Shown one piece after another: positions 1 through 64,000 of a stretch of DNA of 64,000 nucleotides. How positions within the stretch are numbered: the stretch's first letter is position 1; every line of letters begins with the position of its first letter. The stretch is from Prochlorococcus marinus CUG1433. GTDB taxonomy: Bacteria > Cyanobacteriota > Cyanobacteriia > PCC-6307 > Cyanobiaceae. The stretch lies in the NCBI GenBank assembly GCA_017644425.1, contig JAEPLN010000001.1:1488001-1552000 (forward strand), given 5' to 3'. The translations under genes were made by a program, and so were the position numbers. The notes beneath the pieces were generated by a model. It worked only from the letters and a program-made list of their open reading frames with translations. It searched no databases and was not told where the DNA came from.

Positions 1-903
1 AGCTCTTAAGTTTAGTGCTAAGCCTACAATACCAATTGAAGATGTCCACATACCCATAACAGGTACAAACAACATCAAGAAATGTAAGAAACGCTTGTTT
101 GAGAAAGCAATACCGAAGATTTGACTCCAGAATCTATTCGCTGTAATCATTGAATAAGTTTCTTCTTCCTGAGTTGGGTCAAAAGCTCTAAATGTGGAAC
201 TTTGGACTTTACCATCTGTATAAATACTTGTATCTTCATACAAAGTATTTTGTACTGTAGCTCCATGGATAGCGCAAAGTAGAGCACCTCCAAGAATTCC
301 AGCAACACCCATCATGTGGAATGGATTTAAAGTGATATTGTGAAAACCTTGAATGAACAGGATGTAACGGAAGATTGCTGCAACACCGAATGAAGGTGCA
401 AAGAACCAACTATGCTGTCCTAAAGGATAAATAAGGAAAATACTTGTGAATACTGCGATTACTGCTGAGAAAGCTAATGCGTTGTAAGGTCTAATTCCAA
501 CAAGGCCAGCAATTTCAAACTGACGAAGCATAAAACCTATAAGGCCGAATACTCCATGTAATGCAACGAAGTTCCAAAGACCACCAAGTTGTAGCCATCT
601 TACGAAACTACCTTGGGCTTCAGGACCCCATAAAAATAGAAGACTGTGTCCCATGGCATCACCAGGGGTACTTACAGCTGCTGTTAGGAAGTTACAACCT
701 TCAAGGTATGAGCTTGCAACTCCGTGTGTGTACCAAGAGGTAACAAATGTTGTTCCGACAAACCAACCGCCTATTGCAAGATATGCACAAGGAAGTAGAA
801 GTAGTCCGGACCAACCAATAAATACAAAGCGGTCACGCTTCAACCAATCATCAAGGACATCGAACCATCCTCTCTGTGGGGCGCTACCAACTGCGATCGT
901 CAT
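1..903 (-). CDS. psbD: Photosystem II D2 reaction-centre protein, 3' part cut by window edge
   Basis: Hand translation from the ATG at 901-903 (minus) gives [20 protein letters not shown] and then the hydrophobic helices of D2, including the stretch ending [19 protein letters not shown] typical of the D2 D-E loop. It runs in frame to the window edge: 301 residues are present of about 350-360 usual for the family, so the C-terminal end lies outside. D2 forms the PSII reaction-centre heterodimer with D1 and binds P680 chlorophylls, pheophytin and QA in the thylakoid. psbC normally follows psbD and would lie left of the window. Open frames on the opposite strand here are shadows. Confidence 0.98.
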
Positions 904-1083
904 GAGAAATCGTTTTTAGCTTCGGGATACGCAGTGACTGTAACAAAGATTGAGAGTAATGTGGGGAAATATTTGTATATCTGAAATGCCTTGTAAAGCT
1001 TTCCTGACTTTTTTATTAAAAAATAGGTAAGAATACTCCCTTAATTTGTTAAATTATCAGAACTAGCCTAAAAAAAATAGAAA

Positions 1084-1641
1084 ATGCAATCTGACATCAC
1101 GTCTTTCGATACAATCGAACAAAAAATAGATGGTTCAAGAAAAATATCTAATTACATTATTGGTGGAATGCTTACGATTGGAGGGGTTGGGTTTCTTTTG
1201 GCATCTATTTCTAGCTACACGGGTAGGGATCTATTACCGCTAGGTAATCCATCAACATTATTATTTATACCTCAAGGGATAATTATGGGTGCATATGGAG
1301 TAATAGCTAATTTATTAAATTTTTATTTATGGTATCTGGTTTATATTAACTTTGGTTCAGGAACTAATTCTTTTGATAAATCATCAAAATCCGTGGCAAT
1401 CAAAAGAAAAGGGTTATTTAAGGACATTGAAGTCAAGTTGAATTTCGATGAAATTAAATCAGTTAAATTGGATATAAGTGAAGGCTTTAATCCTAGAAGA
1501 AGAATCGCCTTAGTACTCAAAGGTAGAAAAAAACCATTACCTCTAAGTGGTGCAGGCCAACTTAAACCACTTCTTCAAGTAGAAGAAGAAGGTGCCAAGC
1601 TAGCTAAATTTTTGAATGTTAGTTTGGAGGGTTTAAAATAA
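1084..1641 (+). CDS. ycf4: Photosystem I assembly protein Ycf4
   Basis: 185 residues, the normal length for Ycf4. Two hydrophobic segments lie near residues 23-45 and 62-90, followed by a soluble C-terminal domain ending near GAGQLKPLLQVEEEGAKLA, a typical Ycf4 tail. Ycf4 is a thylakoid membrane factor that helps assemble photosystem I. The gene is divergent from psbD with about 180 bp between them. Its 3' end carries the ribosome-binding sequence GGAGGG used by the following lipoprotein gene, and its TAA overlaps that gene's probable start, so the two are probably translationally coupled. Confidence 0.96.
   Translation: MQSDITSFDTIEQKIDGSRKISNYIIGGMLTIGGVGFLLASISSYTGRDLLPLGNPSTLLFIPQGIIMGAYGVIANLLNFYLWYLVYINFGSGTNSFDKSSKSVAIKRKGLFKDIEVKLNFDEIKSVKLDISEGFNPRRRIALVLKGRKKPLPLSGAGQLKPLLQVEEEGAKLAKFLNVSLEGLK
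1624..1640 (+). promoter_or_regulatory. Strong ribosome binding site before a non-canonical ATA start
   Basis: GGAGGG at 1626-1631, followed by TTTAAA and ATA (1638-1640). The ATA is in frame with the cyclophilin lipoprotein and overlaps the ycf4 stop codon TAA (1639-1641). It decides between the ATA start and the TTG at 1683. Confidence 0.6.
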
Positions 1642-2294
1642 AAAAACGGTATATATTAAAATCATCTTCTCTCATTCAGTGTTTGTTTTTGTTAACAAGC
1701 TGTAGTTTTAAAAATGAGGTTGATTCAACTTATTATTGCCGAAAACTTAAATTAAACTGTATTGAGGTTAATAAGATAGTATACTTTCAAACTTCAAAAG
1801 GTGATTTTAAGGTTGAATTATTTGGTAAAGATAACCCAGTAACAGTTTCAAATTTTCTTGAAAATATTGAAAATAATATCTACGTAAATAAAAAATTTTA
1901 TAAAATCATTAATTATCCCCAATTAAAATTTATACATGGAGGTGTTAATCCAGAAAATAAATTTTATTTTGAACGAAATCTAAAACTTAATAAGACAAGT
2001 CCTTCGATTCCTTTAGAAATAAAATTCAAAGAAGAAATTAAGCCCAGATATAATTATCAAATACAGGATCCTTATGAGATTAAAAATTTAGCTAATACTT
2101 TTGAAAGTGGTTCAATCGCTATGGTTAAGAGTGGCAAGAATAACTCATCCTCTACTGAATTTTTTTTTGTAAATAATAAAATCTCTGAATTAGACGGAAG
2201 ATATTCGATTTTTGGAAAAATTGTTAATGGATTAGATGTACTTGAAAAAATTCAAGAAGAAGACTATATCAAAGAAGTCCGATTATCTTATTAG
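1638..2294 (+). CDS. Cyclophilin-type peptidyl-prolyl isomerase, probable lipoprotein
   Basis: A cyclophilin fold is seen in the central motifs [21 protein letters not shown] and [17 protein letters not shown]. The family isomerises X-Pro bonds. The only conventional start is TTG at 1683, but the frame is open upstream to an in-frame TAG at 1620. Upstream codons read [21 protein letters not shown], a textbook lipoprotein signal with lipobox LTSC. A strong GGAGGG (1626-1631) sits 6-7 nt before an in-frame ATA at 1638, so I place the start at this non-canonical AUA, probably a mutated AUG. The protein is likely anchored in a membrane facing the periplasm or lumen. Converges on ilvH with a 4-nt overlap. 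Confidence 0.85.
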
Positions 2295-2815
2295 ATTTCT
2301 AGAGAATATTTGTTGATCTTTAACATTTCTGTATTGACTCCTGAAGAGCGTTTAAGAGCTACCTTGCCAGTTCTTGCTATCTCAAGAATACCGTAAGGTT
2401 CTAGTAATTTCTCTAAAGCAACTAATTTACCCGGATCCCCAACAACTTCTAGTGTCAATGCTATATCTGAAACGTCTACAACTTTTGCACGAAATATTTG
2501 AACGATATCTAGGATGTTACTTCTTGTATCTTCTTTCGATGAAACTTTTAATAACATCAATTCTCTTTCTACGGCTGCGAGATTTGTAAAATCAACAACG
2601 CCTAGAACATTAAATAATTTATTAAGTTGCTTAGTCATTTGTTGAAGAGTTTCATCGTCACCTTCTACAACCATTGTTAACCTTGAAATACCTTTAGATT
2701 CCGCAGGGCCTACTGCAAGGCTATCTATGTTGAATCCCCTCCTAGCAAATAGGCCTGAGATCCTACTTAAAGCTCCAGATTCGTCTTCTACAAGAACTGA
2801 TAATGTATGTTTCAT
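2291..2815 (-). CDS. ilvH: Acetolactate synthase small (regulatory) subunit
   Basis: 174 residues, the usual size. An N-terminal ACT domain (about residues 4-75) starts with [19 protein letters not shown], followed by the [15 protein letters not shown] motif characteristic of IlvH/IlvN; the ALS_ss C-terminal domain follows. It activates the catalytic subunit IlvB/IlvI and confers valine feedback in branched-chain amino acid synthesis in the cytoplasm. Its ATG overlaps the stop of the upstream alpha/beta hydrolase gene (ATGA), so both are probably one transcript. The large subunit is not in this window. Confidence 0.96.
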
Positions 2816-3762
2816 ATTTTAAAAGTTTTTAAATCTTTAATCCATTCATAAGAGATTTTATTAAATATTGAAGGATCTTCATCATGGATACAATGACCTG
2901 AATTGGATACTATTTTTAATTTTACCCATCTATGGAAATTTGCAATCTTTTTACCAAGAAACAAAGGTATGAAATTATCTTTTTCTCCCCAAATTAACAA
3001 AAATGGAACTTTTTTTGAGGTGCAAAGTTTTCTTAAAAGGTAAGAGGACTGATATTTTTCAACTCTAGAAGACATTCCAATACACATTGCTCTTAATGAT
3101 CTTGCTGAAGTTCGTCTTAAAACTGGTTTTGTCACCAAATCTATAAGTTCGCTATCAATATTCTTTTTTTTGAAATAGGCAGAATTTAGTCCCAGTTTTA
3201 TAACCCCTAATTTGGTAATTAAAAATAAAATAATCTCTAAGGGGAAAAATATAAAAAATATTTTTATGAATCTATTTCTAAATTTTTTTAATAAGCTGTT
3301 TCCCTTTATTTTTTTTTGGGTTTCCTGTATTTGATCCGGCAGAGGCGATGCAATAACTGATGCAATCTGATCTTCTAATGAAACAGCACATGTTAAAGCC
3401 ACTAATGATCCTAGGGAATTACCAATAAGAATTACTTTCGCAGAGTTCTTTGGTCTTATAACCTGTTCAATAAAGTTTTTCACTTGTTTAGACCATATCT
3501 CATTATCTAATCTTCCAATTTGTCTTATCCCAGGTTGATCTGAATCTCCAAATCCTATTAAGTCTAAAGAATATGAGGCGCAATTCCTTTTTGCAAAATA
3601 TTCTAAATTGTTTCTCCAATGTTTTCGACTAGCCCCAAATCCATGAAGAAAGATAATTGGAATTTCATTATCTTCGCCTGTAACACTCCAACAAATTTTA
3701 AAACCATTCCAATTCCAATAATTAGGAAAGTTAATATTTTCTTTTTTGGAACAGGTATTCAT
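2812..3762 (-). CDS. Alpha/beta hydrolase fold protein
   Basis: 316 residues with an alpha/beta hydrolase fold: oxyanion-hole region [10 protein letters not shown], nucleophile elbow GNSLGS (catalytic Ser), a late Asp region WGEKDNFIP and catalytic His in [11 protein letters not shown]. Plant and cyanobacterial relatives have been linked to chlorophyll or lipid metabolism, but the substrate cannot be read from sequence. It overlaps the downstream ilvH by ATGA and is probably co-transcribed. Confidence 0.85.
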
Positions 3763-3854
3763 ATATTCAAAATTTTCAAGATATTTGCATTATCTACTTT
3801 TTTAACAAAAAAATGTATATTAAATGTAAATTATAGTAATCATTAAATTTTACT

Positions 3855-3953
3855 ATGGCTAAGGAAATTTTTAGTATTGCAGCAGTTTTTTGGATACTTA
3901 TTCCAATAGGATTGGTTGGTGGTGCTTTATTATTGAAGTTTCAGGGTGATTGA
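3855..3953 (+). CDS. petM: Cytochrome b6f complex subunit 7 (PetM)
   Basis: Hand-translated 32-residue peptide [20 protein letters not shown] followed by [12 protein letters not shown]. This is a single transmembrane helix with the PetM pattern and length. PetM is a small peripheral subunit of the thylakoid cytochrome b6f complex. It lies 57 bp upstream of ycf39 in the same direction, so a photosynthesis mini-operon is plausible. Confidence 0.93.
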
Positions 3954-4010
3954 TTCTCACGAATACATAATAAATTGAGTTATGGTCTACAGGTTAAGTA
4001 AATCTTAAAT

Positions 4011-4973
4011 ATGAAGATTCTTTTAGTAGGAGCAACAGGCACACTTGGTAGGCAAATAGCAAAGCAAGCTATAGAAGAAGGACACGAAGTAAGATGCTTT
4101 GTCAGAAATCCAAGAAAAGCTTCCTTTCTACAAGAGTGGGGATGTGAACTAACAAAAGGCAATTTATTAAATTCTTCTGATATTGAATATGCTTTGCAAG
4201 ATATTGAAGTTGTTATTGATGCAGCTACCAGTAAACCAGATGATCCTAAAAGTATTTATGAAATAGATTGGGATGGAAAACTCAACTTATTTAATGCTTG
4301 TGAATCTTTAAATATAAAAAGAGTAATATTCCTTTCAATTCTTTTAACAGAAAAATTTAGAAATGTTCCATTAATGGATATTAAATACTGTACTGAAAAA
4401 CTTCTTGAGAAATCTGATCTAGAATATACCATTTTCAAATGTGCAGCTTTTATGCAAGGAGTTATAGGTCAATTCGCCATCCCAATTTTAGATAGTCAAG
4501 CAGTATGGATGAGTGGAAATCCAACTAAAATTGCATACATGAATACTCAAGACATGGCAAAAATTATTGTCGCAGCAGTTAATAATCCAAAAACTCATAG
4601 AACAACATTGCCATTGGTTGGTCCTAAATCTTGGGATTCAAACGAAGTTATATCCTTATGTGAAAAATTTAGCGAAAAGAAAGCTAAAGTTTTTAGAGTT
4701 TCACCTTTTCTGATAAGTGTTACTCAGAAAGTAGTTTCCTTTTTCCAAGATTCTTTAAATGTTGCTGAAAGATTGGCTTTTGCCGAAGTAACTAGTAGTG
4801 GTGAATCATTAGATGCTGACATGAGCAAAACTTACGAAATACTGGAACTTAAAAAAGAAGATATGACCTCACTAGAAAGTTACATAAAGGAGTACTACCA
4901 ACAAATACTTAAAAGATTAAGGGAAATGGAAGCAGATCTAAATATCGAGGAAAAAAAGAGATTACCATTTTAA
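4011..4973 (+). CDS. ycf39: NAD(P)-binding PSII assembly factor Ycf39
   Basis: 320 residues, atypical short-chain dehydrogenase/NmrA-like Rossmann protein. The N-terminal GATGTLGRQIA (residues 7-17) is the dinucleotide-binding loop, and GNLLNSSDIEYAL with VVIDAATSKPDD follows the Ycf39/HCF244 pattern. In cyanobacteria Ycf39 forms a complex with high-light-inducible proteins and assists D1 insertion and chlorophyll supply during PSII assembly. Its position after petM and the abundance of hli genes in the window fit that role. Confidence 0.94.
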   Translation: MKILLVGATGTLGRQIAKQAIEEGHEVRCFVRNPRKASFLQEWGCELTKGNLLNSSDIEYALQDIEVVIDAATSKPDDPKSIYEIDWDGKLNLFNACESLNIKRVIFLSILLTEKFRNVPLMDIKYCTEKLLEKSDLEYTIFKCAAFMQGVIGQFAIPILDSQAVWMSGNPTKIAYMNTQDMAKIIVAAVNNPKTHRTTLPLVGPKSWDSNEVISLCEKFSEKKAKVFRVSPFLISVTQKVVSFFQDSLNVAERLAFAEVTSSGESLDADMSKTYEILELKKEDMTSLESYIKEYYQQILKRLREMEADLNIEEKKRLPF

Positions 4974-5027
4974 TGTTGCAATTGCAGACTTATATAGTAT
5001 ATTTGTACTATATATATATTATTGATT

Positions 5028-5240
5028 ATGTCTGTTTCTAAGTCTAAAAATCTTGAACGAAAACTAGATAATTTTGCAAAAGAAGCAAAAAATGAATTAA
5101 ATAATGTTTGCGGATCTTCACTGTGGGAAAGCCTTGGGTTTGTGTTTTTTGATCAATTAGAAGATTCTGAAAAAATTGCCAAAGCAAATTTTTATTATGG
5201 TCAACTTCAAATAATTAATGAAATTAAATTTTCTATTTGA
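5028..5240 (+). CDS. Small hypothetical protein
   Basis: 70 residues from the ATG at 5028 (MSVSKSKNLERKLDNFAKEA). A TTG two codons earlier is less likely. The protein is charged and helical with no membrane segment; I do not recognise a family. It follows an AT-rich inverted element, ATATAGTA-tatttg-TACTATAT (about 4994-5015), that may hold its promoter. Confidence 0.65.
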   Translation: MSVSKSKNLERKLDNFAKEAKNELNNVCGSSLWESLGFVFFDQLEDSEKIAKANFYYGQLQIINEIKFSI

Positions 5241-5332
5241 ATTGAATTTCATATTTTTACGTATTTAATTTTTCTTAAATTAATTTTGGCCAATCTTTTT
5301 CTGATAATATGAATTTAGTAAAAGATTAATTA

Positions 5333-5599
5333 ATGATTGAAACTTCAGGTGTAATAGAAAAAGAGCAGGGGAATGGATTTTATTTGGTTACTTTAGAACA
5401 ACCTGAAGGACATCAATGTTTATGCAGAGCTGCAGGCAAATTGACTAAATTTAGAATTAAATTATTAGCTGGAGATAAAGTGTTAGTTGAGATTAGTCCT
5501 TATGATCTTTCTAGAGGGAGGATAACTTATAGAGAAAGAAATGCAGGTGGTTCTAAACCTACTACTAATAAAAATAACCCTAAGAGAAATAATAAATAA
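5333..5599 (+). CDS. infA: Translation initiation factor IF-1-like protein (probable paralogue)
   Basis: 88 residues with an S1/OB-fold IF-1 pattern. The diagnostic C-terminal block KLLAGDKVLVEISPYDLSRG followed by RITYRER matches IF-1, which binds the 30S A site during initiation. The N-terminal half diverges from canonical IF-1 (LEQPEGHQCLCRAAGK replaces the usual histidine-containing segment) and there is a basic tail KPTTNKNNPKRNNK. In cyanobacteria the canonical infA normally sits in the ribosomal protein cluster, so this is probably a second, divergent copy. Converges on the thioredoxin reductase gene. Confidence 0.85.
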   Translation: MIETSGVIEKEQGNGFYLVTLEQPEGHQCLCRAAGKLTKFRIKLLAGDKVLVEISPYDLSRGRITYRERNAGGSKPTTNKNNPKRNNK

Positions 5600-5608
5600 A
5601 AAGATAAT

Positions 5609-6985
5609 TTAGATAATATTTTTTATCGCTTCTTTAAACTCACTTCTTTGCTTAACACCTTGCCATTGTTTTTTTAATAATTTTTCTTTAAAAAGTTGAA
5701 CTGTTGGTGTGCCATTAATACCAGCTTGTTTTGCAATATCTTGATCTTTATCAATATCTATTTCAACGCCAAGAACTGCACCATCAAGTTCTTTAATTAC
5801 TCTTTTTAACTGAGGTTTCAAAACATGACATGGACCGCAACTTGGAGAACTAAAAATTACTAAGATAGGTTTTTTACTCTCGTGATAAAGTTTCCTTAAT
5901 GCATAACTCCCTTTTTGCCATTCAGAATTTGAATCGAAAGTATCTTCATTAACTTCTTCTTCATTAAAATCTGATGAATTAAGTTTTTTTTCTGGTTCAG
6001 GTGTTTCTCTGACTATAGTTTTTGCTAAGTTTTTCTCGGCTAGCCACCTTTCGGTAGCTAATGCTGCCATGCACCCAGTTCCTGCAGCGGTAACTCCTTG
6101 TCTCCACTCAGAATCGACAACGTCACCTGCTGCGAAGATACCTTCAATAGATGTTTCTGGTCTTCCCGATTTGCAGGCAATATATCCTTTATTATCTAAA
6201 TCAATTTTGTGGTTTAAGAACTTCGTATTTGGTGTGTGCCCTATCGCGTAAAAAAGACCTTTTATATTGATTTCCCCTTTACCATCTTGAGAGTGAATAG
6301 TTTCTATTTTCTCAAGCCATTCAGAGCCATCTGCTTTATCAACTTTTGTGTTCCAATGAATTTCTATCTTTGGATTAGCTTTTACTCTATCTACCATTGC
6401 TGCGCTAGCCCTTAATTTTTCTGACCTAACAATCAAATGCACTTTGCTTCCATACTTTGTGAGATATGCTGCTTCTTCACATGCAGAGTCGCCCCCTCCG
6501 ATAACAGCTAATTCTTCACCTCTAAATTGTGGGGTCGCTCCATCACATATTGCACAAGCACTTATTCCTTTACTCCAGAATTTATCTTCATTTATCACAC
6601 CTAATCTATTTGCACTTGCTCCAGTTGCAATAATAATTGAGTTAGATTTTATAGTTCCTTCTAAAGTTTTTAATTCAAAGGGATAAGAATCAGTATTTAT
6701 TGAGACAACATCACTTTCGTATAAATTAGTGCCCCATCTTTCGGCTTGAGCTTTCATTAGATCCATTAATTCAGGACCAAGTACGCCATCTGGAAAACCT
6801 GGATAATTTTCAACAAATGTTGTAGTCATTAATTGGCCACCAGGAATTCCACCAGAATTAAATCCTGTAACGAGCAATGGTTGAAGATTTGCTCTTGCTG
6901 CATAAATTGCAGCTGTATATCCTGCAGGACCTGAGCCAATAATTACAACATTTTCTACGTTTGAAGTTTTCTCTTTATTCTCCAT
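5609..6985 (-). CDS. trxB: NADPH-thioredoxin reductase fused to a thioredoxin domain (NTRC-like)
   Basis: 458 residues. The N-terminal reductase part has the FAD motif GSGPAG (17-22), the redox pair CAIC (144-147) and NADPH motif GGGDSACEEA (163-172). The C-terminal thioredoxin domain has active site CGPC (about 383-386) and the cis-proline segment GTPTVQLF. The reductase passes NADPH electrons to the attached thioredoxin, as in plant and cyanobacterial NTRC, which serves 2-Cys peroxiredoxin. An acidic linker (about residues 330-365) joins the domains. It is cytoplasmic and transcribed alone as far as can be seen. Confidence 0.95.
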   Translation of the reverse strand: MENKEKTSNVENVVIIGSGPAGYTAAIYAARANLQPLLVTGFNSGGIPGGQLMTTTFVENYPGFPDGVLGPELMDLMKAQAERWGTNLYESDVVSINTDSYPFELKTLEGTIKSNSIIIATGASANRLGVINEDKFWSKGISACAICDGATPQFRGEELAVIGGGDSACEEAAYLTKYGSKVHLIVRSEKLRASAAMVDRVKANPKIEIHWNTKVDKADGSEWLEKIETIHSQDGKGEINIKGLFYAIGHTPNTKFLNHKIDLDNKGYIACKSGRPETSIEGIFAAGDVVDSEWRQGVTAAGTGCMAALATERWLAEKNLAKTIVRETPEPEKKLNSSDFNEEEVNEDTFDSNSEWQKGSYALRKLYHESKKPILVIFSSPSCGPCHVLKPQLKRVIKELDGAVLGVEIDIDKDQDIAKQAGINGTPTVQLFKEKLLKKQWQGVKQRSEFKEAIKNII

Positions 6986-7064
6986 TTATTTGCTAATTTC
7001 ACTTTTAATAATAATAAACAAACCCAAATAATGTAGGGCGGGTTCCACTCGATCGATTTGTTAT

Positions 7065-7289
7065 TTAATCGTTGATTTTTTGGTCTAATAATTTTTTTAA
7101 TTCCTTTGGGAAGTTTAAAACAGAATCTTTAAAATTTTCGTTCTTTTCACCAATATGTAATATCCACTCTCTAAATTCTTCTGCAATTGCGTAACTATCT
7201 TCATATCTTTCTAGAGTATCCATTGCAGAAATTCTGTTGGTTGCCCAACAGGTTGCAATATCGATCCTTTTTCTAATGAAATTTTCCAT
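7065..7289 (-). CDS. Small hypothetical protein
   Basis: 74 residues, MENFIRKRIDIATCWATNRI onward, predicted all helical and soluble. No family recognised. It is preceded by an AT-rich gap and stands alone between the thioredoxin reductase gene and the next minus-strand gene. Confidence 0.7.
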   Translation of the reverse strand: MENFIRKRIDIATCWATNRISAMDTLERYEDSYAIAEEFREWILHIGEKNENFKDSVLNFPKELKKLLDQKIND

Positions 7290-7444
7290 TGAAGTTCAAA
7301 AAGTTGTATATAGATAAACACATCAAACAGCTTGTGTATTGTCTAATAAGTTACAACTTCGTACTTCCAAACAATAATTTAATCTTTAATTTATATTTGA
7401 GCAGATTTTTGCGCTAATTATAAAGAAAATATAAAGAAATAGAA

Positions 7445-8023
7445 TTAAACAGCCTCGCTATGATTTGCAAGAAGCCTTTCGACTTCCTCGAAACCCTCTT
7501 TGGCTGAATTTATAGCAAGTTCCTCGCTAACTTTTTCTTCTGAAACTAATTTTGAAGATATTTTCTTCAAAAGAGTTTCTTTTTTTTCTCTCAGTGAACT
7601 TACAATTTCTTCTTCAATTATAGATTTTATAGCTTTAGAAATTATTTTTTTGTCATTTGCTTCCTCGAATGTTCCCTGAACTAATTCCTGAATAAATAAT
7701 CGATGAACCTCACTACTCCTTAGAAAGCTTTCTGTTGCATTAATAATTCCTTCAACAAGAGCTTCATCCGGTTCAGAATCATTTTCTGCCAGCTTAAATT
7801 CCCAATCTAGATGTCTTCTTTGCCAGCCAGCTGAGTGGAGACTGGGCATGACTGTCTGCGAATAAGTATCAACTGACATTTCATAAATTCTCTCTGCTAA
7901 TTTCTCGCACCAGTCTTTACCATGCTTTTCTAGGTTTTTCTGCATAGCTTGCCTTGGAACAGCATGTCCACCATGATGACTGTGACATACTCCATCAGGA
8001 CATTCGATTGCTTTTATACTCAT
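7445..8023 (-). CDS. Conserved cyanobacterial hypothetical with Cys/His-rich N-terminus
   Basis: 192 residues. The N-terminus ECPDGVCHSHHGGHAV is rich in Cys and His and could bind a metal; the rest is helical and acidic (SLREKKETLLKKISSKLVSE). There is no signal peptide or membrane helix. I do not recognise a named family. It is divergent from the transhydrogenase operon, with about 125 bp of AT-rich DNA between them. Confidence 0.8.
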   Translation of the reverse strand: MSIKAIECPDGVCHSHHGGHAVPRQAMQKNLEKHGKDWCEKLAERIYEMSVDTYSQTVMPSLHSAGWQRRHLDWEFKLAENDSEPDEALVEGIINATESFLRSSEVHRLFIQELVQGTFEEANDKKIISKAIKSIIEEEIVSSLREKKETLLKKISSKLVSEEKVSEELAINSAKEGFEEVERLLANHSEAV

Positions 8024-8150
8024 TTGATTATTTAGTACCTTTATATTCTAGATAGCTATTTTTTATAGAAAAGAAAATATATTTTTAACAAAAATCCAAG
8101 ACTTTTGACTTTCTTCAATTTATATTTATTATGTTTAAAAAATAAATAAA

Positions 8151-9281
8151 TTGACAAAGATACTTATTCCTTCCGAAACAAGCTCTGGTGAAAGGAGAGT
8201 TTCAGCTACACCAGAAGCGGTAAAGAAATTAAAAAGCCTTGGATGTGATGTTTATATTGAAAGTTCAGCTGGAAAATTATCAGGATTTAGTGACTTATCA
8301 TATGAAGAATCGGGCGGAACAATAATAAACAACATAGATCAAAAAATTTGGGGTGAAGCTGACTTAATATTTTGTGTTCAAACTCCATCAGAGGATAATT
8401 TAATTAAGTTAAAAAAAGGCGCTATTCTTCTTGGTCTTCTTAACCCATATGGGAATAAGGAGCTTCTTGAAATTATAAATAGTAATAAGATTTCAGCTTT
8501 ATCACTAGAGTTGCTTCCTAGGATTAGTAGAGCTCAATCTTCTGATGTTCTTTCTTCACAGGCCAATATTGCTGGATATAAAGCAGTTCTTTTGGCTGCA
8601 AGTGAGTTAGATAGATATTTCCCAATGCTTATGACTGCAGCAGGGACAGTTCAACCTTCCAAAGTAGTGGTTCTTGGTGGAGGCGTTGCAGGATTACAGG
8701 CAGTTGCGACGGCGAAAAGACTTGGAGCAATAGTATTTGTATCTGATATTAGGCCTGCGGTTAAAGAACAAGTAGAGTCCCTAGGAGCAAGATTTATAGA
8801 ACTTCCTGAAGTTGAGGAAAAGCCAGGAGAGTCCGGAGGTTATGCAAAAGCTGTAACACCCGAATTCCTCTCAAAACAAAAGGCAATTTTAACTAAATAT
8901 TTATCTGAAGCTGATGTTGCTATATGTACTGCTCAAGTTCTAGGTAAAAAGGCCCCTGTTTTAATAGACTCACCCATGATTGAAAAAATGAGGCCTGGAG
9001 CAGTAGTTATTGATTTAGCAGTTTCTCAGGGAGGGAACTGCGAAGGAACAAAATCAAATAAAACTATTATCAAAGATGGGGTAAAACTTATAGGAGCGGG
9101 CGAATTACCCTCTTCAGTTCCTTATGATGCAAGTTCACTTTATGCTAAGAACTTAACATCTTTGATTACACCATTTATAAAAGATGGTGTAATTAAATTA
9201 GATAAAGAGGATGAACTCATTTCTGGTTGTTTATTAAGCGATGAAGGAGTTGTTCTTCAAAATGAAGTTTTTGAAAATTGA
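8151..9281 (+). CDS. pntA: NAD(P) transhydrogenase alpha subunit, part 1 (NAD(H)-binding domain I)
   Basis: 376 residues, the soluble dI domain of proton-translocating transhydrogenase. Recognised by IPSETSSGERRVSATPEAV at the N-terminus and the Rossmann segment VVLGGGVAGLQAVATAKRLGA. It binds NAD(H) and transfers hydride to NADP bound by PntB. The start is TTG at 8151; an ATG 20 bp upstream is closed by a stop after three codons. First gene of pntA1-pntA2-pntB, the three-piece arrangement usual in cyanobacteria. Confidence 0.96.
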   Translation: MTKILIPSETSSGERRVSATPEAVKKLKSLGCDVYIESSAGKLSGFSDLSYEESGGTIINNIDQKIWGEADLIFCVQTPSEDNLIKLKKGAILLGLLNPYGNKELLEIINSNKISALSLELLPRISRAQSSDVLSSQANIAGYKAVLLAASELDRYFPMLMTAAGTVQPSKVVVLGGGVAGLQAVATAKRLGAIVFVSDIRPAVKEQVESLGARFIELPEVEEKPGESGGYAKAVTPEFLSKQKAILTKYLSEADVAICTAQVLGKKAPVLIDSPMIEKMRPGAVVIDLAVSQGGNCEGTKSNKTIIKDGVKLIGAGELPSSVPYDASSLYAKNLTSLITPFIKDGVIKLDKEDELISGCLLSDEGVVLQNEVFEN

Positions 9282-9293
9282 GGTTTTAAAATT

Positions 9294-9587
9294 ATGTCTT
9301 TTATAAGTCTTCTTTGGGTTCTTTTACTAGGTAGTTTATTAGGTCTCGAGTTAATTGGAAAAGTTCCTCCTACTCTTCACACACCCTTAATGAGTGGGGC
9401 AAATGCAATTTCAGGAATAACAATGCTTGCAGCCTTGACTTTAATTGTAAAAGCAGAAGGTAACGTACCACTTTTAATCATTGGCTCAGTTTCTCTTGGA
9501 TTTGCTCTTTTCAACGTTGTAGGCGGTTTCTTTGTAACTGATCGAATGCTCGCGATGTTTAGTCGTAAACCATCAAATAAGAACTAA
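9294..9587 (+). CDS. pntA2: NAD(P) transhydrogenase alpha subunit, part 2 (membrane)
   Basis: 97 residues, almost entirely membrane-embedded (about three helices). PPTLHTPLMSGANAISGITM is the conserved transhydrogenase dII alpha-side segment. It forms part of the proton channel with PntB. It lies 12 bp after pntA1 and 8 bp before pntB, so the three are one operon. Confidence 0.95.
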   Translation: MSFISLLWVLLLGSLLGLELIGKVPPTLHTPLMSGANAISGITMLAALTLIVKAEGNVPLLIIGSVSLGFALFNVVGGFFVTDRMLAMFSRKPSNKN

Positions 9588-9595
9588 TTTTTAAT

Positions 9596-11035
9596 ATGAA
9601 TCTACCTGTAATCATTAAATTCGTTATTGACCTTCTAGCAGTACTTTTACTGGCTTTGGGAATAAAAGGATTGTCAAAAGTAAAATCAGCAAGGGATGCC
9701 AACAGATTAGCTGCATTTGCAATGTCGCTATCAGTAGTAGGATTACTTTCTTATTATTTAGGCACTTCTGGAATTGCTATTCAGTCTTGGATTTGGATAA
9801 TAATTGGATCAATCTCAGGTAGTTTATTCGGAGCAATTCTTGCAAAAAAAGTACCTATGACCTCCATGCCTGAAACAGTGGCATTGTTTAATGGTTGTGG
9901 AGGAATGTCATCACTTTTAGTGGCCTTAGGAGTAGCTATTTTTCCTATATCTAGTGGCCAAGAAAATTTTGATATTTTTAAGTCACTGATTAACGAGCTT
10001 TCAATATCTGTTTCTATATTTGTTGGTGCCATAACTTTCACAGGTTCAATTGTGGCGATGGCAAAGTTACAGGGTTGGTTGTCAACTCCAGGATGGACTC
10101 AGAGCAAAGTTAGACATTTTGTAAATATTGTTTTTGCAGTTGCTTCCTTGATAGCCTTTTTTGATTTGATAAACGGTAATACAAGTTCTATTTGGCTTTT
10201 AGTTATAGTTTCTTCTTTATTAGGTATTGGAGTTACTTTGCCAATTGGTGGAGCTGATATGCCAGTCGTTATATCTTTGTTAAATAGCTATTCAGGGATT
10301 GCAGCAGCAGCAGCAGGGTTCGTTGTAGATAGTCAGCTTTTGATAGTAGCAGGCGCAATGGTTGGAGCGGCAGGTCTAATTCTTACTCAAGTAATGTGCA
10401 AGGGTATGAATAGATCATTGGTCTCAGTTCTTTTTGGAGGATCTTTATCTGCACAAAGTACAGCCTCTTCTGGTTCAGGAGAATATACAAATATAACTTC
10501 TTGCAGTGTTGAAGAATGTGCATTGACTTTAGAGGCAGCTAATAAGGTAATTATTGTTCCTGGTTATGGTCTAGCGGTAGCTCAAGCTCAACATACTTTG
10601 AGGGAAGTGACAAAAAAACTAGAGCAAAACGGTATTGAAGTTGTTTACGCAATTCATCCTGTAGCAGGGAGGATGCCTGGACATATGAATGTACTTTTAG
10701 CAGAAGCAGATGTTCCTTACGAACAACTTAAAGAGATGGACGTTGTAAATCCTGATTTTCCAGCAACGGATGTTGTTTTAGTTTTAGGAGCAAATGATGT
10801 GGTTAATCCTCAAGCTAAAAATGATAGCTCTTCTCCTTTATATGGGATGCCAGTTCTTGATGTGCAGGAAGCAAGAACGGTATTTGTAATTAAACGTGGT
10901 ATGAGTGCAGGTTACTCAGGAATAAAAAATGATTTATTTGATTTGCCAAATACCTCAATGGTCTTTGGTGATGCAAAAAAGGTGCTGAATGATTTGATTG
11001 GAGAATTAAAGGATCTTGGGGTTGGGGAGAAATAA
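9596..11035 (+). CDS. pntB: NAD(P) transhydrogenase beta subunit
   Basis: 479 residues. The N-terminal two thirds are membrane helices, including MTSMPETVALFNGCGGMSS and LPIGGADMPVVISLLNSYSG. The C-terminal NADP(H)-binding dIII domain shows VIIVPGYGLAVAQAQHTL and the GRMPGHMNVLLAEADVPY block. It couples hydride transfer between NADH and NADP+ to proton movement. The 3' end overlaps the following YheT-like hydrolase gene by 20 bp. Confidence 0.97.
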   Translation: MNLPVIIKFVIDLLAVLLLALGIKGLSKVKSARDANRLAAFAMSLSVVGLLSYYLGTSGIAIQSWIWIIIGSISGSLFGAILAKKVPMTSMPETVALFNGCGGMSSLLVALGVAIFPISSGQENFDIFKSLINELSISVSIFVGAITFTGSIVAMAKLQGWLSTPGWTQSKVRHFVNIVFAVASLIAFFDLINGNTSSIWLLVIVSSLLGIGVTLPIGGADMPVVISLLNSYSGIAAAAAGFVVDSQLLIVAGAMVGAAGLILTQVMCKGMNRSLVSVLFGGSLSAQSTASSGSGEYTNITSCSVEECALTLEAANKVIIVPGYGLAVAQAQHTLREVTKKLEQNGIEVVYAIHPVAGRMPGHMNVLLAEADVPYEQLKEMDVVNPDFPATDVVLVLGANDVVNPQAKNDSSSPLYGMPVLDVQEARTVFVIKRGMSAGYSGIKNDLFDLPNTSMVFGDAKKVLNDLIGELKDLGVGEK

Positions 11036-12101
11036 TAGTATATCTTTTAGTTTTTCAGATTACTTAAAAAATAAGCCATTTCGAGAAGTTTTACCTTGGA
11101 TAGGTGGCGACTTACAAACTTTGAGAGATACTTTTGTTATTGATTTTGGCAAATCAAAAAAAAATAAAAAAATATTCTTTCCGATTAATAAAATTCTTTC
11201 AAAAAAATTTGAATGTGATTATCTTCTAGGGTTTTTAGAATTACCTGAAAACTTAGTCTCACTTAAGGGTTTTGTAATCGTTACACATGGTTTAGGGGGC
11301 TCAACTAAACGGTTTGGTTTAAGGAGAATCTCTAGGAAATTAGCAAATAATGGTTTTGGAGTTCTTAAATTAAATCTAAGAGGATCTGGATCTTCGAGAT
11401 ATTTAGCTAAAGGAAATTATTGTGCTAGATGCTCCAGTGATGTTATTTCAGCAATTAATTATTTTAAAAAATTCATTAATTTAGAGTTTAAAGATCTCAT
11501 TAAGATGAATAATCTTCCAATTTACGGAGTTGGATTATCTTTAGGCGGAACAATTCTTTTAAATGCCTGTTTAGATTACGATGAAAACAAAGGAGAAAAA
11601 CTTTTAGATGGCCTAGCTTGTGTAAGTAGCCCTTTAGATTTATCATCATGCAGTCTCTGTATTGAAAAATCTAGAAATTATATCTACCAAAAATGGTTAC
11701 TTCATCGCTTAAAAAATCAGTTATGGGAGGGATTTAATGATGAAGGCAAAATTCTTAATAATGAGAAATTAAGAAAAAAAATTAGAGCTTTAAAAAGTAT
11801 AAGGGAATTTGATCAGAAATTTACAGCTCCAAGTTGGGGATTTGATTCTTTAGAAGATTATTATGTTAAAGCTTCTCCAATATTTAGAATCCAAAACTTA
11901 GTAAAAAAATTACCTCAAATGCTTTTTATTCATGCCAAGGATGATCCTTGGGTTCCATATAATGCAACTTTGAATTTAAGAGGAAAATTTATTGATAAAT
12001 TTACTATTTTTATAACTGAAAAAGGAGGTCATAATGGTTTTCACTCTATTAATGGCTGCTGGTCAGACGAAGTAGTAAAGAACTGGTTTATTAGTATCTA
12101 G
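11016..12101 (+). CDS. YheT-family alpha/beta hydrolase
   Basis: 361 residues. YheT/AB-hydrolase-1 pattern: N-terminal PFREVLPWIGGDLQTLRD, oxyanion-hole VTHGLGGSTKRFG, nucleophile elbow GVGLSLGGTIL, acid segment HAKDDPWVPY and catalytic His in GGHNGF. The family includes esterases of uncertain substrate. Translation probably starts at TTG 11016 (or TTG 11022) inside the end of pntB, implying coupled translation. The 3' end overlaps the converging ferredoxin-like gene by 11 bp. Confidence 0.88.
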   Translation: MGLGRNNSISFSFSDYLKNKPFREVLPWIGGDLQTLRDTFVIDFGKSKKNKKIFFPINKILSKKFECDYLLGFLELPENLVSLKGFVIVTHGLGGSTKRFGLRRISRKLANNGFGVLKLNLRGSGSSRYLAKGNYCARCSSDVISAINYFKKFINLEFKDLIKMNNLPIYGVGLSLGGTILLNACLDYDENKGEKLLDGLACVSSPLDLSSCSLCIEKSRNYIYQKWLLHRLKNQLWEGFNDEGKILNNEKLRKKIRALKSIREFDQKFTAPSWGFDSLEDYYVKASPIFRIQNLVKKLPQMLFIHAKDDPWVPYNATLNLRGKFIDKFTIFITEKGGHNGFHSINGCWSDEVVKNWFISI

Positions 12102-12432
12102 GACTATTTAAAAATGGTGTTTTTTTAAAAATCCATTTTTCTATTGGCTTACCGTTAATAATATGTGAGGTAAAAATTTCTGAAATTTTTTCTGGAGAAA
12201 CTTTCTCGTACCAAATACCATCAGGCCAAATAAGAAGAATTGGGCCGTTCTTACATATCCTTAAACAGTCAGCTTTTGATCTTAATATATGAATGTTTTT
12301 TGTACAGGGATCATTCTCAAATTTTTTTAAAGTCTTTTTAAGACATTCCCATGTTTTTTGACCTTCATTGCCTTTAAAGCATTTCTGTTTTGTGGGTGTT
12401 GCGCATAGTAGAAGATGCTTTTTAATATTCAC
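12091..12432 (-). CDS. Thioredoxin-fold (2Fe-2S) ferredoxin-like protein
   Basis: 113 residues. The cysteine pattern LLLCATPTKQKCF ... ADCLRICKNGPILLIWPDG fits the thioredoxin-like [2Fe-2S] ferredoxin family (C-x7-C ... C-x3-C), known for small electron carriers and NuoE-like domains. It lies 2 bp downstream of dxr on the same strand; a role supplying electrons to the MEP pathway is only a guess from location. Confidence 0.85.
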   Translation of the reverse strand: MNIKKHLLLCATPTKQKCFKGNEGQKTWECLKKTLKKFENDPCTKNIHILRSKADCLRICKNGPILLIWPDGIWYEKVSPEKISEIFTSHIINGKPIEKWIFKKTPFLNSPRY

Positions 12433-12434
12433 TT

Positions 12435-13664
12435 TTATCCAATACTTACGTATTTTTTCCCTTTTTTAATTTCTTGCTTAACAAAAAGTCTAGCCCAATT
12501 ATCTACTTCAAGAATATCCTCCAATTCTGGACTTAAATTCAAATTCTCCATATGTGATTCACATGCTTTACTTATAAATGTTGGGATTTCTTGAAAAGAA
12601 ATTTTTTCTTTAAGGAATTGTTCAACAGCCATTTCATTAGCAGCATTTAAGACTGCAGGCATAGTCCCAGAAGATTTTCCTGCGGCATAGGCAAGTCCCA
12701 TGCATGGATATTTAAACTCGTCTGGCTCTTTAAAAGTTAATTTTCCAATTTCACTTAGTTTTAATCTTTTCCAATTTGTTTTAAATCTTTCAGGCCAACT
12801 CATCGCATATAAAATAGGTAGCTTCATATCTGGCCAACCTAATTGAGCTAATACTGAAGAATCTTCCATCTCAATCATTGAATGAATAATACTTTGAGGG
12901 TGAATAACTATTTCGATATTTTCGTAAGAGGTCCCGAATAAATAATGAGCTTCTATAACTTCTAATCCTTTATTCATAAGAGTTGCAGAATCTACAGTTA
13001 TTTTTTTTCCCATATCCCAATTAGGATGTGAAGTCGCATCTTCCACTGTGACATGCTTTAAATCCTCAACGGCCCAATCTCTGAAAGCACCGCCAGAAGC
13101 TGTTAAATGTATGGCTTTTAAACCCTTAGGCATCTCTCCTGTTGAAAAATCTGCATTTTCATAATTAGGTAATCCTTGTAAACATTGAAAGATAGCAGAG
13201 TGTTCTGAATCAGCAGGTAAAAGCCTACTATTATTTTTCTTTAATGCAGGAATAACAATTGGCCCTGCTGCAATTAAAGTTTCTTTATTAGCAAGTGCAA
13301 TATTTTTCCCCGCATTAATTGCTGACATTGTTGGAATTAAGCCTGCACAGCCTACTATCCCTGTTACCACAGTATCTGCCTTATCCCAAGCCGCAACTGC
13401 GTTAATCCCCTGCTTTCCACCTAAAACCAAGGGAGCACCATCCAAATCTAAGTTATTAATATTATCTTTTAAATCTTCTATGAGATTTTCATCCTCAATT
13501 GCAACTACCTCTGGTTTATGTGTTTTAACTTGTTCAGTTAATAAATTAATATTTCTTCCCGCAGAAAGGGCTACGGCTTTAAACTTATCAGGTTGCTCAC
13601 TAGCTATTTCGAGAGTTTGAGTCCCTATTGAACCAGTAGAACCGAGCACAGTAATGTATTTCAA
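12435..13664 (-). CDS. dxr: 1-deoxy-D-xylulose 5-phosphate reductoisomerase
   Basis: 409 residues. NADPH-binding [14 protein letters not shown] (residues 8-21), substrate/metal-binding [17 protein letters not shown], and [20 protein letters not shown] with [10 protein letters not shown] are the Dxr signatures. It converts DXP to MEP, the committed step of the MEP isoprenoid pathway that feeds carotenoids, phytol and quinones. Probably co-transcribed with the ferredoxin-like gene directly downstream. Confidence 0.97.
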
Positions 13665-13746
13665 TTTTCTCTGATATTTCTAATATCTTCCCATTTAAAG
13701 GTGTATTTAAAAAACAAAAATTTCAAATTGGTTTTTTTCTTAAAAT

Positions 13747-15216
13747 TTAGACCCTTATCCATGTTGTTATATCCTTTGATTGATCAATAAGTTCAATACC
13801 TTTTTCTTTTAACAAATTCCTGATTTCATCCGCCTTCGCATAATCCTTTTCCATTTTTGCTTTCAATCTTTCATTAATAAGCGATGATATTTCTTCTTCT
13901 TTTATTTTACTTTCTTTTACTAAAACCTCTTTTTTAAGACCAAGTACCTCAGTCAACTTTTCAAGAGTTTTAAAATTCTCAAGTAGAAAGAGTTTTTCAT
14001 TTAGGTCTATTTTAAAACCATCAACCCTTTGAAATTGGTTTAAAAAGTTTTTTAATGGTTTCGCTAAATCGTAAATAATTGCTATAGCACCTGCTGTATT
14101 AAGGTCATTTCCAAGAGCCTCAGAAAATTTAAGCTTTTTTTGAAATAATTCAAAATTTATTTTCTCTTTATATTCTTCTTCGAGAGTTTCATTTTTATCA
14201 ATATATCTAAAAGCACCTTTTGTAAGGTCCATAAAAGAAAGGGCTACATTAATGTTTTTCCAAGCTTCTGAAGCACTCCTCAAAGCTTCTTCAGTAAAAT
14301 CAAGTGGTTTTCTATAATTCACCGTCATAACAAAATATCGCAAAGTCATAGGGCTTATACCTGACTTAATCAGCTCTCTAATAGTTTTAAAATTTTTAAG
14401 TGATTTACTCATCTTTTGTCCATTTACATTGACCATCCCATTGTGTAACCAATAGTTCGCTAGCTTTTTGCCATTGGCTGCTTCTGATTGGGCGATTTCA
14501 TTCTCATGATGCGGAAAAATCAAATCAGAACCACCTAAATGGATATCAATAGTATCTCCTAATTCATCTTTAACCATTGCTGAACATTCAATATGCCATC
14601 CTGGCCTACCTTTACCCCATGGCGAATCAAAAAATGGTTCATCCTCTTTGGCTTTTTTCCATAGTGCAAAATCTTGCGGATTAAGTTTTTTACTATTTTC
14701 CTCATTAGCCATTCTTCCTTGCTGATTTATATTTTGTTCTTGTATTTTTTGATTACTTAGCTTTCCATAATTTTTATTTTTAAAAACAGAATAATAAACA
14801 TCTCCATCCCTAGAATATGCATAACCTTTGTCCTCAAGGATTTTTATGAAGGAGCAGATATTGCATATATGATTCGTTGCTCTTGGCATACTATCCGGAC
14901 GCATTATCCCTAAAGAATCCATATCTTTATGAAATTCAATAATATTTTTTTCAGATACTTCCTTCATTGAACTGCTTTCTTCTTTAGCTCTTTTTAAGAT
15001 CTTGTCATCAATATCTGTAAAATTTTGAACATACTTCACTTTGAAATCACTGTAAATTAAAAATCTTCTCAATACATCCCAAGCTATATAACTTCTGGCA
15101 TGACCAAGATGACATAAATCATAAACAGTTACTCCACAACAATAAATTTTTACTACATCATCAATAGGCTTAAAAACCTCAACTCTTTTGCTTAAAGTAT
15201 TAAAAAGTTTGATCAT
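13747..15216 (-). CDS. cysS: Cysteinyl-tRNA synthetase
   Basis: 489 residues, class I synthetase. Zinc and HIGH motifs lie at YCCGVTVYDLCHLGHARSY; the KMSKS loop is NGQKMSKSLKNF; a second zinc-ligand region is GRPGWHIECSAM with GGSDLIFPHHENE. It charges tRNA-Cys. It lies 24 bp downstream of polA on the same strand, suggesting a polA-cysS(-dxr) transcript. Confidence 0.98.
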   Translation of the reverse strand: MIKLFNTLSKRVEVFKPIDDVVKIYCCGVTVYDLCHLGHARSYIAWDVLRRFLIYSDFKVKYVQNFTDIDDKILKRAKEESSSMKEVSEKNIIEFHKDMDSLGIMRPDSMPRATNHICNICSFIKILEDKGYAYSRDGDVYYSVFKNKNYGKLSNQKIQEQNINQQGRMANEENSKKLNPQDFALWKKAKEDEPFFDSPWGKGRPGWHIECSAMVKDELGDTIDIHLGGSDLIFPHHENEIAQSEAANGKKLANYWLHNGMVNVNGQKMSKSLKNFKTIRELIKSGISPMTLRYFVMTVNYRKPLDFTEEALRSASEAWKNINVALSFMDLTKGAFRYIDKNETLEEEYKEKINFELFQKKLKFSEALGNDLNTAGAIAIIYDLAKPLKNFLNQFQRVDGFKIDLNEKLFLLENFKTLEKLTEVLGLKKEVLVKESKIKEEEISSLINERLKAKMEKDYAKADEIRNLLKEKGIELIDQSKDITTWIRV

Positions 15217-15240
15217 CTTAAACTAAGTATTTCATAAGGT

Positions 15241-18171
15241 TTATTTTGTCTCCATCCAATTGTCTCCAATTCCAATATCAACTAAAAGAGGCACACTTAA
15301 TTTTACACAATCTTCCATAGTCTTTTTTACTAATTTTGTCGTAATTTCCAAAGAATCTGGTTCAACCTCAAACAATAATTCATCATGTACTTGTAAAAGC
15401 ATTTTTGCGGGAAGATTCATTTCTATGAATTTCTTATTTAGTTGAACCATTGCAATTTTAATAATGTCTGCACTTGAACCTTGAATTGGTGCATTGGCTG
15501 CGGCTCTTAATGACTGTGCTTCCATACCAGCTCTTCTTGCAGATTGCAGGTCAATTTCGTAAGGATCTTTCCCTATTAATCTTCCAAGTCCATTTTTATC
15601 AAACTTAAATTCTCTTTTTCGACCAAAAATTGTCTTTACATAACCTTTTGATAAGGCAAGCCTTTCTTGGAGTTCAAGAAATTTGAAAATTTTTGAATAT
15701 CTTTCTTTGTATTTTATTAGGAATTCTTTTGCCTCTGGAGTACTTACTCCTGTTGAACGGGCAAACTTTTTAATACCCATTCCGTAGATAACTCCAAAAT
15801 TTATTGTTTTCCCAACTCTCCTTTCGTCGGATGATATTTCTTCTTTCTCGAAAATTAATCTTGCAGTCAAAGAATGAATGTCATCATTTTTATGAAACGC
15901 ATTAATTAGGATTTCTTCTTCCGCTAAGTGAGCAAGTATTCTTAATTCGATCTGAGAATAATCTGCTGATAAAAGTTTCCAATTTTTTTCAGGCAAGAAT
16001 GCTTTTCTGATTCGCCTACTAAATTCAGTCCTAACTGGGATATTTTGAAGATTAGGATTGCTACTACTTAGTCTCCCAGTCGCTGTAGCAGCTTGATTAA
16101 AGTTTGTATGAACTCTTCCTGTCTTTTCGTTAATAAGACTTGGAAGAGCATCAATATAGGTACTAAGTAATTTGCTAAGAGTTCTGTGTTTAATTAAATG
16201 ATGAATTATTTCATGTTCGTCGACTAATCTTTCAAGAACTACTGCATCTGTACTCCATCCTGTTTTTGTTTTCCTTGATTTTTTCTTATCCAAATTTAAT
16301 TTTTCAAACAAGATCTCACCAAGTTGTTTTGGTGAAGATAGATTAAAAGTCTCCCCTGCTAATTCATAAACTTTACTTTCAATATCTTCTAAGGTACTTT
16401 TTAGTTCTTTTGAGAGTTTATCTAAATAAGGGATGTCGATGGTTATTCCATTCATTTCCATTTGAGACAATACTGGCTCTAATGGCAGCTCGATTTCTTC
16501 GAACAATTTGATTAATTCATTTTTTTCTGTTGAAAATCGTTCTTTAAAAATTTTGACGATCTTAAAAGTTAGAAATACATCATAACCGCAGTAAATACTA
16601 GCTTCATCAATATCAACAAATGAAAAGTCTTTATTTTTTCCAACTGTTTCCTTAAATGAAGGAGGCTTAAATCCAAATAATCTAAAACTAATTTCACTTA
16701 ACCCATGCTTCTCCTGATTATTTAAAAGATAGTCTGCTAACAAGGTGTCAAAGGTTACGCCTTTAAGATCAAGTCCGTGATTAAAAAATATTTGCCTGTC
16801 AAATTTAGAATTTTGGAGTGCCTTTTCTTTTTTTGGATCTTCTATCCAAGTTCTTAGTTTTGAGAAAACATATTCAATCGATAATTGATTGGTAGTCTCT
16901 TTTTTTGTTTGATGACCAAGAGGTATATAAAATAAATCATCAGTTTCTTCTCCAAGACACAGTCCTATCCCAACAAGTTCCGCATCGATTGGATTTAAAC
17001 TATTAGTCTCTGTATCTAAAGAAACTATCTCATTGGTCTTTTCTAATCTTTGAATTAATTTATCAAGTAATTCAAAATCATTTACTATATTTACTTTGAT
17101 TTTAGGGATTTTATTTTCACTATTTTCTAATTCAATTTTACTAGAGACCTTTGGATCTTTCTCCTCCTCTTTAGCCACGTTATTTTTGTCAAAACCACCT
17201 CTACTAAAAGTTGCATTGAAAATATCAACTTGCCGAAGTAGCGTTGATAATTCAAGTTTTTGCAGTGACTCTGACAGAAGTTCTTGATTTATATTTTTTA
17301 ATTCATAACCATCATTTAATATCAAAGGCACTTCAGTATTTATTTTTGCTAAATCCCTGGAAAGAAAAGCATTATGCTTGTCGTTTCTGAGCTTTTCTAT
17401 AACAGAACCTTTGATGAATCCTTTATATTTTTTATCATGGTTCTGCTGAATCTTGTCCAAAGCCTGATAAATCCCATCAAGTGTATCGTTTTCTTTTAGT
17501 AGATTAATTGCAGTTTTTGGACCTACCCCTTTAATACCAGGAATATTATCAGAACTATCACCAGTTAGAGCTTTAAGATCAACTACTCTTTCTGGCGCAA
17601 CACCTAATTTTTCTTTTACTCCATTTTCATTCATAAGAGTTGGATTACCACTTTTTGCATATGGACCACCACCCATATAAAGAACATAAATATCTTTTTG
17701 ATCATCTACTAATTGAAATAAGTCCCGATCCCCAGAAAGAATATTCACACACCACCCTTTAGAAGAAGCATCATTTGCAATTGTGCCTAGGAGATCATCT
17801 GCTTCGTAACCTGGAGATTTAAAAATTGGTAAATTAAGGCTTTTTTTTAAAATGATTTCAAGTTGTTCAATATCTTGAAAAAAAACATCTGGTGCTACAT
17901 CTCTATTGGCCTTATAATTTGGATCTAATTCATGTCTGAAAGTTGGTTTTTCGGTATCAAAAGTAATACAAACACCCTCAGGACTAATATTTTTGCAATT
18001 ATCAAGAAGGCTTTTTAGAAATCCATAAGTCACACTTGTTGGGAATCCCTCTTTAGTTGTTAAACCTCCATCAATCCCTTTGCTGAATGCATAGAAGCTT
18101 CTAAATGCAAGTGAATGACCATCGACTAAAAGTAAAATTGGTTTTTTAGAGTTTTCAGATTTTAAACTCAT
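15241..18171 (-). CDS. polA: DNA polymerase I
   Basis: 976 residues with all three domains. The 5'-3' nuclease shows SGDRDLFQLVDD and GDSSDNIPGIKGVGPKTA; the 3'-5' proofreading domain keeps the catalytic Asp-Glu in VSLDTETNSL; polymerase motifs are A (SADYSQIELRILAHLA), B (KTINFGVIYGMG) and C (LQVHDELLFEVE). It removes primers and fills repair gaps. The start codon overlaps the stop of the upstream HlyD-type gene (ATGA). Confidence 0.98.
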   Translation of the reverse strand: MSLKSENSKKPILLLVDGHSLAFRSFYAFSKGIDGGLTTKEGFPTSVTYGFLKSLLDNCKNISPEGVCITFDTEKPTFRHELDPNYKANRDVAPDVFFQDIEQLEIILKKSLNLPIFKSPGYEADDLLGTIANDASSKGWCVNILSGDRDLFQLVDDQKDIYVLYMGGGPYAKSGNPTLMNENGVKEKLGVAPERVVDLKALTGDSSDNIPGIKGVGPKTAINLLKENDTLDGIYQALDKIQQNHDKKYKGFIKGSVIEKLRNDKHNAFLSRDLAKINTEVPLILNDGYELKNINQELLSESLQKLELSTLLRQVDIFNATFSRGGFDKNNVAKEEEKDPKVSSKIELENSENKIPKIKVNIVNDFELLDKLIQRLEKTNEIVSLDTETNSLNPIDAELVGIGLCLGEETDDLFYIPLGHQTKKETTNQLSIEYVFSKLRTWIEDPKKEKALQNSKFDRQIFFNHGLDLKGVTFDTLLADYLLNNQEKHGLSEISFRLFGFKPPSFKETVGKNKDFSFVDIDEASIYCGYDVFLTFKIVKIFKERFSTEKNELIKLFEEIELPLEPVLSQMEMNGITIDIPYLDKLSKELKSTLEDIESKVYELAGETFNLSSPKQLGEILFEKLNLDKKKSRKTKTGWSTDAVVLERLVDEHEIIHHLIKHRTLSKLLSTYIDALPSLINEKTGRVHTNFNQAATATGRLSSSNPNLQNIPVRTEFSRRIRKAFLPEKNWKLLSADYSQIELRILAHLAEEEILINAFHKNDDIHSLTARLIFEKEEISSDERRVGKTINFGVIYGMGIKKFARSTGVSTPEAKEFLIKYKERYSKIFKFLELQERLALSKGYVKTIFGRKREFKFDKNGLGRLIGKDPYEIDLQSARRAGMEAQSLRAAANAPIQGSSADIIKIAMVQLNKKFIEMNLPAKMLLQVHDELLFEVEPDSLEITTKLVKKTMEDCVKLSVPLLVDIGIGDNWMETK

Positions 18172-19229
18172 TTTCTCTTCTTAGCCCAAGGTGGAATATC
18201 AATAAAGATTTGCTCTCCAGGTTCTAATCCATCAATTACTGAAGTTTTATTTCCACTACTGATCCCAATTTCAATTTTTTCAAATTTGGGAGAATTGTTT
18301 TTATCAACTTTCAAAATTCCCTTTTCACCTTTTTCAGTGACAATAGAAACTGTTGGCACTAAGATTTTTTCTTCATTACCTTCGATTCTAAATTCAAGAT
18401 CTGCAGTCATTCCAATTTTAATTTCTTCAGAAATATCTTTAAAATTTAAAGTTACTTCGAATGAGGTTACATTATTATCTTTTACAGCTCTTGTAGCTAT
18501 TTTTTTAACTATGGCACTATATTTTTTTGAGGGATAGGCCTCAATTCTTACTGAGGCTTCTTGACCTATTTTTATTCTGCCAATGTCACTCTCAGGAACT
18601 TTAGCAACAATTTCTAGGCCCTCAGATAGTTCAAAAATAAAGTTTTTGGTTTTAGGGTCTGAACTTAAGTTTGTACTTGGTGTGACATAAGATCCTATCT
18701 CCGCATATTTTGCAGTAATCTTTCCTCCATAAGGAGCTTTAATTAGATAGAAACTTTTTTCAGCTTTTGCATCATTAAGTTTGGCGCTACTAATGTTGTA
18801 GGTATTTTTATAACTTTCGTAATCTTCTTTGCTTACTGCCCCTTCTTGATATAAATATTCTCTTCTTAAAAATTCAGATTTTTGTTTTTCGACATTTAAT
18901 TCAAGTTCTTCAATTTTATAGATAAAGTCCTCATCATCAAGTGAAGCTAAAATCTGATCTTTTTTTACAAGATCACCCTCATCTACTTTGATTTCTTTTA
19001 TTACACCTTGCTTCCGAGGTCCAATATTGCTTGTCCTGATTGCTTTTACTTCACCACTTGTATTAATTGAATCTGAGAGGATTCCTTTTTCAACTTGCAC
19101 TACAAAATCAGAAATGTCTTTTGATTTGTTTTTCTTGAAGGAATTGGTTATGAAAACGAAAAAAATAGTTAAAGAAACTAATATAATTCCACTTCTTAGA
19201 TTTATATTTTTTTTTATTAAATCAAGCAT
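18168..19229 (-). CDS. HlyD/MFP-type periplasmic adaptor of an efflux system
   Basis: 353 residues. An N-terminal membrane anchor (about residues 13-30) is followed by a biotinyl-lipoyl-like half motif GVIKEIKVDEGDLVKKDQIL, a coiled-coil hairpin (IEELELNVEKQKSEFLRREY) and beta-barrel domains, as in RND or MacA/DevB adaptors. It would bridge an inner-membrane transporter to an outer-membrane channel. No cognate permease or ATPase is adjacent; polA follows with a 4-bp overlap. Confidence 0.88.
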   Translation of the reverse strand: MLDLIKKNINLRSGIILVSLTIFFVFITNSFKKNKSKDISDFVVQVEKGILSDSINTSGEVKAIRTSNIGPRKQGVIKEIKVDEGDLVKKDQILASLDDEDFIYKIEELELNVEKQKSEFLRREYLYQEGAVSKEDYESYKNTYNISSAKLNDAKAEKSFYLIKAPYGGKITAKYAEIGSYVTPSTNLSSDPKTKNFIFELSEGLEIVAKVPESDIGRIKIGQEASVRIEAYPSKKYSAIVKKIATRAVKDNNVTSFEVTLNFKDISEEIKIGMTADLEFRIEGNEEKILVPTVSIVTEKGEKGILKVDKNNSPKFEKIEIGISSGNKTSVIDGLEPGEQIFIDIPPWAKKRK

Positions 19230-19373
19230 TTCTTTTGAAAAATAGTAATTCAGAATATTTGGGAACTAAATAAATAATCAAGTCGATTATAATTAACTTA
19301 TCCAAGATTGGTTAAGTAAATACTATATTACTAGAAGATGTTTTCTGAATAATTTTTCCATAAATTTTTTCAA

Positions 19374-20465
19374 ATGTTAAAAGCCGGTATTATTGGATTA
19401 CCAAATGTTGGAAAATCAACTTTATTTAATGCACTTGTAGAAAATGCTAAAGCTCAAGCAGCTAATTTTCCCTTTTGTACTATAGAACCTAATAAAGGTA
19501 TAGTTTCTGTCCCAGATCAAAGGTTACAAGCGTTAGGTGATTTAAGTTCTAGCCAAAATATTATCCCAACAAAAATAGAATTTGTAGATATCGCAGGACT
19601 AGTAAAAGGAGCCAGTAAAGGTGAGGGTTTGGGAAATAAATTTTTATCAAATATTAGGGAGGTTGATGCAATAGTTCATGTTGTGAGGTGCTTTGAAGAT
19701 AGTGATGTAATTCATGTTTCCGGTAAGGTAGATCCCTTGGATGACATTGAGATAATTAATCTGGAATTGAATTTAGCTGATTTATCCCAACTTCAAAAAA
19801 GAAGAGAAAGAATTAAAAAACAGGTTAGAACTAGTAAAGAGGCAGCAAAAGAAGATAATTTACTAGAAAAAATTGAAGAAGAGCTACAGAAAGGACTTTC
19901 AGTTAGATCATTATCTTTGAGTGAAGAAGAAAATTTAATAATTAAGCAACTAGGCTTCCTTACTGCTAAACCAATTATTTACGCAACAAATTTGAATGAA
20001 AATGATTTAGCTGAAGGTAATAATTTCTCATCAAAAGTTCAGAGTTTTGCAAGCAATGAAAAAACAGAATGTATAAAAATATCAGCGCAAGTCGAATCTG
20101 AATTAATAGAGTTAGAACCAGAAGATAAAAAAGATTATCTTATTGGTTTAGGAGTAGAAGAAGGGGGATTAAGTTCTTTAATTAGATCAACATATAAATT
20201 ATTGGGATTAAAAACTTATTTCACTACTGGAGAAAAGGAGACAAAAGCATGGACCATAAAAGATGGGATGACTGCGCCACAGGCAGCAGGAGTAATTCAT
20301 ACAGATTTTGAAAAAGGATTTATAAGAGCTCAGACTATTTCGTATCAAAATTTAATTGATTCAGGTTCAATTGCTAATGCCAAAACTAAAGGTCTTTTAA
20401 GAAGTGAAGGTAAAGAATATATTGTTAATGAAGGTGATGTAATGGAGTTTTTATTTAATGTTTAG
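19374..20465 (+). CDS. ychF: Redox-regulated ATPase YchF (Obg family)
   Basis: 363 residues, YchF length. G1 GLPNVGKSTLFNAL, G3 region FVDIAGLVKGASKGEGLGNKF, and a C-terminal TGS-like domain FTTGEKETKAWTIKDGMTAP with EYIVNEGDVMEFLFNV. It binds ATP rather than GTP and associates with ribosomes under stress. It converges on a small minus-strand membrane protein gene with an 8-bp gap. Confidence 0.97.
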   Translation: MLKAGIIGLPNVGKSTLFNALVENAKAQAANFPFCTIEPNKGIVSVPDQRLQALGDLSSSQNIIPTKIEFVDIAGLVKGASKGEGLGNKFLSNIREVDAIVHVVRCFEDSDVIHVSGKVDPLDDIEIINLELNLADLSQLQKRRERIKKQVRTSKEAAKEDNLLEKIEEELQKGLSVRSLSLSEEENLIIKQLGFLTAKPIIYATNLNENDLAEGNNFSSKVQSFASNEKTECIKISAQVESELIELEPEDKKDYLIGLGVEEGGLSSLIRSTYKLLGLKTYFTTGEKETKAWTIKDGMTAPQAAGVIHTDFEKGFIRAQTISYQNLIDSGSIANAKTKGLLRSEGKEYIVNEGDVMEFLFNV

Positions 20466-20473
20466 TAAGTCTC

Positions 20474-20632
20474 TTAAGGCTTGCTATTTTGATTTTTGAA
20501 TTTAAATTCAAAAAATGAAATTAATAAAATTAAGATACATCCTAAGCAACTTCCTATTAAACCAAAAACAATTGTTGTAAAGCCATCATCGTAGCCATAT
20601 TGTAGTTGTGGTAAGTGAGGGGGTATTGGCAT
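20474..20632 (-). CDS. Small single-helix membrane protein
   Basis: 52 residues by hand translation: MPIPPHLPQLQYGYDDGFTT, then a helix IVFGLIGSCLGCILILLISF and a basic end. No family recognised. Its ATG overlaps the stop of the upstream gene in a TAATG arrangement, a sign of translational coupling and that both are real genes. Confidence 0.65.
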   Translation of the reverse strand: MPIPPHLPQLQYGYDDGFTTIVFGLIGSCLGCILILLISFFEFKFKNQNSKP

Positions 20633-20793
20633 TATTTTTCAACAGAATTTTCAATATCTTCCAGTAAATGTTTAGTTGATCTACTAAAACCATTTGTTTT
20701 TAAATAGTTTTGAGCCTCTCTAAACTTTTCAGCTACTCTTTTTGCATAAGGAGTATTCATGGAATTTTGAGTCATGTTCAAAATGCGACTCAT
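20632..20793 (-). CDS. Small soluble hypothetical protein
   Basis: 53 residues, MSRILNMTQNSMNTPYAKRV then AEKFREAQNYLKTNGFSRST. Internal ATGs at codons 7 and 12 are alternative starts. Helical and basic. Coupled by TAATG to the following membrane peptide gene, so the two products may act together. Confidence 0.62.
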   Translation of the reverse strand: MSRILNMTQNSMNTPYAKRVAEKFREAQNYLKTNGFSRSTKHLLEDIENSVEK

Positions 20794-20937
20794 TTTATAA
20801 TCTGATTAAGGTAAACCCTTGATAAGTATTCAAAAATACAAGAATATAAAAATAGGATTTTTTACTTACTAAGAAATTTATTGTGAAAAGTTCTTGATTC
20901 TCCAATTTAAAGTTTTTTCAAATTAGAAAAATTGATA

Positions 20938-21222
20938 ATGACAAATATATTATTAATTCTTTTTTTTGTACTTTTATTATTATTATTTTTTTATTCAAAA
21001 CGAAATAGAGGGTTAGCCCAAAAAACAACAATTATTCCAACTTATGTAACTTTTTTAAAAGAACAAGAATTTAATCCTGACATAAGTACTGATAATTGGG
21101 ATTTACACAAACTTAGATTAGATAAATTTAAAAGATCACAATATAAGGGATTAACCTTCTTCGTAAGTTCAGAAAATAGAATTTACTATCTTTCTGAAGA
21201 AGGGGACAAGGTGTATTGCTAA
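20938..21222 (+). CDS. Hypothetical protein with N-terminal membrane anchor
   Basis: 94 residues from the ATG at 20938. The N-terminal helix MTNILLILFFVLLLLLFFYS is followed by a basic stop-transfer KRNRG and a soluble tail with FKRSQYKGLTFFVSSENRIY. No family recognised. Confidence 0.65.
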   Translation: MTNILLILFFVLLLLLFFYSKRNRGLAQKTTIIPTYVTFLKEQEFNPDISTDNWDLHKLRLDKFKRSQYKGLTFFVSSENRIYYLSEEGDKVYC

Positions 21223-21275
21223 CAAATGAAATTAATTTTATAAATAAGAAAAGCCGATAGAAATTAAAAATATTA

Positions 21276-21527
21276 ATGAAGTATTTTTTTTTATTATCAG
21301 AAAAGTTCTATAGGTTTATTGAATGGGAGTGGAATACTTTAAAAAATCTAAGAAGAACAAAAAGAAAGAATTTTTTTCTAAGAGGATCATTTGCTTTATT
21401 TAGTTTATTCTCTATTCTTTTTTTAATATTTTCTCCTCCTATCGCTTTTGGATTGTTATTTGGAGAGGGATTGAAATTTAGTGCTTTTTTTATTTGGATA
21501 TGGATTTTAAATTTGAAGTTTTTTTGA
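21276..21527 (+). CDS. Small membrane protein, unknown
   Basis: 83 residues, basic N-terminal half (LKNLRRTKRKNFFLRG) and two hydrophobic stretches toward the C-terminus. No family recognised. It lies 53 bp after the preceding orphan and 57 bp before the next on the same strand. Confidence 0.55.
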   Translation: MKYFFLLSEKFYRFIEWEWNTLKNLRRTKRKNFFLRGSFALFSLFSILFLIFSPPIAFGLLFGEGLKFSAFFIWIWILNLKFF

Positions 21528-21584
21528 AAATTTATAATTTATTTCTCTAGATTATTTAGAATTAAGAATATAAAAATTTACCCT

Positions 21585-21800
21585 ATGCCAAAAATATTCA
21601 AACAAAATAAGTTTGCTTTGTTGGGAGCCAATATATTAATAATTTTACTTTGGGTAAATATATCTTCTTTTTTGATGAATTTATTTCAAAGTGAAAATGC
21701 CCCATTTTATATATACAAAATTTCTTTTTTAATCAGATTCCTTCCTCCTATTTGGGTTACATGGTTCCTATGGATAAAAAGAGGTGGTTTAAAAAGATAA
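21585..21800 (+). CDS. Small membrane protein, unknown
   Basis: 71 residues with two predicted helices (FALLGANILIILLWVNISSF and FLIRFLPPIWVTWFLWI). No family recognised. Third of a run of small orphan genes on the plus strand; a hairpin-rich stretch with a terminator follows. Confidence 0.55.
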   Translation: MPKIFKQNKFALLGANILIILLWVNISSFLMNLFQSENAPFYIYKISFLIRFLPPIWVTWFLWIKRGGLKR

Positions 21801-21840
21801 ATTACAAAAGCATTTTTAAGGATTTACTATAAAAACAAAT

Positions 21841-21932
21841 CAGTTAAAATCTGGAAGCTTACTTGAAATTTTCATGTAAGAATTAGGTAATTGAGAGATT
21901 GTTTTTAGCTAAGAAACAATCTCTTTTTTTTT
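21841..21932 (+). ncRNA. Candidate small RNA or structured 3' UTR
   Basis: Two strong hairpins lie in the 208-bp gap after the last plus-strand orphan. The first is CTTACTTGAAA-T-TTTCATGTAAG (about 21859-21881, one internal mismatch, so a small loop). The second is a 10-bp terminator stem with a long T-run. Spacing and terminator are typical of small cyanobacterial RNAs, but a 3' UTR of the 71-residue gene is equally possible. No promoter was identified with confidence. Confidence 0.4.
21894..21931 (+). terminator. Rho-independent terminator
   Basis: Perfect stem AGAGATTGTTT / AAACAATCTCT with loop TTAGCTAAG followed by eight or more T. Confidence 0.85.
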
Positions 21933-22008
21933 ATAAATTTTTTTTCATAAAAAAGTGTTTGTCAGTATCCCTATTGACAAACACTCATGACGATCAAATT
22001 TTTAAAAA

Positions 22009-22188
22009 TTAAACAGGTAATCTATTATCAATTTCCACCACTCCAGAGTCCATAAGACGGCCGATTTTAATAACTAAAGCCATATCTAGCCTCGAGAATT
22101 CAGATTGATGGTTAGTTATCCAATCAAGTTCAGAGAGAGTTATTACTCCTAAAGTATTTACTTTAAGAAAAAGTAAGCCTAAATTCAT
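22009..22188 (-). CDS. Small hypothetical protein downstream of hli genes
   Basis: 59 residues, MNLGLLFLKVNTLGVITLSE then LDWITNHQSEFSRLDMALVI, ending DSGVVEIDNRLPV. Looks like a small helical DNA-binding-sized protein but no family is certain. It begins 2 bp after the hli stop codon on the same strand and is probably in the hli transcript. Confidence 0.68.
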   Translation of the reverse strand: MNLGLLFLKVNTLGVITLSELDWITNHQSEFSRLDMALVIKIGRLMDSGVVEIDNRLPV

Positions 22189-22189
22189 T

Positions 22190-22318
22190 TTAAAAAATTC
22201 CTGGGATTATCCAGCCGAATAAGCCATAATTTACAACTAATGCAAATAAGCCCATCATTGCCATTCTTCCATTAGTCCTCTCGGCGTTTTGCCAATAAGT
22301 TGGTTTTGAATTTTCCAT
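22190..22318 (-). CDS. hli: High-light-inducible protein (42 aa)
   Basis: Hand-translated 42-residue peptide with the chlorophyll-binding helix AERTNGRMAMMGLFALVVNY and C-terminal GLFGWIIPGIF. The ExxNGRxAM motif supplies the Glu/Asn/Arg chlorophyll ligands. HLIPs are single-helix thylakoid proteins that protect newly made chlorophyll and photosystems under light stress. Third in a run of hli genes on this strand. Confidence 0.95.
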   Translation of the reverse strand: MENSKPTYWQNAERTNGRMAMMGLFALVVNYGLFGWIIPGIF

Positions 22319-22353
22319 TTTTTTTGGGGTATAGGTTTATTAAATAATTTGTT

Positions 22354-22614
22354 TTAAACGAAACCAGGAATTATTTGACCTGTTGTTAGGTATGCTCCAA
22401 TAGCAGCAATTAGTCCAAGCATTGCGAATCTTCCGTTAAGAGTTTCAGCAACAACTTTTTCTTTTTCGATTGTTTTGGTTTTTGTGTTTGTGTTTTTCAT
22501 TTGATAAGAAGATAAATAGTTTAAATTTTCATTTTGAAATTGCTTGGTTAGATAAGCAACGAGGGTGGCTGTAAAGAATACAATTACGGCTAAAAAACCT
22601 GAAAGTGGACTCAT
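22354..22614 (-). CDS. hli: High-light-inducible protein (86 aa) with extra N-terminal helix
   Basis: 86 residues from the ATG at 22614. An N-terminal membrane segment (MSPLSGFLAVIVFFTATLVA) precedes a charged linker and the HLI helix ETLNGRFAMLGLIAAIGAYL ending TGQIIPGFV. The start overlaps the preceding hli stop (TAATG), so I reject the longer open frame beginning at 22689. The extra helix makes this a two-span variant. Confidence 0.93.
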   Translation of the reverse strand: MSPLSGFLAVIVFFTATLVAYLTKQFQNENLNYLSSYQMKNTNTKTKTIEKEKVVAETLNGRFAMLGLIAAIGAYLTTGQIIPGFV

Positions 22615-22820
22615 TAAAAAATTCCAGGAATAATTTGTCCAGTTGAAACGTAAGCACCTACTAATGCAACAAGGCCAATCATTGCCCAACGTCCATTAAC
22701 TTTTTCAGCATTTTGCGGGTAGCTGTCGTATGAAACAGACTCATCTATGTAAGGACGTGTTTCAGTAGGAAACATGTTCTGTCTGCCACCTGATTCAGTA
22801 GTAACGTTTGAATTAGCCAT
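22614..22820 (-). CDS. hli: High-light-inducible protein (68 aa)
   Basis: 68 residues. Polar N-terminus followed by the HLI helix AEKVNGRWAMIGLVALVGAY and TGQIIPGIF end. First gene of the minus-strand hli operon (three hli genes plus a 59-aa protein). The upstream 300 bp probably carries the light-stress promoter. Confidence 0.95.
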   Translation of the reverse strand: MANSNVTTESGGRQNMFPTETRPYIDESVSYDSYPQNAEKVNGRWAMIGLVALVGAYVSTGQIIPGIF

Positions 22821-23122
22821 TTAAGTTTTGTAATTGTTAATTAATGTAACACTACTATTAATAAATGTAAAGTATTAACTCAAAATTAAGTTATTTTCCT
22901 ACTTTATACTACATAAATGTAACATAAACATGACATAAAAGTTAAATAATTGTTTTTTTGGCTTACTAAGCTTTACAGATTGGCTCGAAAGCTATTAAAA
23001 GTTCAATTTGTTGTTTAAGTATTTATTTTAAATCTTTATAAAGATATCAATTTGGTAGAAAAAACTACATCATTCTGAAATTTGAATAATTAGTTTTTAG
23101 ATATAACATTATTCACTTTATT
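22821..23122. promoter_or_regulatory. Divergent hli promoter region with AATGTAA repeats
   Basis: About 300 bp with no gene. AATGTAAC occurs at 22843-22850 and 22916-22923, and AATGTAA at 22864-22870, all on the plus strand between divergently transcribed hli genes. Function as a binding site is inference. AT-rich -10-like sequences abound, so no single promoter is called. Confidence 0.35.
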
Positions 23123-23251
23123 ATGGAATTCGCAAAAAAAATTATGACCGAAAAAGCTGAAAAGCTTAATGGTAAAGCCGCAATGCTTGGAATGTTTGCT
23201 CTTATAGGGGCTTATTATTTTACTGGTCAAATTCTTCCAGGAATTTTCTAG
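23123..23251 (+). CDS. hli: High-light-inducible protein (42 aa)
   Basis: 42 residues, MEFAKKIMTEKAEKLNGKAA then MLGMFALIGAYYFTGQILPG. It is an HLI helix in which the usual Arg of NGR is replaced by Lys (NGK), as seen in some family members. It is divergent from the three-gene hli operon and followed by a clear terminator, so it is monocistronic. Confidence 0.94.
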   Translation: MEFAKKIMTEKAEKLNGKAAMLGMFALIGAYYFTGQILPGIF

Positions 23252-23277
23252 TTACAATCCTTTTTAAATTTTTTTCA

Positions 23278-23299
23278 GGGCTTTATCAAGCCCTTTTTT
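23278..23299 (+). terminator. Rho-independent terminator after hli
   Basis: GGGCTT-TATC-AAGCCC followed by six T, 26 bp after the hli stop. Confidence 0.85.
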
Positions 23300-23323
23300 A
23301 CTGGATGATTATATTATTCCTTG

Positions 23324-24061
23324 TTAATTATCTAATAATTCAAATAATTTACTTATTAAAAGCTTTCTTTTAAAAAGAGTTTTATCAATATATTTTTTAT
23401 TCTCTTCTTTTAAAATTTCCTGACCATTTGAGCCCAACCCTTTTAAGACAAATTCTTTATCTTCTTTAATCCACTTATTTATCATTTCTCCTGTTGTCTC
23501 TACGTGGAATTGCAATCCGTAAGCCAAATTACCAATCCTAAAAAACTGTTCCTTACAACGTGCACTACTTGCAATGAGTACTGCTTTATTAGGTAATAAA
23601 ATCCTATCTCCGTGCCAATGCAGTACATGAAAAGGGTCTTCAAACAGTGCTTTAAAGTCTTTATTTGATTTATTAATAAAAATTTGAGACCATCCAATTT
23701 CTGGTAATGATTTTGGAGGTGATCCATATTTAAGAATTTCTACATCTCCTCCAGCAGCACTCGCTAGCAACTGAGCACCTAAGCAAACACCGATTATAGG
23801 TCTTTCATTTTCTAATTCTTTTTTTATAAAGTCTCTCTCTAACTTAAGCCAGGGATATCTGTCTGTTCCAATATCTTTAACTCCCATTGGTCCACCCATA
23901 ATTAAAATTAAGTCACCTTTTTTTGTTTGTGGCAGAGAATTTTTATTATCTAAACGAATAATTTCAATTTTCAAATCTCTTTCTTTAGCAAATTGTTCAA
24001 AAAGACCTGGCCCCTCTATTGCTAAATGCTGCAAAACTAATACGCGTCTTATTCTCTTCAT
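23324..24061 (-). CDS. Class I glutamine amidotransferase domain protein
   Basis: 245 residues. Nucleophile Cys93 in GVCLGAQLLASAAGG, oxyanion strand MGGPMGVKD, and catalytic His-Glu in LQFHVETTGEM. This is a stand-alone GATase1 of the GuaA-like/YfeJ type that would release ammonia from glutamine or hydrolyse gamma-glutamyl compounds; the partner and substrate are not identifiable. The start overlaps the previous gene by ATGA. Confidence 0.9.
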   Translation of the reverse strand: MKRIRRVLVLQHLAIEGPGLFEQFAKERDLKIEIIRLDNKNSLPQTKKGDLILIMGGPMGVKDIGTDRYPWLKLERDFIKKELENERPIIGVCLGAQLLASAAGGDVEILKYGSPPKSLPEIGWSQIFINKSNKDFKALFEDPFHVLHWHGDRILLPNKAVLIASSARCKEQFFRIGNLAYGLQFHVETTGEMINKWIKEDKEFVLKGLGSNGQEILKEENKKYIDKTLFKRKLLISKLFELLDN

Positions 24062-24354
24062 TCACTTTCCATTATTTCAGCTGATTCAGAACAGATATTG
24101 ACGCTAAACCACTTCATTGCCGACCAAGTATTTTCTTGGTATGTCCCTGCTGCAATACTTACAAAACAGTCATTTTCATACCAACTCCGATAACTGGGAG
24201 TTACTCCCGTTCCTTTTAATCTATTTTCTAATCCTTTTCCAAATTTTTTAACAACAAGATTTATAGCTTCATTCTCAACTTCTCTTTGCTTTTCATTAGC
24301 AAAACTTACTTGTGGTATAAAAAATAGAATTGATGCAAAAAGTAAACGTATCAT
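24058..24354 (-). CDS. Small exported hypothetical protein
   Basis: 98 residues with a signal peptide (MIRLLFASILFFIPQVSFAN, cleavage after SFA). The mature part has two Cys (NDCFVSIAAG and NICSESAE) that could form a disulfide. No family recognised. It overlaps the downstream amidotransferase gene by 4 bp and is probably co-transcribed. Confidence 0.75.
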   Translation of the reverse strand: MIRLLFASILFFIPQVSFANEKQREVENEAINLVVKKFGKGLENRLKGTGVTPSYRSWYENDCFVSIAAGTYQENTWSAMKWFSVNICSESAEIMESE

Positions 24355-24366
24355 TGAGTCTTTTCT

Positions 24367-24657
24367 TTATATGCAGTTAATTTCATATAGATTAATTAAT
24401 TTTTTAAAATCATCAACTCTATTTTGTCCATTTTTTAGTGGTCTTGAGGAGTCAAGAACGGATGCACAGCATAATTGCCAGCTAGATTTTTCATCTAATC
24501 CTAATTTCTTACATATATTTTTTGGGGCTTTGATAACTGTATTTATTTCTGCTATGTGTTGAGTAATTTCCCATAATTCTCCTTCAAGAAAGTCAAGTTC
24601 AATGCTTGATAATAATTCTGTAGCAACGTAATCCTTAACTAGCTCAGTTAATTCCAC
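24367..24657 (-). CDS. Small conserved hypothetical, paralogue of the gene at 42698
   Basis: 96 residues. The C-terminal half APKNICKKLGLDEKSSWQLC with LDSSRPLKNG aligns with APTHICEGLNLKKDTYWIMC and LDLHKPPKFG in the plus-strand gene at 42698-42997, so the two are paralogues. No domain name is known to me. First gene of a probable three-gene minus operon with the exported protein and the amidotransferase. Confidence 0.75.
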   Translation of the reverse strand: MELTELVKDYVATELLSSIELDFLEGELWEITQHIAEINTVIKAPKNICKKLGLDEKSSWQLCCASVLDSSRPLKNGQNRVDDFKKLINLYEINCI

Positions 24658-24714
24658 AATATTTTATTGGAGCAGAAGAAGTTAAATTATCTCTTAGTAT
24701 TTGTATAGCAAGAT

Positions 24715-24755
24715 AAAAAAAAAGGAGCTAGTTTCAACCTCATCTTGAAACTCCT
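24715..24755 (-). terminator. Terminator of the 45-aa peptide gene
   Basis: On the minus strand AGGAGTTTCAA-gatgagg-TTGAAAC(tag)CTCCT followed by nine T. It lies 17 bp after the stop of the small gene above it. Confidence 0.75.
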
Positions 24756-24771
24756 ATCGATAATTAAGAAA

Positions 24772-24909
24772 CTACATCATTTCGTATTGATCAAGTTTGG
24801 TTTTTAATTTTGTTGCTTGTTTAATTAATGACAAAGATTCTTTTCTGCCAGTTGAATTATTAGCCTGGACTATAAGATCAGCGTATTTCTTTGCGATTTT
24901 TTTTTCCAT
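24772..24909 (-). CDS. Small basic helical protein, paralogue of the gene at 44622
   Basis: 45 residues: MEKKIAKKYADLIVQANNST then GRKESLSLIKQATKL. It aligns along its length with MKKINKKYAEIMRQADNAVG / RKEVVSLLKKAA at 44622-44756 (shared KKYAxxxxQAxNxxGRKExxSLxKxA). It has its own terminator. Function unknown. Confidence 0.72.
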   Translation of the reverse strand: MEKKIAKKYADLIVQANNSTGRKESLSLIKQATKLKTKLDQYEMM

Positions 24910-25157
24910 GATTTAAGGTATTTAAGTACCGTTTTTGAATCTTTCAACTAGCGAGTAACAACTAGAAGTAGATAAGGAATCAACGGTTAAAACCTCAGAG
25001 TCAACAAATTGGAACGGGTTAACTCGTATTTTTAATTTATAATCAATTAATAAAAAAGCTGTTGGTATCTACGATTACATTGTTTTCAAACCCTGATTTA
25101 ATTTATAGTTATCCATAAATTAGATTAAAAATTTCAATTTTCTTTTTAATGCAATTA
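24910..25157. other. Intergenic stretch without a recognised gene
   Basis: About 250 bp between the 45-aa peptide gene and the terminator of the 101-aa gene. Both strands were read; no open frame with support. It must contain the promoter of the 45-aa gene. Confidence 0.4.
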
Positions 25158-25185
25158 ATAAAAAAAAGGGGGTTAAACCCCCCTT
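25158..25185 (-). terminator. Rho-independent terminator of the riboswitch-controlled gene
   Basis: Minus strand GGGGG-TTTAA-CCCCC followed by seven T (plus-strand G run 25168-25172, C run 25178-25182). Confidence 0.85.
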
Positions 25186-25209
25186 CGGTTTATTAAAAGA
25201 CCTAATTTA

Positions 25210-25515
25210 CTAATTACCTAAACCTAGAGGAGCCCAAAGAGTTGCTTCAGAACCTATAACAGGGACAATCCCTGTAGTTTTTGAATTAGAAACTTTATTT
25301 TTAACAATAGGAGTATCTTGTTCTCCTAAAGCTGCCCATAAAGTTGATTGATGAGCGATAACTGGTTGAACTTTTAATGGTTGAGATTGAAAAGAGGGCT
25401 TTTGGGTTCTTATAAGTTGGACTCCAAGAGAACCAACAATAAATGCTCCAAGAAAGCCTGCAAATACAGCAGTAATATTGTTACTACTTACTGAGGTAGA
25501 TACGTTATTAGACAT
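25210..25515 (-). CDS. Small membrane-anchored protein under a glutamine-riboswitch-like leader
   Basis: 101 residues from the ATG at 25515. A hydrophobic helix ITAVFAGFLGAFIVGSLGVQ lies near the N-terminus. The tail contains an internal repeat, VIAHQSTLWAALGEQ and VIGSEATLWAPLGLGN, so it carries two copies of a (S/A)TLWAxLG motif. Family unknown. The preceding 40-100 bp forms a glutamine-riboswitch-like structure and the transcript ends at a strong terminator, so this is a single-gene regulated unit. Confidence 0.72.
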   Translation of the reverse strand: MSNNVSTSVSSNNITAVFAGFLGAFIVGSLGVQLIRTQKPSFQSQPLKVQPVIAHQSTLWAALGEQDTPIVKNKVSNSKTTGIVPVIGSEATLWAPLGLGN

Positions 25516-25552
25516 AATAGTTATGTGACTAAATTTCATTTTTGACTGAAGT

Positions 25553-25604
25553 CCCCGTTCCTTGGCTTCAATCTTAATGCGGCTCGTAAAACGAGATGAA
25601 CGTT
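25553..25604 (-). promoter_or_regulatory. Glutamine riboswitch-like leader (glnA/downstream-peptide motif)
   Basis: Reading minus: P1 arm CGTTC (25598-25602), ATC, hairpin TCGT-TTT-ACGA, then a linker ending CCAAG, and P1 partner GAACG (25556-25560) followed by GGG. The CGTTCATC ... AAGGAACG frame is the hallmark of the glnA and Downstream-peptide RNA motifs, which bind glutamine and precede small genes in marine picocyanobacteria. An alternative stem (25544-25551 with 25566-25573) would compete with P1. It sits about 40 nt before the small membrane protein. Confidence 0.75.
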
Positions 25605-25608
25605 TATT

Positions 25609-25622
25609 GTAGTCTACGCTAC
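25609..25622 (-). promoter_or_regulatory. NtcA-type site overlapping the likely -10 element
   Basis: GTA-N8-TAC (25609-25611 and 25620-25622). On the minus strand it includes TACAAT, a good -10 placed 6-7 bp before the riboswitch start. A site in this place would repress, as NtcA does at gif genes, rather than activate. Binding is inference. Confidence 0.45.
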
Positions 25623-25701
25623 ATTTTAACTATAAGTACAATTTAATTTACAAGATGTTAATGGCAATACAAAAACTTATTAAAAAATAAGAAATTAAAT
25701 T

Positions 25702-25842
25702 TTAAAGTGAAGAAAATATATTTGAATTTTTTTGAGTAAAAAATAATTGATTATTTTCATAATTGTTTGCAGAATAACTTTCGGAAACAACAGTTCCGTG
25801 AGTTACCCCAAAAATAAAACCAAGTAAGATCGCTAAACGCAT
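25702..25842 (-). CDS. Very small putative exported peptide
   Basis: 46 residues: MRLAILLGFIFGVTHGTVVS then ESYSANNYENNQLFF. Signal-peptide-like N-terminus. No family recognised and no strong ribosome binding site, so the call rests on the clean open frame and hydrophobic start. Confidence 0.45.
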   Translation of the reverse strand: MRLAILLGFIFGVTHGTVVSESYSANNYENNQLFFTQKNSNIFSSL

Positions 25843-25917
25843 CCAAGTATATAAATTTGAAATTAATTTCCCTCGAATTAAGAATATATGATGTTGTTAT
25901 TTATACTAAATAATTTT

Positions 25918-26979
25918 TTATCCCCCAAGATATGACATTGATGGATGAATTTTTTGATTTTTGTCAGTTGTTTTCTCTAATACTTTAAATCGATCTTCAC
26001 TATAGTTATCTTCTCTAGCTTCCCAAATGCTCTTGATTTTATTTTCCAATTCATGGAGATTAATTGGTAGAGACAACCATGGTTTTAGATTTATACCTTC
26101 ATTAGAAAAAAGACATGTATAAGCATAACCATCGCTAGTTATCCTCAATCTATTACAATCCGAACAAAAAGGATTACTTATTGAAGAGATTGTACTTACA
26201 AAACTATTTGAATCACTCATGTACCATCTATTAGCAGTTTGACCCTCCTTTCTTCCGTATTCTTTTAATCGATGTTTCTTCTTTAATAGCCTAATAATTC
26301 TTTCGGAGAAAAAAACATCTGACGGCTGCCAATTATTAGATATCCCTACGTCCATATATTCAATGAAACGAATTTCTATAGACCTTTTTTTTGCAAAATC
26401 AACTAATTCAAAAATTTGATTATCATTAATCTCTTTTTTTATAACTGCATTTATTTTTAATTTTCCCGCCTTTGGATTAAATCCAGCATTAATTGCATGA
26501 TCTATTCCTTCAAGGACAGTAAATAATTTTTCTTTGCCAATAATTTTATTTTCCTCTCCAATCATGTTTGAAAAAATATCAGGATCAATCGCATCTAAAC
26601 TGACTGTTATGCGGTCTAAACCATTTTTAAAAAGCTCATTAGCTTTTTTCTTAGAGAGCAAATATCCATTTGTGGTTAGAGAAATATCCTGTAAATTAGC
26701 TACTGGATTTGATTCTTCTAATCTTTGCGATTTAATTTCATACAGAAGTTCATCTAATTGAGGACTCAATAAAGGTTCTCCTCCAGTGATTCTTAAAGAA
26801 TTTATCCCTAATCGACAACTGACTAAAATTAACTTTTTAAATTGTTCAATATTTAAAACATCCAAACTATAGTTCTCAGGCTTACAGTAGATACACGAAA
26901 AATTGCAATTTTGTTTAAGAGATAACCTTAAAACTTTTAACTTTCTTTTTCTATTATCCTCCAATTGCTTAAATCCCAT
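25918..26979 (-). CDS. moaA: GTP 3',8-cyclase (molybdenum cofactor)
   Basis: 353 residues, radical SAM enzyme. N-terminal cluster Cys25, Cys29 and Cys32 in CNFSCIYC; the second 4Fe-4S site is NPFCSDCNRLRITSDGYAYT followed by C; the C-terminus ends with the essential Gly-Gly (SYLGG). It converts GTP to 3',8-cyclo-GTP, the first step of molybdopterin synthesis with MoaC. It overlaps mobA by 11 bp, forming a mobA-moaA operon on the left edge of the nitrate block. Confidence 0.97.
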   Translation of the reverse strand: MGFKQLEDNRKRKLKVLRLSLKQNCNFSCIYCKPENYSLDVLNIEQFKKLILVSCRLGINSLRITGGEPLLSPQLDELLYEIKSQRLEESNPVANLQDISLTTNGYLLSKKKANELFKNGLDRITVSLDAIDPDIFSNMIGEENKIIGKEKLFTVLEGIDHAINAGFNPKAGKLKINAVIKKEINDNQIFELVDFAKKRSIEIRFIEYMDVGISNNWQPSDVFFSERIIRLLKKKHRLKEYGRKEGQTANRWYMSDSNSFVSTISSISNPFCSDCNRLRITSDGYAYTCLFSNEGINLKPWLSLPINLHELENKIKSIWEAREDNYSEDRFKVLEKTTDKNQKIHPSMSYLGG

Positions 26980-27574
26980 TATTCATATTCAAGAATTCTC
27001 TCTTGGAATTTATATTAATCAAATCTCCATTGTTTGCATAGAAATATTTATGGGGAATTTGATCAACCCATCCGAGAAAATTTTTCTTCCCAGAGGATAA
27101 CTTTTTTTTTAATTTAAAATGATTTTCTTCATTGATGGGATAAATTCCGAATAATGGTTGTGCAAGAATTCCATCATGGGATATTACCGCAAAATTTTGG
27201 TTTTCTTCCCATGATTTAAAAAGTGAATAAATTAATTTTGTATTCAAATTAGGCATATCGACTGGGATAATTAGGATATTTTTAGTAGTTTTTTTAAAAG
27301 ATGAAAAAATTTGTTCTATACAAGTTAAGGGTCCATCAAAGGGTTGGGCATCTGAAATAAACTCAACATTATTCCTTTTATCAACCTCCTTTGAATGAGA
27401 AGTATAATTTGATATTACAAAAGTCTCTAAATTAAGGTTATTTAATATTTTTATTTTGTGAGTCAGCCAATTGCCTCCTTCATGATGTTTAATTAATGCT
27501 TTATCAGATCCCATCCTTGAACTCTTGCCACCAGACAAAATGAATGCTTTAAATTTTTTATGTTTTATTTCCAT
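26969..27574 (-). CDS. mobA: Molybdenum cofactor guanylyltransferase
   Basis: 201 residues. The nucleotidyltransferase signature LSGGKSSRMGSDKALI (about residues 14-29) and metal-binding IPVDMPNLN identify MobA, which attaches GMP to Mo-molybdopterin to make the bis-MGD cofactor that NarB needs. It is first in the mobA-moaA operon. A perfect GTA-N8-TAC NtcA site lies 34 bp upstream, divergent from napA. Confidence 0.93.
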   Translation of the reverse strand: MEIKHKKFKAFILSGGKSSRMGSDKALIKHHEGGNWLTHKIKILNNLNLETFVISNYTSHSKEVDKRNNVEFISDAQPFDGPLTCIEQIFSSFKKTTKNILIIPVDMPNLNTKLIYSLFKSWEENQNFAVISHDGILAQPLFGIYPINEENHFKLKKKLSSGKKNFLGWVDQIPHKYFYANNGDLININSKREFLNMNNGI

Positions 27575-27607
27575 AACTTAGGTAATATTTTCCCACGAGT
27601 ATTTTAT

Positions 27608-27621
27608 GTATCGGATAATAC
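27608..27621 (-). promoter_or_regulatory. NtcA-type site upstream of mobA
   Basis: GTA TCGGATAA TAC, a perfect GTA-N8-TAC. On the minus strand TATTAC (27582-27587) lies 20 bp downstream as a possible -10, which would put the start of transcription at or near the mobA ATG. No -10 at correct spacing is seen in the napA direction. Confidence 0.5.
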
Positions 27622-27721
27622 CAATAATCAGATTACTAATTGCTCCCAATTTTGATTTTATTAGTGCTGACTATACATTCTAGTCTTTTAAAAAAGTTGT
27701 ATTTCTTAAAAACCAGATTTC

Positions 27722-27764
27722 GTATTAAATAATACAAATGAATGCATTGATCGAAATATAAATT
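27722..27764 (+). promoter_or_regulatory. NtcA-activated class II promoter of napA
   Basis: GTA TTAAATAA TAC at 27722-27735, then about 22 bp, then TATAAA/TAAATT (27757-27764). This is the canonical spacing of NtcA-activated cyanobacterial promoters and would give a leader of about 20 nt before napA. Confidence 0.75.
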
Positions 27765-27791
27765 GCTTGAAATTAATCTCGAAAAAATTTT

Positions 27792-29345
27792 ATGTTAAGT
27801 GATGTTTGGTCTTTAAATGGCAGATATAGAACTCTTCACCTCACCTGGTTTGCCTTTTTTCTTACTTTTGTTGTTTGGTTTAACCTCGCACCTCTTGCAA
27901 CTACTGTTAAAGCCGATTTAGGTTTATCTGTTGCTCAAATTAGAACAGTAGCAATATGTAATGTTGCTTTGACTATCCCTGCAAGAGTTTTGATTGGAAT
28001 GTTATTGGATAAATTTGGCCCAAGAAAAACTTACTCAACAATCTTGATATTTTCTGTCGTCCCATGTTTATTATTTGCTAGTGCTCAAGACTTCAATCAA
28101 CTTGTTATTGCGAGATTGCTTTTGTCAATAGTAGGAGCAGGTTTTGTTATCGGAATAAGAATGGTATCTGAGTGGTTCCCTCCCAAAGAAATTGGTTTGG
28201 CTGAGGGAATATATGGAGGATGGGGAAATTTTGGATCTGCTTTTTCTGCCCTTTCTCTTGTTGCCGTAGCTGGATTTTTGTCTTTTTCAGGAGGGTTTGA
28301 GTTGCCAACTGGAGCTGTACTTAATTGGAGGGGAGCTATTGCTCTTACAGGAATTATTTCTTTCGTTTATGGAATTATTTATTTCTTTAGTGTGACTGAT
28401 ACACCTCCAGGAAAACCTTATCAAAGGCCTGCAAAAACAGCTGGTTTAGAAGTAACGAGTATAAGAGATTTTTGGGGTTTAATTGGGATGAATGTCCCAT
28501 TCGCAGCAATTCTTTCAGTCCTATGTTGGAGACTTCAAAAAGTAGGTTTCCTTACTTCATCTACTTATCCAATAGCCTTAATCGCAGTTTTAGCGTGGTT
28601 TATTTTCCAAACTTGGGGAATTATAAGAACGAATATTGAATTATTAAATGGAACTAAAATTTACCCTAAAGAAGATAGATATGAATTCAAACAAGTAGCT
28701 ATTTTGGAATTAACTTACATTGTGAATTTTGGATCAGAATTGGCAGTAGTTTCAATGCTTCCTAGTTTCTTTGAATTTACATTTGATTTACCTAAAGCTG
28801 TAGCCGGAATTCTTGCATCATGTTATGCATTTGTGAATTTAATAGCTAGACCTGCCGGAGGATTGATATCTGACAGAACAGGCAATAGAAAAAACACAAT
28901 GGGATTCTTAACTATGGGATTAGGGTTTGGATATCTATTGATGTCTTTAATAAAACCTGGAACTTTCACAGGATCAGCAGGAATTCTTATGGCTGTATTT
29001 TTAACTATGCTTTGTTCATTTTTTGTTCAATCAGGAGAAGGTTCAACTTTTGCTTTAGTTCCCTTAGTTAAAAAAAGAGTAACAGGACAAATAGCTGGAT
29101 TGGTTGGGGCTTATGGAAATGTTGGTGCAGTAACTTATCTAAATATTTATAGCCTTTTACCTTTATGGATGGGTGGAGGTAAAGATCCTTCTCCAGAAAT
29201 AATTGCTGCTTCAAATAGTGCCTTCTTCCAAGTCTTAGGTATAGCAGGATTAATAGTTGGATTCTTCTGTTATTTCTTTTTAAAGGAACCTCAAGGATCA
29301 TTCGCGGATGCTTATGAAGGCGAAAAAGCTGAAAATTACGTTTAA
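27792..29345 (+). CDS. napA: Nitrate/nitrite permease, MFS type (NapA/NrtP)
   Basis: 517 residues, about 12 membrane helices, nitrate/nitrite porter family of the major facilitator superfamily. Signatures are NLAPLATTVKADLGLS, VIGIRMVSEWFPPKEIGLAE, GGWGNFGSAF and the second GGWGN-like repeat GLVGAYGNVGAVTYL. Marine picocyanobacteria use this single-protein permease in place of the freshwater NrtABCD transporter. It lies 35 bp upstream of narB in one operon under a clear NtcA site. Confidence 0.96.
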   Translation: MLSDVWSLNGRYRTLHLTWFAFFLTFVVWFNLAPLATTVKADLGLSVAQIRTVAICNVALTIPARVLIGMLLDKFGPRKTYSTILIFSVVPCLLFASAQDFNQLVIARLLLSIVGAGFVIGIRMVSEWFPPKEIGLAEGIYGGWGNFGSAFSALSLVAVAGFLSFSGGFELPTGAVLNWRGAIALTGIISFVYGIIYFFSVTDTPPGKPYQRPAKTAGLEVTSIRDFWGLIGMNVPFAAILSVLCWRLQKVGFLTSSTYPIALIAVLAWFIFQTWGIIRTNIELLNGTKIYPKEDRYEFKQVAILELTYIVNFGSELAVVSMLPSFFEFTFDLPKAVAGILASCYAFVNLIARPAGGLISDRTGNRKNTMGFLTMGLGFGYLLMSLIKPGTFTGSAGILMAVFLTMLCSFFVQSGEGSTFALVPLVKKRVTGQIAGLVGAYGNVGAVTYLNIYSLLPLWMGGGKDPSPEIIAASNSAFFQVLGIAGLIVGFFCYFFLKEPQGSFADAYEGEKAENYV

Positions 29346-29380
29346 CCAACAACTATTGAGATATTTATAAAAGAAATTTT

Positions 29381-31492
29381 ATGAATTTTACTAAAAGTCA
29401 ATGCCCATATTGCGGTGTTGGCTGTGGTTTAAAAATGAAGCCTAAAAGTTCGGTTTCTGATGATAAATGGTTAGTCAGTGGAGATAGGGATAGTCCTTCA
29501 ACTCAAGGTAAATTGTGCGTAAAAGGAGCAACAGTATGTGAGACCTTAAAAGATGGGAGATTAAAAGAACCACTTTACAGGGAAAATTTAAATGAAGAAT
29601 TTAAAGAAATTTCCTGGGACGAATCATACGAAATTATGAAAGAGAATATTTTGAGTTCTATAAAAAATTATGGACCTGATTCAATAGCTATGTATGGCTC
29701 AGGTCAATTTCATACTGAAGATTATTACGTAGCCCAAAAGCTTCTCAAGGGGGCAATAGGCACAAATAATTTTGATGCTAATTCAAGACTATGTATGAGC
29801 TCAGCAGTAGCTGGATATAACAGAAGTTTTGGCTCTGATGGCCCACCTTGTTGTTATGAAGATATTGATCATTGCTCTTTAATTTTATTAATAGGGACAA
29901 ATACTGCAGAATGTCATCCCGTTCTTTTTGATCGAATTAAAAAACGTAAAAGAAACGTAAATGATAATTTAAAAGTAATAGTAATTGACCCAAGAGAAAC
30001 TGAAACTTCATCCATAGCAGATTTTTATTTACAAATTTCTTCTGGAACAGATCTATTTTTATTTATTGGGATTGCGAATTATCTTTATAAGAATCAATTA
30101 ACTGATCAAAATTTCATTGATAAGTCGACCGAAAGCTTTTTTGATTTTGTAAAACATATACAAAAATGGGATTTAAAAAAAATAAGTGAAATTTGCAATA
30201 TATCCGAGAAAACAATTATTGATATTTCAAAATTATGGGGAGAAAGTAAAAATGTTCTAAGTCTTTGGTCGATGGGTTTGAATCAAAGGCAAGAGGGTAC
30301 AGCAGCAGTAAATGGGCTAATAAATCTTCATTTAATGACCGGCCAAATAGGCAAAGAAGGTTCTGGTCCTTTTTCCTTAACTGGCCAACCAAACGCTATG
30401 GGTGGGAGAGAAGCAGGAGGACTATCGCACCTTCTTCCAGGATATAGATTTGTAAAAAATAAAATAGATAGGAATGAAATTGAAAAAATATGGGGGTTCC
30501 CTGAGGGAAAGATATCTGCAAAACAGGGTCTATCTGCATTTGAACAAATAGAAGCTATAAAAAAAGGATCTGTGAAAATTTGGTGGATTGCAGCTACGAA
30601 CCCTTTGGTTAGCATGCCTAATTTAAACTTTGTAAAAAAAGCACTTTTAAAATGTCCTTTGATTATCCTCAACGAATCTTATGAACAAAGTGAATCAATT
30701 AAATATGCTCATCTAGTATTGCCCGCAGCTCAATGGAGCGAAAAAGATGGTGTTATGACAAATTCAGAAAGAAGAGTAACCCTTTGCCCATCTTTCAGAG
30801 AATCGAATAAAAATTCAAAACCAGATTGGCAAATATTTGCTGAATTAGGACAGAAGATAGGCTATTTCAAACAATTTGAATATGAATCTTCATCGGAAGT
30901 TTATGATGAATTTTTAAAAACTACCACAAAAAGATTATGCGATATGAGCGGATTATCATATCAATTATTAAAAAATCATGGTCCTCAACAATGGCCTTAT
31001 CCTAAAGGCAGCTTACCTAGTACATCTTCAAAAAGATTATATGAAGATGGTTATTTCCCAACTGAGACTGGCAAAGCAAATTTTTGTATTGATGATCCTA
31101 TTGGGTTGGCTGAACCTCCTTCAGATGAGTACCCACTAATTTTGACAATTGGAAGATATCTAAGTCAATGGCATACAATGACAAGAACTTCTAAAGTTCC
31201 AAAACTTACAAAAAAGAATCCAGAACCGTTATTGGAAATTAATTCTAAAGATGCTTTATCTTTAAAAATCAAAAATGATGAAATAGTAAAAATTAAATCC
31301 AAAAGAGGGGAAGTTCAAGCAAAAGTTCAGATTACTGACAAAATTAAAGCAGGTACAGTTTTTTTACCAATGCATTGGGGTTTTAGTCAAAAAAATATGT
31401 GTGAAGTAAACTCTTTGATGCATGAAAAGTCATGCCCGATATCAAAACAACCGGAATTAAAAGCATGCTCAGTAATAATTGTTCCAAACTAG
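29381..31492 (+). CDS. narB: Assimilatory ferredoxin-nitrate reductase
   Basis: 703 residues, molybdopterin oxidoreductase of the NarB type. The N-terminal 4Fe-4S site is Cys8, Cys11, Cys15 (CPYCGVGC) plus Cys46 in LCVKGA. SRLCMSSAVAGYNRSFGSDG is the Mo-site region, and the C-terminal dinucleotide-binding domain shows GRYLSQWHTMTRTSKVP. It reduces nitrate to nitrite with ferredoxin electrons in the cytoplasm, and its bis-MGD cofactor is supplied by the moa/moe/mob genes around it. Co-transcribed with napA. Confidence 0.97.
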   Translation: MNFTKSQCPYCGVGCGLKMKPKSSVSDDKWLVSGDRDSPSTQGKLCVKGATVCETLKDGRLKEPLYRENLNEEFKEISWDESYEIMKENILSSIKNYGPDSIAMYGSGQFHTEDYYVAQKLLKGAIGTNNFDANSRLCMSSAVAGYNRSFGSDGPPCCYEDIDHCSLILLIGTNTAECHPVLFDRIKKRKRNVNDNLKVIVIDPRETETSSIADFYLQISSGTDLFLFIGIANYLYKNQLTDQNFIDKSTESFFDFVKHIQKWDLKKISEICNISEKTIIDISKLWGESKNVLSLWSMGLNQRQEGTAAVNGLINLHLMTGQIGKEGSGPFSLTGQPNAMGGREAGGLSHLLPGYRFVKNKIDRNEIEKIWGFPEGKISAKQGLSAFEQIEAIKKGSVKIWWIAATNPLVSMPNLNFVKKALLKCPLIILNESYEQSESIKYAHLVLPAAQWSEKDGVMTNSERRVTLCPSFRESNKNSKPDWQIFAELGQKIGYFKQFEYESSSEVYDEFLKTTTKRLCDMSGLSYQLLKNHGPQQWPYPKGSLPSTSSKRLYEDGYFPTETGKANFCIDDPIGLAEPPSDEYPLILTIGRYLSQWHTMTRTSKVPKLTKKNPEPLLEINSKDALSLKIKNDEIVKIKSKRGEVQAKVQITDKIKAGTVFLPMHWGFSQKNMCEVNSLMHEKSCPISKQPELKACSVIIVPN

Positions 31493-31501
31493 TCAATAAT
31501 C

Positions 31502-31963
31502 TTATTTCAGAATCTCATCAAATGCTCTATCCAAATTGTTGTGTTCATGGCTTGGTCTAACTAATTTGCAAAAAGCAAATCTATCTAATTCGTTTAAATT
31601 TCTCCATTTTTCAACTGAAATATTAATTCCCCTTGCTAGTGCCGATTTTAAAACTTGTTCAGGAACTTTATTTTTATTTTGCCAAGGTTGATTAATTGAA
31701 ATTTCTATTTCTTTTGCTTCTCCATATTTTGAATTAGATGTAATTTCTTTTAAAAAAGTTTTTAAATCAATGAGATCTTTTTTTGAATCTGGCCAATCTA
31801 CTATCTTATTTTTTTCAATTAAATTAAAATCTTGCCAATGAGTAAGTTTTAATTTTATTCCAATTAAATCAAGTTTCCTTCTTACACATAAAGGAATGCA
31901 TCTTAAGTCTTTAATAAAATCATCCTCGAAATTAAAATAATGATTTGATTGACTGTTAACCAA
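31502..31963 (-). CDS. Nitrate reductase-associated protein
   Basis: 153 residues matching the cyanobacterial nitrate-reductase-associated family: YFNFEDDFIKDLRCIPLCVR near the N-terminus, ending PSHEHNNLDRAFDEIL. The family nearly always lies beside narB; its biochemical role is not established. The start is TTG at 31963. It converges on narB with 9 bp between stops. Confidence 0.8.
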   Translation of the reverse strand: MVNSQSNHYFNFEDDFIKDLRCIPLCVRRKLDLIGIKLKLTHWQDFNLIEKNKIVDWPDSKKDLIDLKTFLKEITSNSKYGEAKEIEISINQPWQNKNKVPEQVLKSALARGINISVEKWRNLNELDRFAFCKLVRPSHEHNNLDRAFDEILK

Positions 31964-32064
31964 AATTAAATAGATATTTTATTAATAAATTAATGCTAAG
32001 TATAAAAAATTGATATTAGCTTTATTAAAAATTTTATTTTTTGTATTATTGAATAAATTGCTAA

Positions 32065-32550
32065 ATGGAAATGGATAAATCTTTAACTCATATTAATGAA
32101 AGGGGAGAAATGAACATAGTTGATATTTCAGATAAAGTAGAAACTAGAAGAGAGGCTTTAGCAGAAGGATATATTAATTTAAACAAAGAAATATTAGAAA
32201 AAATAAAAAATGAAAAAATTAAAAAAGGTGATATTTTTGCAGCGGCTAGATTTTCTGCAATAAATGGTGCAAAAAAAACCTCAGAACTTATTCCTCTCTG
32301 TCATAATTTATCGTTGAATAAAATCACAATTGATTTTGAAATTTGTGAATCAATGAAAGCAATTAAAATTATTGCTTTTTGCAAATCTCATTCTAAAACA
32401 GGTGTTGAGATGGAGGCTCTTACATCAGTTTCAATTGGTCTTCTCACTCTATATGACATGCTCAAAGCTTTAGATCCTTTTATGACTATTGATAATATTC
32501 GCCTTTTAGAAAAAAAAGGTGGTAAAAATGGAATATTAAAAAGAAGTTAA
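32065..32550 (+). CDS. moaC: Cyclic pyranopterin monophosphate synthase
   Basis: 161 residues, full MoaC: LTHINERGEMNIVDISDKVE at the start, PLCHNLSLNKI and KTGVEMEALTSVSIGLLTLY in the catalytic region. It converts 3',8-cyclo-GTP into cPMP, the step after MoaA. Twelve bp upstream of moeA in a two-gene operon, divergent from the nitrate-reductase-associated gene. Confidence 0.97.
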   Translation: MEMDKSLTHINERGEMNIVDISDKVETRREALAEGYINLNKEILEKIKNEKIKKGDIFAAARFSAINGAKKTSELIPLCHNLSLNKITIDFEICESMKAIKIIAFCKSHSKTGVEMEALTSVSIGLLTLYDMLKALDPFMTIDNIRLLEKKGGKNGILKRS

Positions 32551-32562
32551 GTACTCACAATA

Positions 32563-33825
32563 ATGGGAATTGATATTAACAATCAGGGTCTTTATTTAAA
32601 CGATGCTATTAAAAAAATCTTGGAAGAGATGGATACTTTAATGGTGAATAATGAAATTTTACATAAGGAAGAGATAAATTTAGATGAAGCACTTGGAAAA
32701 GTTTCTATGGAGGAAATCTTATCTGAGGAAGATATGCCAGGTTATAGATCATCAGTTATGGATGGATATGCGTTAGGAGAATCAACTAAAGGGAATAAAT
32801 GGAAAATTGTCGGAGAGTCTTTTCCCGGAAAGCCATTTAATGATCTTCTTAAAAAAGGTGAAGCTGTAACTATTAGCACAGGTTCATTTGTGCCAGATAA
32901 TTGTTTTTCTGTGATTCCTCAAGAACAAGTTTCTTTAGAATTATTAAAAGGAAATGAGTATATTATTAAAAAAGAAACATCATCTAATAACTCTTGGATT
33001 AGAGAAAAAAATGATCAAGTATTTAAAGGTGAAATATTAATCAAGAAGGGGGTAAAGATTACACCTGGGATTTTAAGTAAATTAGCAAGTTGTGGGATAA
33101 AAACTATAAAAGTTAGTAAAACTTCTAAATTGGGTTTACTAATTACTGGAGATGAACTTATCAAATCAGGAACTGTAAGAAAGAAAGGAGAAATATGGGA
33201 AAGTAATAGTATTTTGATAAAATCAATTGCAAAAAATCTTGGATTTGAAATTAATGAAATTCATATAGAAAAGGATAATTATCAAAATATAAAAAATTCT
33301 CTTAGAAATATTTCTGAATTTAATGATGTGGTTATTTCAGTTGGCGGGATATCAGTGGGTAAAAAAGATTTTTTAAAAGATATTGTTAACGAGATAGGAG
33401 AGATTAAATTTTGGAAACTATTTTTAAAGCCAGGAAAACCCTTTGCTTTTGGATTGATAAACAAAAAAATTCCTTATTTTGGATTACCTGGGAATCCCGT
33501 TTCAGCAGCTATTACTTTTATCCAACTTGTTTGGCCCGCACTTCAGAAACTTGAAGGAATTACTAATATTGAATTCCCTCTTAGGATTAAGGTTAAGCTG
33601 AATTCTGATTTGAAAAGAAGAAAAGGGAGACCTGAATTGCTTAGAGGCAAACTTATCGTTAATGAAGAAGGTGAATTAATTGCAGATATTTCTGAAGAAC
33701 AATCCTCATCAAAGATTAGTTCAATATCTAATTCAGATTTATTAATAGAAATACCTTCTGAAATTGATTTTTGTCAAAAAGGAAATTTATTATGGGCACA
33801 ACTTTTAAAAAATAATTTTTTATAA
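32563..33825 (+). CDS. moeA: Molybdopterin molybdotransferase
   Basis: 420 residues. Domain signatures are MPGYRSSVMDGYALG, LLITGDELIKSG, VVISVGGISVGKKDFLKD and YFGLPGNPVSAAITF. MoeA inserts molybdenum into adenylated molybdopterin made by the MogA/MoaB-type protein. Second gene after moaC; its stop overlaps the converging moaE stop by 6 bp. Confidence 0.97.
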   Translation: MGIDINNQGLYLNDAIKKILEEMDTLMVNNEILHKEEINLDEALGKVSMEEILSEEDMPGYRSSVMDGYALGESTKGNKWKIVGESFPGKPFNDLLKKGEAVTISTGSFVPDNCFSVIPQEQVSLELLKGNEYIIKKETSSNNSWIREKNDQVFKGEILIKKGVKITPGILSKLASCGIKTIKVSKTSKLGLLITGDELIKSGTVRKKGEIWESNSILIKSIAKNLGFEINEIHIEKDNYQNIKNSLRNISEFNDVVISVGGISVGKKDFLKDIVNEIGEIKFWKLFLKPGKPFAFGLINKKIPYFGLPGNPVSAAITFIQLVWPALQKLEGITNIEFPLRIKVKLNSDLKRRKGRPELLRGKLIVNEEGELIADISEEQSSSKISSISNSDLLIEIPSEIDFCQKGNLLWAQLLKNNFL

Positions 33826-34272
33826 TTCAAAGCCTAATTCAGTATTCTTTTTTACCCATGAGGATCCTTTGAAAGTCCATTCTTTTTTCCAAAAAGGAAC
33901 TTTGTATTTTGTAAATTCAAGTATTTCTTGGAGATATTTATTTGCAATGCCTCTATGATTTGCACTTACTGCTATTAAAATAATAGGTTCGTTAGGGTAA
34001 ATAAAACCTATCCTGTGTAAGAGAAAAATACATAAATCATCCTGTTTTTCAGAAATTTTCATTAAATATCTTTTAATATAATTTTCGGTCATTCCTTTAT
34101 AATGAACAATTTCTAGTTTCTTTAAATCATTTCCAAATTGATCAAAAGGCCTTACTCTTCCAATAAAAAGAGAGTTTGCTGAATTCTTATTGACCTTCTC
34201 CCAAAGTTCGAATTCTTTATAAGGATTAAAAGTTTCTTCTAGGATTTTAAATTGTATTCTTAAATTATCCAC
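33820..34272 (-). CDS. moaE: Molybdopterin synthase catalytic subunit
   Basis: 150 residues from a GTG at 34272 that overlaps the moaD stop (GGTGGATAA). The longer open frame to 34323 is rejected because it runs into moaD. MoaE motifs: FIGRVRPFDQFGNDLKKLE, HRIGFIYPNEPII, SANHRGIANKYL and the catalytic lysine region PFWKKEWTF. With MoaD it adds dithiolene sulfur to cPMP. moaD-moaE form an operon. Confidence 0.94.
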   Translation of the reverse strand: MDNLRIQFKILEETFNPYKEFELWEKVNKNSANSLFIGRVRPFDQFGNDLKKLEIVHYKGMTENYIKRYLMKISEKQDDLCIFLLHRIGFIYPNEPIILIAVSANHRGIANKYLQEILEFTKYKVPFWKKEWTFKGSSWVKKNTELGFEL

Positions 34273-34516
34273 CGGTAAACATTGGCATAAATGCCACCTC
34301 ATCATCTGGATTAATCTTCGCATCCATATCTGTAATTTCTTGATTAATAGAAACGATAATATTATCTTTAGGTAAATTAGAATTAATTAATTTCCATACA
34401 GAAAAAACCTTCATTTGAGAGCCTTCAATTGTAAGAAATTTTTCATTCCATCCTAGATCTTCAGCGATACTAGATAATAAAACCACCTTAATTTTGTTAG
34501 ATTTTTCATTTTCCAT
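34265..34516 (-). CDS. moaD: Molybdopterin synthase sulfur carrier subunit
   Basis: 83 residues, ubiquitin-like fold ending in PMFTGG: the C-terminal Gly-Gly is thiocarboxylated to donate sulfur to MoaE. NPDDEVAFMPMFTGG is the family's tail. It overlaps moaE by 8 bp. The divergent moaB starts 35 bp away, so both promoters share a very short interval. Confidence 0.93.
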   Translation of the reverse strand: MENEKSNKIKVVLLSSIAEDLGWNEKFLTIEGSQMKVFSVWKLINSNLPKDNIIVSINQEITDMDAKINPDDEVAFMPMFTGG

Positions 34517-34551
34517 CTATAGTGATCTAGTAACTAATGGTTTAATTTTAA

Positions 34552-35046
34552 GTGGTTTCTATAGCTTTGCTTACTGTTTCTGATACTCGTAACACAAAAA
34601 ATGATGAGAGTGGAAATTATCTACTTCAAGAGGCTGAGAAATCAGGACACAATATCTTTAATAAGATAATTTGCAAAGATGATATTTATTTAATTAGAAA
34701 ATATATAAGCGATTGGATCTCAGATCCAAATATTGATGTGATTATTACAACAGGTGGTACAGGAATTACAGCTAGGGACGTTACTCCTGAAGCTGTTAGA
34801 CCTTTATTAGATAAAGAGATTGATGGTTTTGGGGAAACTTTTAGATTTTTATCATTTAAAAAGATAGGAACAAGTACTTTACAAAGTAGGTGTATTGCGG
34901 GGTCTGCAAATGGTAAGTTTTTATTCGTTTTGCCTGGATCTAAGGATGCTGTGATGACAGGTTGGCAAGATATAATTTCTTATCAACTTAATGAAAATAC
35001 AAAACCTTGTAACTTAATAAATCTCATTGATAAGCTAAAACAATAA
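34552..35046 (+). CDS. moaB: Molybdenum cofactor protein MoaB/MogA family
   Basis: 164 residues with a GTG start. LLTVSDTRNTKNDESGNYL and the molybdopterin-binding TTGGTGITARDVTPEAVRPL identify the family. It adenylates molybdopterin before molybdenum insertion by MoeA. Converges on the helical-repeat gene with 9 bp between. Confidence 0.94.
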   Translation: MVSIALLTVSDTRNTKNDESGNYLLQEAEKSGHNIFNKIICKDDIYLIRKYISDWISDPNIDVIITTGGTGITARDVTPEAVRPLLDKEIDGFGETFRFLSFKKIGTSTLQSRCIAGSANGKFLFVLPGSKDAVMTGWQDIISYQLNENTKPCNLINLIDKLKQ

Positions 35047-35055
35047 TTCTCTAGT

Positions 35056-35784
35056 TTATTTATTTATTAGAAATTGATTTGAGATTACTTTTTGATTTTT
35101 TATGCATTTAAGTAGAGAAGGATCTTTTATTTCATTTTCTAATTTTGATAATTGTTCAAAACTATTATCATTCCAAATACTCCCTAAAGAAAAAATTGCA
35201 TATTTAGCGATTTCTAATTCTTTATTTAAAGAATATTTATAGAGCAATTTACAAACTATTTCGCTTTCTCTTCTTTTTAAGATAGAGATTATCTTGTAGT
35301 TGATTTTGAAATTATCGTAAATTTTTATTTGATCAATAAAATATAATAATTTTTCATCAGTTAATTGATGAGCTTTGAAATGGAGAATATTAAGGCCTGC
35401 AATCCAAAAATCTATTTCGCAAATATCGAATATTTCTCTTATTAATTGAAGTTCAATTTCTCCTCCCCAGGGCTCTAAAGCATTAATTATATGAATATTT
35501 AACTTATTATTTTGATAAAGATTTTTTAGTAAAAGATCTTTTGCATTTTTTTCATTTGTTAATTTAAGGGCCTCAATTAATTCAACTTTAAGGCCAAATT
35601 TTTTTATCATCTTTTCAAGTAAAAAATATCCTTTCCTTTCTTGCATACCTATCTTTTCCGCAATAACTTTACGAATCTCAAAAGATAATTCCAATGAATA
35701 GTAGGAAAATAGAATATCAAGATCTAATTTTTTTGAACCTAATCCATTTAAAACTTCTAATATTTCAGATTCACTTTTGCTCAT
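35056..35784 (-). CDS. Helical-repeat (HEAT-like) protein beside nirA, possible NirX
   Basis: 242 residues, all helical and acidic, with HEAT-like repeats such as ELEIAKYAIFSLGSIWND and LIREIFDICEIDFWIAGLNI. No catalytic motif. It lies 10 bp downstream of nirA on the same strand. Prochlorococcus and Synechococcus nitrite/nitrate clusters carry a gene called nirX next to nirA, and position suggests this is that gene, but I cannot confirm identity by sequence alone. Confidence 0.7.
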   Translation of the reverse strand: MSKSESEILEVLNGLGSKKLDLDILFSYYSLELSFEIRKVIAEKIGMQERKGYFLLEKMIKKFGLKVELIEALKLTNEKNAKDLLLKNLYQNNKLNIHIINALEPWGGEIELQLIREIFDICEIDFWIAGLNILHFKAHQLTDEKLLYFIDQIKIYDNFKINYKIISILKRRESEIVCKLLYKYSLNKELEIAKYAIFSLGSIWNDNSFEQLSKLENEIKDPSLLKCIKNQKVISNQFLINK

Positions 35785-35794
35785 TAATATGTTT

Positions 35795-37318
35795 TTAGGT
35801 TTTTAACTTTGCATTAAATTTGTTGATTAAAATTTCTTTGATTAAATTATAAATTTCATGTTTACTAACTTTTTTAAATTCGGTTTCACCTAAAGTTTGC
35901 AGGTGATCTTGTCTTCCTCCAATACTGACATTATATCCATCCTCAGTTCCACCTCCCTCTTTTTTTACCTTTGTGCCGGTCATGCCAATACCACCCATAT
36001 GAGCTTGCCCACAATTATTTGGACATCCTGTCCAATGGATTTTAACCTCCTCTGATAATTCAAGTTCTCGATCTAATTTTTCAGAAATATTCCTTGCTAT
36101 ATCTTTGGTATTTGCAAGAGCAAAGCTACAATAACTACTCCCTGTACATGAAACGGTACTCGCTGAAAAATGGGATGGATTTAATTTGAATTTATTAATA
36201 ATTTCTTCATTACCAAATTCTTCTAAAATGCTATCTTTCAGGCCAACAATAATTAGATTTTGATCTTCGGTTAGTCTTACTTCACTTTGTCCATATTTTT
36301 CACTTAATCTTGCAATTTCTTGTATGTCTTCTACACATAATCTTCCTACAGGAATATGTAATCCAGCAAAGTAAAGATTGTTTTGTTTTTGTTTATTAAT
36401 CCCAAATAAACTTCTTTGTTTTTCATTGAAAATTGAGCCTGGATCGTTCGACAAAGTTCCAAATTTTTCTTCTACAAGTTCTCTAAATTTTTCAATACCT
36501 ATAGAGTTTAAATAATATCTAAATCTTCCTTTATTTCTTAGAAATCTATCTCCATTATCTCGCCAAAGGGAAGTAATAATTCCAGTTATTTTACATATAT
36601 CTTTTTCTTCTACCCAGACATCTAGAGGTATAGCATAAGCATTTAAATTTGCTGATAAAATTCCTCCAACCCAAACACCAAAGCCTAATATTCCATTTTT
36701 AAAAACAGGATGAAAGATAAGATCATTATGTAGAAGAAAATTATCTTTTGCTCCGGCAACTGCAGTATTCCACTTCCTCGGTAAATTGGAGAATTCGGGG
36801 TTACCATTACCAGAATTTGTTAAGTAATCTTCTAATTCAGAAGTATATTTTCTTGTATCAATAATTTCTTCAGGATCAATTCCCGCTAGTGGATTGCCAG
36901 TAACATTTCTTGGATTATCCATTCCAGACTGAACGGATGTGATATCAACCTCTCTAAGTCTTTTAATAATATCTGGTAGATCATTTATCAAAACACCCCT
37001 TAATTGAATATTTTGCCTAGTTGTTATATCTGCAGAACCGTCTTCTCCGTATCTAGCAACTATTGAAGCGATTACTCTCAACTGATTAGAGTTTAAAATT
37101 CCATTGGGAACTCTAAGCCTCATCATAAATCTTCCAGGAGTTTTTGGTCTCCAAAAAAGGCCATACCACTTTAAGCGCATTTGCAAATCTACTTCATCCA
37201 TCTCTTCCCAGCCTTTAAGAGCATAATCATCTAATTCTTCAAAAATTTTCAGACCATCTTTCTCCGCCTTTTGCTTTTCAATCTTATTTAATTTTTTATC
37301 ATTTAAATAATATTGCAT
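35795..37318 (-). CDS. nirA: Ferredoxin-nitrite reductase
   Basis: 507 residues. Siroheme/4Fe-4S ligands are in CTGSSYCSFALANTK (C-x5-C) and HWTGCPNNCGQAHMGGIG (C-x3-C). The substrate domain shows VPNGILNSNQLRVIASIVAR and ADITTRQNIQLRG. It reduces nitrite to ammonium with six ferredoxin electrons, completing assimilation after NarB. First gene of nirA plus the helical-repeat gene. Upstream are a near-consensus NtcA site and an AT-rich inverted repeat. Confidence 0.97.
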   Translation of the reverse strand: MQYYLNDKKLNKIEKQKAEKDGLKIFEELDDYALKGWEEMDEVDLQMRLKWYGLFWRPKTPGRFMMRLRVPNGILNSNQLRVIASIVARYGEDGSADITTRQNIQLRGVLINDLPDIIKRLREVDITSVQSGMDNPRNVTGNPLAGIDPEEIIDTRKYTSELEDYLTNSGNGNPEFSNLPRKWNTAVAGAKDNFLLHNDLIFHPVFKNGILGFGVWVGGILSANLNAYAIPLDVWVEEKDICKITGIITSLWRDNGDRFLRNKGRFRYYLNSIGIEKFRELVEEKFGTLSNDPGSIFNEKQRSLFGINKQKQNNLYFAGLHIPVGRLCVEDIQEIARLSEKYGQSEVRLTEDQNLIIVGLKDSILEEFGNEEIINKFKLNPSHFSASTVSCTGSSYCSFALANTKDIARNISEKLDRELELSEEVKIHWTGCPNNCGQAHMGGIGMTGTKVKKEGGGTEDGYNVSIGGRQDHLQTLGETEFKKVSKHEIYNLIKEILINKFNAKLKT

Positions 37319-37364
37319 ATTAATTTTTATTTATTTACTTTTATAAGATTTTAGACAATTTAAT

Positions 37365-37378
37365 GTTTTCTCATATAC
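37365..37378 (-). promoter_or_regulatory. Imperfect NtcA-type site upstream of nirA
   Basis: Minus strand GTA TATGAGAA AAC, one mismatch from GTA-N8-TAC, with TATAAA about 20 bp downstream as a possible -10 and the nirA ATG about 45 bp away. Weaker than the napA site. Confidence 0.4.
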
Positions 37379-37381
37379 AAA

Positions 37382-37413
37382 TGTCAATAAATATTGATTA
37401 TTTATTTTTGACA
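37382..37413. repeat. AT-rich imperfect inverted repeat upstream of nirA
   Basis: TGTCAATAAATA ... TATTTATTTTTGACA, outer arms TGTCA/TGACA at 37382-37386 and 37409-37413. Possible operator for nirA or the DUF1651-like gene. Confidence 0.4.
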
Positions 37414-37481
37414 CCGAATTCCATATTTTAGGAAACTCTTAAGCTCATAAAAACATAAAGGCTTTTTCTTGACAGGATCAC

Positions 37482-37751
37482 TTATCCGTAATTGTGAGAC
37501 ACTTCTGTCCATCCTTTTCGGTGAAGTTCGTGCCACTTTTTCCAAGCTGAATCTATGTTGAGTTTTTCAGAGGATTTGTACCCTCCTGGTTCTCCAAGGT
37601 GATTTGTGTAGAAAAGATGAGTATGAATTTTTAAATTAGGTTTGGGAGAATTTTTGCATTCTTCGAAAAAGATCATTCTGCTGCCTTCGGGATTTAGTAG
37701 ACATCCGTTGGGTTTGCTAGTGCTACAACCAAATGAGTACTTAGGCTCCAT
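37482..37751 (-). CDS. DUF1651-like small protein
   Basis: 89 residues. The C-terminal IDSAWKKWHELHRKGWTEVS resembles the DUF1651 ending (helix then GW plus basic residues) common in marine picocyanobacteria. Function unknown. Alone upstream of nirA on the same strand, with its own upstream AT-rich promoter region. Confidence 0.65.
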   Translation of the reverse strand: MEPKYSFGCSTSKPNGCLLNPEGSRMIFFEECKNSPKPNLKIHTHLFYTNHLGEPGGYKSSEKLNIDSAWKKWHELHRKGWTEVSHNYG

Positions 37752-37901
37752 AGTTTATCTTATAATCGGCTGGTTGATTATTAATACGTTTGTACTATAA
37801 ATTATATCCTCCTTGTTTTGCTGTCAATCCTTTTAAGGTAAAGTACTTATTTACTAATAATTATTTTGTTTTTTAATAAATAAGATAATTTCTTTAAGCT
37901 T

Positions 37902-38084
37902 ATGAACTACAGGGAAGATCTAGAAATCAAACTACAAAAAGTAACGCTTGCAATGCAGGAAGTTGCAGATGATATCCACAAAACTAATCCTGAGAAGCAA
38001 AGAATAATTTCTAAACTTATTGAATTTAAAGAAGCAATCATTTCAAAGGGAATTGAACTTAATATTGAATTAGAGGCAGCCTAG
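37902..38084 (+). CDS. Small helical hypothetical protein
   Basis: 60 residues, MNYREDLEIKLQKVTLAMQE onward, predicted to be one or two charged helices, possibly coiled coil. No family recognised. Confidence 0.62.
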   Translation: MNYREDLEIKLQKVTLAMQEVADDIHKTNPEKQRIISKLIEFKEAIISKGIELNIELEAA

Positions 38085-38157
38085 AAAAATTCCAAATCTC
38101 ATGAATGTTTAATAACTTTTAGAATAATGTTATTAACAAAGAAGGGTTATTTATCAA

Positions 38158-38319
38158 ATGCAGCCTGGTACTTTTGAATTATTGATCCTAGTATTTATCT
38201 TTTTAGGTCTTCAAGCCTGGTGGATTATCCCAATAGTTATTAAAAATAATAAATTAAATAAGAGAGGTAAGGATTTAAGAGAGGAAATTAAGCAATTAGA
38301 AAAGTTATATAAGAAATAA
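38158..38319 (+). CDS. Small membrane protein with coiled C-terminus
   Basis: 53 residues: a helix FELLILVFIFLGLQAWWIIP then a charged tail RGKDLREEIKQLEKLYKK. Hand translated. Function unknown. Confidence 0.62.
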   Translation: MQPGTFELLILVFIFLGLQAWWIIPIVIKNNKLNKRGKDLREEIKQLEKLYKK

Positions 38320-38354
38320 ATTAGTTTATTATTTTTGCAAACTACCTATTATTA

Positions 38355-38794
38355 GTGAAACTTAAATATCTAATGCAAATAAAAACATTTATTCCATTTT
38401 GTTTCCTTTTTATTGGGACTTTAGCTTTGCCACAACCTTCTCTTGCTGAAGAAAAGATTGAAGTTATACCTATTATTCAAAGTTCAAAAGGACTTAGTGG
38501 TAAAAATTTTAATTATCTCGAGGGGAAGCCTGTATTAAGACTTTTAAAAGTAAAGATTCCGGTTGGCTTGAAAACTCCAATTCATACGCACCCTTCCCCA
38601 ATGTTGATTCATGTCACCAGAGGAAGATTAAAGCATGTGAGGGGTGAAGAAATTTATTTCTTTTAAGCAGGCGGAGCATTTATAGAGAGTAATAATGGAG
38701 GCCCCACTATTTAAAAAATGTAGGAAAGAAGCCAGCCATACTTCACGTGGGAGTTGTATCAGTAGTAGGAATGCCTACAGCCATAAATAAATAA
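38355..38794 (+). pseudogene. Exported cupin protein, broken by a stop and a frameshift
   Basis: Signal peptide (FIPFCFLFIGTLALPQPSLA) then a cupin core: LKTPIHTHPSPMLIHVTRGR and HVRGEEIYFF. An in-frame TAA follows at 38664-38666 where a lysine codon is expected. Beyond it the reading continues AGGAFIESNNGG, then shifts frame to PHYLKNVGKKPAILHVGVVS and VVGMPTAINK ending at 38794. Two independent lesions in an otherwise recognisable gene indicate decay. A conventional annotation would show only the first 103 codons. Confidence 0.75.
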
Positions 38795-38837
38795 GTTTTT
38801 TCTAAGTTATTCAATCTGCATTTTGAGGATTCAACAT

Positions 38838-40544
38838 TTAAGAAGAACAGCTGTAATGAGAGATGCCTCCGTAGTTAAAATATTGACTTGGCCTTAAACA
38901 ATTATATTTTTGATCTGTTTCTGAGGATTGTTCTATATATGGGTTACTGAAAACATCCTGCAACTCTTTTATTTTTTTGTAATTTCCTTTTTCAGCTTCT
39001 TCATATGCAGGGACGACCATCCATTCACGCCATGTATAGACTGGATTAAGAGATTTCATCGAGTCCGATTTTACTTTAATATTTCCCTCTTTTTTCAAGA
39101 CTGATTGCCAGTTTTCAAGCCATACTTCCCACCTATTATTGAGCTCATCATTAATTGGTAAATAAAAACTGTCTTTTAAAGAATCTAATTTATCCGGTAT
39201 TTCAGAGAGTTTACGGAACAAAATTGTATAGTCTGCTTTTGAAATGACCATGAGATTAAAAAAATCATTTATTAGAGTTTCGTTGTAGTGTTCTAAACCA
39301 AGCTTGTTTGCCCACATTTTCTTCAACTCTTTGTTCATTAATTCTGAAAAATCCTTTTCGATTTGATCTAACTTTTCTTGATCTTGTTTGCTTTCTGAAA
39401 GTAACGGACTAAGAGAGGAACAGAATGTTTTAAAGTTAATTGCCGCAGCAGAAGGTTGGTTGAAAAATGAGAAATGTTCACCTCCACCTGTCCATGGTTG
39501 ATATCTTGGATCAAATAATTCACAGAATCCAAAGGGGCCATAATCCAAGGTATAACCTCCAGCAGCACAATTATCACTATTGAAGTTACCCTGGCAATAA
39601 CCAACTCGCATCCAGTTGGCTATAAGTGATATAAGTCTTGATCTGTATAAAGAAGCCAGTTTTATTACCTTACTTTCAATTGAAATCTCACATTCAATTT
39701 CATCTTTATAATTTCTATCAATAAGATGTTGAACTATCATCTTTAGTTCATTGAAGGCCTCGTCATGCGCATTATTACGAACTCGTCTTGCAAAAAGTTC
39801 AATCTGGCCTACACGTAAAAAAGATGGAGCGACTCTTGTAGTAATTGCAGCTTGATTATCAATCATGATGTCAGGTTCAAAATACCTGGAACCTTTTGAG
39901 TACCACGGTCTTCTAACTATTTCTGAACGTGAGACATAAAGTGTTAAAGATCTTGAGGTAGGGATACCCAAGGCATCCATTAATTCTTGTGCAAGAAATT
40001 CTCGTACGCTAGACCTTAAGACAGCTCTACCATCTGCTCCACGACAGTAGGGAGTTGGACCTCCTCCTTTAAGTTGCATTTCCATTCTTTTCCCATTGAA
40101 TAAACCTTCAAAAACAGAAATTGCTCTGCCATCGCCATAACCATTGCCAGTGCCAAAGGGACATTGCTGGGTATATTCAGTCCCGTAAATTGATAATGCA
40201 TAACCTGTTGCCCAACCAACAGGACTCATTGGATAATTAGCAACAGAAATATCACCTGAGAAAAAACGACAAAAATTCTTGTCTTTAGTAAGATCTGAGC
40301 TTAGCCTTAGTTCTTTAAAAAGTTTGTTGCTATGGGAAATATATTCTGGTTCTGGGATAGCAGTTGGAACAACTGGTACGTAATGACCCGAATATACTGA
40401 ACGCGGCTTATGATCATTTCCATCTTTTTTTGATTGAGGATCTGCTTTAAGAGAATCCATAAAAGAATAGTCAGATAGTTGAGAAAATTCAGAAAAATTT
40501 TCTGTAAGCTTTTCTTTTAATGAATCAGATTTGGTTGACATCAA
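38838..40544 (-). CDS. selO: SelO/YdiU-family protein AMPylase
   Basis: 568 residues. SelO kinase-like motifs: GYGDGRAISVFEG, MQLKGGGPTPYCRGADGRA with VLRSSVREFLAQE, TTRVAPSFLRVG, and YGPFGFCELFDP. The C-terminus ends SCSS, with Cys where animal SelO has selenocysteine. SelO transfers AMP to proteins in redox stress responses. The start may be either of two consecutive ATGs at 40544/40541. Transcribed alone. Confidence 0.93.
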   Translation of the reverse strand: MMSTKSDSLKEKLTENFSEFSQLSDYSFMDSLKADPQSKKDGNDHKPRSVYSGHYVPVVPTAIPEPEYISHSNKLFKELRLSSDLTKDKNFCRFFSGDISVANYPMSPVGWATGYALSIYGTEYTQQCPFGTGNGYGDGRAISVFEGLFNGKRMEMQLKGGGPTPYCRGADGRAVLRSSVREFLAQELMDALGIPTSRSLTLYVSRSEIVRRPWYSKGSRYFEPDIMIDNQAAITTRVAPSFLRVGQIELFARRVRNNAHDEAFNELKMIVQHLIDRNYKDEIECEISIESKVIKLASLYRSRLISLIANWMRVGYCQGNFNSDNCAAGGYTLDYGPFGFCELFDPRYQPWTGGGEHFSFFNQPSAAAINFKTFCSSLSPLLSESKQDQEKLDQIEKDFSELMNKELKKMWANKLGLEHYNETLINDFFNLMVISKADYTILFRKLSEIPDKLDSLKDSFYLPINDELNNRWEVWLENWQSVLKKEGNIKVKSDSMKSLNPVYTWREWMVVPAYEEAEKGNYKKIKELQDVFSNPYIEQSSETDQKYNCLRPSQYFNYGGISHYSCSS

Positions 40545-40916
40545 ATTTGTTATCTATTCTTTAAGGTGCCCTAATTTCTTTAAATTAAACACCTAAATGT
40601 ATTTTATATAGATTCTATTAGGGATGTTTTTGCCGATACGTTTGAGATTTAAAATAAGTTAAAATTTTATACTTAATTTAAAACAGGGTCAGCGCTAAGA
40701 CATTTTTTTTTGGAAAAAATTTTTTGGCTTTTAAAAAATAAAAAATAACTTCTCCGATATATTAATTTTTAAGCAAGAACCACTGTAAATACTTATATAT
40801 TGACGAATTTTTTTTAAGTTTGCTTTAAAATAATGTAAAAAAGTTTCACAATTTAATTTGTTGATCGACTTATACCACCCCCCTTATTTCTGAACTATAT
40901 TACTTTTAAAAATTTT
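40545..40916. other. Intergenic stretch, no gene recognised
   Basis: About 370 bp of AT-rich DNA between selO and the symporter gene, both on the minus strand. Read in both directions: no supported open frame and no clear terminator. It must contain the selO promoter region. Confidence 0.4.
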
Positions 40917-42299
40917 CTAACTTACCCAACCTTTGAGCAAATCAAACACACTAATAAATAGTCCAAAACCAATAATTGGGGGCGCAACCCATCTTGTCAT
41001 GAATTTCAAATAACGTGTCGTTTTGATTCCTACTTTTGAATCACTAAGTTCTTCATTAAACTTTCCAGGAACTACCCATCCCATAAAGAAAGTGACCAAG
41101 AATCCACCAAAGATAAGTAATACGCCTCCAAAAATCGAATCAATAGTTCCAAGAGTGTTTAAGTTCAGTGCAGAAGGAATGCCTGCTAAGAACAGGAAAA
41201 GAGTTATCAGCCAAACAGATTTTTCTCGTTTAAAACCAAATTTATCCATTAAAGAGGAAACTGGAACTTCCAATAATGAAACAGAAGAAGTTATTGCTGC
41301 AATATAAGCTAATGCAAAAAATGCAACAGCTACAATTCTTCCAACCGCTCCATATGAACCAAGGCCTGTAGGAATTGATATAAATAGGGCGCCAACTGTT
41401 GATTCAGAAATAGCATCACTTAAACCAAATGTTAAAACAATAGGAAAAGTAATAAGTCCTGCCATAAGACCCACCAAAGTATCCAATGAAGCAACTCCAA
41501 CACTTAGTTTTGGAAGATTACTCTTTTTATTTAAATAGGAAGCATAAGTCACCATAACTCCAATTCCTAAACTTAAAGAAAAGAAAGCTTGTGTAAAAGC
41601 ATTTCTTATTGTTTGAGGGTTCCTTAATTCATCAAAGTCAAACTTAAACAAAAATGTTTTGTATCCTTCCCATGCGCCTGAAAGTGAAGTGGCCCATATT
41701 GCTAGCGATATTAGAATTATAAAAAGTATAGGCATAAAGAATCGTGTCACCTTTTCGATCCCTTTTTTTATCCCGGATGAAACTATTATGGCTGTAAGAA
41801 CAAGACTTAATAGGTGCCCCAATAAAACACTGCTACCACTACTAATTGAGCCAAAGAAAGTTTCTGCTTCACTTAAATTTTTTGGTAATCCAAAAAATAA
41901 TGAATGGAACAAGGTATCTGCGGTCCACCCCATAATGACTGAATAATATGATGCTATTCCTAAGGGAGCTATAAAGAAAAGAATTCCTAATGGATACCAA
42001 TTTTTCCCAGCTAACTTTACTGGTGCAAGCAATGTGCTGACAGTTGCGTTTCTTCCTAAAGCCATTTCAGCAACAAATACCGGAAGGCATACAATTAACA
42101 CTATTAGTATGTATAAAAGTACAAAAGCAGCACCTCCACCTTGAGAGGCTCTGTAGGCGAAACCCCAAAGGTTACCGAGGCCTACTGCGCTACCAGCAGC
42201 TGCAAGAATGAATCCCAACTTACTAGTCCATTGTTCTCTTGGAGAAATTTTTGAGTCCAAAATTAAAATCTGTTTTTTTATAGTTGATTTATAACCCAT
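40917..42299 (-). CDS. Sodium:neurotransmitter-type symporter (SNF/LeuT family)
   Basis: 460 residues, about 11-12 helices. The SNF signature GSAVGLGNLWGFAYRASQGG with GAAFVLLYI lies in TM1-TM2; SLSLGIGVMVTYASYL corresponds to TM6. Bacterial members use the sodium gradient to import amino acids or related organics. The substrate is unknown. Monocistronic, divergent from the DUF3764-like gene. Confidence 0.94.
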   Translation of the reverse strand: MGYKSTIKKQILILDSKISPREQWTSKLGFILAAAGSAVGLGNLWGFAYRASQGGGAAFVLLYILIVLIVCLPVFVAEMALGRNATVSTLLAPVKLAGKNWYPLGILFFIAPLGIASYYSVIMGWTADTLFHSLFFGLPKNLSEAETFFGSISSGSSVLLGHLLSLVLTAIIVSSGIKKGIEKVTRFFMPILFIILISLAIWATSLSGAWEGYKTFLFKFDFDELRNPQTIRNAFTQAFFSLSLGIGVMVTYASYLNKKSNLPKLSVGVASLDTLVGLMAGLITFPIVLTFGLSDAISESTVGALFISIPTGLGSYGAVGRIVAVAFFALAYIAAITSSVSLLEVPVSSLMDKFGFKREKSVWLITLFLFLAGIPSALNLNTLGTIDSIFGGVLLIFGGFLVTFFMGWVVPGKFNEELSDSKVGIKTTRYLKFMTRWVAPPIIGFGLFISVFDLLKGWVS

Positions 42300-42400
42300 A
42301 AATAAAAATTAGTTAATACATTGCTTAATAAAAACTAATCTTTATTCAATTATTTTTTTTGCAAAAAGATTTAAAATCTAAAAAACATCTTATTATTGCT

Positions 42401-42682
42401 ATGACTATTGAAACGACTATTCTAGATTTTCAACTAAGTAATACGTTTGAACAATATGAATCTCATATGAATGCTGAGGAACAGCAGTCGATGTTTAAAG
42501 AAATGGGAGTTAAAACATTTTATATTGGTAAATCCTTAGATGATCCTCAAAGGGCAACTGTAATTTTTCAAGGACCAGAAAATGTTCTATACGATATTTT
42601 TATGAATCCTGAAACAAAACCTATTGTTGAAGCTTCAGGGCATATTTATGGGGGGACAAAAATAACTCGATGGATTTCTTGA
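42401..42682 (+). CDS. DUF3764-like small protein
   Basis: 93 residues from the ATG at 42401 (MTIETTILDFQLSNTFEQYE); an upstream in-frame TTG start is less likely. The pattern (F-QLSNTFEQYE ... SLDDPQRATVIFQGPENVL) resembles DUF3764 of marine picocyanobacteria, a ferredoxin-like-fold family of unknown role. It lies 15 bp before the next gene. Confidence 0.68.
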   Translation: MTIETTILDFQLSNTFEQYESHMNAEEQQSMFKEMGVKTFYIGKSLDDPQRATVIFQGPENVLYDIFMNPETKPIVEASGHIYGGTKITRWIS

Positions 42683-42697
42683 AAAAATAAATATTTT

Positions 42698-42997
42698 ATG
42701 AATTATCAACTTTTAATTGAATCATACTCATTTGGGACATCCCTTTCTGAGCAAGAAATAGAACTTTTAAGTTTGGAACTTGAAACTCAAATTATGAACA
42801 TTAATATATCAACAGAATTTAGCTGTTTTAAATCTGCCCCCACCCATATTTGCGAAGGTCTAAATTTAAAAAAAGATACATATTGGATTATGTGCCTTGC
42901 TGAAATATTAGATTTACATAAGCCCCCTAAATTTGGGAAAACGAAAAGTGTGGAGGTTTTCGATTTACTTCTTGAAAAAGGACTTGTTATTGGTTAA
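42698..42997 (+). CDS. Small conserved hypothetical, paralogue of the gene at 24367
   Basis: 99 residues. SAPTHICEGLNLKKDTYWIM then LDLHKPPKFGKTKSVEVFDL aligns with the minus-strand gene at 24367-24657. Unknown function. It follows the DUF3764-like gene by 15 bp. Confidence 0.72.
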   Translation: MNYQLLIESYSFGTSLSEQEIELLSLELETQIMNINISTEFSCFKSAPTHICEGLNLKKDTYWIMCLAEILDLHKPPKFGKTKSVEVFDLLLEKGLVIG

Positions 42998-43082
42998 TTA
43001 TTTAATTATTTGAGTTTTAAAAAAATAAGTTATTTTTCTTTATCCTGATAGGATTAGCTTGAATTTAGAAAAAAAAACAAAA

Positions 43083-43439
43083 ATGGAAGATTCTGGTCAA
43101 TTGATATTGGTAAATCTTATTAAGCTAACCAGATCAAGTGAAAATAAATTTAAACTAGGAAATTTTAAAGGAGCAATAAATGACAAAATGAAGGCTAATG
43201 CAATATTGAAATCAAAATCTTGTGATGAAAAAATTATTGAAAAATATAGAGAAGAATTATCTAGTTTATATTCCTCAAAATTTGATCTTATATTCGATCA
43301 TAAGATGAAAATTGATGAAATAAAGAGAAATGAAATAGTAAAAATGTTGGAACAAAAAAGTAAGGAAAGATTAAAAAATCTTGATTATAAGGGAGCAATA
43401 AAAGCATTAAGGAGGGCAGAAAAATATTTTTTAAATTAA
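43083..43439 (+). CDS. Helical protein with two TPR-like repeats
   Basis: 118 residues from the ATG at 43083 (an upstream in-frame TTG at 43059 is possible). Two similar segments, KFKLGNFKGAINDKMKANAI and RLKNLDYKGAIKALRRAEKY, suggest a TPR-like repeat protein for protein interaction. No catalytic motif. Confidence 0.62.
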   Translation: MEDSGQLILVNLIKLTRSSENKFKLGNFKGAINDKMKANAILKSKSCDEKIIEKYREELSSLYSSKFDLIFDHKMKIDEIKRNEIVKMLEQKSKERLKNLDYKGAIKALRRAEKYFLN

Positions 43440-43567
43440 TATCAACCTAAATCTCAAAGATTTTATAAGAAAACAAAATTATTAGTTTGAGTATAAAAAA
43501 ATAATGCAAGGGTTGATTTTTCTCCAGAATTCGTTTTTCTAAAGATATATCATTTTTGGTACTTCTC

Positions 43568-43681
43568 ATGGTTATGCCCCAATCTACATTGGAAAGCTTA
43601 TTATTTTTTTTGATACTTTCTCTTGTTGCAACCTATATTGTTAATTTAAAGTATTCTTCAAAATTAAAAATACAGAAGTAG
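43568..43681 (+). CDS. Very small membrane peptide
   Basis: 37 residues: MVMPQSTLESLLFFLILSLV then ATYIVNLKYSSKLKIQK. A single helix with a basic tail, in the style of small photosynthetic subunits, but no match recognised. Confidence 0.5.
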   Translation: MVMPQSTLESLLFFLILSLVATYIVNLKYSSKLKIQK

Positions 43682-43711
43682 TTATTTATTTACCTTTTTC
43701 TTATATTAAAA

Positions 43712-43909
43712 TTATTTCCTTGGATCACTCCAAGTCTCTTTGTATAACCAGCTCAAAAAAGTAAGAGTAAGTATATTTCCAAATGCATAAGTTATTCCTA
43801 ATAGTGGGTCATAAATATTGGCAATAATCGTCGACATTATAAAGATTATTAACCCTGAAACAACCAAATCCTTAATAGGTAAATGGTTAAAATTTACAGA
43901 ATTTATCAT
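43712..43909 (-). CDS. Small two-helix membrane protein
   Basis: 65 residues with helices LVVSGLIIFIMSTIIANIYD and LGITYAFGNILTLTFLSWLY. No family recognised. Confidence 0.6.
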   Translation of the reverse strand: MINSVNFNHLPIKDLVVSGLIIFIMSTIIANIYDPLLGITYAFGNILTLTFLSWLYKETWSDPRK

Positions 43910-43992
43910 TTGATAATTGTTTTTTAATAGATTAAATTTATTATAAAACCAACAAGTACCTTATTTATTTATAAGGCAATATAATCTAAGAT

Positions 43993-44217
43993 ATGAATAA
44001 TTTTAGAATTGCTAAAATAATTATAGTCTTTTCATCGTTATCGTATTTGAGCGCTTCTTTTTTAAGAAATTATAATTCTCCAGAAAATATAGAAAAAAGA
44101 TGTATTCTTAAATTTGAAAAAGATTTTAAAAATAATTTGGAATTATCTCATGAAGAATGGAATCAAATTTTAGATTTAGCTGATAACAATTATTTAAAAT
44201 GTATGGGAATTCCTTAG
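43993..44217 (+). CDS. Small hypothetical protein with N-terminal anchor
   Basis: 74 residues, hydrophobic N-terminus (AKIIIVFSSLSYLSASFL) then an acidic helical tail with two Cys (KRCILKF and LKCMGIP). Nine bp before the DUF2839 gene on the same strand, probably one transcript. Confidence 0.6.
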   Translation: MNNFRIAKIIIVFSSLSYLSASFLRNYNSPENIEKRCILKFEKDFKNNLELSHEEWNQILDLADNNYLKCMGIP

Positions 44218-44225
44218 TATTAATT

Positions 44226-44441
44226 ATGGGAGAGGCAAAGAGAAGAAAAAATTTAGGTATTCCGCCCAGAGAAAAAACTGAAGATATAAAGTTGCCTCAA
44301 CTTGATAAAAAAGCCATACAACAAAAAGTAAGGTCTACTTTATATAAATATCCAATTATCCCTTTTCTTTTTTATGGAGCTGCAATATTGATCCTAATCG
44401 GAGGTTTATTTTATGTTTCCAAATCCTTCAATATAGTTTAA
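44226..44441 (+). CDS. DUF2839 small membrane protein
   Basis: 71 residues from the ATG at 44226. MGEAKRRKNLGIPPREK is the DUF2839 signature, followed by a C-terminal helix FLFYGAAILILIGGLFYV. A longer open frame from 44199 overlaps the upstream gene and is rejected. A second DUF2839 copy is at 46641. Confidence 0.85.
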   Translation: MGEAKRRKNLGIPPREKTEDIKLPQLDKKAIQQKVRSTLYKYPIIPFLFYGAAILILIGGLFYVSKSFNIV

Positions 44442-44512
44442 TTAAAAGGATTATTAATTTTGATATTTATGATTTTTTGGCATCATCAATAAAAAAAATT
44501 TAAGGATAATAA

Positions 44513-44587
44513 ATGAGCAATTTTTATTATGCAAATATAAGCAAAGAAATAATATATGAGAATTATTTAGGATTGACACATTCTTGA
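44513..44587 (+). CDS. Possible 24-residue peptide
   Basis: MSNFYYANISKEIIYENYLG followed by LTHS, with AAGGA 7-8 bp before the ATG. Too short to be certain; it may equally be leader sequence of the next gene. Confidence 0.25.
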   Translation: MSNFYYANISKEIIYENYLGLTHS

Positions 44588-44621
44588 GGTGCTGTAATTT
44601 TAGATTAATTTAAAACTATTT

Positions 44622-44756
44622 ATGAAAAAAATAAACAAAAAATATGCTGAAATAATGCGCCAAGCTGATAATGCAGTTGGAAGAAAAGAAGTAGTTAGTT
44701 TATTAAAAAAAGCTGCAATAATAATGTCTAAATCTGAAGAAAACTTAGCTGCTTAA
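44622..44756 (+). CDS. Small basic helical protein, paralogue of the gene at 24772
   Basis: 44 residues, MKKINKKYAEIMRQADNAVG then RKEVVSLLKKAAIIMSK. Clear paralogue of the minus-strand 45-residue gene at 24772. Function unknown. Confidence 0.72.
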   Translation: MKKINKKYAEIMRQADNAVGRKEVVSLLKKAAIIMSKSEENLAA

Positions 44757-44765
44757 ATTAGAAAA

Positions 44766-44897
44766 CTATTTTATTAGGATAAATAAAAGACCATAAAGAA
44801 TGATTGATGAGGATGTAGCCATAATTATAAATGGTAGGATCATGCCTGAGTTTAACCATCTTAAAAGTCTAATTTTTTTGTTAATTACTCTTGGCAT
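44766..44897 (-). CDS. Small membrane peptide
   Basis: 43 residues: basic N-terminus MPRVINKKIRLLRWLNSGMI then a helix LPFIIMATSSSIILYGLLFI. Converges on the KKYA peptide gene with 9 bp between stops. Confidence 0.52.
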   Translation of the reverse strand: MPRVINKKIRLLRWLNSGMILPFIIMATSSSIILYGLLFILIK

Positions 44898-45122
44898 TTC
44901 TTCAGAATCCCTTAATTACAACTTAACAAGTAAATAAATGGTGTAAATGATTATTTAATCTTTTTAAATATCATTCTTTAGCTATTTAGGAATTAAATTT
45001 TCTAGAGAAAAATATTTTAATTACATACGAATTTTTTGTTTTGAAAGAAATTTTTAGGTAATTAATACCTTGTATTCTGCAAATTTCTCAAGCAAAATTT
45101 AGAAATATTTGATTTCTAAATA

Positions 45123-45398
45123 ATGATTCAAAATTTAAAAGAGAGCACTGAAGAATTTAAAGATTATGATTCAGAACTGTTACTTAAGATTCTGCATAAA
45201 ACATCACTCGAGAACAAAAAAGGTGATGATAAAGAACTATTTGTAGATGAAAATTGGAAAATTAATTCAAAAAATATGAGTAATATAATCCCTTCAGATA
45301 ATTCAAATTTGAAAAGAATATTATCAGATATTTTTCCAAATAAAAAAATAGTGATTCAGGATAATAATGATGGGTCGCAAACAATTTTCTTATCCTGA
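45123..45398 (+). CDS. Hypothetical acidic protein
   Basis: 91 residues, hydrophilic and helical (ESTEEFKDYDSELLLKILHK), ending in a beta hairpin-like IVIQDNNDGSQTIFLS. No family recognised. Confidence 0.6.
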   Translation: MIQNLKESTEEFKDYDSELLLKILHKTSLENKKGDDKELFVDENWKINSKNMSNIIPSDNSNLKRILSDIFPNKKIVIQDNNDGSQTIFLS

Positions 45399-45511
45399 TT
45401 TAGGAGATATTAAAACCTTATTTATACTATCTATTCAATATTTATTTTTTTGAGAAAAAATTTAGTAAAAATTACTCTCGCAGAATTATTTTAAAGATGT
45501 TATCGTTCACT

Positions 45512-45566
45512 AACGTTCATCCAAGTTTATATCTCTGGACGCATGAAATGGGAGTAAGGAACGGGA
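45512..45566 (+). promoter_or_regulatory. Glutamine riboswitch-like leader (downstream-peptide motif)
   Basis: P1 arm CGTTC (45514-45518), ATCC, then TCTCTGGACG, ATGGGAGTAAG, and P1 partner GAACG (45559-45563) followed by GG. The CGTTCATCC ... CTGGACG ... GGGAGTA-AGGAACG skeleton matches the Downstream-peptide/glnA RNA motif closely. A second CGTTC at 45504-45508 could compete for P1. It lies 23 bp before a 56-residue gene with its own terminator. Confidence 0.8.
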
Positions 45567-45588
45567 TTCTCATTAACTGCAAAAAACC

Positions 45589-45759
45589 ATGAATAACCTC
45601 TTACAAATAAGAGAAAAAATCAAAAGAGCTAATAGGCTATATGAAGCCCAGCTTTTGGCTACAAAAAGTGGAGAAGTTACTCCATACAGAAGATCCGTCT
45701 TCGAAGAAAGAATCAGGCAAACTCAAAAGGAAATTAAATTGAAAGATTCAAAAAATTAA
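45589..45759 (+). CDS. Small basic protein controlled by a glutamine riboswitch
   Basis: 56 residues: MNNLLQIREKIKRANRLYEA then QLLATKSGEVTPYRRSVFEE. Basic and helical, no Cys. Products of this kind of riboswitch in picocyanobacteria are small proteins thought to tune nitrogen metabolism, so such a role is likely here, but there is no direct evidence. A strong terminator follows. Confidence 0.8.
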   Translation: MNNLLQIREKIKRANRLYEAQLLATKSGEVTPYRRSVFEERIRQTQKEIKLKDSKN

Positions 45760-45783
45760 ATTTTTTTTTGTAACTGATTAAAA

Positions 45784-45809
45784 AAGAGGGATAAATCCCT
45801 CTTTTTTTC
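45784..45809 (+). terminator. Rho-independent terminator
   Basis: AGAGGGA-TAAA-TCCCTCT followed by seven T, 25 bp after the riboswitch-controlled gene. Confidence 0.88.
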
Positions 45810-45948
45810 GGAATATATAAAAAAATCTGTTTAAAAAATTTTATTTTCTTTTTCTGTATTATTAAAAGAACATAATTTTGCTGATTTTACTATTGATTTA
45901 AATTATATAAATGGCAAATTTAATTCAGTAATTAAGAGTTAAATAAAG

Positions 45949-46239
45949 ATGTTTAAAAAAAAATATAAACAATTTAATAACTCATCAAATAAATCAAGCT
46001 TAGATCAATTCTTGTGGTTTATAGAAAATTATTTACCAAGTAAGAAAGATCGAAGTGTTCAAAAAAATTTGTATATGGATAATCTAGAAGTGGAGACTAT
46101 TAAGAAATTTTCTAAATTAGCCTCTATTCGTTCTAAAACATTATTCCCAACTCCAAAAAATACGATAATCTCTTTTACCTTTGGTAGTTGGGCCTTACCT
46201 TACCTAAAATTGCTTAAGAAAATAGGAATAGCTAAGTAA
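45949..46239 (+). CDS. Basic hypothetical protein
   Basis: 96 residues, rich in Lys; SSLDQFLWFIENYLPSKKDR and ISFTFGSWALPYLKLLKKIG are the most distinctive parts. No family recognised. No membrane helix. Confidence 0.6.
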   Translation: MFKKKYKQFNNSSNKSSLDQFLWFIENYLPSKKDRSVQKNLYMDNLEVETIKKFSKLASIRSKTLFPTPKNTIISFTFGSWALPYLKLLKKIGIAK

Positions 46240-46389
46240 GAAAATTGTGATGAACTAGGACTATATTTATCCCAAAAAAATAAATAAAGATTAAAAACTC
46301 TCACAAAGTTCTTTTCCAAATTTAAGGAGTAATACTTACTTTACATAAAAAATACAATTGCTAAGTTTAAATTAAGAGATCTATGCATT

Positions 46390-46536
46390 ATGTTTCTAAA
46401 TTATCTGCCTAGTGAGATGGTTGAAGTTGTTGGTTTAACAATGATTTTTTCATTTCTGGTGGGAACTATATTAATTTTGTTATTTACATCAGATCAGGCA
46501 AATACAAAGAATTTGTATTTAAAGAAGGCTAAATAA
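46390..46536 (+). CDS. Small membrane peptide
   Basis: 48 residues: MFLNYLPSEMVEVVGLTMIF then SFLVGTILILLFTSDQ. Single helix. No family recognised. Confidence 0.52.
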   Translation: MFLNYLPSEMVEVVGLTMIFSFLVGTILILLFTSDQANTKNLYLKKAK

Positions 46537-46640
46537 ATTTTAAATAATTTATCCTCACATAAAGAACTAATTAAAAAAAAAATTAACTCGCAGGATTAGA
46601 ACATAATTTTTATTATTGATACATAAACAAACACAAAATT

Positions 46641-46841
46641 ATGGGCGAGGCTAAAAGAAGAGAAAAATTAGGTTTACCGCCTAGACAAAAACAATTTGAA
46701 ACAAACAAATCTGATAGATATTTTTCGTGGCTTCCAATTACTAAATCTAGAATTAAAAAATATCCCTACATGGGAGTAGCTACTATGGCACTTGGAGCTA
46801 TAATTTTCTTAGTCAGTGGTGGAGCAAATAGTATTAATTAA
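46641..46841 (+). CDS. DUF2839 small membrane protein
   Basis: 66 residues starting MGEAKRREKLGLPPRQKQ, the DUF2839 signature, with a C-terminal helix YMGVATMALGAIIFLVSGGA. Second copy of the family in the window (first at 44226). Confidence 0.88.
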   Translation: MGEAKRREKLGLPPRQKQFETNKSDRYFSWLPITKSRIKKYPYMGVATMALGAIIFLVSGGANSIN

Positions 46842-46874
46842 TTAATTAGATTTTTGATTTAGCTTATAATGTAT

Positions 46875-47135
46875 TTAAGCTTTTTTTTGTAATAGTCTTA
46901 GGCCGGAAATAATAGAGATTATTGATGCTATACCAAGAAATATCGAGTAAAAAGGTTGCAAATTGATAATGCCAAAATTACCTGTATGCCATTTGATTAA
47001 CCAAAAAACATCTACTCCTAATGGTTGAAGAATACTATAAATAGTTCCAGATAAAATAGTAATTAGTAAAGGGATTGCTGAAATTGCAGTAATTTTTCTG
47101 TGAATTTTTCTTTTATTTGTTTTTAATCTTTCCAT
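46875..47135 (-). CDS. PepSY-TM-like small membrane protein
   Basis: 86 residues with three helices and two conserved-looking His (KIHRKITAIS and KWHTGNFG), resembling a minimal PepSY-associated membrane domain. Last gene of a five-gene minus operon; its ATG abuts the previous stop (TAGATG) with GAGGAG just upstream, so translation is coupled. Confidence 0.72.
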   Translation of the reverse strand: MERLKTNKRKIHRKITAISAIPLLITILSGTIYSILQPLGVDVFWLIKWHTGNFGIINLQPFYSIFLGIASIISIISGLRLLQKKA

Positions 47136-47357
47136 CTATCTCCTCAAATAAATATGTAATTCTTTTTCGTTTTTGCATGGCATCCATTTATCTTGGTTCT
47201 TATGTATTCCTTCACAACCAAGTTCTAAAGATCTTTTTTCAGCGTCCTCTTCAGAGAGAAATGTACCCCTCATATGCGCATGAGAATAAATATTGAAATT
47301 TAGAGATAAGAAAAATAAAAAAATAAAAAATTTAAAATTTCTAAGAATAATATGCAT
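47136..47357 (-). CDS. DUF3721 exported small protein
   Basis: 73 residues from the ATG at 47357; a longer frame to 47399 overlaps the upstream gene. Signal peptide FKFFIFLFFLSLNFNIYSHA, then the DUF3721 pattern FLSEEDAEKRSLELGCEGIH with WMPC. The two Cys could bind metal or form a disulfide. Fourth gene of the operon with the DUF411 protein. Confidence 0.82.
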   Translation of the reverse strand: MHIILRNFKFFIFLFFLSLNFNIYSHAHMRGTFLSEEDAEKRSLELGCEGIHKNQDKWMPCKNEKELHIYLRR

Positions 47358-47379
47358 TATTTCAAATTTAATATTTGTA

Positions 47380-47898
47380 TTAAGGAGAGATTTTATCAAA
47401 TATTTTTGTTTTGCCAGTTTTACTAAATGAAACTACTTTGTAGTTCTCATAATCATGAGAGTGTGAGTCATGAGAATGCATTTCCATTCCAGGAGAGCCA
47501 AATGGCATGCCAGGTACAGCTATCCCATTGATATTTGGTTTTTCTCTAAAAAGTTTGTTGATTGATTCAATCGGGACATGTCCTTCAATCGTATAGTTAG
47601 CTATTTCAGCAGAGTGACATGATCTCAAATTATTGGGAATTTGATACTGGTTTTTTATTACTGAGACATCTTCAAGGATATTATCAATAACTTTTAATCC
47701 ATTATCTCTTAAATGATTGACCCATTTTTTGCAACAACCACATGATGCTGATCTGTAAGAAACAACTTTTGGGATATCTATATTTTCTTGAGTAGCTGCA
47801 CTAATCCTATCAACGTTAATTGTATTTGCAAAAAGAATTCCAGAAAAAATTAGATAGTTTAAAAATTTTCTTTTAATAAATACTTTATCAAATGCCAT
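47380..47898 (-). CDS. DUF411 exported metal-binding protein
   Basis: 172 residues. An N-terminal signal/anchor precedes SYRSASCGCCKKWVNHLRDN, CHSAEIANYTIEGHVP and GIAVPGMPFGSPGMEMH, the DUF411 signature with CGCC metal-binding motif and a Met/His-rich tail (HSHDSHSHD). The family is associated with copper handling. Third gene of a five-gene operon. Confidence 0.92.
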   Translation of the reverse strand: MAFDKVFIKRKFLNYLIFSGILFANTINVDRISAATQENIDIPKVVSYRSASCGCCKKWVNHLRDNGLKVIDNILEDVSVIKNQYQIPNNLRSCHSAEIANYTIEGHVPIESINKLFREKPNINGIAVPGMPFGSPGMEMHSHDSHSHDYENYKVVSFSKTGKTKIFDKISP

Positions 47899-47959
47899 AC
47901 TAATTAAGATGATTAAAATTAATATTTAAATCAACCATAAATGAAAATTTATAAAATTG

Positions 47960-48412
47960 CTATTTAATCAAAATCAAGACACTCATAATTGTCATTAAAA
48001 GATTTTCGATAAAACTAATAATTCCCAAAGGAGTTTTTGCATATCCACCGATACATGCACAATTTAATTTTAATTTATCCAAATAAACGGCCTTAAATAC
48101 TGAAATCATTCCAGAAATTCCTAAAACTAGAGCAATAAAAATAATTGGAGAAGGTGGAGAAGAATTCAGAAAACTTATCCCAATTATTAATTCAAAAAAA
48201 GGATAAATATATATCCAGCTATCAAATTGAGAAGATATTAAATCATATTTCTTATAACTTGTTCCAAAAGCTTCAATATCCATAAGCTTAAGCATTGCTA
48301 AAAGACAAATTGATATACCCATAAAAATTTGGAAACTTTTAAGCAATGTAATGGTTATCAGGAATGAAGTACCAAAGACTGCAATTAAGGGTGTAAATGA
48401 CTTAATCTTCAT
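47960..48412 (-). CDS. MauE/DoxX-like membrane protein with a CxC motif
   Basis: 150 residues, four helices. MDIEAFGTSYKKYDL and YPFFELIIGISFL match the MauE/DoxX-like pattern; LNCACIGGYAKTPLG carries a C-A-C pair at the end of a helix, suggesting thiol or metal chemistry. The family often supports cytochrome or disulfide maturation. Second gene of the five-gene operon, 2 bp after the first. Confidence 0.78.
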   Translation of the reverse strand: MKIKSFTPLIAVFGTSFLITITLLKSFQIFMGISICLLAMLKLMDIEAFGTSYKKYDLISSQFDSWIYIYPFFELIIGISFLNSSPPSPIIFIALVLGISGMISVFKAVYLDKLKLNCACIGGYAKTPLGIISFIENLLMTIMSVLILIK

Positions 48413-48414
48413 TT

Positions 48415-48645
48415 TTAACTTTTAAGGATAGATTCACAAATACTAGATGGATTTGCTTGTTTAACTATTTTTAGTCTTTTGATAAGTTTGTCTCGAGCTA
48501 CTTGATGTTTTAAATATTTAATACATAGATTTTTTTCCTGATATACCTCTGCTATTGGAGCAATCTTTAAAGCAATAGCAAAAGTACCAATAACTAAAAG
48601 AATGTTTATAGCCAGTCGAATATTTGGTCGAAAATTTGATTTCAT
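48415..48645 (-). CDS. Small membrane-anchored protein, first gene of the DUF411 operon
   Basis: 76 residues. One N-terminal helix (LAINILLVIGTFAIALKIAP) then a soluble tail with two Cys (EKNLCIKYLKH and PSSICESIL). No family recognised. Its stop lies 2 bp before the MauE-like gene. Confidence 0.65.
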   Translation of the reverse strand: MKSNFRPNIRLAINILLVIGTFAIALKIAPIAEVYQEKNLCIKYLKHQVARDKLIKRLKIVKQANPSSICESILKS

Positions 48646-48676
48646 TCGGATTCTTTATTTTTGTCTATAACTTCCT

Positions 48677-48760
48677 TTAAGTATATATATCTTTAAGCTC
48701 GTCATTGTAACCATTTTCTTTTACAAATTTCTCTAATTCCTTCAACTCTTTTTCTTTCAT
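48677..48760 (-). CDS. 27-residue peptide, coupled to the gene above
   Basis: MKEKELKELEKFVKENGYND then ELKDIYT. Very short, but its ATG overlaps the upstream stop in TAATG, which argues for translation. Confidence 0.4.
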   Translation of the reverse strand: MKEKELKELEKFVKENGYNDELKDIYT

Positions 48761-48903
48761 TATGTAGATTTGGATATATTGTTTTTCATATCTTCAATTT
48801 GGTTGATTAATTCATCTAACCATTCTGTATTATTTTCTGATCTTTTCTGAAAATATCTAATTTTAGGTTGATTGATTTCTAGTGTCTCATAATCTCCACT
48901 CAT
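48760..48903 (-). CDS. Small acidic protein with strong ribosome binding site
   Basis: 47 residues, MSGDYETLEINQPKIRYFQK then RSENNTEWLDELINQIED. GAGGGGG precedes the ATG by 7 bp. Helical, soluble. Coupled to the 27-residue peptide downstream. Confidence 0.62.
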   Translation of the reverse strand: MSGDYETLEINQPKIRYFQKRSENNTEWLDELINQIEDMKNNISKST

Positions 48904-49049
48904 AAATTCCCCCTCAATTTATACTCTGCATAATTTATCTAGAGAAATTATGCTCATCAATAGGCTCTAATACTTATTTGACGTTTCCCATGGGTTACAA
49001 GTCACTTTTTTTAATAGTATAAATATCAAGGAATTTATCTCTCAAAAAT

Positions 49050-49154
49050 ATGGCAACTAATGAAGAACTAGAAAGAAGAATTGAGACTTTAGAAAAAGAA
49101 GTACAACACCTAAAAGCTGTTCTGCAATATCAAATGAGAAATAAGAAAAAGTGA
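49050..49154 (+). CDS. 34-residue coiled-coil peptide
   Basis: MATNEELERRIETLEKEVQH then LKAVLQYQMRNKKK. A clear heptad pattern suggests a short coiled coil. No family name recognised. Confidence 0.6.
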   Translation: MATNEELERRIETLEKEVQHLKAVLQYQMRNKKK

Positions 49155-49339
49155 GTTATTAAAGCGGCATATTTATAATTATTTGCTGTTTAGTTTGTTA
49201 TGGAGTGAAAGTTTTGCCTACTCATTATTCAAACTAAAAATTAAGATGGAGGAGATAGTTTTATTTTAGGAAATTGAATTTGAATATTGATATTTAAGAT
49301 AAATTTGTTTCTATATGTATGTATATATAAGTATTTAAA

Positions 49340-49456
49340 ATGATTAATTCAATAGCTATTCCATTATTAGTATTAGGCTTTTTAATCGCTTACAAAAGAT
49401 TCAAAAGAAAGAAAAGGCAATTTCATGCACCTCCTACAAATCAGCTTCCTAGTTAA
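49340..49456 (+). CDS. 38-residue membrane peptide
   Basis: MINSIAIPLLVLGFLIAYKR then FKRKKRQFHAPPTNQLPS: one short helix and a basic tail. Converges with the next minus-strand peptide gene, 3 bp between stops. Confidence 0.5.
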   Translation: MINSIAIPLLVLGFLIAYKRFKRKKRQFHAPPTNQLPS

Positions 49457-49459
49457 GTA

Positions 49460-49573
49460 TTAAATTCCGTCTTCGTCTTCTCCAAAAGGACTGTATCTAA
49501 TATCCCAAATAAGAACTACTGCTATTGATAATAACAATAGACAAAAAACAACTTGAGAAGGTGGAAATATCAT
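49460..49573 (-). CDS. 37-residue membrane peptide
   Basis: MIFPPSQVVFCLLLLSIAVV then LIWDIRYSPFGEDEDGI: single helix with an acidic tail. Confidence 0.52.
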   Translation of the reverse strand: MIFPPSQVVFCLLLLSIAVVLIWDIRYSPFGEDEDGI

Positions 49574-49719
49574 AAATTCAATCTAACAATTATCTATAGT
49601 ATTTGCTGATGGAAATTTAAGGTGTAAGCACTATTGTTAGGTGCAAAATGTTTTAAATAATATGTTACTGAGCAATCGACTCTCTCAATGATCTTTCTTT
49701 TTTTATTAAAGAATTATAT

Positions 49720-49746
49720 AAAAAAAAGGGCGTTAGCTTCGCCCCA
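49720..49746 (-). terminator. Minus-strand terminator
   Basis: Minus strand GGGGCG-aagctaa-CGCCC followed by eight T. It would end an RNA transcribed leftward from the 49.75-49.9 kb region, where no gene is found on the minus strand. Confidence 0.75.
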
Positions 49747-49917
49747 ATTAAATTAAAAAAGCGGGATAATCCCCATCACCCAGCCTTTTTCAAATCCTAG
49801 CACTACATATGGTGTTTGTAAGTAATAAATATTACCTATTGATGGGGTTGTTTGTTTTTATTAAATTTGTCATTATAGGAGTCCCCATCACCCAGGCTCG
49901 TAAGAGTCTTTTTTTTT
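49747..49917 (+). ncRNA. Candidate structured small RNA, possibly Yfr2-like
   Basis: TGATGGGG at 49840-49847 can pair with CCCCATCA at 49883-49890, enclosing a U-rich loop. Downstream is the hairpin GGCTC-gtaa-GAGTC (49895-49908) with nine T, a perfect terminator. A second copy of CCCCATCACCCAG (49771-49783) lies upstream, so the middle element can pair with either. The most compact RNA would be 49838-49917. Resemblance to the Yfr2/Cyano-1 family is a memory-based guess. No open frame covers it. Confidence 0.5.
49904..49917 (+). terminator. Terminator of the candidate small RNA
   Basis: Right arm GAGTC of the hairpin starting at 49895, then TTTTTTTTT. Confidence 0.7.
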
Positions 49918-50024
49918 GGTTATTTTCTTTATTCAGGCTTATTAACTTGTTAATTAGTGTTTAAAGACTTTTTATTTAATTTTTCAATTCGATAATTAAT
50001 AATTAAATAAAAGTTATTTTGTTA

Positions 50025-50336
50025 ATGCAAACATACATAGTTCACTGGCAATTCCCAGATCAAGAAAGTCATATGCAAGGTGCTGAAGCTTTCGCCGGTT
50101 TTGTAGAAGGAGGATGCGAAGGTGATGAATTTGATGGGTTTAAAGTTGTTAATCGAGTAGTAAATCCTGAGGGAGCTAATGGTTGGGCAATTGTTGAATC
50201 TTCAAACCATCAGAACATTTGGAAATGGAGTAATATCTGGGTGGATAATTTTGGAGTAGAAATTGAAGTAACACCAGTTTTAACAGATCATGAATTTCTC
50301 TCTGTCCACAAAGAAATTGCGGTAGCCTCCGATTAG
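50025..50336 (+). CDS. DUF3303 protein
   Basis: 103 residues from the ATG at 50025. MQTYIVHWQFPDQESHMQGA and VEGGCEGDEFDGFKVVNRVV with VTPVLTDHEFLSVHKEI match DUF3303, a small cyanobacterial ferredoxin-like-fold family of unknown function. Confidence 0.88.
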   Translation: MQTYIVHWQFPDQESHMQGAEAFAGFVEGGCEGDEFDGFKVVNRVVNPEGANGWAIVESSNHQNIWKWSNIWVDNFGVEIEVTPVLTDHEFLSVHKEIAVASD

Positions 50337-50396
50337 TGGTGAATTTTTTAATGATTAACTTTCGTTCTAATACAGACTGACTAGACTTATTTTTTT

Positions 50397-50564
50397 ATGG
50401 AAAAATTCTCTTCTCAAGAAATTGAAAGTCAATACAATTTAATAAAAATCCTTTTAGCTGAACCTAAAAAGTATAAAGATGCAATTGATGCAATTAAGAA
50501 AGACGTCGCTTATATGCCAATAGAGCTTAAAAAAAAACTTAAGGAAGAAAATATAACCTTATGA
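50397..50564 (+). CDS. Small basic helical protein
   Basis: 55 residues: MEKFSSQEIESQYNLIKILL then AEPKKYKDAIDAIKKDVAYM. No family recognised. Confidence 0.6.
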   Translation: MEKFSSQEIESQYNLIKILLAEPKKYKDAIDAIKKDVAYMPIELKKKLKEENITL

Positions 50565-50586
50565 ATGAAAAACTATATATTTAAAT

Positions 50587-50751
50587 CTAACCAAGAGAAT
50601 CTAAGTCTCTTCTATGGTGAACTGTATTAGCTTCATTACTTGAAATTTGCTGTTCTCTCATTAAATCCGCAAGTGTTGGAAAGTCTTTTTCATTTTCAAG
50701 ATCTGTTGAATTTTTATCTTGGATTGCAAATTGCGATATTTTAAAATTCAT
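50587..50751 (-). CDS. Small soluble hypothetical protein
   Basis: 54 residues: MNFKISQFAIQDKNSTDLEN then EKDFPTLADLMREQQIS. Converges on the previous gene. No family recognised. It lies 11 bp after the next minus-strand gene and is probably co-transcribed with it. Confidence 0.62.
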   Translation of the reverse strand: MNFKISQFAIQDKNSTDLENEKDFPTLADLMREQQISSNEANTVHHRRDLDSLG

Positions 50752-50762
50752 GATTAATTACC

Positions 50763-50948
50763 TCAAAATTTTTGTTGAATTCTGATTACAGAATCTGGAT
50801 GGTCATGAATGTAAGAGTCGAATTCTCTAGCAAGAATTAGACAATCATGCGCATTGATAGCGTAGAAACCGACTTGATGAGTTTTGTTAAATGAATCTTT
50901 GTAACTCAAAACAAATTTATTACAAGATTGAATTGGTGTTGAAGGCAT
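50763..50948 (-). CDS. Small hypothetical protein
   Basis: 61 residues, MPSTPIQSCNKFVLSYKDSF then NKTHQVGFYAINAHDCLILA. Compact alpha/beta pattern with two Cys. No family recognised. A GTA-N8-TAC sequence lies 75 bp upstream. Confidence 0.65.
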   Translation of the reverse strand: MPSTPIQSCNKFVLSYKDSFNKTHQVGFYAINAHDCLILAREFDSYIHDHPDSVIRIQQKF

Positions 50949-51023
50949 TCAAATAGTTTCTTAACTAAATATGTTCTAGCTAGGCGCAACAATATTTTGA
51001 TTTATAAGAATGTACGGTTTGAG

Positions 51024-51037
51024 GTACAGTAATATAC
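51024..51037. promoter_or_regulatory. GTA-N8-TAC palindrome, possible NtcA site
   Basis: GTA CAGTAATA TAC. On the minus strand TATAAAT follows at 16-18 bp, shorter than the usual 22, before the 61-residue gene. Could be chance in AT-rich DNA. Confidence 0.3.
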
Positions 51038-51199
51038 GGATAAAGGATCAACAATTAAATCTTGAAAAAGATATAATATCAAAAATTTTTTATGAATTTA
51101 CAGAAACTTTTGATCCTCATTTGTTAGAGAGATAATGCAGAATCATTAAAATAATACAAAATGATTCTTGGTAAATAATCCTATATATGCAAAAACATT

Positions 51200-51793
51200 T
51201 TAAAACTTGAGATTTTGAAAACCATTTATGAAATCTTGAACAAAGCTTAAATAAATAAAATTCAAAAATTTGGGACCTATTAAACAAATAGAAACTCCAT
51301 ATAGTAAGTCAATTTTTAAGTATGAAGAACCAAAATTTAGTAAGTAAATGATGAAAACCAAAGGCGCTATTATAAGTTGAGCAAATATTTTTAGAAAAAA
51401 ATTCATATCGCTATCCCCCACAGAATTCCAAACACTTAATCCATCTCCCTTACTTGGTATGGCATTCATTCCAATTGAAATAGAAATAATTATTCTTAAA
51501 AAATCATGCCAATTCAAGTTTGCTAATCCAGTTGTTGATAGTTTATTTATGATCGTTGGGTAAGCTACTAATCCTCCCAAAAACGAATTTAAAAAAAATG
51601 GAGCGGTTGAAATTAAAATATCCTGATACAAATGTTTAGGTCTATTATGAAGTACATATCCTGATGAATCTTTGAAATTGTAGTAGCAAACATCTATAAC
51701 CTTTGCCTTGAAAATAATACAAAACAAATGATGTGAAAATTCATGAATAATTACTCCCGGCATATAGAAAATTGACCTTAATATTAATTTCAT
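51200..51793 (-). CDS. Membrane protein with HExxH motif, putative M50-like metalloprotease
   Basis: 197 residues, about five helices. The zinc-protease motif HEFSHH sits near residues 17-22 in an amphipathic/hydrophobic setting (PGVIIHEFSHHLFCIIF). A later motif MNAIPSKGDGLSVWNS could supply the third ligand, giving an M50/Bacillus-spore-protease-like plan. No named family recognised. Monocistronic with a 316-bp gap upstream. Confidence 0.72.
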   Translation of the reverse strand: MKLILRSIFYMPGVIIHEFSHHLFCIIFKAKVIDVCYYNFKDSSGYVLHNRPKHLYQDILISTAPFFLNSFLGGLVAYPTIINKLSTTGLANLNWHDFLRIIISISIGMNAIPSKGDGLSVWNSVGDSDMNFFLKIFAQLIIAPLVFIIYLLNFGSSYLKIDLLYGVSICLIGPKFLNFIYLSFVQDFINGFQNLKF

Positions 51794-52109
51794 TTGCTGA
51801 TTAAGAATCCTCCTCTTGTCATTAGGTTATAAATCATACATAAAATTTTGATTAATTAAAATATAAAGTCTAAATCAAAATATAAATATTACTGGGTAAT
51901 GAAATTTCTTCAATTGGAACAAAAATAATATTTGGGTCTAGAGGAGCCTTGGGCTTTCTTGAGAGAAATATTAATATTTAATTAGGCGAATATAAAATGT
52001 GACGAGACATATATTACTAGAACAATATTATGTGTTTTATGTATCAAATATTTTGTGAAAATTTTTTTGTAAGAGAATGTGTTTGGTACTTTTTATCATG
52101 TTCGAACTA
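51794..52109. other. Intergenic stretch, no gene recognised
   Basis: About 316 bp between two minus-strand genes. Both strands read: AT-rich, with only very short frames. It should contain the promoter of the HExxH protein. Confidence 0.4.
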
Positions 52110-52793
52110 TTAAGGCATGTAATTTTGCTTCTTTTCTAACTCTAAACGCATTTCATCTGACTTCCTTAAAGGTTCCATTCTTATTTCTTCTTCTTCTTCT
52201 TTTAATGAAGAATCAAAACCTTCACTTTCTATCTTTCTTATTTTATCAATACTTCTTTTTTCTCCCATAGTGAGATCAGTAACTAAAAGCAATTCTTGAG
52301 TTAACCTCTCTATGTCTGGCTTTTTAAAAAGATCGATTTGAATTGTAGCTTGTTTACCATCTGCATCAAAACCTTTAACTATAAAACTGTACCTATGTTT
52401 CTTCCCAAGAAAGCCCAAGGCTCCAATAGGCCCAAAAATTATTGTTGTTGTTACACCAGTATTTACTCTTCTGTTTGAATAGCCACTTTTTATCCAAGAA
52501 GTAACTCTAGTAACTGGTATGGATACGTCAGGAGAAATTATTTCTTCACCTGTTATTTGAATTGGAACTCTGCATTCCTTAAAAGCTTTTTCAATTCTTC
52601 TTTCAACAGTATCGGGCGGACCATTCTTTTTAAGATTTCTTCTTGGCTTGAAATTCTTCCTGATATCAGCTTCTATTTTTGCAAACTTCTTTGCTGGACA
52701 TGTTGATTGGTAAGCACCTGCATAAGCAGCTGATATATCAAATACTGAAGCAAATAAAAGGATTAAAGTAAGGAAGGCAGAGTTTTTTCTCAT
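52110..52793 (-). CDS. Exported hypothetical protein
   Basis: 227 residues. Signal peptide (FLTLILLFASVFDISAAYAG), a mature part with two Cys (QSTCPAKK and KECRVPI), a Gly-rich segment TTTIIFGPIGALGFLGKKHR and an acidic, coiled C-terminus (EEEEEIRMEPLRKSDEMRLE). No family recognised. It is last of three minus-strand genes with the DUF4282-like and second exported protein. Confidence 0.7.
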   Translation of the reverse strand: MRKNSAFLTLILLFASVFDISAAYAGAYQSTCPAKKFAKIEADIRKNFKPRRNLKKNGPPDTVERRIEKAFKECRVPIQITGEEIISPDVSIPVTRVTSWIKSGYSNRRVNTGVTTTIIFGPIGALGFLGKKHRYSFIVKGFDADGKQATIQIDLFKKPDIERLTQELLLVTDLTMGEKRSIDKIRKIESEGFDSSLKEEEEEIRMEPLRKSDEMRLELEKKQNYMP

Positions 52794-52994
52794 TAAAGAG
52801 ATGAAATTATTTTTAAATCTTAATTGAATTAAATATTGACGTCTAAAGTGTTAATAATTATTTATCCTTATGAGAATTAATTTACTTCGCTAAAACTTGT
52901 ATTAATTTGAGTATCATTTTCTAAAAATAATAATTTGCGGCATAGTTATAAAATTAATCGCTAATCAACAACCTATTGCTTAACTAAAGGGCCG

Positions 52995-53510
52995 CTATTT
53001 TTTTTCTTTCATATAGTCTCTAAACTCTATAGCTGCTTTATAAATTATTGAATAAACTTCGATTGTTACCCTTAAGATTACAACAGAAAGAAGACTAATT
53101 ATAAAACCAGATAAGTAAAAACCTTTCAAGTATGAATTTGAAATCAATGCATGAATCCAATCTACAAAAAATCCAAATGCAGCTCCTATTCCAAGACCTT
53201 GGCCAACCGCATAGAAAATATTGAAGAGTTGAAGTGTTATGTATTTGTCAAAGACATAATCATCTTTCAAAGTTTTAAAAATAGATGCGAATGGATTTTC
53301 TGTTTGTTTTTTGCAAAATCTCCAAAGCGTAAAAATAGCGCATAAAAAACTAAACCAAGCGGGAGCAGATAAATAAGGATTTGACTGGCTAATTTCTTTA
53401 AGTCCCACAAGAATAAATAGTAATACTGAAGCACCTACAAAATAAATAATATATTTCTCTTTCTTATCCCTTTTGGCTAAAGCTGAAGAGAGATTCTTTT
53501 TTTCAGTCAT
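52995..53510 (-). CDS. DUF4282-like membrane protein
   Basis: 171 residues, four helices. DDYVFDKYITLQLFNIFYAV and the final VVILRVTIEVYSIIYKAAIE fit the DUF4282 pattern (two-helix unit ending in LLRVxxE). Function unknown. Lies between two exported proteins on the same strand. Confidence 0.68.
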   Translation of the reverse strand: MTEKKNLSSALAKRDKKEKYIIYFVGASVLLFILVGLKEISQSNPYLSAPAWFSFLCAIFTLWRFCKKQTENPFASIFKTLKDDYVFDKYITLQLFNIFYAVGQGLGIGAAFGFFVDWIHALISNSYLKGFYLSGFIISLLSVVILRVTIEVYSIIYKAAIEFRDYMKEKK

Positions 53511-53560
53511 TAATAAACTTTTTCTGTAATTAAGTAATCTATAGTATCATTCTGGTTGAA

Positions 53561-54280
53561 CTAATTGCATTGTGGACGATTTTTCCAAACTGGTGAATTG
53601 CAGTTAATTTTTATGGATGTTTTTGTTGATGACTTGACCTTCTTTTGAGGTCTTGTTTTTCCATATTTTTCCATATATCCGCAATTAATTACTGTCGATT
53701 CTTTTTTTTGTTTAAGTAAAAGATATTTTTTCTCTAATTCTTTATAGGTTAATTGTTCCCCTTGATTATATCCTGTTGATGTTTTCAAAAAATCATTTAA
53801 ATAATTAACATCTTTTTGACTATATAAAGTAATACCTCTTTGAGCAATTCTTCCATTCTCTTTATTCATAGTAAGGATTGAATATTGGAAAGTGCTACCT
53901 CCGCCTTTTGAGAGAATTGATAATGGTAGTGATATAGGGTTGGTGATTACATTTATAGCTCCAGCAGCAGCATTTCCTGTATTAAATCCAGAATTTATTG
54001 TCCCTGCTAAACCGAAAGCAACAATGTCTTCAGTTTTAACTTTGAATGGAATAGTACCTTTCTGAGCAGAACGCCATGGATTTACAAAATCTAATTCTTC
54101 TGTACTGCAAGCTCTTATTCCGAAACGTTTAGGTTCTCCTGTTGGATTAGTAGTCTCTGTTATGCCTAGATGTAATTCATGTATGTTTGATTCTTTCTCT
54201 ATGCTAAATGGTCCATGATGAGCAAAAGCGGAGGGAGAATATCCACAAGTTAGAATTAATATGAATAAAAATCTTCTCAC
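53561..54280 (-). CDS. Exported hypothetical protein
   Basis: 239 residues. Signal peptide MRRFLFILILTCGYSPSAFA; Gly-rich central segment (AFGLAGTINSGFNTGNAAAG); GGGSTFQYSILTMNKENGRI and LTYKELEKKYLLL parallel features of the exported protein at 52110, which may be a distant paralogue. Cys pair NCGYMEKYGK ... KINCNSP near the end. Confidence 0.7.
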   Translation of the reverse strand: MRRFLFILILTCGYSPSAFAHHGPFSIEKESNIHELHLGITETTNPTGEPKRFGIRACSTEELDFVNPWRSAQKGTIPFKVKTEDIVAFGLAGTINSGFNTGNAAAGAINVITNPISLPLSILSKGGGSTFQYSILTMNKENGRIAQRGITLYSQKDVNYLNDFLKTSTGYNQGEQLTYKELEKKYLLLKQKKESTVINCGYMEKYGKTRPQKKVKSSTKTSIKINCNSPVWKNRPQCN

Positions 54281-54329
54281 AAGATATATATTATTAGTCT
54301 AATTTTAGTTAAAATTCCCAAAAAGACTA

Positions 54330-54365
54330 TTTGGTTCAGAATTTTGTTGGCAGATTTGAACCAAA
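54330..54365. repeat. Perfect 9-bp inverted repeat
   Basis: TTTGGTTCA (54330-54338) and TGAACCAAA (54357-54365), 18-bp loop, no T-run after it. The minus strand reads GGTTCAAATC, which resembles a tRNA T-loop. Confidence 0.5.
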
Positions 54366-54401
54366 AATTAAAGGAAACATTTAAAAACTTAGCTTTAACT
54401 T

Positions 54402-54423
54402 ATTGGGACGAGAGGATTCGAAA
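54402..54423 (-). other. Possible tRNA 3' fragment
   Basis: On the minus strand TTCGAATCCTCTCGTCCCAA resembles the T-loop, 3' T-stem and acceptor end of a tRNA, with no matching 5' half nearby. Such fragments mark integration sites in Prochlorococcus. Short enough to be coincidence. Confidence 0.3.
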
Positions 54424-54533
54424 TTTAAACTTACTGACTTTAAAGGGATGAAGTATTATTGATTGACAGTTAATCTAAAATTAAGTGGAAATAAAATTAA
54501 TTTTAGGGCAGATTAAAAAAACAAATATCCAAA

Positions 54534-55256
54534 ATGACTACCAGGATAAATAAATTTTTAAGCGAAGTCGGTTACTGCTCTAGAAGAGAAGCAGATAGAT
54601 TAATTGAAGAAGGTAAAGTAACTATTAATGGTAAGATCCCTCAAATTGGGACCAAAGTAAAAGATGAAGATCAAGTAGAGGTTAAAGGAATAAAAATCAA
54701 AAAATCAAAAAAACAAAAAAATATATATTTAGCCTTTAATAAGCCTGTGGGAATTGTTTGTACAACCAATAGAAAACAAGAACCCTCAAATATAGTAGAT
54801 TTCATTAATTATCCTTCAAGAATCTTTCCTATTGGAAGATTAGATAAACTCAGCGAAGGATTAATTTTTTTAACAAACGATGGAGATATCGTAAATAAAA
54901 TACTCAGAGCAAGAAATAAGCATGAAAAAGAGTATATCGTAAGGGTTAATCTGCCTATTAATAAAGATTTTATTCAAAAAATGAGTAATGGAGTTGAAAT
55001 ATTAAATACCATAACTAGTAGTTGTTTCGTAAAACAATTGGGGCCAAAAGAGTTCAAAATCATCCTCACTCAAGGACTTAATCGTCAGATTAGAAGAATG
55101 TGTGAGACCTTAGGCTATAGAGTCAAATCTTTAAAGCGTATAAGAATTATGAATATTAAGTTAGACATGCCAATAGGAAAATATCGCGAATTGACTGAAG
55201 AAGAACTCTTAAAATTAAATGAGTTGCTCGAAGACTCTTCAAAGACATTTGACTAA
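54534..55256 (+). CDS. rluF: RluF/RluB-family 23S rRNA pseudouridine synthase
   Basis: 240 residues. The N-terminal S4 domain MTTRINKFLSEVGYCSRREA is followed by the pseudouridine synthase motif IFPIGRLDKLSEGLIFLTND (catalytic Asp in GRLD). The C-terminal TQGLNRQIRRMCETLGYRVK with KRIRIMNIKLD and PIGKYRELTEEELLKL resembles enterobacterial RluF more than RluB. It isomerises uridine in 23S rRNA near the peptidyl-transferase centre. Separate from other translation genes. Confidence 0.88.
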   Translation: MTTRINKFLSEVGYCSRREADRLIEEGKVTINGKIPQIGTKVKDEDQVEVKGIKIKKSKKQKNIYLAFNKPVGIVCTTNRKQEPSNIVDFINYPSRIFPIGRLDKLSEGLIFLTNDGDIVNKILRARNKHEKEYIVRVNLPINKDFIQKMSNGVEILNTITSSCFVKQLGPKEFKIILTQGLNRQIRRMCETLGYRVKSLKRIRIMNIKLDMPIGKYRELTEEELLKLNELLEDSSKTFD

Positions 55257-55507
55257 ATTAAGACCATATTTATGATGCTTAATTTCAAAAAAAATCTTTA
55301 TGGAGTTAATGTGATGTAACCTTTTGGATTTGGATTCGTTCTAAGATTGAAGGAAGTAAAACTCTATTTATTGATGTAATTAATGCAAAAATAAATCCTA
55401 ATATCAACTATATTTACTTTAACTTCTTAAGTGGTTTTTTTACTTGAACAATGCATAGCGGAAGTATTTATGTAAAGTATGGTTAAAAATAGCTATTTCT
55501 AATAATT
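55257..55507. other. Intergenic stretch, no gene recognised
   Basis: About 250 bp between rluF and a possible tiny gene. Both strands read; no supported open frame, terminator or conserved motif seen. Confidence 0.4.
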
Positions 55508-55624
55508 ATGAACTTTACGGTTTTAGTTAGGATTATCGTAATATTAAGTGTTCAGTTAATACAACTAAAAAGATTTAGATATTGTTTTGAGGAGTTTTTT
55601 TTAAGAAAATTAAATACCTACTAG
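55508..55624 (+). CDS. Possible 38-residue peptide
   Basis: MNFTVLVRIIVILSVQLIQL then KRFRYCFEEFFLRKLNTY: one hydrophobic segment and a basic tail. Supported only by an open frame. Confidence 0.3.
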   Translation: MNFTVLVRIIVILSVQLIQLKRFRYCFEEFFLRKLNTY

Positions 55625-55637
55625 CACCGTTAAATTA

Positions 55638-55880
55638 ATGGCGAAGTTTTTTTATTTGATTAATTCAAATCGATCAGAGATTAAAAGATTTATAAAAAAT
55701 GATAGAAATATTGATGAAGTTTTCGAGTATATCTTTATTGACTCAGGAAAGATAGTTGGTTCTTTAGGGGAAGAACCACCTGTAATAGAAACAACGGTTT
55801 CAGTAGATATAGAATTGGCCAGAGAAATTTATGAAAGATTACTTTCTCAGGGATGGAGAAGAACTGATTTATTTGATTGA
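55638..55880 (+). CDS. DUF1651 protein
   Basis: 80 residues. DIELAREIYERLLSQGWRRT with a preceding beta-rich half is the DUF1651 pattern of marine picocyanobacteria. A related protein is at 37482. Function unknown. Confidence 0.8.
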   Translation: MAKFFYLINSNRSEIKRFIKNDRNIDEVFEYIFIDSGKIVGSLGEEPPVIETTVSVDIELAREIYERLLSQGWRRTDLFD

Positions 55881-56066
55881 ATATTCAAAATTTATATCAA
55901 AGGACTTCAATTAGCTAAAGTTTTAAGATGAAAAACAATTTGGTTTTAATAGCAAGTCAGAATTTTAGTTTTGATTTAATATAATAAATTTCAAATTCAG
56001 AATATGAAATTCCTTTGAATTTTATAATTTGAACGAAATGTAGCTTCTTTTACATGTCGTAAATTA

Positions 56067-56579
56067 ATGAAACGCTTTCTACTCCCATTATTTGCAACCA
56101 CAGCTGTACCTATTGCAGTTAATGCAAATATAGATCCAAGAATTAATGAAGGTTGTATTGTTACTGGAGACAATAAAGGCTGTGCAGAATTAAGTACTAA
56201 AATAGTTACTTTGCCTAGATGTAATTCTTCCCGAAAGTATAATTGTTTTGGTGAATTGAGATATACTAATGCGTATTATGTTGGAGAAATATCAAACGGA
56301 AAAGAGCATGGCTTTGGAACTATTAACTGGGATAGTCGAGATAAGTATGTTGGAGAATGGATAAATGGTGAAAGAGAGGGACAGGGAACTTATTACTGGG
56401 CTAATGGAGATAAGTATGTTGGACAATTTAAAAACTCACAAAGACATGGTCAAGGTACATACTTTTACTCAGGAGGAGGTAGTTGGTCAGGTGAGTGGAG
56501 AATGAATAAAAAGACTGAAAATGGTTCTCAAAATAAAACTACAGAAAAGGAATCTTTTTACTATCCATACTTGAGATGA
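56067..56579 (+). CDS. Exported MORN-repeat protein
   Basis: 170 residues. Signal peptide MKRFLLPLFATTAVPIAVNA; about three MORN repeats: YVGEISNGKEHGFGTINW, YVGEWINGEREGQGTYYWAN and YVGQFKNSQRHGQGTYFYSG. MORN repeats form beta hairpins that bind lipids or proteins. Cys pairs in the first third (EGCIVTGDNKGC and PRCNSSRKYNC) could be disulfide-bonded. Monocistronic. Confidence 0.88.
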   Translation: MKRFLLPLFATTAVPIAVNANIDPRINEGCIVTGDNKGCAELSTKIVTLPRCNSSRKYNCFGELRYTNAYYVGEISNGKEHGFGTINWDSRDKYVGEWINGEREGQGTYYWANGDKYVGQFKNSQRHGQGTYFYSGGGSWSGEWRMNKKTENGSQNKTTEKESFYYPYLR

Positions 56580-56711
56580 TGCTCCAACAAAGAAGATTTT
56601 TTTCTCCAGAAATTTACTTAGTGATGAACAATTTTTATTAAAATACCACAAACAATTAAAAAACCTGCAAGTATAAATGTCCAGTGAGAATTCTATGTTT
56701 AGAAGTTATTA

Positions 56712-56939
56712 TTAGGGATAAAAATCAACATTCCAATGCATAACGCAATAACTTAATTGGTTATATCCATTGCAGGTCCAGAACATAAATATTTTCAAAG
56801 CAAAATGATGAAAATTTGCATCATTGAAAAATGCCCAACCGATATAAATAGCAAATGCAGTTACAACAAATGAAGCATATTGAAGCCAATGAACTCAATA
56901 ACTATCAACTCCATTTTTATAAAAATTTGAATTACTCAT
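56712..56939 (-). pseudogene. Degraded small membrane protein gene
   Basis: Minus frame reads MSNSNFYKNGVDSY, then TGA (probably a lost Trp codon), then VHWLQYASFVVTAFAIYIGW and AFFNDANFHHFALKIFMFW to a TAA at 56712. The start is 1 bp after the hli-type gene stop. The interrupted but otherwise coherent membrane sequence indicates decay. Confidence 0.55.
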
Positions 56940-57194
56940 TTAAAGAATTGGATATGCTATCCAACCAAATAAAGTATAGTTAATAATTACAGCCATAAAT
57001 CCAATCATTGCAAGCCTGCCATTAGTTCTTTCTGCAATAAACCAATAGCTATTTGGCCATTCAAAATTGCCCCCTATTTTTGATATTTGATCTTCTAAAT
57101 CTGGTTTCTCTTTAGGAGTATTTGCCTGATCAAGATAATAATTACTATCTGGGTAAAAGCTTTGGCTTGAAAAATTATCTTTAAAATTAATCAT
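56940..57194 (-). CDS. hli: High-light-inducible-type protein (84 aa)
   Basis: 84 residues. Polar N-terminus, then HLI helix AERTNGRLAMIGFMAVIINY and TLFGWIAYPIL. The ExxNGRxAM chlorophyll ligands are intact. It is isolated from the main hli cluster at 22-23 kb and directly upstream of a decayed membrane protein gene. Confidence 0.92.
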   Translation of the reverse strand: MINFKDNFSSQSFYPDSNYYLDQANTPKEKPDLEDQISKIGGNFEWPNSYWFIAERTNGRLAMIGFMAVIINYTLFGWIAYPIL

Positions 57195-57317
57195 TTTTTT
57201 AGAAATATGAATTTCTATTATCCTAAAAAGGTTTTTTTATTAGTGTTGCTACTATCTGATTTTTAATATTTGATTGCGAGTTCTTTAGTTCTACTCAAGA
57301 ATCTCCTTATGCCAAGA

Positions 57318-57920
57318 TCAATATTTGCAAGAACCATAAGATATTTCTTGTGAGATATCTTTTTCAAAATCAAGCTTTCTTGTATCGGAATAGATTTTGA
57401 GTTCTTTTTTTGTATTTTCATAAGTATTTATTAAAGTGAATTTTGAAAGTGAGGATTCTCCCTTATCTAGTATTAAATACTTTTTATAAATCTTAGCTTC
57501 TTTTTTTTTTAATATCCCAGAATTAAAAACAGAGTTAATAGGTCCCTCTGATTTCCATAAATTCTGTCCAGAAGAATAAAGAACAACTGGGCTAACTATT
57601 GGTCCTTTTTCTTTTAATGCATCTATCCTACTTGAAATTATTTTTGCCTTTGAACCATTAATGGTCCCTTTCCCTTGATCGATATCAACAATAACATTGA
57701 AATCTTCAGAAAGTTTTTCGGATTTATTTTCAGCTAATTTAGTAGGATAAATTTTTTTTCCTTTTGAGTCCGCAGTTGTTCTATTATTAACAACATATGT
57801 ACCTTCAACCTTACAAGTAAATTTATATGGAAGTGCGAGGATTTGCTGACTGAAAGAAATTGATCCTAAAATTAGCAGTATGGTTCTTAAAAATATTTTT
57901 TTTTGGTAAGTTTCTTGCAT
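57318..57920 (-). CDS. Exported hypothetical protein
   Basis: 200 residues. Signal peptide (LRTILLILGSISFSQQILAL), mature domain rich in beta strands with two Cys (FTCKVEGTY near the start and GSCKY at the end) that may pair. No family recognised. Monocistronic. Confidence 0.72.
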   Translation of the reverse strand: MQETYQKKIFLRTILLILGSISFSQQILALPYKFTCKVEGTYVVNNRTTADSKGKKIYPTKLAENKSEKLSEDFNVIVDIDQGKGTINGSKAKIISSRIDALKEKGPIVSPVVLYSSGQNLWKSEGPINSVFNSGILKKKEAKIYKKYLILDKGESSLSKFTLINTYENTKKELKIYSDTRKLDFEKDISQEISYGSCKY

Positions 57921-58225
57921 AGGCTAAATTCTAGAATTATTGGTTTAATTAGAATATAATTATTTTTCGAACTTAAAGGTTATGACTTTAAATCTAAATA
58001 AAGTTAAATAGATCCAGCAATGGAAATAATGTTGCATTATCTATAGCCTATTCAGCTATCCGATAGTAGCAGAGAGTTTTAAAATTAATATTCATAATAT
58101 CGCGGATAGAGAAAATAGAGATGATTTAAGAACTATTAAAGTTGCATTGGATAGGGTATTAATACTTTTGATGTTTGATGAATTATGAGAATAAAAAGTT
58201 GATAATATATGTGGATTAAAATTTT
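57921..58225. other. Intergenic stretch with a possible gene remnant
   Basis: About 305 bp. On the plus strand an uncapped frame reads IVAESFKINIHNIADRENRD then DLRTIKVALDRVLILLMFDE before a stop at about 58184, with no start codon. It may be the tail of a lost gene, or chance. Confidence 0.3.
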
Positions 58226-59110
58226 TTAATTGGTATAAGTAAAATTTTTTATTAAATTCCAAGCCTCATTTGCTGTGTCCGCGTACTGAAAAATAGACAA
58301 ATCATTCTCTCCAATCAAACCCATATCAGATAGGAATTGAAAATTAATTACCTTTTCCCAGTAGCTTCTTCCAAATAAAATTATTGGAATATCCTTTTTC
58401 ATCCCAGTCTGTCTTAATGTTAATAATTCGAATAATTCATCTAAAGTTCCAAATCCTCCAGGGAAAAAAACAGCAGCAGCAGATCTCATAACAAAATGAA
58501 ATTTCCTCATTGCGAAATAATTAAACTTAAAACACAGTCCAGGTGTAATAAAAGAATTAGGGTGCTGCTCATTAGGCAAGCTTATATTTAATCCAATCGA
58601 TTTACATCCAGCATCAAACGCTCCTCTATTAGCTGCTTCCATAATCCCGGGTCCACCACCAGTAACTATTACATGAGAATAAGGATTTTTTGTTTTGCTA
58701 TCCAGCGAGATTAATTTAGATAATTCTCTTGCTGCAGAATAATAATGTGAAAGTGAGTACAAATTTTTTAATCTCTCGAAATTTATCTTTAAAGATTTAG
58801 ATTTAGGATTACTAGAAAGAAGTTTTTCTGCATCATCTAACCTTCTTTTTGATGCAATTTCTTCTGATATGTGAACTCCTCCAAAAACAATAACAGTTGA
58901 AATTATATTTTCTTTTTCAATAACTTGTTCAGGCTTTGTAATTTCGAGGAGCATCCTCACCCCTCGCATTTCATCAGTATTCAATAATTCAATATCTTCG
59001 TGAGCAAGTTTATAAGTACTAGATTTTAAAATTGCTTCTAAATTACTTGCAACTAATTCAACCTCATTGCTTCTCTCTTGTTCAAAATCAAATTTAAATT
59101 TGTCATTCAT
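58226..59110 (-). CDS. LOG-family protein (TIGR00730-like)
   Basis: 294 residues from the second ATG (59110), which has GGAG 7 bp upstream; an ATG four codons earlier (59122) is in frame. The family motifs are VTGGGPGIMEAANRGAFDAG and FFPGGFGTLDELFELLTLRQ (PGGxGTxxE). Members hydrolyse nucleoside monophosphates, including cytokinin ribotides, or related nucleotides. The N-terminal 60 residues are an extension. Downstream of phoH by about 40 bp. Confidence 0.88.
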   Translation of the reverse strand: MNDKFKFDFEQERSNEVELVASNLEAILKSSTYKLAHEDIELLNTDEMRGVRMLLEITKPEQVIEKENIISTVIVFGGVHISEEIASKRRLDDAEKLLSSNPKSKSLKINFERLKNLYSLSHYYSAARELSKLISLDSKTKNPYSHVIVTGGGPGIMEAANRGAFDAGCKSIGLNISLPNEQHPNSFITPGLCFKFNYFAMRKFHFVMRSAAAVFFPGGFGTLDELFELLTLRQTGMKKDIPIILFGRSYWEKVINFQFLSDMGLIGENDLSIFQYADTANEAWNLIKNFTYTN

Positions 59111-59158
59111 ATTGTTCTCCATTTTGTTAATTTGTGTATAAAAATTTTAAAGCTTTTC

Positions 59159-60550
59159 CTACAAAAGATCAGCTGCTAATTCTGCTAAATCACTTCTCTC
59201 TCCTTGAGATAAAGTTATGTGTCCAATTATTTTCTGACCATGCAATTTTTTAGCTAACCAAGTCAATCCGTTACTATCAGAATCAAGATATGGATGATCT
59301 ATTTGATTTGGATCTCCAGTAAAAACAATCTTTGTTCCTTCTCCTGCTCTTGTAACGATGGTTTTTACTTCTAGAGGTGTTAAGTTTTGGGCCTCATCAA
59401 TAAGAATGAATTGATTTGGAATGGATCTTCCTCTAATGTAATTAATTGCTTCTACTTCCAGTAGACCAATTCCTCTTAAATCTTCCCATGAGTTTTTAGA
59501 GTTTATATCTCTTTCTTTACGATCAATTTTCTCTCCATTTTTATTCGATTTTGGACTTGTTAAAAAGTCTAAATTATCAATGATTGGTTTCATCCAAGGA
59601 GCTAATTTCTCATCAAGACTGCCTGGAAGATAGCCTAATTCTTTTCCTAAAGGTATTGGAGGTCTAGATACTAATAATCTTTCGTATATATTTTCATCAG
59701 CAACTTGATGTAGTCCAACTGCCAAAGCAAGTAAAGTTTTTCCTGTTCCTGCTTTCCCGATAAGACTTACTAATTGAACTTTTGGGTCTAGTAGCAAATC
59801 CAAAGCAAAACTTTGTTCAAGATTCTTAGGCTTTACTTTACCTAAATTTGATCTTCTTAAATAATTTAGACCTACTAACTTTTTCTCAGATTGATAATAT
59901 CTAGTTAAATAAGTATGATTTTCTTTTAAATTATCTTTTAAGATTACACCCTCATTACTTACTAAAGATGGTTCAAATTTTGATTTAATATCTCTTAAAT
60001 AAATAAAACCATCTTTTTGAACCTTATTTATCTCATCTGAATTGGAACTTATTTCTCTAAAGCCTTTTTCTAAATTATCTAACGAGACCTTATCTTTACT
60101 GTAATCTTCAGCTTTAAGACCAACTGCATCCGCTTTGATTCGCAAATTTGTATCTTTTGAAATAACTACTACTTCTGGAAAGTCTGATAAGATTTTGGTA
60201 TTTTTTTCTTCAAGAGCGACAGCTAAAATTTTATTATCTCCACTACTGTCACTAAGTTCTGAGGGCAATCTATCAGTGGTCTCTTTTCTGCAAAATGCAA
60301 CTTTTATGGTCCCTTCAAACTTATTATTGATTTTTACACCTGAAGATAGATTACCTTTTTCTCGGAGATTATCTAATAATCTAGAAACTCTTCTGGCATT
60401 GCGACCTTTCTCTCCAGGATCGCGTTTGAATCTATCAACCTCTTCGACTACCTGAATTGGAATCACAACATTTTCATTGGCAAAATGAAGAGGTGACTCG
60501 GGATCATGTAATAAAACATTTGTATCAAGAATAATAACTCTTTTTTTCAT
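59159..60550 (-). CDS. PIN-PhoH protein (PhoH2 type)
   Basis: 463 residues. An N-terminal PIN nuclease domain (ILDTNVLLHDPESPL, GDNKILAVAL) is fused to a PhoH ATPase (Walker A IGKAGTGKTLLALAVGL; Walker B FILIDEAQNLTP; GDPNQIDHPYLD). Such proteins couple RNA unwinding to RNA cleavage. The ribosome binding site AAGAGGA precedes the ATG. It belongs to a minus-strand run that includes the LOG protein downstream and a cupin-like gene upstream. Confidence 0.93.
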   Translation of the reverse strand: MKKRVIILDTNVLLHDPESPLHFANENVVIPIQVVEEVDRFKRDPGEKGRNARRVSRLLDNLREKGNLSSGVKINNKFEGTIKVAFCRKETTDRLPSELSDSSGDNKILAVALEEKNTKILSDFPEVVVISKDTNLRIKADAVGLKAEDYSKDKVSLDNLEKGFREISSNSDEINKVQKDGFIYLRDIKSKFEPSLVSNEGVILKDNLKENHTYLTRYYQSEKKLVGLNYLRRSNLGKVKPKNLEQSFALDLLLDPKVQLVSLIGKAGTGKTLLALAVGLHQVADENIYERLLVSRPPIPLGKELGYLPGSLDEKLAPWMKPIIDNLDFLTSPKSNKNGEKIDRKERDINSKNSWEDLRGIGLLEVEAINYIRGRSIPNQFILIDEAQNLTPLEVKTIVTRAGEGTKIVFTGDPNQIDHPYLDSDSNGLTWLAKKLHGQKIIGHITLSQGERSDLAELAADLL

Positions 60551-60598
60551 GATTAAGGTCCTCTTTAATTGAGTTTGAAGTGAGTTGTAGTTTTAATA

Positions 60599-61117
60599 TC
60601 AATTTGAATTTGTAGTTTTTTTTACTAAAGGATTAAACATTAATCTTTTGATTTGATCATTTTCCCAAATCCAATAAACGGGTGGACTTTTTCTGGCATT
60701 AATTAGGCTTAATTTGTTTAGTTTTTGAGGAACAAATTCTTTTTTTTGATCAAAAAATTTATCTCTGATAGGTTGATTTAAAACAATGCTCCCTTCTTTC
60801 CCAGAGATTGACCTGTGATAAGTTCCAATAGGAATTTCAAGTGCTCCCATAGATCTTTTTAGATAAATCACATGATGTGGCTCGTCCCAAGTTGGATTTA
60901 TCAAAATAAATTTCCGCTCTCCAGTAATAACTAAATTGTGATCAATTTGGTGATTGTGCACGTAGTACTGTTCATACTCCAATTGATCTGGAGGGGATAT
61001 AGCCTCTCCAGAATGCATAACTACATCACAACCATTAGTTGACTCTATGCCTGCATCAAAAAAAGTTACTTTGGGAGTTTCTCTAAAAATAGTTGCAGGG
61101 CAAAATTTTAATTTCAT
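60599..61117 (-). CDS. Cupin-like hypothetical protein
   Basis: 172 residues with a single beta-barrel-like middle: YEQYYVHNHQIDHNLVITGE and HHVIYLKRSMGALEIPIGTY with His residues placed as in cupins. No enzyme family recognised. AGAGAGG lies 8 bp before the ATG. Located 48 bp upstream of phoH. Confidence 0.72.
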   Translation of the reverse strand: MKLKFCPATIFRETPKVTFFDAGIESTNGCDVVMHSGEAISPPDQLEYEQYYVHNHQIDHNLVITGERKFILINPTWDEPHHVIYLKRSMGALEIPIGTYHRSISGKEGSIVLNQPIRDKFFDQKKEFVPQKLNKLSLINARKSPPVYWIWENDQIKRLMFNPLVKKTTNSN

Positions 61118-61191
61118 AATTCAACCTCTCTGCTAGTGGATTAACAAATACGATTAGAATTTATTAGCAAAAAATAATTATTTATTGATAC

Positions 61192-61338
61192 TTAATTGCA
61201 ACAAACTAAACAATCTTCCTCAGATGGATAATCTATACAACTTAGTTTTAGAGTTTTTTCTGAAGTTTGCATTTTCCTTACGTAAGCAAGATCTCTCAAA
61301 TCTTTTTTAGGAACAGTGAATTGCGTTTGTAGTCTCAT
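61192..61338 (-). CDS. 48-residue Cys-rich peptide with strong ribosome binding site
   Basis: MRLQTQFTVPKKDLRDLAYV then RKMQTSEKTLKLSCIDYPSE and EDCLVCCN. Four Cys in the last 16 residues (C-x8-C-x2-C-C) suggest metal binding. AGGAGG lies 5 bp before the ATG. Confidence 0.7.
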   Translation of the reverse strand: MRLQTQFTVPKKDLRDLAYVRKMQTSEKTLKLSCIDYPSEEDCLVCCN

Positions 61339-61350
61339 TTTGTCCTCCTA

Positions 61351-61452
61351 TTAATATTGTTGTTTGTAGCCATTCCAAGTTTGATTCAACCTTAATCCAA
61401 GATATGCAATTAAGATTGTCCAAAAAAGAATCTCTAAACTTAAATTAGTCAT
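61351..61452 (-). CDS. 33-residue membrane peptide with strong ribosome binding site
   Basis: MTNLSLEILFWTILIAYLGL then RLNQTWNGYKQQY. AAAGGAGGA lies 8 bp before the ATG. Twelve bp before the Cys-rich peptide gene and probably in the same transcript. Confidence 0.65.
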   Translation of the reverse strand: MTNLSLEILFWTILIAYLGLRLNQTWNGYKQQY

Positions 61453-61539
61453 CTACTTTTCCTCCTTTTTTAATAACTAAGCTTTAATACGGATTGAATA
61501 TAAAAATCAAGGGTAAGAATACTTAAAATAGAAAGGATA

Positions 61540-61704
61540 TTAATCACAATAAAGTTTGCAATGACTATTAGCTGGATGCGCTACACATTCTTGATCCCAA
61601 TAGTTTTTTAATTCTTTTTTGGGTAATTGATAATTGAAATCATGCATTCTCCATATATCTGAAGTTGCATTTCTAAGAGCTGTGAAGGGATTGCCGAGTT
61701 TCAT
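61540..61704 (-). CDS. 54-residue Cys/His peptide with strong ribosome binding site
   Basis: MKLGNPFTALRNATSDIWRM then HDFNYQLPKKELKNYWDQEC and VAHPANSHCKLYCD. Three Cys and three His, mostly C-terminal, suggest metal binding or disulfides. AAAGGAGG lies 6 bp before the ATG. First of the minus-strand run leading to phoH. Confidence 0.68.
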   Translation of the reverse strand: MKLGNPFTALRNATSDIWRMHDFNYQLPKKELKNYWDQECVAHPANSHCKLYCD

Positions 61705-61839
61705 AAAACCTCCTTTATCTCTACTTCTTAATTATCCTCCTTTTAACTTGAAATTAATAGAGTATTATTACCCGAGTATTAGTGCTTTGTGGTTGTCACG
61801 ACTATCTTTAAACATTCAATAGGAGTAGAAATTATTCAG

Positions 61840-61920
61840 GGGTCAAAAGCACTTCATCGACTTTGTGGACAGTGAGGTGTATAAGACTCGAAGAGGGCAA
61901 ACAAATGCCCTCTTATTTTT
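61840..61920 (+). ncRNA. Candidate small RNA with terminator
   Basis: Hairpin CACTTCA (61850-61856) with TGAGGTG (61873-61879), then a strong terminator. No open frame on the plus strand. The region upstream (61745-61840) holds a direct repeat GAGTATTA (61760 and 61774) and CTTTGTGG copies (61785 and 61861). The start is not determined. Confidence 0.45.
61891..61920 (+). terminator. Rho-independent terminator
   Basis: AAGAGGGCA-aacaaa-TGCCCTCTT, nine-bp perfect stem, followed by ATTTTTT. Confidence 0.85.
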
Positions 61921-62087
61921 TAAGTATTAGCATTCTGCACTAAATAGTTCGCACAAAATTGATAAGTTATTCAATAATTATTGTTATTTTTTATCTTGAG
62001 TATCTCTCAATAAATATTAGTTAAGAAAAATTTAACTATCATTTTATACAAGATATTGATCTATTTAAATCAATAAAAATTTGAGAG

Positions 62088-62308
62088 ATGAAATAAAGTT
62101 TAAGGAAATTACTAGCAAAAATCTTGGAATCATTTAATTACTTTGAATATCTAAATTCAATATCATTTCATCCACCTGTAATGATAATAACTACATTAGT
62201 GTTCTTTTATATAAGAAGAAAAATTTTATTAGCTGGCAAAAAACATTAGCAATCTATTTAATGTTTATATTTTTAATAAGTCAAAAATTAAATAAACAAA
62301 GCAAGTAA
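62088..62308 (+). pseudogene. Degraded membrane protein gene
   Basis: Reads MK, in-frame TAA, then SLRKLLAKILESFNYFEYLN and SISFHPPVMIITTLVFFYIR followed by a frameshift near 62243 into KTLAIYLMFIFLISQKLNKQ ending at 62308. A coherent two-helix protein broken by one stop and one shift. The parent family is not recognised. Confidence 0.4.
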
Positions 62309-62338
62309 TAAAAACAATTACATATATATAGATTCCAT

Positions 62339-62707
62339 TTAACTTAACGTTGTTATTGAACTTCTTAATCCATAAGTAAGAAAAATAAAACTTGCAAAAG
62401 TAACTCCAATCATTACTGTTGTGTAGAGTTTATTTAATTTGAAATTATTACTTGCAGATGAGAAATCCGCGATAACCAAATTTTTCATTGAATATTTATG
62501 TCTATTTCTGAAATTGTTGCTGTTAACCAAACTGCCTAAAATTGGATTTGTTGAAACTTTTATTTCTTGATTGATAACAGAATTTAAACCTTTATCTTCA
62601 TTGAAAAATCTTGGAAACATGTATGCATGCCATAAAGCTATTATTGCCACCCAAAAAACTACAGTAACTCCTGCAAAACCAAAAAGTAAGAATCTAAAAG
62701 TTTCCAT
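62339..62707 (-). CDS. Two-helix membrane protein, unknown
   Basis: 122 residues. Helix near the N-terminus (FLLFGFAGVTVVFWVAIIAL), a soluble middle, and a C-terminal helix (TTVMIGVTFASFIFLTYGLR). No family recognised. Divergent from the PsbY-like gene. Confidence 0.68.
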   Translation of the reverse strand: METFRFLLFGFAGVTVVFWVAIIALWHAYMFPRFFNEDKGLNSVINQEIKVSTNPILGSLVNSNNFRNRHKYSMKNLVIADFSSASNNFKLNKLYTTVMIGVTFASFIFLTYGLRSSITTLS

Positions 62708-62928
62708 ATCTGTTTTTTAATTAATTAAAATCTACATCAAATAAAATATCTAAATATCGCAACCCAAAAAAATATACTTTAAGTAAATCAATTAATCATT
62801 TCATGATGTTACTAATGATTAGAGGAAATGTTATTAAGGGTTTTTCTTTAAATATAAGTTAATGATCAAATCATTTATTTAACTAAAAAAGACAAAATAA
62901 TAATCAAATTTATTATTACTTTTAAGAA

Positions 62929-63225
62929 ATGGATTTCAGGATTTTACTTGTTATTGCACCAATAATATTCTCATGGATATTTACAGTCTTTTGGTTAGGT
63001 AGGTGGGATGTATTTAGATTAACGCCACTAGGATTACCAAAGAAAGGAGTAGCTCCTTTTAAAAATTATCAAGTATGGGAAGATTCAGCATTAATTCCAG
63101 ATAGTGGCAGACCAGCAGAAGGTTATCCAGTATTTACTGTTAGAACCGCAGCAGTTAATGCCCTAGGGATTCCAACCGTTTTTTTTCTTGGAGCAATATT
63201 GGCAATGCAGTTTAAATCTTATTAA
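62929..63225 (+). CDS. PsbY-like small membrane protein
   Basis: 98 residues. The N-terminus [20 protein letters not shown] resembles PsbY (a small PSII-associated subunit beginning MD-R-L-V-AP). It then continues with a soluble loop ([20 protein letters not shown]) and a second helix, longer than classical PsbY. I therefore give no symbol. A paralogue follows 12 bp downstream. Confidence 0.6.
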
Positions 63226-63237
63226 TAGGGAATTTTG

Positions 63238-63423
63238 ATGGACATTAGATTTTTAATTGTGGGAGCACCATTCTTAATCGCATTTTTTTATACCTTATTT
63301 TTGCTAAAAAAATGGGGTGCTTTTAATTCTACGAATAATAATTTGCCAAAAAATATTTATCTTAAAAATGAATCAATAGAACAAAGTTATATTTTACGGA
63401 ATATCTTTTTAACAAAAAATTAG
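63238..63423 (+). CDS. Second PsbY-like membrane protein
   Basis: 61 residues from the ATG at 63238. MDIRFLIVGAPFLIAFFYTL parallels the start of the gene before it, and the spacing implies one transcript. One helix and a polar tail. It may be a truncated duplicate. Confidence 0.58.
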   Translation: MDIRFLIVGAPFLIAFFYTLFLLKKWGAFNSTNNNLPKNIYLKNESIEQSYILRNIFLTKN

Positions 63424-63458
63424 TCAAATTATTCTTACCCTTATATCAAAACCTTGTC

Positions 63459-63557
63459 ATGATTCCAATAGAACAGTATTTATTTTTTGCAGTTTCTCTT
63501 TATGCATTTTTATATCTTTCAATAACTATAGTAAGTACATTAATTAACTTTTCCTAA
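63459..63557 (+). CDS. 32-residue membrane peptide
   Basis: MIPIEQYLFFAVSLYAFLYL then SITIVSTLINFS. A single helix. Third small membrane gene in this direction, 35 bp after the previous stop. Confidence 0.5.
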   Translation: MIPIEQYLFFAVSLYAFLYLSITIVSTLINFS

Positions 63558-63627
63558 GAAATAATCACATAAAATATTAAACAGTTATTTGTATAAAATT
63601 AATCTTCCTGAATTTTAAAACTCATTA

Positions 63628-63760
63628 TATAAATATATGAGTAGATATTAGGGCAATCTACTCACCGCTAGCTTTGACACAGCGGTTCGTAATGAGAACC
63701 TCCCTTTGACCTCATTTTCTTTTTTGCAATCTTAGAAAATGAGGTTTAAATATATTTTAT
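63628..63760 (+). ncRNA. Structured RNA candidate R1
   Basis: TATAAA (63628-63633) then stem TGAGTAGAT (63638-63646) with ATCTACTCA (63656-63664), nine bp perfect. Next come ACCGCT (63664-63669) with AGCGGT (63681-63686), GGTTC (63684-63688) with GAACC (63696-63700), and finally a 12-bp hairpin ACCTCATTTTCT (63709-63720) with AGAAAATGAGGT (63734-63745) followed by an AT-rich tail. No open frame. Shares its first 19 nt (16 identical) with the RNA at 63.87 kb. Confidence 0.55.
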
Positions 63761-63862
63761 TAGTCATGAATATTAAATTAAATTCTTAATTAAAACTCTA
63801 AATTATTAAATATTATTCCTTCTTATGTATATTATTTACTTTTTAAAAAAGAGTTTTTTATT

Positions 63863-63990
63863 TATAAAGAATATGTAGATATTTGGCGAATCTGCAACGG
63901 TATAAATTCCGTCTTTATGAACCTAACCAACGAAAATATTCTTAACTACGTTTTAGTTATTTTAGTAGTTAGGAATATTTTTATTTATAA
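63863..63990 (+). ncRNA. Structured RNA candidate R2, paralogue of R1
   Basis: TATAAA (63863-63868), stem TGTAGAT (63874-63880) with ATCTGCA (63890-63896), hairpin ACGG ... CCGT (63897-63912), then the 15-bp terminator. The 19-nt opening differs from R1 at only three positions, so the two are likely tandem copies. Confidence 0.55.
63935..63987 (+). terminator. Strong terminator hairpin
   Basis: AATATTCTTAACTAC (63935-63949) with GTAGTTAGGAATATT (63965-63979): 15 bp with one wobble, then TTTATTTAT. Confidence 0.75.
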
Positions 63991-64000
63991 AACCTTTCAA

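Follow-up and report, generated by a model that had tools for sequence, protein, structure and literature searches.

A glutamine-sensing leader, an open reading frame (ORF) of 56 codons and a terminator hairpin follow one another on the forward strand of the 64,000-nucleotide stretch of Prochlorococcus marinus CUG1433 DNA analysed here (the window; Table 1). The leader at 45511–45573 is a Glutamine-II (downstream-peptide) riboswitch, and it stands before a member of an unnamed, real small-protein family. Another riboswitch of the same class lies elsewhere in the window, on the opposite strand, together with its own ORF.

Table 1. Features of the two riboswitch loci in the window (positions are those of the window)
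Feature	Position	Strand	Basis or remark
Conserved upstream element ACTCTCGC	45474–45481	+	Candidate promoter or regulator site
TGTTAT, possible −10 element	45498–45503	+	Leader comparison
Duplicate CGTTC of the original prediction	45504–45508	+	Same offset in 17/100 parsed leaders
Glutamine-II riboswitch aptamer (RF01704)	45511–45573	+	Rfam cmscan, 46.0 bits; P1/P2 covariation in 71 homologous leaders
Pseudoknot 5′ strand CGUUC	45514–45518	+	Pairs with 45559–45563; 5 pairs, invariant
P1 segment	45519–45540	+	Same as natural P1 of the crystallised Gln-II RNA
P2 5′ strand	45548–45555	+	Alignment A2
Pseudoknot 3′ strand GAACG	45559–45563	+	Alignment A2; crystal numbering of PMC6698751
P2 3′ strand	45566–45573	+	Alignment A2
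Start and second codon AUGAAU	45589–45594	+	Complementary to GUUCAU at 45515–45520; minimum-energy fold
56-aa basic protein ORF	45589–45759	+	Family without Pfam or NCBIfam match
Intrinsic terminator hairpin, 12 bp, with U run	45780–45807	+	−14.2 kcal/mol, z −3.9
Other Glutamine-II riboswitch of the window	25546–25605	−	Rfam, 64.9 bits
109-aa ORF behind the other riboswitch	25210–25539	−	ORF following the 25546–25605 switch
NtcA-type box GTA-N8-TAC	25609–25622	−	Just upstream of the other riboswitch

The Rfam score of the leader exceeded the gathering score of 33 bits, and with an E value of 5.2e-8 for the whole window a chance match is excluded; the same stretch scored no more than 22.7 bits with the glutamine-I model. 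The original prediction had recognised a glutamine riboswitch motif at 45512–45566. All three sequence segments that it quoted occur in the window, and the covariance search that it proposed as a check returned RF01704 above the cut-off; the range itself was too short, leaving out most of the P2 3′ strand. The element shares its covariance model, pseudoknot, P1 and P2 with the Glutamine-II class, including the crystallised RNA of 'Prochlorococcus sp. RS01'. The natural P1 of that RNA is AUCCAAGUUUAUAUCUCUGGAC (Huang et al. 2019, PMC6698751), the DNA form of which has a single occurrence in the window, at 45519, with letter-for-letter identity over 45519–45540. Judged by this string, the aptamer is not new and is already CRYSTALLISED, its P1 being that of the crystallised RNA. 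The RS01 string is common to many orthologues in our leader alignment, so strain identity with RS01 need not follow. The crystal structure shows glutamine bound by this class (PMC6698751), and manual mapping of that paper's numbering onto the window showed that all the nucleotides in contact with glutamine or framing it (C1, G2, G18, C19, C39 and G40) are kept, at 45514, 45515, 45541, 45542, 45562 and 45563.

Covariation was assessed in alignment A2, which holds 71 distinct leaders taken from intact and parsed homologues only. Over P1, P2 and the pseudoknot, 98.0% of cells were paired and 70 cells were compensatory, with both sides changed; none of 500 shuffles reached either value, a significance that the shuffles overstate because the rows of the alignment are related. 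Two further counts were not exceptional: five pairs with a double change (equalled by 79 of 500 shuffles) and 19 further pair types (equalled by 274 of 500). P1 and P2 show compensated variation. The pseudoknot is invariant, so that covariation speaks neither for it nor against it. A short ORF follows the aptamer, as it does behind the Gln-II RNA of the 2010 discovery paper, which gave ORFs of 17–100 aa (PMC2864571). Unlike the ORFs tied to the class in the review PMC6316151, the ORF of the window is not of the DUF4278 type.

The encoded protein, MNNLLQIREKIKRANRLYEAQLLATKSGEVTPYRRSVFEERIRQTQKEIKLKDSKN, is basic as predicted (14 K+R against 7 D+E; pI 10.3), and the predicted terminator downstream of it was borne out by the fold of the hairpin and its stability relative to shuffled sequence (Table 1); a simple scan for terminators returned none on the + strand of the window. 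The ORF is conserved as coding sequence, with a dN/dS of about 0.28 among 38 distinct close orthologues, and residues M1, N2, L4, A20, G28, Y33 and F38 are invariant in alignment A1, composed of 37 hand-chosen family members. Pfam and NCBIfam returned no family for the protein up to E 10, and the DUF4278 profile (PF14105) did not match it over the curated cut-off. An AlphaFold2 model consists of two helices, at residues 3–27 and 35–55 (pLDDT 83, pTM 0.38). Foldseek found no match to this model in the PDB up to E 10, and a profile search of solved structures gave nothing below E 0.8.

Relatives of the protein were detected (E ≤ 1e-3) in 90 of 400 genomes of the taxonomic family, a set drawn from a larger group, and in 11 of 59 genera. 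Sixty of the 68 same-genus genomes listed carry it, and the best 80 of 181 relatives in named genomes comprise 76 from Prochlorococcus and four from uncultured Synechococcaceae, by their titles. We located 112 copies of the gene, not counting the weak rows G346, G350, G040, G093 and G369 and one overlapping G282 row; 105 are intact (with a start codon and 40 aa or more), and 100 leaders could be parsed with both pseudoknot strands. Switch and ORF are tightly linked: 97 of the 105 intact copies carry the Gln-II core (CGTTC and GGAACGG) at aptamer spacing, and some of the eight that lack it look like single motif changes. When 20 loci were picked and submitted to Rfam's own cut-off, 17 passed, with L089, L105 and L108 falling below. 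Seven copies of the gene are broken, and three of these (L044, L087 and L094) keep the riboswitch core.

The original prediction called this unit the second of its kind, which holds within the window; the genome (1.70 Mb, four contigs) contains seven RF01704 matches over the cut-off. It also held that one sensor type drives two different small proteins. The two are indeed different, as no BLASTP alignment at E ≤ 100 joins the 56-aa protein to the 109-aa protein behind the first switch, but the statement fell short of what is there, namely seven ORFs of at least four kinds. DUF4278 ORFs of 33 and 57 aa stand behind two switches and are the only two DUF4278 matches of the genome (Pfam); two more switches precede 33-aa ORFs with a YRG motif and without a DUF4278 match; one precedes the 109-aa ORF; and the last two precede 56-aa paralogues, the target and L006 (C3:18619), which are 76% identical over 55 residues. 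At least one RF01704 match was found in 260 of 266 genomes of the genus. The palindrome GTA-N8-TAC, which we take to be the NtcA consensus, lies 4–6 nt before the aptamer in five of the seven switches, against a background of 15 sites in the 64 kb window. The strict form is absent before the target and L006 switches, and among 100 parsed homologous leaders seven have it, all from outside the genus of the window. Elsewhere in the window, at 21857–21939, lies the small RNA Yfr19 (RF02366, 97.8 bits).

Upstream of the aptamer, ACTCTCNC occurs within 150 nt in 54 of the 105 intact homologues, and the longer ACTCTCGC occurs once in the window. In 87 of the 100 parsed leaders, TGTTA is found no more than 25 nt before the CGTTC of the aptamer; a simple promoter scan found no promoter on the + strand of the window, so that TGTTAT is, from the comparison of leaders, a possible −10 element. 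Directly 3′ of this hexamer lies the duplicate CGTTC, for which a role as an alternative P1 strand had been suggested. That suggestion is unsupported on two counts: the aptamer's own CGTTC is a strand of the pseudoknot and not of P1, and the duplicate is not conserved. A broader version, in which the duplicate competes as a strand of either P1 or the pseudoknot, can draw on the 41 nearest leaders at that offset, of which 17 have CGTTC and 16 more have TGTTC, which could wobble-pair. Set against this are its low frequency among parsed leaders overall (Table 1), its absence from the paralogue L006 and its position abutting TGTTAT, where it may sit at or before the start of transcription. We consider such competition highly improbable and rejected the duplicate as an alternative strand for want of conservation across the family; it probably lies outside the switch.

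How the switch would act on the ORF was examined by computed folding. Huang et al. (PMC6698751) suggested in general terms that an alternative structure of Gln-II RNAs occludes the ribosome binding site. In the minimum-energy fold of 45511–45605, P1 and P2 are kept and GUUCAU is paired with AUGAAU at the start of the ORF, using the same strand that the pseudoknot needs. The start-region pair probability was 0.65 in the native leader, compared with a mean of 0.055 when 42 other ORF starts (those of the window's mechanical ORFs of 100 aa or more) were grafted behind the same aptamer; one of the 42 reached 0.65, and the 14 that begin with ATGAA had a mean of 0.13. When the tail of the target was shuffled with the ATG kept, the mean was 0.12 and three of 30 shuffles equalled the native value. 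The start codon was unpaired with a probability of 0.34, rising to 0.95 when CGUUC was kept unpaired as a stand-in for the pseudoknot. The leader as a whole was no more stable than its shuffles (z 0.32), and no clear Shine-Dalgarno sequence was seen in it. Across the family, start pairing of at least 0.2 was obtained for 34 of 47 distinct leaders of the genus Prochlorococcus and for one of 24 outside it, and hiding of the start codon is thus proposed for the clade only. At least one of the inner five start-region pairs is lost in 17 of 71 leaders.

The proposed mechanism is as follows: without glutamine, GUUCAU (45515–45520), which includes part of the pseudoknot 5′ strand, would pair with AUGAAU (45589–45594) and hide the start codon, with P1 and P2 retained in a three-way junction. 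Binding of glutamine would then lock CGUUC onto GAACG in the pseudoknot and so free the start codon. The element would most likely be a translational ON switch, by which the basic, helical 56-aa protein is made when glutamine is plentiful. The direction is taken from the review PMC6316151, which, citing Klahn et al. 2018, reports for a type 2 (downstream-peptide) switch of a Prochlorococcus strain that glutamine binding activates expression. We give a probability of roughly 70% to the whole of this reading, a Gln-II translational ON switch that yields the 56-aa protein at high glutamine, including the hiding of the start codon, which we infer from computation and within one clade.

The principal competitor keeps the Gln-II switch and replaces its OFF state, either by another pairing, such as that of the P1–P2 linker CAUGA with the start codon, or by control of mRNA stability or of transcription. 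Synechococcus-like homologues do need a different OFF state, and CAUG is common in the linkers of the subfamily and able to pair with the start codon (six pairs, 75.8% of cells paired). The same degree of linker–start pairing was reached, however, in 262 of 500 shuffles, for which reason we rejected it as the OFF state, and a scan found no terminator between aptamer and ORF. For the target we regard a different OFF state as unlikely, if distinctly less so than competition by the duplicate CGTTC, and retain hiding of the start codon by the pseudoknot strand.

The function of the protein is approached here by analogy. Glutamine synthetase is controlled by small proteins, and NtcA represses their genes gifA and gifB (PMC7760959). 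In the gifB/IF17 system of Synechocystis, as at the target, a glutamine-sensing leader precedes a small-protein gene, which glutamine activates there as it would here; the aptamer of that system is of type 1, in which it differs (PMC6316151). A diverged inactivating factor of the IF7/IF17 type would fit the similar control, by a glutamine riboswitch and, for five of the seven switches of the genome, a preceding NtcA-type box. It would also fit a protein that is small, basic and helical in the model, and a phage relative (below) with DUF4278-like motifs such as the N-terminus of IF17 has (PMC6316151). Against this, the target itself lacks the NtcA-type box, and a profile comparison with nine IF17-like proteins, taken as such from their DUF4278 start and their length, detected no similarity (hhalign probability 0.3%), on which ground homology to IF17 was rejected. 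A second group of DUF4278 proteins was compared with the 56-aa family and likewise showed no similarity. Descent from such a factor is accordingly improbable, somewhat more so than a different OFF state, and to go by its sequence the 56-aa protein is not a glutamine synthetase inactivating factor. It may still act as those factors do, as a small partner protein by which nitrogen assimilation is damped, a weaker inference than that of the switch.

Part of the protein appears to be shared with cyanophages. The target matched positions 1–25 of the phage family phrog_545 (PHROG) at E 0.005, and L006 did likewise at 7e-4; the match covered those positions alone and not the whole 55-aa profile, of which positions 27–54 match the DUF4278 ORF of locus L001 (3.5e-6). 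When profiles of 37 host members and 16 phage members (alignment A3, from 56 distinct phage proteins) were aligned with hhalign, the probability was 96% and E was 4.7e-9 for that single comparison, and the alignment extended to residue 41. The cyanophage proteins thus resemble the 56-aa protein over an N-terminal module of about 25 homologous residues, and in the loci examined their genes also stand behind glutamine-type aptamers. They differ in their second half, which bears YRG motifs and is DUF4278-like below Pfam's cut-off. That host and phage proteins have this N-terminal module in common appears to be a new observation. A tblastn search with one phage protein returned 372 phage records, GenBank/RefSeq duplicates included, which by name are 315 Synechococcus, 53 Cyanophage and four Prochlorococcus records. 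Searches of phages and viral contigs from the host side gave no match at E ≤ 1 by tblastn of the target and none to a leader pattern; a pattern for the 56-aa unit had 219 matches in the viral collection, none confirmed, and the leader yielded a single weak blastn match, to an Acinetobacter phage. In S-SZBM1 (L118:1370–1599) the DUF4278-like part and the helix module lie in reversed order as two overlapping ORFs, the second unannotated.

Just upstream of the phage module gene there is another small gene, termed gene A and detected in 307 records. We examined 87 phage loci (L118 and L123–L208), which are isolates and viral contigs: the best 80 of at least 588 confirmed matches plus seven isolates, a selection biased mostly towards near relatives of S-CAM22. 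In 79 of the 87, CGTTC-ATCCC or a variant stands before gene A, whose final codons and stop lead into GGGACGCA..CGAC-stop-AGGAACGG; a stricter, first form of the pattern had fitted 73, and the second form that fitted 79 corresponds to 65 distinct segments. In all 79, the reading frame stays open between an ATG no more than 12 nt from CGTTC and that stop. In these loci the two halves of a glutamine-type aptamer appear to flank a whole ORF, which would be held in the loop of P1. All seven isolates fetched (S-SZBM1, S-CAM22, S-SM2, S-SCSM1, S-SSM5, P-RSM1 and S-RIM2) show the enclosed ORF. Five of the eight loci that did not fit (L150, L153, L174, L178 and L190) have 200 nt or less before the match, and the other three (L180, L188 and L198) are changed or shortened versions. 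All four pairs of the enclosing P1 are standard in 79 of 79 loci; four of 2000 shuffles did as well. Covariation in this helix is thin: 64 loci have one form, 13 differ by a G-U pair alone, and two have matched double changes (ATCCT with AGGA; ACCCC with GGGG).

Gene A has a further aptamer in front of it, whose P1 is an ordinary hairpin in 73 loci; this aptamer occurs there in 38 distinct forms, and the first three P1 pairs are standard in all 38. In L134, L138, L151, L187 and L189 this first aptamer also appears to enclose an ORF, of about 66 aa; L187 and L189 are identical across it, and L134 and L138 have only three clear P1 pairs. The phage aptamers differ from that of the window in scoring below Rfam's cut-off, at which none was reported in 20 loci. 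Sub-threshold matches of 20–30 bits were obtained in L118, L123 and L124, and none in L125 up to E 1.

Glutamine riboswitches have been mentioned in T4-like cyanophages (PMC9602691, PMC9964418) and one in a methylophage (PMC9004378), and DUF4278 is discussed in the review PMC6316151. Within the limited coverage of the literature consulted, neither the shared module nor an aptamer with an ORF in its loop was found described, a weak negative. From the arrangement of these loci, it is conceivable, at somewhat under even odds, that picocyanobacteria and T4-like phages share a glutamine-sensing peptide circuit, in which the phage carries two successive aptamers, the second (in a few contigs both) enclosing an ORF, and mimics a nitrogen regulator of its host. 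With a complete ORF within the P1 loop, such an aptamer would have its folding coupled to the translation of that ORF.

How marine picocyanobacteria regulate glutamine synthetase is unclear according to the review PMC6316151, and a tractable entry point is offered by a conserved family of small proteins that is tied to a glutamine sensor, one such sensor having been crystallised. The connection with phages is a bolder lead than the switch of the window. For a riboswitch, an ORF enclosed by the aptamer would be an unusual arrangement, and the shared module makes it testable whether cyanophages tap the same glutamine signal; if so, the phage would read glutamine and make a mimic of the host's nitrogen regulator.
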